Below, in pieces: positions 1 through 19,040 of a DNA stretch of 19,040 nucleotides. Position 1 is the stretch's first letter; every line of letters begins with the position of its first letter. The stretch covers positions 1 to 19,040 of the forward strand of contig CAJVPP010001589.1 in assembly GCA_910592005.1 (NCBI GenBank), in the 5' to 3' direction. Under the pieces are notes generated by a model. The model saw only the letters and a program-made list of their open reading frames with translations, searched no databases and was not told the DNA's origin. Origin of the DNA: Funneliformis mosseae (lineage: Eukaryota; Glomeromycota; Glomeromycetes; Glomerales; Glomeraceae). Position numbers and translations under genes: made by a program.

Positions 1-755
1 CAGTTACTAAAATCAAGCTAGATAGTCTTGAGAATAATTATTAGGTAGTTTTTCTAATATAGTTTTGATATAATTTAATTTATTGTTTATTCTTTAATTT
101 TATAAGTTTGCGAACAAGAGCTTATTTAAATTATCGAATGGTATTGATCCTAATTTCTCTAATTAATAAACCAACCTTTTACATTATAATTTTAATTAGT
201 TAAACTCGTATCATAAACCCAATCTATCATTATTGCTCTCCCATATAAACAAATACATTGATTGTAGTGATTTACTTTGATAATTCTATTGACGCTAACA
301 AGACTTTAGGATTATTAACATAAATTGTTATTCTTCAGATACTTAAAACATTGCTATACGCGTTGAAGTTTACTTTTCAGTCAGTAGACTTCGCAATCGA
401 CTCGTATAACAATATGTAAGATGATTATGAGTCTCTAGCAAAAAAAATTTATAAGGTAATAAAAAAGCACTTTGTGGTTATTGATATCTGAAGACCATCT
501 GATAATCCCTTATCAATTAGATATAAATAGTATAAACCTTTAAAATATAGCTGAATTCGGAAATAATTCGTACTTTGTGGTCTCATCCATATCCATAAAG
601 TAAAGTTTCATAGGAGATAGTCCTATCTTTTAGTTCTTCTGTATATTGGATTGGGAATTCATAACTCTGATTTTTATTTAAGGATATTTATAGTTCAAAA
701 TATTTTTTTCTTCATTATAAGGTGAATTAAAAGAAAATAAATGAGAGAACATGCA
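1..755. other. A+T-rich intergenic stretch, no gene seen
   Basis: No open frame of convincing length and no recognisable protein segment was found on either strand. The only small pattern is a short repeated ACTTTGTGGT at about 471 and 573. The stretch lies downstream of the minus-strand coiled-coil relic and may hold its 3' region or the edge of the mobile element. No terminal inverted repeat matching the right side near 8414 could be recognised by eye. Confidence 0.5.
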
Positions 756-1660
756 TCATAAGAAGTATATAATTAATAATACTATTACGAAAATAATTGC
801 ATGTTGAAAAAAGAAGGAATTGGATAATTTCAGGATTATTTTAGGACTAGTGATGCTGTTATCTTTCTTCAGTTCGCTAACACCTCCAAGCACTTTAGAC
901 TTACTAGATGTTTTTGGGATCTGCTCAGCTAAATGATCATTAGTTTCTTGAAGAAGGGAGTCTTTTTCTATTAATGCTTTTTGTGCTGTGACTAAATCAT
1001 CTTTTATTTGCTCTAATTCATTTTTTTTTCGCTCAATGAATCTTCTAAGTCCATTTTTGCCAAATTTAGATTGGTATTTTATGTAGATAGTTCTATCTTT
1101 TCTAATTCAAATTTACGCTCGAGAGATTTCATTTCTGATAACTCATTCTGTGTTAAAGAAACATCCTGCTCTAATTCTTTTACTCTTGATTGGAGAGCTT
1201 GTATCTCTTCCTTCATCTTGGATTGGAGGACTTGCATCTCCTCTGATTTTATAGAAAATTTGCTTTTAGCATCTGCAAGAAAAATATCTTTGCAAGTAAT
1301 CTGAAACTTAAGGTCATTTATCTCTAAATGCAATTGTTTTATCTCATCTATAAGTTTAGGATCGTTTATTTTTGATTGTAAGTATGCTATCTTCTCTCCA
1401 AGTTGATGCATCTGATTGGAAAATTTCTCATTTTCTTTTCTAGATCTATTTAAGTCATCCTGCATACGCTTGTATTTACTATCTAAGATATCATAGTTAT
1501 CCGCAAACTGGCTTTCCTAATATATAACAACTTCAAAGTCTTTTTTTGCACAAGAAAGTTGTTCTTCAAGATTTGTTCGACTGGAAGGATAATAATTAGC
1601 TGGAGTATCTCCAAGTTTATTACCATTATTTAGATCTTTTAAGGTATGGATCTGAGGCAT
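756..1660 (-). pseudogene. Coiled-coil protein with hydrophobic C-terminal tail, decayed
   Basis: Reading from an ATG at 1660-1658, the frame gives a roughly 300-residue protein rich in Glu, Lys, Leu, Gln and Ser in heptad-like order (for example around LQSKMKEEIQALQSRVKELE), typical of a long coiled coil. It is broken by a TAG at 1517-1519, a TAA at 1079-1081 and a frame shift in a poly-T run near 1021-1029, but coiled-coil sequence continues through each break. After about 1000 the frame runs to a TGA at 756-758 and ends in a hydrophobic segment (HAIIFVIVLLIIYFL) that could be a tail anchor. The open frame also extends about 30 codons upstream of the chosen ATG, so the true start may be further out. 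It is divergent from the gene at 2002. The function is not recognised; by context it belongs to the five-gene mobile cluster. Confidence 0.6.
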
Positions 1661-1735
1661 TTTATTGGTATTTTTTTTTACTTCAGGCAAAAAATCAGCC
1701 AGAGCCTTATGATTATTTTTAGCGAATCTATTGCT

Positions 1736-1975
1736 TATCGATACTTATTGAAAAAAAGATCACTGATACGTATTGAAAAGCACTGGTAGACATTCATACT
1801 TATTGATACCCACTAAAAAAGAATATTGATATATATTGAAGAATATCAATATGTATTGAAAACTATTGATCCATATTGAAAGGCACTGATTCGTTTTGAA
1901 AGGCATTGATATATATTGAATTTTTAGGAATATTGATACATATTGAAAGGTATTGAAAAATTATTGGTAATTTTT
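1736..1975. repeat. Degenerate minisatellite around TATTGATACATATTGAAAGG
   Basis: About ten imperfect copies of a roughly 20-25 bp unit resembling TATTGATAYATATTGAAARG run through this stretch (for example near 1777, 1835, 1865, 1890 and 1930). It fills the gap between the divergent starts of the coiled-coil relic (1660) and the helix-turn-helix relic (2002), so it sits where a bidirectional promoter would be expected. Confidence 0.75.
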
Positions 1976-2001
1976 TTTACATATATATTCTAACTAAAAA
2001 A

Positions 2002-2623
2002 ATGACCATTTATCTCTATAAAAAATTTTATCGATCTAATGCAACCCTGTTAACTGAAGCTGATATTAAGAAAATTAGAGAATCCAGAAGTGGGATACCT
2101 AATGCATCAAAAAAAATAGCTAAAAAATTCCATGTTGGTACTTAGTGTATTTATGAAATATGGAACAATAGTGAACGTCTCCAACAAAGGCTTATTTTAT
2201 CTTTCTCTGATCAGCTTACTTTGAATAAAAATTCCCAAATTGATAAGACAGAACAGACTCTTAAAGTAGTATTAGAAGTATCCCTTCCAGCTACAGAAAT
2301 TCCAAAAAAGAATGGTCAAAAAAAGAAGGTTAAAATAGATGAGAAGCTGGTTATTGAAGCAACCAGTATGATAGAAAAAAATAACAAAAATGATGTGATC
2401 TCTTCTTCTGATAATTTGTCTGATACATCCTGAGAAGCCAGGGTAAAATCTCTTCTTAAAAATCTAGTTAATCGTGATGAAAAGCTTAAGGGTTTAACAG
2501 CTAATACTATCCTTATATAAAGATTCACATATATTAGCAAGAATTTTACCTATATTTAATGCTAAGTCAAGCCATTTTCAGTTTTTAAAAGACACTTTTC
2601 AAGCTCTTTGCACTTTTTTTTAA
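2002..2623 (+). pseudogene. Basic helix-turn-helix-like protein, decayed
   Basis: An ATG at 2002 opens a frame of about 172 codons ending at TAA 2518-2520, interrupted by TAG 2143-2145 and TGA 2431-2433. After a frame shift near 2515, coding-like sequence continues (ILARILPIFNAKSSHFQF) to TAA 2621-2623. Residues about 18-50 (TEADIKKIRES, then KKIAKKFHV and CIYEIW) resemble a homeodomain-like helix-turn-helix of the kind found in transposases and resolvases. Residues about 95-120 are very basic (IPKKNGQKKKVKIDEK), which would suit nuclear localisation or DNA binding. The 3' end overlaps the convergent end of the protease relic by about 60 bp. A DNA-binding accessory protein of the mobile cluster is an inference; no exact family is recognised. 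Confidence 0.55.
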
Positions 2624-2806
2624 GTCCTTCTTACTAGTCAGATTAGAAGAATTAGCTAAAACCTGAGAGCCAAGAGGTGCTTTGCAAGATGATTCCCGAT
2701 CTTCTTTTGACAGATCCTTAACTACTGGAACTTTGCTAAAGGTTGGGATAATATATGCTTTTCCATGTAACTTTATGTGGAACTGGTTTTTATTTAGCTC
2801 AGGGAC

Positions 2807-3452
2807 TAGAGTTCTTAATAAGTTGAATTGAGTCAAGTTTAAAGACTAACTCTATTCAACTCATTTTTTTCGAGTTGAGTCGAGTCAAATTTATTTTATA
2901 AAATCTTTCAATTTGATTTGATTTGAGTTATATAAATTTTAAACTCGACTCAATTTGATTCGACTCGATTTTAACTCGATTCAATTTTGAAAAAAAATAA
3001 TAAAAAAAAAATGAAAAGAACGATTCAGGTCATCGTTCTTCTTAAACGATTTTTTTATCGTTTAAGTCAAACGATTCAGGTCATCATTTTTCTTGAATAA
3101 TTTTTTATCATTCAAGTTGAACGATTCCTTATCGTTTAAGTCAAACAATTCCTTATCGTTCTTCTTGAATGATTTTTTTATCGTTCAAGTTGAACGATTC
3201 AGGTTATCATTCTTCTTGAATGATTTTTTTATCGTTCAAGTCAAACGATTTTTTATTGTTCAAGTCAACTCAAGTCAACTCAAGTCAACTCGAATCAAGT
3301 CAAGTTTAAATCAAGTCGAGTTAAATATTTAACTCAACTTGAATTTGGCTTGACTCACAAATCATCAAGTTAAAAAAACATAAACTCAACTTGATTTGAA
3401 CTCGACTCAGCTTATCTAACTCATGAGTTAACTTGACTCGTCTAAAACTCTA
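2807..3452. mobile_element. Non-autonomous inverted-repeat element (hAT-like MITE) inside the protease gene
   Basis: The ends are inverted: the left begins TAGAGTTCTTAATAAG and the right, read on the other strand, begins TAGAGTTTTAGACGAG. It is flanked by TCAGGGAC (2799-2806) and TCAGGGAT (3453-3460), an 8-bp target duplication with one C/T difference. An 8-bp duplication is typical of hAT elements, but no transposase is encoded, so the superfamily is inference. Sub-terminal DNA is made of GAGTTGAGTC/GACTCAACTC-like motifs in both orientations, and the core is a tandem array of short palindromic units. Excision rejoins the protease reading frame. Confidence 0.75.
3020..3275. repeat. About 51-bp tandem array of palindromic ATCGTTCAAGT/ACGATT motifs
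   Basis: The core of the small element repeats units containing AACGATTCAGGTCATCGTTC and TTTTTTATCGTTYAAGTY at a period of about 51 bp. Each unit carries both a sequence and its near complement (ATCGTT and AACGAT), so the single strand could fold into serial hairpins. A similar-period array is found in the other small element at 6530-7010. Confidence 0.7.
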
Positions 3453-6289
3453 TCAGGGATGCCTTGAACCTTTCAAATATTTAATATACTAAAAATAGCA
3501 TTAGTTCTATTTCATCATTATCAATACAAACAAAATTTCCAATAACTGTGACTGTCTTACCTTCTTTATTCTTTAAGATAACTGACACGTCTGTAAACCA
3601 TCCTAATGAATCAGTGATATGCTTAGAATTGTCCTTTATAGTAAAATTAGATGGTTTATCAGCTTTCTATCCAAGCGCCTTGATTTCTAGGTCATTTAAA
3701 CCACCTAATTCACTGCCAGTATCTAAAAAAGATTCAGAAATAGTTGTCATTTATATTAGCATTTAGATATTATAAAGATGATAACCACTCGTCTGATTCT
3801 TTCGATTCCTCCTCCTGAGCCTTTCAAGATAAGCACATTTTTCGTATTAGTGGTGAAAGCTTAGACAATAGCTGATCATATATTTCAGGTTGGCTAGTTA
3901 CTAGATCAGAAGAAGGGATAGCAGAGTTATCATATAAGCTTTTATTTACTAGCGACTGTTTTTTTTTCTAGTGTATAATACCATGCATTGTCTACTTTAT
4001 CATAATTACCACTATTATCTTCATTATTATTAGAATCTGAAGGCATATTTTGAAAATTTATAGGTGTGAGAGGCTTAAAATAAGACTGATTAAAATTAGA
4101 TTGTACTATCTGTCTATTGGGACAACTGTCTTTACTATGACTAGTTTCTTCATAAATATCACATTTACGTATATTTAGTTTCTTGAATTGATTTGTTAGT
4201 TAATTTACAGCATCACGAGTTTCATCTATTCCCTCCTCTACTCTATTAATTCTAGCAAAGACATTGCTTCATTGTGAACGAGGTCTTTGAAAAGGCTTTA
4301 CAGAATAATCAGAGTCTAAATCTTTCTTGTTAACTATACCCAAGTCTTTTAAGAATTCTGTTACGTAATAATTTTTTATACCTTCCTCTGTCTTTAATGT
4401 AGATGATGGACCTCTTGGCTGTCTAACAGGTTCAACAGTTTGTGAAGCCAATGCCTGTACTTTTGGAGCCATCTGTGCTTGGAATTCAGCTTTCTGGTTT
4501 TCTAATAAAGTTTGATATTCAGTTTTTTGTTGAGCTAATGCATTTTGAATTACTTTTTGCATATCTTCTAAAGAAATTCCTTGCTATTGAAATGTGATAT
4601 TAGGAATGGTAGGAGGGGCTGATAAATAGTTAGAATATAATGGTAATGGTCCTAATATCCTACAACGTAATTCCATTTCTTCTAAACTATTGAGAATATC
4701 ATTAATAGGTTTGTGACGACCAATCGTAATGATGTCATTTAATATATCATGTTTTACTTCAAACATAAAATATGTTTTCTTTTGTGCAGGAGTATAGCCC
4801 AATTGATCTCCATATTTTTGAATTTTTGCCCAAAAAGATGTTATACTTTCATGTGTTCCTTATTTTAATGTTTCAATTTCAAGCATTCTCAAATATCTAT
4901 CAGTAAATGGAAAATGATTTTTAATATGATCTAACCTTTGTTTAGACCAGATTCCTGCAAGAATAATAGGAATACCTTCTCTAGCATTTGGTGTAGCTGG
5001 TATCACATTAGTTGGTCGTCTTTCAGCTATTCTCCAATTTTTATCAAGTCCTCGAACTGGAATAATATCTGCATCTGCAAGACCTAATTGAACATTTGGA
5101 AAAGATGTGACAGCTTCTGTTATAGCCCTGCATTAGCATCACGAATATGAGCTATAGTAGCACCTATAGCTGAGTTATCAAGTATGTTTTATAACTTCCA
5201 GTTTTTATTATCAAACTCTCTTTTGTACCATTCTCGCACTTCTCCTTTTACAAATCGATTCAGTATATTATGAATTTTTACTTCATCATTTAAACCCGCT
5301 AAATAGATATATGCTATAAAATCATCTCTATACTTTTCATGATCCTGTTCAAAACTGCTTAATTTAGGCATTATAAACCCTGCAGGTAAAGCTATATTTA
5401 TTTGATTTAGTGGATTATTCTGTAACACCAAAATTTGTCTCTGCAAAATTAAAATATTTTGCTAAGCATCATAGGTCTTATTCTTCCATTTCTCATATCG
5501 CTCATAGAGTCTATCTCGATTATATTCTAATAAACCTATATCCCCTCTACTTCGCTGTAAGTAATAAGCATTTCACTAATATAGTAGTTGTAAGGCAAAC
5601 TTTTCTCGTACCAGTTCAATTATACGGGTTTACTTTCTTGCTATATTACCTATCATTCTATTTACTAGGTTTTGAGCATTAGTTTGATATTGCTGAAGAT
5701 TGACAATAACTCTTGCTTCTACCCCTTCAGCAAGTTGCTTTTGTATAATTTCATTATTATATTCAGTTTCTGTATTATAGCACCTCTGTTGCTCTTGAAA
5801 TATATCCCATTGTAAAATATTTTCTTTTTAGCAAATTTGCCTTGTTGCTCTTTTTATTTGATCTGCTAAGATTTCTCTACCTGTTGTTAGATTATCTACA
5901 TAATCATCTATAGCGTTTGCTAATTCTGTGATTGTGACTATATTATCATCAGAATTATACAAATCTGGAGAATTATCCCACTCTGAAGAATTTTTTCGTG
6001 ATGAGATAGTCTTGATCTGACATCACAATTTTTCTACCTTTTCCTCAGATTCTAATAATTTCTTTTCTAAGGAAGAGATATACTTATCCTTATCTTGTAC
6101 ATCCTTTTTAGCTTGATATAGCTGAGATTTTAGAGTGGAGATTTCAGATTTCAGTTCCAATATCTCTTCTTCTGAAGTATTTTCAAGCTGTTCTATCTCT
6201 CTATTAAGACTTTGTATCTTTGATTCACATCAAGAATATTCACGTTTCAGCTCTCTGATTCACTTTTTATTCTGACGATTAGTTTCTAC

Positions 6290-7143
6290 TAATGTTCTGA
6301 ATGGTTTAGTTTAGTTCAGATTATAGGCCAATCTGAAACTGAATCAAAAATTTCAGTTCAGTTCAGTTCAGATTATAAATCCTAAAAATACCAATCTGAA
6401 ACTGAACTGAACCATAAACTGGTAAAAATCTGAACTGAACTGAAAATTTTAGATTAATCCAAAATTTCAGATCGTTTGAAATGATCCTTTTACCGTTTTT
6501 TTTGAAATGATAATTTAATCGTTTCAATCGAACGATTTTCTTATCATTCATTTAAAATGATAACTTCAATTATTCCAAATGAATGATTTTTTTATTATTT
6601 GATTAGAACGATAATTTAATCGTTCTAATCAAACGATTTTTTTATCGTTCGTTTAGAATGATAACTTCAATCATTCTAAACAAATGATTCTTTTATTGTT
6701 CATTTGAAATGATAATTTAATCATTTCAATTGAACGATTCTTTTATCGTTTGTTTAGAATGATAATTTAATCGTTCTAATCAAATGATTTTCTTATCATT
6801 TGTTTGGAACGATAATTTTATCATTTGTTTAAAACGATAACTTCAATCATTCTAAATGAACGAGTCTTTTATTATTCATTTAGAATGATAACTTTAATCA
6901 TTTCAAATGAACGATTTTCTTATTGTTCGTTTAGAATGATAACTTCAATCATTTCAAATGAACAATTCTTTTATCGTTTGTTTGGAACGATAATTTCATT
7001 GTTCTAAACAATCTGAAATTTCAGATTAATCTGAAATTTTCAGTTCAGTTCAGATTTTTTTCAGTTTAAATTAGATTTATAATCCAAAAAAATCTAAATT
7101 GAACCAAAAATTTTCAGATTAATCTGAACTGTTCAGAGCTTTA
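6290..7143. mobile_element. Non-autonomous inverted-repeat element (hAT-like MITE) inside the Gag-like gene
   Basis: The left end begins TAATGTTCTGAATGGTTTAG and the right end, on the other strand, TAAAGCTCTGAACAGTTCAG (16 of 20 match). The flanks are GTTTCTAC (6282-6289) and ATTTCTAC (7144-7151), an 8-bp duplication with one G/A difference. Sub-terminal blocks are built from CAGTTCAGATT and AATCTGAACTG motifs in both orientations around a central tandem array. No transposase is encoded. Removing the element plus one target copy fuses the two coding halves in frame (EEEVE to TNRQNKK), which confirms the borders. Confidence 0.8.
6530..7010. repeat. Nine or so tandem units of about 51 bp with internal palindromes
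   Basis: Units follow the pattern GAACGATT, about 8 T-rich bases, ATCGTTYRTTTAGAATGATAA, then CTTCAATCATTCTAAAY, returning to GAACGATT after about 51 bp. Every unit contains ATCGTT/AACGAT pairs in inverted order. The unit length and motif are shared with the array at 3020-3275 although the flanking motifs of the two elements differ. Confidence 0.75.
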
Positions 7144-7256
7144 ATTTCTACTTCTTCCTCTAATATATTTTGAAAATACAAATTATCCTCTTCTAACTCA
7201 GCTTTAATCTCTTTACATGTTCTCCTTTGCCTTAGATGAAGTCTGCGGAATGACAT

Positions 7257-7281
7257 TTTTTTTTTGTGATTATAAAAGAGA
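7257..7281. promoter_or_regulatory. 25-bp gap between divergent Gag-like and integrase start codons
   Basis: Only a T-rich run and TGATTATAAAAGAGA separate the two ATGs (7256 minus, 7282 plus). TATAAAAG at 7271-7278 is TATA-like on the plus strand but lies only a few bases from the integrase ATG, too close for a usual TATA box unless translation begins further in. Promoter elements must overlap the opposite gene's coding region. The regulatory role is inferred from the layout. Confidence 0.4.
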
Positions 7282-8414
7282 ATGAAAGAACCGGTTATTT
7301 ATATCAATCCTCAAAAAGCTCGTGATTTAAACTGACATCTTGCCTTACAAAAGCTGTATTATCAGCCTGAAGATCTGTATCAAAATGCTAAGGGATTATG
7401 GGATACTTATAAAAAAGCTGGCTACAGTCTTATTGATATAAAAAAATGACTTGATAGGCAAGCAATATATCAAATTTTTTGTCTTTCGCCAAAGGATATA
7501 TCTTATGCCAGTTATTCTAAAATCACGAAGCCAACTACTGTACATCAATGTGATTTAATCAAAATACCATATAATGAAGATGTAGATACAAATTTACTAG
7601 ATGATGGCGGTGATCTGAAAATATATTACTATGTACTATTATTTATAGACTATGTGACTAGATATAAAGATTTCATTTTTTTAACATCAAAGAGCAGTGA
7701 GAAAGTTGTAGAAGCATTTAAAAGTATATATTATAATCCTAATAAATCTCTTAACTGGCCTTAAAAAATGCAATATGATAAGGGTACTGAGTTTATGGGA
7801 TACGTGACTTTATTAATAGTGAATATAGCGTTGAGATCTGAAGAATTATAGTATGTTTTAGACATACAAGCTTGGCTATGGTTAACCATTATGCTGGATT
7901 TTTTGAATATAGGGTTTTTAAAAACCAGTATGCAGTAGAGCTTCTTCTATCTACTGGTGAACGCTGTAGAGAATGTGAATGATTTGTAAGGAAAATTGTC
8001 AATAATATGAATGATACCCTAACTCAGCTAATTGGAATGAGTCCTAATGATACCATAAAGCTTGAGCAGATATATTCTAAACTATCAGTAAAATATAATT
8101 GCCTAATAGGTATTGATAAACTCCAGTTGCTAAAAGGTACTACTGTCTGATTTTTGCTTGCTAAAGGAGAATAGAAAAATAATCCTTTTCAATAGTGTAG
8201 AATAACAGATTCAATATGATCCCTTAGCCTACATAAATTTTGATGAATTATTGTTGGAAAGAATCTCCCAATGCCTGTTTTATATTATTTAGATGAATCA
8301 GAGCCTCAATGCCTTTTCGTAAGAGAACAATTAATACATATTAAGAAAGAACCTATGTTGCCCCCTAGCTGAGTATTGAAAGGTAATCAAATGTGTATAA
8401 AGCACTTTTTATAA
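7282..8414 (+). pseudogene. Retrovirus-type integrase (DDE, rve-like), decayed
   Basis: ATG 7282 opens a frame of about 375 residues ending at TAA 8412-8414. The catalytic core shows Asp in HQCDLIKIPY (7552-7554), a second Asp in QYDKGTEF (7777-7779), 74 residues apart, and about 35 residues later the segment HTSLAMVNHY, where the expected third acid is Asn (7884-7886). The spacing matches D-x-D35-E integrases; the Asn would make it inactive. The C-terminus has a typical beta-rich tail (NLPMPVLYYLDE, CLFVREQL). Stops include TGA at about 7333 and 7447, TAA near 7764, TGA near 8149, and a shift near 7800-7830. Integrases insert element DNA into the host genome. The gene stands alone, with no polymerase or RNase H in front, divergent from Gag. 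Confidence in the family is high; confidence in the exact type of element is low. Confidence 0.8.
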
Positions 8415-8870
8415 AATCTCTAAGTCAACAACGCAATAGGGAATTGTAATAAGAATTACTCCTTTTTGATAACATAATGCTTTCTTTTTCCAATCACGTC
8501 ATATTTGTGTATTTAGATTCATCTGTCCTTGTGGATGAAAAAAGGCACAATTTGATAATGTTGATTATCACTATATTCAAAGGCCAAATCTAGCTCTTCA
8601 TTATATCTATCTAGATGTAATCCCTCCAAGAATTTAGATTTTTAGAGTAAAAATTTTTTATTTAATAAATCTTTGAAAATATACCGGCATGTTCTTTCTG
8701 GTATATTAGGGTAAATATTACACCATCTGTAATTCTGTTTCATTTTTTTATATGACGTCTTCCATTGATGATTCTTTTATATAACTATAAATATGTATTA
8801 GGACTAATTTTGCCTAAGCATCTTCCTTCACGTCTCTAGGTATATGCTAAAGCTTTTAGTATTAATTTTG
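8409..8870 (-). pseudogene. Zinc-ribbon plus PD-(D/E)XK-like endonuclease relic
   Basis: In several frames, pieces line up in order on the minus strand: a treble-clef-like part (GRCLG, then NHQW and RWC), an arginine-rich linker (IPERTCRYIFKDLLNKKF), a core LHLDRYNEELDLAFEY followed by NQHY, and a last strand GVILITIPYCVVDLE. The order Asp, then hydrophobic-E-Y, then QHY, then a beta strand ending in IPY is what Vsr/PD-(D/E)XK-type nucleases show. I recall many related proteins in arbuscular mycorrhizal fungi, which is memory and not a search result. At least three frame shifts and several stops make it dead. Its TAA (8409-8411) directly abuts the integrase TAA (8412-8414) on the other strand, so the two genes are convergent and tail-to-tail. 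Confidence 0.6.
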
Positions 8871-9193
8871 TCTTACATTTTATAGGTGCAATAAAATATC
8901 ACATATAGAAATTTGCGGTAGTGATCACTAGCTTCAAATTAATTTGATCAGAAGAATCAATCTGGATATATGCAAATTCAGAAAAGTAAAATTAAACTTA
9001 GTCACTACTATTGCATAAGTAAAAATAAGTATTATCAGTATTCTTAGTGGAAAGTGGTAATTTCAGCTAAAGTACTTAACAATACAGCTCAACAATTTTG
9101 TCTATATATTTGCTCTTTTTATGTATTATTGATATTATTAAATAGATCGATATCTTTTAACAATTTTTTCGTCTGTTTATAAAGATTTTGCTA
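8871..9193. other. A+T-rich spacer, no gene recognised
   Basis: Between the nuclease relic and the F-box-like ORF no frame on either strand gives recognisable protein. It could be the decayed 5' part of the nuclease family protein, which often has repeated zinc-ribbon units, but I cannot show this. Confidence 0.4.
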
Positions 9194-9586
9194 TTATACA
9201 TGAAATTTATTTTGTAAAACAGAAGACTTAATAAGACAGGAAAGAATTCTTATAAGATTATTTATATGGGATTTGATTACTGCATGAATATTTGTAATTT
9301 CTTCTCTTGCTGTAATCCAATCATAATACAGAGTATAAAGAACTGTATGAATATGGGTTATTTCTTGTTTACTCCAGTCTAACCAATATTTTATAAAATC
9401 AAGATCTTTATGAAGTTCCCTTTCTTTTTGCTTTAAAATAACTCGAAATGCTTCAAAATTCCATTGATGATTCACAGTAAGACAGAAATATAGTATATTT
9501 TTAATCTTGAGATTATTAAAAATTAATTTAAGCAGTTCAGAATAAACAAGTGAGCGAGGCCTAGCATTTTTTTGCGCAAGAAGCAT
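9194..9586 (-). CDS. Small F-box-like protein
   Basis: This 130-codon ORF is the only uninterrupted coding frame in the window that also looks protein-like. Residues about 13-45 (SLVYSELLKLIFNNL, then FCLTVNHQWNFEAFRVI) follow the F-box pattern: a Leu-rich helix, I/L-F-x-x-L, then C-x-x-V-N-x-x-W. F-box proteins link Skp1/cullin ubiquitin ligases to substrates. The usual LP at the start of the motif is replaced by LV, and the C-terminal 80 residues form amphipathic helices with two similar stretches (KQEITHIHTVLY and REEITNIHAVIK), perhaps an internal duplication; no leucine-rich repeats or other substrate domain is seen. It may be a short gene or a truncated copy. No intron signals were needed. 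Its neighbours are mobile relics, so it may not be under selection. Confidence 0.55.
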   Translation of the reverse strand: MLLAQKNARPRSLVYSELLKLIFNNLKIKNILYFCLTVNHQWNFEAFRVILKQKERELHKDLDFIKYWLDWSKQEITHIHTVLYTLYYDWITAREEITNIHAVIKSHINNLIRILSCLIKSSVLQNKFHV

Positions 9587-9599
9587 GGTAAAAGCAAAC

Positions 9600-9853
9600 T
9601 TTCAGTATAGATAAATAAAAAGTTTTCAGTATACTGTATGTACACTAATAAAATTTCAAGTTTAAAATAAAAATTTTATAAAATTTCTCGTGAATATGCT
9701 TATCAACTAAGTGTTAGATTAGAAGTAGTATACAAAGTGATCAATATAATAATATTTAAAAGTAATCGATGTAGTAGTACTCCAAAGTATCTTGGAGTAG
9801 TAACTATACGAGAAAAGTTTGAAACGTAGAGACGAAAAATAAGGTATAAATTT
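9600..9853. other. Upstream spacer of the F-box-like ORF
   Basis: A+T-rich with no coding signal. It would hold the promoter of the minus-strand F-box-like ORF, but no clear TATA or CAAT element could be chosen over the background. Confidence 0.35.
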
Positions 9854-9920
9854 GGTAGTATCTCAAGTTAGAATAATATATAAGGAAAGAAAATAAGAAA
9901 TTATAACTTGGGATACTATC
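9854..9920. repeat. Imperfect inverted repeat (17-bp arms)
   Basis: GGTAGTATCTCAAGTTA at 9854-9870 is complementary to TAACTTGGGATACTATC at 9904-9920 with two transition mismatches and a 33-base purine-rich loop. It could be a stem-loop or the remains of short transposon ends. Confidence 0.65.
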
Positions 9921-10011
9921 ACCGATAGGCAGGAAAGGAATCAGGAAGGTAAAAAGGCTTAAGAAAATGCACGAAAAAGGGTATAAAAGCAATATAGCCT
10001 GAACTAATTTA

Positions 10012-10206
10012 GCACTTCGTGTCTTATTCTCAGTAATCAAAAGATAGTTACAAAAGGCAGAATTGTAAGAATAGCACAATACTGGCACTTTACATATATC
10101 TGACTAGTAATAAAAAGTGGGTAAATGGATTGTAATACATCTTCAGCAAATGGATAGATTGCAAATTTGGCACTTCGTGTCTCAACTCAGTAATCAAATA
10201 AGGATA
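10012..10206 (+). repeat. Pair of diverged direct repeats
   Basis: AGCACTTCGTGTCTTATTCT followed by CAGTAATCAAA (from about 10012) recurs as GGCACTTCGTGTCTCAACT followed by CAGTAATCAAA (from about 10168). Both copies are followed a little downstream by AGAATTG-AAG. The spacing is about 156 bp. The origin is unknown; it may be an old tandem duplication. Confidence 0.6.
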
Positions 10207-10397
10207 GAATTGCAAGCAAGCAAGTTCAGCACTAATTCCTAGCAATTATATAAGCCGATCTTAGTACTTCTAATTCTCCAACCATCAGATCCTCTAGTCA
10301 GAACCTCAAAGTAACAGAAAAGTGACAGAGAAGTAATAGAAAGGTTCTAGAAGCGTACTATGCACATGATTTTTTTTTAACGCAGTAAATTACAATA

Positions 10398-10454
10398 CCG
10401 TATTCTTCTAAAAATAAGCAACACTTTTTTGTTATAATGTTGCTTATTTTCGGG
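10398..10454. repeat. Left terminal inverted repeat with sub-terminal motif
   Basis: Contains the 25-bp terminal repeat (reading outward as GTTGCTTATTTT) and, after a short T-rich spacer, GTTGCTTATTTTCGGG at 10439-10454 in the opposite orientation. The two form a hairpin-like pair. These are probable transposase binding sites. Confidence 0.8.
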
Positions 10455-10587
10455 TAGTTTAATAAAATAAAAGAAATTCAATCATGCAACTACCTAATCA
10501 TGTGATTTTTATTGATCAAATCATTTGCGATTTATCACGTAACATGCGAAATAGGTTTTAAACAGGTTTTATTTTTTTTTATATAAA

Positions 10588-12040
10588 ATGGCAAAACGAA
10601 AAAGGGTAGTTAAAACTGTTAAACGTAAAACTCAAATTGTAAAATGAATATGAAATTCATACTCAGTTGAACATAAAAAGGAGGTCATTGCCTACGTAAG
10701 GAACCATGAAAATAACGAAGCAGCAAGACACTTTGATATTGATCATGGTATGGTGAGTCAGTGGGTAAATGCAAGTTCGAAATGAACAAGTGAAACCAAG
10801 AGGAAAAGCAAGCGAGTTGGCTCTGATAGAAAAGCCTTATTTTCAGAAGTAGAGAAAAAGCTTTATACCTGGATTATACAACAAAGAAAACAGGGTCTTT
10901 CAGTAGCCTACATAACCATAAGAAACAAAATGTTAGAGATCTTAAAAGAACCTGAAATGGTGGTTCTTTATGGTAATGTAGGTGAAGACTTTAAAACATC
11001 TCAATGTTGGATATTGGGCTTTATGAAAAGATTTAATTTAGCATTGCGTAGACGAACTAAAATTTCCCAGAAACTTCCTGATGAAACTCAGGAACAACTA
11101 GAGAAATTTTACCAGTTCATTAAAAATTTAAGAATTGAAAAGTCTTTCAAACTAAATAACATCCTTAATATGGATGAAACTCCGGTTTAGTTTGACATAG
11201 CCGGTGTTTATATGATTAACCCTAAAGGAGAGAAGACAGTTCATATTTGAGCCACAGAAAATGAAAGGAACTGATTCACAGTAGTCAATACATGTGCCGC
11301 AGGTATCATTCTTTTTTTTTTTTATTTTTTATTTCTTTTACTTTTCCCGCCTTTCCACTTAATTTTTTTTTTCTTTTTCTTTATTTGATTTTTTTAATCT
11401 TACAATAAACAGGTTCAAATTCCCATCAATTTGTATTTTTAAAGGCAAACGAATGTCACGTGGAGAAAAAACACCTCTGGGAATCATCATTTGGTTTCAG
11501 ACCAATGGTTGGATGGATACCAATTTGATGCAGAGATATATAGATTATTTCAACAATATAAGGGTGAGAAATGGAACACAAGAAGATCTGGTAATGCTTG
11601 TTTACGATTCATTTAGAGGCCACTTAGAAGATTCAATTAAAAAAAGATTTCATGAAAGTGGTGTTTATCTCGCGGTAATCTCAGGCGGATTGACAAGTAA
11701 ATGTCAACTACTTGATGTCTCCATTAATAAGCTGTTTAAGAACAATCTTCGAAAGGAGTGGCATTTTTGGATGGCAGATGGTGATGTCGGAGAAACCACC
11801 TCAGGAAATCTTCGCTGCGCAAGTCTTAATGATGTGTGTTCATGGGTAAAACGTTTGTGGGAGGGTATTTCTACTGATATAATTGTTAGGTCCTTTAAAA
11901 AGTGCAATATTTCAAATGATTTGAACTTGGGTGATATTAGTGATGACAATCATAACGATGATGATTATGACGATGATATCACTGATAATGATTCTGATAC
12001 TACTGTTAGTGAGAATAATATCATTGACATCATAGATTAA
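10588..12040 (+). pseudogene. Pogo/CENP-B-type DDD transposase, decayed
   Basis: ATG 10588 opens the frame. The N-terminus holds a helix-turn-helix (SVEHKKEVIAYVRNHENNEA, then ARHFDIDHGMVSQWV) and a second CENP-B-like DNA-binding part up to about residue 140 (KISQKLP near its end). The catalytic domain has Asp in NMDETPV (11173-11175), Asp in YDSFRGHLE (11606-11608) and Asp in LLDVSINK (11714-11716), the last two 35 residues apart, so all three catalytic acids survive. The C-terminal tail is strongly acidic (Asp/Asn runs from 11928). Exon 1 carries stops at 10645, 10651, 10783, 11188, 11248 and 11272; exon 2 is open from before 11453 to 12040. A one-base deletion just after the intron probably shifts frame. 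It cuts and pastes the element at TA sites; this copy cannot make a full protein. Confidence 0.85.
11303..11412 (+). other. T-rich intron in the transposase gene
   Basis: The sequence begins GTATCA and ends AATAAACAG, is about 110 bp long and more than half T, with long pyrimidine runs. It interrupts the transposase between TCAA (before) and KFPSICIFKGK (after), which are contiguous in related transposases as I know them. The joined exons are one base out of frame, best explained by loss of an A in the AAA run just after the acceptor. Confidence 0.65.
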
Positions 12041-12218
12041 TTTTTTTCCACTAGAAATTTTATATTTTTTGGATGAACACTAATTTCATAATATTTTTTT
12101 TTTATTATAATAATAAAATAAATAATTGAATGCATTTATAATATGTTTATAAAGCTAAATTATTTATTTATTTAAAAAAAATTTTATTAAAAAAAAAAAA
12201 ATTCAATTTTTCTGAAGT

Positions 12219-12293
12219 GTTGCTTATTTTCGGAATCTATATAAAACAGGTGTTGCTTATTTTCGGGGGTTGCTTATTTTCAGAAGAATACGG
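12219..12293. repeat. Right terminal inverted repeat with three GTTGCTTATTTTC copies
   Basis: Three direct copies begin at 12219, 12252 and 12269, the last running into CAGAAGAATACGG, the element end. The asymmetric number of copies (two left, three right) is probably a transposase-binding array. Confidence 0.8.
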
Positions 12294-12419
12294 TAATTCG
12301 ACTAGTCATAATTTTGGGTGATCTAAGGACGCTAAAATTAACTAAAATAAAGTCATGTGATTTGACTGTGCTACTTGACTACAACACGATTTTTAGCAAA
12401 CAATGCCAGCTTAGCATTA

Positions 12420-12600
12420 TGGTCACAAAAAGACCGCAAAGCAATGAAAACAAGCGAATAGCTAGAAGAAAATAAAAGAGGATAGAGCAATAAAATCAAG
12501 CAAATATCTATAAAGCAATAAAAAAGCTATAGAGTAATAAAATCAAGTGGATAGCAATAAAGCAATAAAAAGATCATAGAATACGAAAACAAGTAAGTAG
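12420..12600 (+). repeat. Loose tandem repeat of AAGCAATAAAA / AATAAAATCAAG
   Basis: AAGCAATAAAA-like and AATAAAATCAAGYRGATA-like words recur at roughly 45-60 bp (near 12490, 12515, 12536 and 12560). It is a degenerate, purine-rich satellite-like stretch with no coding signal. Confidence 0.5.
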
Positions 12601-12657
12601 GTAACCATTTACTCATAATTAGATAACAATTTACTCATAACTAGGTAATATTATAAC

Positions 12658-12697
12658 TGAACTGGATAACACTCTTATAAAAGTGTTATCCAGTTCA
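12658..12697. repeat. Perfect 16-bp hairpin
   Basis: TGAACTGGATAACACT (12658-12673) and AGTGTTATCCAGTTCA (12682-12697) are exact complements around the 8-base loop CTTATAAA. In DNA this A+T-rich, such a long perfect arm is striking. It sits just before and over the first codons of the relic frame at 12683, so it could be an old transposon end, a foot-print, or a structured 5' region. Confidence 0.85.
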
Positions 12698-14313
12698 TGT
12701 ATTGTGTTATATTATATTTCTGAAAAATTTAAGGGTAGTTATATAATAATTTTGGATGATCTCAGGCGGTCAGATACTTATAACTACTACTGTAATCAAC
12801 ATGAGAAATTTCATATAGTTGATGATAATACAAAATTAAATAAATTAATTATACATAGTTATAATATTAGATTAAAAGAAAAATGTAATACTTGTTCTAT
12901 AAAAGATGCTATTCTTGTTGATTTACAAGAAAATAACCTTTACTCTTTAGATGCATATATTAAAGTCATTAATACCGTTACCAATATTTCATCTATGTAG
13001 TAATATATCTAAAAAGAATATATTATTTTTATTATTATTGATTGGCCTGATCAAATTTATCTCAGAATAGCAATATTACATTATTTATATTATTATGACT
13101 TATCTAAGATTACTAAATAATATTTTGTCTTTTCTTTCAATTATAGGTTATACATTTTATTAAATAATCGAGAACTAGTATTTCTTTAATATCAGCTATT
13201 TTTTTTAGAAATATATAAGTATATTTTTGAAGATCAGAAACCTCTTATATAAAAGCCTAAATTATGATAGATTAATTTACTTTTAGAAATTATTCATAAT
13301 GCTTAGCAAGAAATTTCTATAACTATTGAAATAAAATTTGAATTATATAAAAATGCTGAATATCTTGTATTTAAAGATCTTCTTAATAATATAATTCCTC
13401 TTATTCTGAATATTTATGCTGTATTTTTCTAATCTGGTAATTTTAATGCTTAATTGAAGTTTTGTTTTCGTGTTGAATAATATTTTTCAAATTTTATCAT
13501 AAAAATTATACTAAAATACTGTTAATTTTTTTTTTTTGATATTTTTTATTGAGAATTAACCATTCAAATTTAAAAACAATTAAAACTGAACTTTCAAAAT
13601 TTTTAGATTCAACTATAAAAATATTTAATAGTTTTTACAAAAAAATACACAAAGTATACAAAAGCTTAATAAATCATTAAATATGATCATTATATTACCC
13701 AATTATGATTAGATAATAATAGATTTAGAGAAAACTTTGCAAATACATCAATATAGATAATATATGAATATTCTGCACAAAATATTATAACTTTAACTAA
13801 GACAAATACTTGTTTTCTTTTGCAATATTTTTCTAAAATTTATATATGTATATTTAATTATAAAACATTTTAACATTTTTATTATAAGCTATAGGTTCAT
13901 CTTTGAAAAGAAAAGGCAAAAATAAAGCTAATATTATTATTTATTGGCTTCAATAAAAATGCTAGAAGCAAAATTAAGTCATCTTTCTTTAGTTTAATAC
14001 TGCATATAAATTTAATCTATTTTATTATTGTGATTTCTCTAATTATTTTATTCCTTTATCTACAAATATTGTAATTCTAGCTTACAGTTATACATATCAC
14101 AAACTTTGTTATAACAATAATGGATTTAAATGTCTATATTGCCTTTCATTTCTACAAAATAGTATAGATAAACATGTTCAATTTGCATTAGAATGTTTAT
14201 AATGATTTAATGAAGTATAAGTTGAAGAACCTGATGATGATATTCCTTATGATGATAATGATGAAAATGAACTAGTAAGATATATAAAATTTATATTAGA
14301 AGAAGCATTATGA
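12683..14313 (+). pseudogene. Relic of a dispersed fungal repeat-family protein with C-terminal zinc-finger-like motif
   Basis: One frame carries protein-like sequence from 12683 to about 13480: an open part ending LYSLDAYIKVINTVTNISSM, then DWPDQIYLRIAILHYL (13040), LNNRELVFL (about 13163) and YLVFKDLLNNIIPLILNIYA (about 13365), with at least seven stops. Near 13490 the frame decays. At 14083-14140, in another frame, is YHKLCYNNNGFKCLYC, a H-x2-C-x7-C-x2-C arrangement, followed by an acidic tail ending at TGA 14311. I associate this layout from memory with a large uncharacterised family in arbuscular mycorrhizal fungi that behaves like a mobile or multicopy gene; its function is unknown. Several stops sit where Trp or Arg would be expected. 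The start is uncertain, and the gene may begin before the hairpin. Confidence 0.5.
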
Positions 14314-15348
14314 AAATTTCAATTATAATAACACTTATAAATTGTAAAAATGTATAAATTATAAAAATTTAAAACAATAGGTTACAAATATAAATAAATG
14401 ACTAAAACTTTATAAAAAATATCTTTAATTTAATATCAAAATGAAATTAAGATCTTTGAATTAATTATCAAATGACACAGTTTAATTTATTGGAATTTTA
14501 ATAAATAAAAATTTTTAATATAATCTAAATTTAATAACTATTCTCTAATAAGTCAAAGTTGATGTTAGATTTAATAATATTTTACCTTTCTTAATATTTA
14601 AATTTAGTTTAAATTTAATATGTAAATTTAATATGTAAGTTTAATAATCATAATAATATCACATGCTATTTATAGAAATTAATTACAAATTTGTGTAATC
14701 TGATTGGCTAATCACATAAAGTTTTCCTATAAATATACTCGCAATACTCTCATTTCAAAAATATGATAATATTTCAAATAAAATAAAATATGTGAATTGC
14801 TCAAATTGAAATAATAGGAGACTGATTAATTAACTTATACTAAATTATATCAAGGAAAGCAAAAACAAAGGCAAAATATTAATCAAAAGTAAATGTTTGA
14901 AAGAATAAAATTAATAAAAGATGAGAAATAAAAATATATTTTTAAAAATTAAAAGTATTATGTGGATCAATAGTAAAGATATACCTCCATTTACTTTGAT
15001 AAATACAAAAAAGAAAAAGATTTCTAAATAAATGACGCTTTATTAGAAGTTGTTTAAATTGTACATAATTATTCAAAAATATTACATATATTATTCCTTT
15101 ATAAGAAAAGATATTTTTAGAAAGAAATATAAATAATATATACATATAATATTTGAATTATTAAAATCATAATTCATCATGAATAAAAAATACATCTTTA
15201 TTTTACTTGTACTTTTTTCATTATACATATTAAAATAATTTATAGTTATCATCCTGCTGGTAGTAAGTATAGTAATAATCAAAATGCAAAATATAGTATG
15301 TTAATTTTCTAATTTACTATTATTTTATAATTCTTCTGGTAAAAAAAA
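14314..15348. other. Very A+T-rich stretch, nothing recognised
   Basis: Short frames here (for example the minus-strand ones at 14942-15282) are low-complexity Phe/Ile/Tyr/Lys strings expected by chance. There is a short repeat of TTTAATATGTAAATTTAATA near 14615-14640. Confidence 0.5.
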
Positions 15349-15736
15349 TTGATAAGTTTTTTTTTAGAATGTAATGCTAAGGTTATAGATGCCAATTTAT
15401 TACCAAATTTTATACTTAACATGACGATTCAATCTTTTGATATGCATAACAATTTGGGAATATCAGCAATATGCTATCTTAGCATGCATATTGAAAGTTA
15501 TAGCGGTGGGTATAAATTTTTTGATAAGCCTGAATGGATTAAGAGTTGTGATTATGAATATTGCGACTATATACTTCTGCAATACACATTCCAAATGGAA
15601 TTTTATTTACCAACACCTTCAAAAGAAACTTGATTTGATATTTGAATTTCAATATATTGGTCATATAATGCTAGTAGATATAGTACTTGTATTAGTAAAA
15701 ATGTACACTATCGAGATTATGTCAAATAGAAACTAA
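15349..15736 (+). pseudogene. Possible protein fragment in two overlapping frames
   Basis: From 15349 to 15633 one frame is open, with a fairly balanced composition including Gly, Pro, Trp and Cys (for example HIESYSGGYKFFDKPEWIKS and YTFQMEFYLPTPSKET). A second frame stays open from 15437 to 15736 and is more hydrophobic. The first frame looks more protein-like than random A+T-rich sequence, and coding may switch frame near 15630 (KKLDLIFEFQYIGH). I do not recognise a family. It may be a fragment of a decayed gene or chance. Confidence 0.25.
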
Positions 15737-16718
15737 TATTTTTGTTTTATTTATTTTATTTTAATTTATTTTTGTAATTATTATAATTATTATTATAGTT
15801 TCATATTTACATCATAAAATTCATAGTCCATTAATATTAAAATTTACTACCATAAATATAATTTATAATCATTATAAAAAAAATATTAATCATTTCCAGT
15901 TATTTGCACCTAAGCATTTTTTTGACTCTTAAGTGAATTATTCCTTCTTTCATATGAGTGACACACATTGATCCAGAGAAACAGAAATGAGGAAACTTAT
16001 AACAGCTATTTCTATACACTGTATCTTTACGTTAATATAATCAACTGCCTTATAAAAAATTTTATCTGTTATTTCTGTAAAAATTCCATAAAAATGAGTC
16101 CTTCACAGAGTTATTTATGGAAAATACTAATAATCTGATAAATTTTCACAATGTATAATTATTAATTCTGTGAATATAAGGCTTTATAGAACAAGAATAA
16201 AATATAAAACACGAATTAACTGGTTTATATATAGTATAATAGCGTAGAATTTTTGAATCTTTTAAACTAAATAAAGCTCCTTTTTGTTGATAGCATTGTG
16301 GCATTTTTATATTAACTTAGAGGTGACTAATTTTAAGTATAAAATTAAATTGATACAGCTAAAACTTTTGTGTGAGAAGACAGATTTTATTAATACAATA
16401 GTAGCGTTATACATTGCAAAGATAAATACAGCTGAATATAGTTCAAGATATATGCGAATGCTAATATATATGATATTTCTTTTTAAAAAATCCTTGAACT
16501 CATTGCTTTTTTATTGCTAACTTCTTCTCAACATTCACTCTTCTCTCAATAATTCTACAATACTAATGCCAGCCAATGTTTCGTTCATATAAGCTATCTA
16601 TATACTAATATATTTCAATATTAACTCTAATCTCCAATATTGATATTTTGAATAGAATAAATTAGTCATCAGTTATGCATAGAACATGCAAAGTCAGAAA
16701 TAGGTTAATAGTACTTAC
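15737..16718. other. A+T-rich spacer with one weak short frame
   Basis: A 78-codon plus-strand frame at 16284-16520 has some amphipathic character (YKIKLIQLKLLCEKTDFINT) but no recognisable domain. The rest shows no coding signal, RNA gene or clear repeat. Confidence 0.35.
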
Positions 16719-16835
16719 CTTAGTAAACTTACTAAAAGTTTATATTCTCCGCTTAATAAGTTCTTAAAATTTCTAAATAAATAAATATTACAGTAGCTTT
16801 GCAAGCTCTGAGTCGTTTTCTTGCAACAACCATAA
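16719..16835 (-). pseudogene. Possible 117-bp internal exon
   Basis: On the minus strand a pyrimidine run and CAG (16838-16836) precede the segment, and GTAAGT follows directly at 16718-16713. The frame with one leading base is open for all 38 codons (starting YGCCKKTTQ, containing FRNFKNLLSGEYK) and leaves two bases, a consistent phase. The FxxNFKNxxSG pattern is faintly like the segment ahead of the kinase domain in many mycorrhizal-fungus protein kinases, but the cysteine pattern is poor and no kinase exon was found next to it. It is a weak call resting on splice signals plus the open frame. Confidence 0.25.
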
Positions 16836-17299
16836 CTGAAAAAATATATTCATTTATATCTTAATTATGAAGTGTCTCATCTGAGATTTTAATAATTTTG
16901 TTAACACTTTTTTCAAACTGCAATAGGTCAGTTTCTTTCTAGTAAAATAATGCTCAGAGAAAATAGAATGACAGCTTTGAGTAGCCAGTAATAGAGCATT
17001 ACTATACTCTATTAATTTATTTCTTAAGTCAAATACAGTTAATCATATGATCACTCACAGAATACTATTCCTAATTCATAAATCATCATTGTATTACTTC
17101 TCATTATATTCATAAATTTTTATTGATATTTATTAATACATAATAATAGATAGATAATGCTCTACTAGTTCTATTTTGATAACCTAAATCTTTATATCAA
17201 ACTAATGGATTTCTCTACTAAGAACAGAATAGATGCTAGACGAGGTAATTTTTAGCTGTTTATGAGAGACAGAAAAAAAAAACTCTTAAATAATTTTAC
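16836..17299. other. A+T-rich spacer, no gene recognised
   Basis: Only short broken frames are present on either strand. Nothing supports a gene, repeat or RNA. Confidence 0.4.
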
Positions 17300-18012
17300 C
17301 TTAAATCTGAAAGTGCTTCTGAAAGTCAATTTAGAAAGAGATTATTAACCTTGTATTTGATGCATCAATTACATTTCTCAACTAGAAAGACAGGTAAAAA
17401 TTATGTGCAATTTGACAAGTGAATAACAATTACCTTCTTTCTCAAGATCAATTTGAAAATGTGATTTCAAACTGGAATCTTGGGAGTTTAGGAATTGCTC
17501 AAAAATGAATGCTTAGACTTTTTATACTGGTAGAGATTAGAGCTTCAAATCAAGTCTTGAACCATAATAATACATAAAAAGAAAATAATAAAACCATGCA
17601 AAAATTGTAAAGCTATTCAGAATTAGTTGAAACATTAAAAAATGATCACAAGCTTTGTGAATTATATGAACAAACAGATGAATGGCTAATTAATTAAGAA
17701 AATAAGGAATATATTAATAAAAAATATGGTATCACTAAAATTTACCCACTATTTGTTAATCATTCTAGAATGACTCTTCTGTTTTTAGATGAACGTGATA
17801 TTCTATTTGCATGGTATGATTTGGTATATAACATGCAAATCTTAGAAATTAATAAGTTGAAAGGTCTTGCGAACTATCTTTACCACCTAAAAAAGATATA
17901 TTACATTATGAAAGACATTAATAAGCTAGTATCTGAAGTGAAACTTAATCGTTATGTAGAAGAAATAATAGTAAAGAAAATTTGGCAAAGAAAAACAAGA
18001 AAAAAAAGTTAG
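17300..18012 (+). pseudogene. Unknown fungal protein relic, one frame with several stops
   Basis: A first open piece (about 17303-17422) reads SESASESQFRKRLLTLYLMH and onward. After a shift near 17425, one frame runs from about 17430 to TAG 18010 with only four stops (TGA near 17506, TAA near 17574, TAA near 17611, TAA 17695). It contains VISNWNLGSLGIAQK, HKLCELYEQTDEWL, NKKYGITKIYPLFVNHSR and a fully open 80-codon end (17770-18012) with LDERDILFAWYDLVYNM and a basic C-terminus (KKIWQRKTRKKS). Composition is clearly protein-like (Trp, Gly, Pro, Asp/Glu, few Phe/Ile runs). I do not recognise the family. No neighbour suggests a function. Confidence 0.5.
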
Positions 18013-18065
18013 CAAAGAAAAAAAGGTTAGTAAAGGAAAAAGGTTAGCAGAGGAAAAAAAGTGAG
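17983..18065 (+). repeat. Purine-rich tandem repeat at the end of the relic frame
   Basis: About four copies of an 18-20 bp unit like AGCAAAGAAAAAAAGGTT run from the last codons of the relic into the 3' flank. The first copies encode the basic tail, so part of the C-terminus may come from this expansion. Confidence 0.65.
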
Positions 18066-18412
18066 CTTATGATAGAAGCATAATATTTTTATCATATAAC
18101 AAAAAGAAAGTGTGTGAATTTTTTTCTTAATAAAATAAATAGTAATATGTATTCTTAAGCATAATATGTAGTATTGTAAAGCATGACATTTATATTTAAA
18201 TAAAGTTTAGTTAACATTATAAATGTTATATCAGAAAATAAATAATGAAAGATTTCTTTTAGTAAAATATTCTAATTTATTTTTAATATTGTATTCAATA
18301 CAATAAAATTACAAAGCATATTTCATATATATAGAAACACACTATACTAAATATTTTGCAAAGAATAAATTTATAAAAACGTAACTATTAACTCAATACT
18401 AATTTAACTTAC
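18066..18412. other. A+T-rich spacer
   Basis: No coding signal, only poly-A/T and short AT words. It would include the intron start if the minus-strand exon at 18413-18597 is real. Confidence 0.4.
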
Positions 18413-18597
18413 CCATGATTTAAAAATTTTCACAGTTTTTGTGTCTTCTCTAATAACCATATAATATATCTAAGGACCTTCTTTACCTTATCTTTCACAT
18501 CTTCATCTTCATACATAACAAATAAAGATTTTGATAATTTAAATGACAGTTTTCCTTCATTGTCTAACGTATATTCTATGAATTACCATTTCTGCAT
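18413..18597 (-). pseudogene. Possible exon with donor site, decayed
   Basis: On the minus strand the frame reads FIEYTLDNEGKLSFKLSKSL then FVMYEDEDVKDKVKKVLRYI and IWLLEKTQKL, followed after a stop by KFLNHG and a perfect GTAAGT donor at 18412-18407. A candidate acceptor AACAG lies at 18602-18598. The charged, balanced composition contrasts with the Phe/Ile/Tyr-rich plus-strand frame over the same bases. One TGA near the 3' end and a TAA just after the putative exon start suggest decay. No family is recognised. Confidence 0.35.
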
Positions 18598-18966
18598 CTG
18601 TTATAATTCCTATACATTATCCATATTGTATTCATATTTACTTTGTATTTATAAAATAGTAATATTTGATAACATTTCAAATAAAAAAATAAACCTCTAT
18701 TTACCACTCTGGATGAATAATCAGGAAGTTAATTACTCTTATTCTTGCTATATGCATTTTTTCTTTCGAATTTTTTTTGAATTCTTTGATGCTTAATCAT
18801 GTTTACTATTTTATCAATATCAGAATTGGATGATTTAGACTCTGATTTAACTATTATCCAAATGGTTATTTTTTCTCAAACAAAAATTTTAACTATTTAT
18901 ATGGCCTCCTACCTGCTGGAATTACATTATCTATTAAGTCATTATAGAAGTTATACAGTTTATCTA
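18598..18966. other. A+T-rich spacer with weak plus-strand frames
   Basis: Plus-strand frames at 18560-18796 and 18799-18990 are short and hydrophobic. The second (SELDDLDSDLTIIQM) has a slightly protein-like start, but it runs into the transposon-like end at 18967, so it is probably chance. Confidence 0.35.
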
Positions 18967-19040
18967 CAGAGGGTCACCAAAAGTCTCTGAACACTTTTTG
19001 GGATAACATAAAACTCAAAATTTAAAGTTAAAACTGAGAA
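18967..19040 (+). mobile_element. Probable left terminus of a Tc1/mariner-like transposon, cut by the window edge
   Basis: After TA (18965-18966) the sequence CAGAGGGTCACCAAAAGTCT begins and continues with CTGAACACTTTTTGGG. The shape CAG-x-GG-x-CAAAAGT-x-C-TG-ACAC is what many Tc1-like terminal repeats look like, and it is locally much less A+T-rich than its surroundings. The transposase and the other end would lie beyond the window. Confidence 0.55.

Follow-up and report, generated by a model that had tools for sequence, protein, structure and literature searches.

The segment from 412 to 12694 of the window (the whole 19,040-nucleotide stretch of Funneliformis mosseae DNA analysed here) is one decayed, left-truncated copy of an element that is repeated in its own genome. 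It is probably the inactive remnant of a DNA element that resembles Polintons and viruses and resides in arbuscular mycorrhizal fungi, the capsid module of which consists of a retroviral Gag and a putative retropepsin. Members of the element family encode an integrase of retroviral type, a packaging ATPase of Pox_A32 type and a Gag-Pro polyprotein (coil, CA domain, CCHC knuckle and DTG/DSG motif), and better-kept copies of a second lineage carry a family-B DNA polymerase on the unit that holds these three genes. Capsid function and DNA packaging are predictions from gene content.

Results

Extent and gene content of the window copy

A first-pass annotation placed a five-gene unit at 756-8414, made up of a Gag-like protein, a separate DTGS protease, an integrase, a helix-turn-helix (HTH) protein and a tail-anchored coiled-coil protein. 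These relics do lie close together on both strands (Table 1), but the unit is longer, running from the 3' tip of the ATPase gene to a 34-bp palindrome, Gag and protease form one gene, and the ATPase tip, an endonuclease-like relic and a pogo insertion are also present. What was described as a convergent overlap is the HTH gene meeting the tail of gag-pro. Position 412 was initially read as the left terminus of the element, a reading that was dropped once homology among other copies proved to continue to its left, indicating truncation; in those copies this sequence includes the Pox_A32 packaging ATPase, of which the window retains the last codons.

Table 1. Features of the element copy in the window
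Feature	Position	Strand	Remarks
Element copy	412..12694	.	Homology to other copies begins at 412 and stops at 12694
Relic of the C-terminal end of an A32-type packaging ATPase	420..527	+	Other copies have the ATPase body to the left of 412
Coiled-coil protein with C-terminal hydrophobic (tail-anchor-like) segment	759..1744	-	Matched in copies
Helix-turn-helix-like protein	2001..2433	+	
gag-pro	2588..7256	-	N-terminal coil; CA domain ~5461-4600; zinc-knuckle region ~4170-4110; retropepsin motif
AT-rich repeats inserted within gag-pro	~2803..3452	.	Missing from copies mapped across the site
DTGS active-site motif of the retropepsin-like part	3712..3723	-	From sequence
Inverted 51-bp repeat array inserted within gag-pro	~6291..7140	.	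Missing from copies mapped across the site
Integrase (rve fold)	7282..8399	+	Divergent from gag, the two start codons 25 bp apart
Endonuclease-like zinc-ribbon gene relic	8522..8776	-	Beyond integrase; sequence pattern CRYIF..FLEGL.LD.YNEEL.LAFEY
Uncharacterised ORF	9197..9586	-	Counterpart in other copies
Subterminal repeat region	9700..12660	.	Broken up by the pogo element
pogo-like DDE_1 transposon inserted in the element	10396..12295	+	27-bp TIRs, TA flanks
Terminal palindrome, 34 bp	12661..12694	.	One mismatch against the common form; right end of the element

Among the smaller genes, the HTH protein has a weak Pfam match (HTH_28, 0.063) in a better-preserved copy, L044, only. The ORF at 8522-8776 returned no Pfam match, and its putative endonuclease-like function is our own reading of its sequence. 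An F-box identity considered for the ORF at 9197-9586 was dropped, as Pfam gave no support.

A palindrome and subterminal repeats close the element in the window lineage, and the same palindrome and repeats terminate integrase arms and, on contig C796, the far arm. A comparison of the two window ends at the DNA level gave no useful repeats, and no long terminal direct repeats were found in the window, where the left end is truncated; the ends read elsewhere are palindromes. Polintons have terminal inverted repeats and a 6-bp target duplication; here each contig shows at most one end of a given copy.

A single gag-pro gene

Gag and protease are encoded by a single minus-strand gene that runs from an ATG at 7254-7256 down to ~2588 and is cut by two inserted arrays. 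The piece at 2588-2845 belongs to the tail of the protease part and is no gene of its own. The larger insertion is flanked by 12-bp copies, TTAGTTTCTACT and TTAATTTCTACT, that agree at 11 of 12 bases.

The Gag structure model matches the capsid domains of retroviruses, Arc and PEG10 in Foldseek with weak E-values (best 0.09), and the Retrotrans_gag profile was not reported for P0127 and gave only 0.37 for P0129; the CA domain fold of an Ortervirales-type Gag is taken to be present. The zinc knuckle was called on the standard CCHC spacing. The retropepsin assignment draws on the DTG/DSG motif and on weak scores for Asp_protease (0.011-0.025) and DDI1 retropepsin (0.53). The protease part of the structure model was poor (P0073, pLDDT 43), and this model was set aside for the protease call.

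Were the element an ordinary Polinton/Maverick that keeps an unseen jelly-roll capsid gene, gag-pro would be cargo, for example an antiviral or regulatory gene. The integrase, ATPase and family-B polymerase are all Polinton-like, as that explanation would have it, and positions 1-9000 of contig C1881, together with parts of one of the element's arms (arm 2), lay outside the pieces scanned. No double jelly-roll major capsid or penton gene was found in those pieces, to which the search was confined, and a hidden capsid gene could sit in the 3.3 kb between polymerase and gag on C1881 (4549-7863). Against this, gag-pro adjoins the integrase in both lineages and has a third-position excess similar to that of the integrase in a codon-position test (the test was not significant for the HTH gene and type-B ATPase of relic copies). 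Furthermore, the capsid domains diverge far more among Gags than the common coil does, as expected for a selected shell protein, and early-described Rhizophagus irregularis Polintons are themselves named as lacking a detectable MCP in a published survey (PMC7805220). The cargo explanation is accordingly considered improbable. No Ulp1/adenain-type cysteine protease was seen in the pieces scanned, where a retropepsin-type motif is present instead.

Recurrence of the gene cluster

The association of these genes is not a chance pile-up of relics, because the same arrangement recurs in many other copies. At least one of polymerase, integrase and ATPase accompanies Gag on 35 of the 39 Gag contigs scored, leaving four with none of the other three genes. 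The integrase is present on 26 of the 39, head to head with Gag on 20 of these and on one strand with it, 4-9 kb apart, on the remaining six, while polymerase, Gag, integrase and ATPase occur together on seven contigs in one order and orientation. The suggestion in the first-pass annotation that several relics had been assembled by accident therefore fails, and the genes do not, as a rule, occur independently elsewhere. Its other two suggestions, a DNA element built with retroviral parts and a portion of a larger element with its polymerase outside, are both supported; the polymerase of better-kept copies belongs to family B. Named homologues are from Glomeromycotina; no relative came up in IMG/VR for the ATPase, for the endonuclease-like ORF or for an alignment of integrases.

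LTR elements possess Gag, a CCHC knuckle, a DTG/DSG protease motif and an rve integrase, and all four are present here, as they would be in a non-autonomous or fused LTR retrotransposon, that is, Ty3/gypsy gag-pro-int relics that lost reverse transcriptase (RT) and lie in or beside a DNA transposon. This origin is highly improbable. In 20 of the 26 contigs that hold both, Gag and integrase diverge from each other rather than forming a gag-pro-int polyprotein encoded on one strand, the ends that could be read are palindromes with subterminal repeats, and ATPase and polymerase travel with Gag and integrase. The absence of RT claimed for the window also held: none was seen in the element pieces scanned, RT was not enriched near Gag or integrase, and none of the 39 Gag contigs holds any of the best 150 of 709 RT candidates. 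In LTR elements, RT and RNase H lie on the gag strand.

DNA polymerase, helicase and the probable unity of the element

Three genes by which Polintons/Mavericks are recognised were found in the family: an rve integrase, an A32/FtsK-HerA-type packaging ATPase, of which the window copy keeps the 3' tip only, and a family-B DNA polymerase, the last by profile position only. The third catalytic residue of the integrase is D in intact relatives and N in the window copy. A32 ATPases carry a Walker A and a GRH motif. The polymerase (profile PF00136) lies upstream in better-kept copies and is lacking from the window contig; by profile position only, it is upstream of the integrase on nine of ten shared contigs and upstream of the ATPase on 19 of 19. 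The protein-primed-type profile PF03175 matched only two other contigs, C2643 and C2982, both without these element genes, and their polymerases were rejected as the element's own, as neither overlapped the element loci identified at that stage.

The polymerase copies come mostly from the second lineage, and a polymerase lies near the terminal palindrome of the window lineage on one contig only, C716. In the window lineage, the long arm encodes a helicase of the origin-binding type: two arm-2 pieces of C796 match successive positions of the Herpes_ori_bp profile (4.7e-4 and 0.028, both below the cut-off). This division of genes, the palindromic end shared by helicase-stretch contigs and integrase arms, and the fact that no contig spans the whole element would also suit two mobile families with common termini, one bearing the helicase and a second, shorter one, to which the window would belong, bearing Gag, integrase and ATPase, with one parasitising the other. 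That arrangement is a minor but real possibility. It is opposed by gene order: C796 and C2076 share the order arm 2, helicase stretch, palindrome, and on C95 arm 2 is followed by ATPase, gag, integrase and palindrome, an overlap of orders that links arm 2, helicase, ATPase, gag and integrase in one unit.

Discussion

For a single Gag-bearing DNA element, the gene content suggests the following cycle. The DNA would be copied by the element's own polymerase or, in the lineage that has the gene, by host enzymes with the element-encoded origin-binding helicase. Gag would assemble a shell that is matured by its own protease, two functions for which ordinary Polintons use a jelly-roll capsid and a cysteine protease, the ATPase would load DNA into this shell, and the integrase would insert the DNA into the genome. 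The fullest reading, for which the balance tips only slightly in favour, is of a class of Glomeromycotina dsDNA virus-like elements in which Gag-protease replaces the Polinton jelly-roll capsid, an A32-type motor packs dsDNA into the Gag shell, elements exchange Gag capsid domains, and a core segment (ATPase, coiled-coil/TM, HTH and Gag-Pro) inverts between two arms through recombination at short inverted repeats that consist of integrase 5' ends.

Many eukaryotic dsDNA viruses are regarded as related to Polintons, many of which have genes for jelly-roll capsids; Gag is a property of reverse-transcribing viruses. The present family resembles Polintons/Mavericks in being a large DNA element with an rve integrase, an A32-type packaging ATPase and a family-B DNA polymerase. 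It differs in having Gag-Pro where a jelly-roll capsid and a cysteine protease would be expected, a polymerase that matches PF00136 and not the PF03175 usual for Polintons, palindromic termini, and core genes in both orientations. With the Gag-Pro of Metaviridae (Ty3/gypsy), and with Arc and PEG10, the family shares the fold of the CA C-terminal domain, the CCHC knuckle and the DTG/DSG motif, whereas here no RT was found alongside and the genes are part of a DNA element that also encodes a packaging ATPase. The helicase resembles herpesvirus-type origin-binding proteins through its Herpes_ori_bp matches, but is encoded by a mobile element of fungi that also has integrase and Gag. Ginger/TDD elements are small, use a stand-alone integrase as transposase with TIRs and a short target duplication, and are not known to carry a packaging ATPase, DNA polymerase or Gag; the extra genes found here exceed that family. 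The likeness lies in their being DNA transposons with a gypsy-type integrase (PMC2836005).

No report of a Gag-bearing Polinton was found in the open-access literature searched, which excluded preprints. If the reading is true, a polymerase, an integrase and a packaging ATPase joined to Gag-Pro would represent a capsid exchange between two virus realms, and would suggest that an ATPase is able to load DNA into a Gag lattice. It would also offer a candidate answer to the missing capsid gene of the early-described Polintons of R. irregularis (Glomus intraradices). The same fungal group and element class are concerned there, with 'Maverick' repeats reported to have undergone a recent expansion in R. 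irregularis, and these may be the present elements listed under a repeat name, although the available passages of the two reports (PMC7805220, PMC8647823) contain no Gag, retropepsin or linkage of Gag, integrase, ATPase and polymerase. Some of the many repeats left unclassified in R. irregularis, reported as 32% of the genome (PMC8647823), may also prove to be this element.

A probable Polinton-like element with Gag-Pro

The gene layout of the first-pass annotation, with Gag, DTGS protease, integrase, helix-turn-helix (HTH) and coiled-coil/transmembrane genes clustered on mixed strands, is correct in outline, and stop-to-stop reading recovers the same pieces. There is good support for assigning them to a Polinton-like element that carries Gag-Pro. 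The relics recur together as colinear copies in the 82-Mb genome from which the window comes (4154 contigs; the window is C1589), and when 32 loci were mapped back onto the window the colinear copies spanned three stretches without them, which are therefore insertions into the window copy. With the insertions removed, the Gag and protease pieces join as one gene. Spacing of the 12-bp flanks at 6291-7140 is, in our reading, MULE-like, and related arrays are also located elsewhere in contigs C3402, C95 and C1397. In a Pfam scan of single pieces the pogo piece matched DDE_1 at 3.5e-18 and the top integrase piece scored 0.065, single pieces generally having decayed too far to score strongly.

Genes and insertions of the window copy
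Feature	Position	Strand	Description
Coiled-coil/transmembrane pieces	1744-759	-	stop-to-stop reading
HTH-like gene	2001-2433	+	stop-to-stop reading
Gag and protease pieces	7256 to 2588	-	stop-to-stop reading
Insertion in gag-pro	2803-3452		AT-rich array of 51-bp palindromic repeats
Insertion in gag-pro	6291-7140		AT-rich array of 51-bp palindromic repeats; flanking 12-bp copies identical at 11/12 bases
Integrase	7282-8399	+	stop-to-stop reading
pogo-like DDE_1 transposon in right arm	10396-12295		27-bp TIRs, TA flanks

DNA searches gave at least 143 matches to window 1-9200 (34 of 1798 candidates scored) and at least 67 to 8400-10395 (40 of 121), both lower bounds because only part of the candidates was scored. 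The window, C625, C337, C2136, C1397, C4 and C95 terminate in ACTGGATAACACTCTTATAAGAGTGTTATCCAGT or a close variant of it, beyond which their flanks are unrelated; C897 ends in a different palindrome. Allowing up to 3 mismatches, the terminal 34-mer was found at 50 places, spread over 49 contigs, compared with none for a reversed control, and all eight further places examined had the same subterminal repeat region on one side and differing sequence on the other. The window copy is truncated at its left limit, 412, since the sequence shared by C625, C95, C1397 and C749 continues to the left of it; other copies have a P-loop gene there, of which the window retains only 'DDYESLAKKIYKVIKKHFVVIDI*RPSDNPLSIRYK' at 420-527. 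Pox_A32 matched this gene above cut-off in the C2707 copy (3.7e-5) and in the homologous protein P0003 (3.9e-12), and the packaging ATPase slot holds two diverged subfamilies (28-34% identity) on opposite strands.

Gene linkage across the genome

Integrase gave at least 111 matches on 83 contigs (104 of 337 candidates scored) and the ATPase at least 148 on 120 (144 of 268); they share 53 contigs against 2.4 expected if independent, contig sizes ignored, and lie within 3 kb of each other in 41. The annotation had proposed searching longer copies for a reverse transcriptase or DNA polymerase, and a family-B DNA polymerase (PolB, PF00136) does occur on contigs shared with Gag, integrase and ATPase. 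PolB gave at least 98 matches on 59 contigs (93 of 108 candidates scored, same-contig fragments merged), a few of which are probably host polymerases. It shares 10 contigs with integrase, and in all of these except C1058 the two genes run on one strand with PolB 6.0-7.7 kb upstream. PolB shares 19 contigs with the ATPase, which is always downstream on the same strand, at 8.2-11.5 kb in 18 and 16.8 kb in one. PF03175-type polymerases were seen on C2643 and C2982 (loci L049 and L050) and the stretches read there contained no gene of the element; L050 resembles a different mobile element.

Gag (query P0089) was found on at least 39 contigs (43 of 616 candidates scored), 26 of them also carrying integrase, 29 ATPase and 12 PolB; 35 have at least one of the three and four have none. 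Gag and integrase are head to head in 20 of their 26 shared contigs and otherwise arranged in six. Gaps between head-to-head pairs are 28-82 bp in 11 and 129-2981 bp in nine, where the match often stops short of the gag 5' end. All four genes follow one order and orientation on seven contigs (C1069, C1881, C2340, C2750, C413, C493 and C582).

The best 150 of 709 reverse transcriptase (RT) candidates, spread over 144 contigs, coincided with integrase on three contigs (2.9 expected), with ATPase on four (4.2 expected) and with Gag on none (1.35 expected), so that, among these candidates, RT does not generally belong to the unit. An ordinary LTR relic is disfavoured.

Two arms and two lineages

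Among hand-mapped loci, 11 have the integrase arm joined to gag and seven have it joined to the ATPase (counted by eye, leaving out the gag-like C3906 and C789 and the unclear C337). Around 60 bp comprising the integrase promoter and first codons is shared, inverted, on both arms at all four junction types, and recombination between these stretches could flip the core of ATPase, coiled-coil/transmembrane, HTH and Gag-Pro genes. Besides other gene families, the far arm of C796 encodes a helicase resembling origin-binding proteins, with two matches to consecutive parts of the Herpes_ori_bp profile, 4.7e-4 and 0.028, both below cut-off. The 4-kb stretch bearing it occurs on 34 contigs, and the terminal palindrome is present on 13 of them (0.4 expected); the helicase part itself is matched by at least 150 bases in 17 of the 34, six with the palindrome. 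On one contig, C716, a PolB lies 3.4 kb inside the palindrome.

In the second lineage integrase, ATPase, Gag-Pro and PolB are co-located on one repeated unit; the window lineage has the same gene set with no polymerase seen, but has palindromic ends. C1881 and C3436, of the second lineage, share 83% of positions across 5361 bp; in both, a head-to-head gag and integrase pair is followed by an endonuclease-like ORF and the ATPase, in long open frames. Their differences by codon position show a third-position excess in integrase (37, 40, 92; P 4e-8), ATPase (38, 24, 61; 2e-4) and gag (12, 7, 25; 0.003). Bias was not significant in relic copies of HTH (0.34) and type-B ATPase (0.07).

Homologs and proposed mechanism

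Protein homologs at E 0.01 or better numbered 62 for ATPase (of 96 candidates), 72 for Gag (of 7993 scored) and 40 for integrase (of 619). Those with an organism in the listed name are all Glomeromycotina, and many others are metagenome proteins. Judged by protein similarity, homologs of the element extend over several genera (Rhizophagus, Gigaspora, Cetraspora, Dentiscutata, Diversispora, Acaulospora, Glomus and Paraglomus), and several have long intact reading frames, with lengths of 397 aa for integrase, 265-280 aa for ATPase and 1066 aa for Gag-Pro. ATPase and integrase sequence is fused in a gene model of R. irregularis (P0172) and in one of R. clarus (P0168), so the two genes share a neighbourhood in other genomes.

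The element would be replicated by its own polymerase or with its helicase, Gag would form a shell matured by the protease, the ATPase would load the DNA and the integrase would re-insert it. Gag as a DNA-packaging shell is attractive but unproven. Alternatively, though less probably, Gag may be cargo and a jelly-roll capsid gene may lie in C1881 1-9000, which includes the 3.3 kb between PolB and gag. One survey lists the Polinton described early from Glomus intraradices (R. irregularis) with those in which no major capsid protein was detectable (PMC7805220). In papers on R. irregularis transposable elements, Maverick is counted with the recently expanded families and a large part of the repeats goes unclassified (PMC8647823, PMC11075540), and in an NCLDV survey a DNA polymerase of R. 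irregularis was placed with Asfarviridae (PMC5294986). One strain is known to carry an asfarvirus-like insert of 1.5 Mb, and the words gag and integrase are absent from the portion of that paper examined (PMC10640383). No element combining Gag with a Polinton or packaging ATPase was found in the open-access papers searched, preprints excluded.

The third catalytic residue of the window-lineage integrase is D in intact relatives (AMVDRYAGLF), including P0137 and P0140, N in the window relic, and E in the second lineage (L066) and in P0175. The last, an integrase 35% identical with 104 member sequences and a largest contig of 658,820 bp, may point to a relative of the element in organisms other than the fungi named here. 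In the Gags P0065, P0089, P0123, P0127 and P0075 the N-terminal coils are related and the attached capsid domains far more divergent, as if exchanged or diverging under selection. At locus L012 (C1177, 91-1617) the coiled-coil and HTH region is approximately 86% like the window, and beside it lie zinc-knuckle and protease-like ORFs without a match to the window gag-pro, a pattern that we read as suggesting module exchange between elements.
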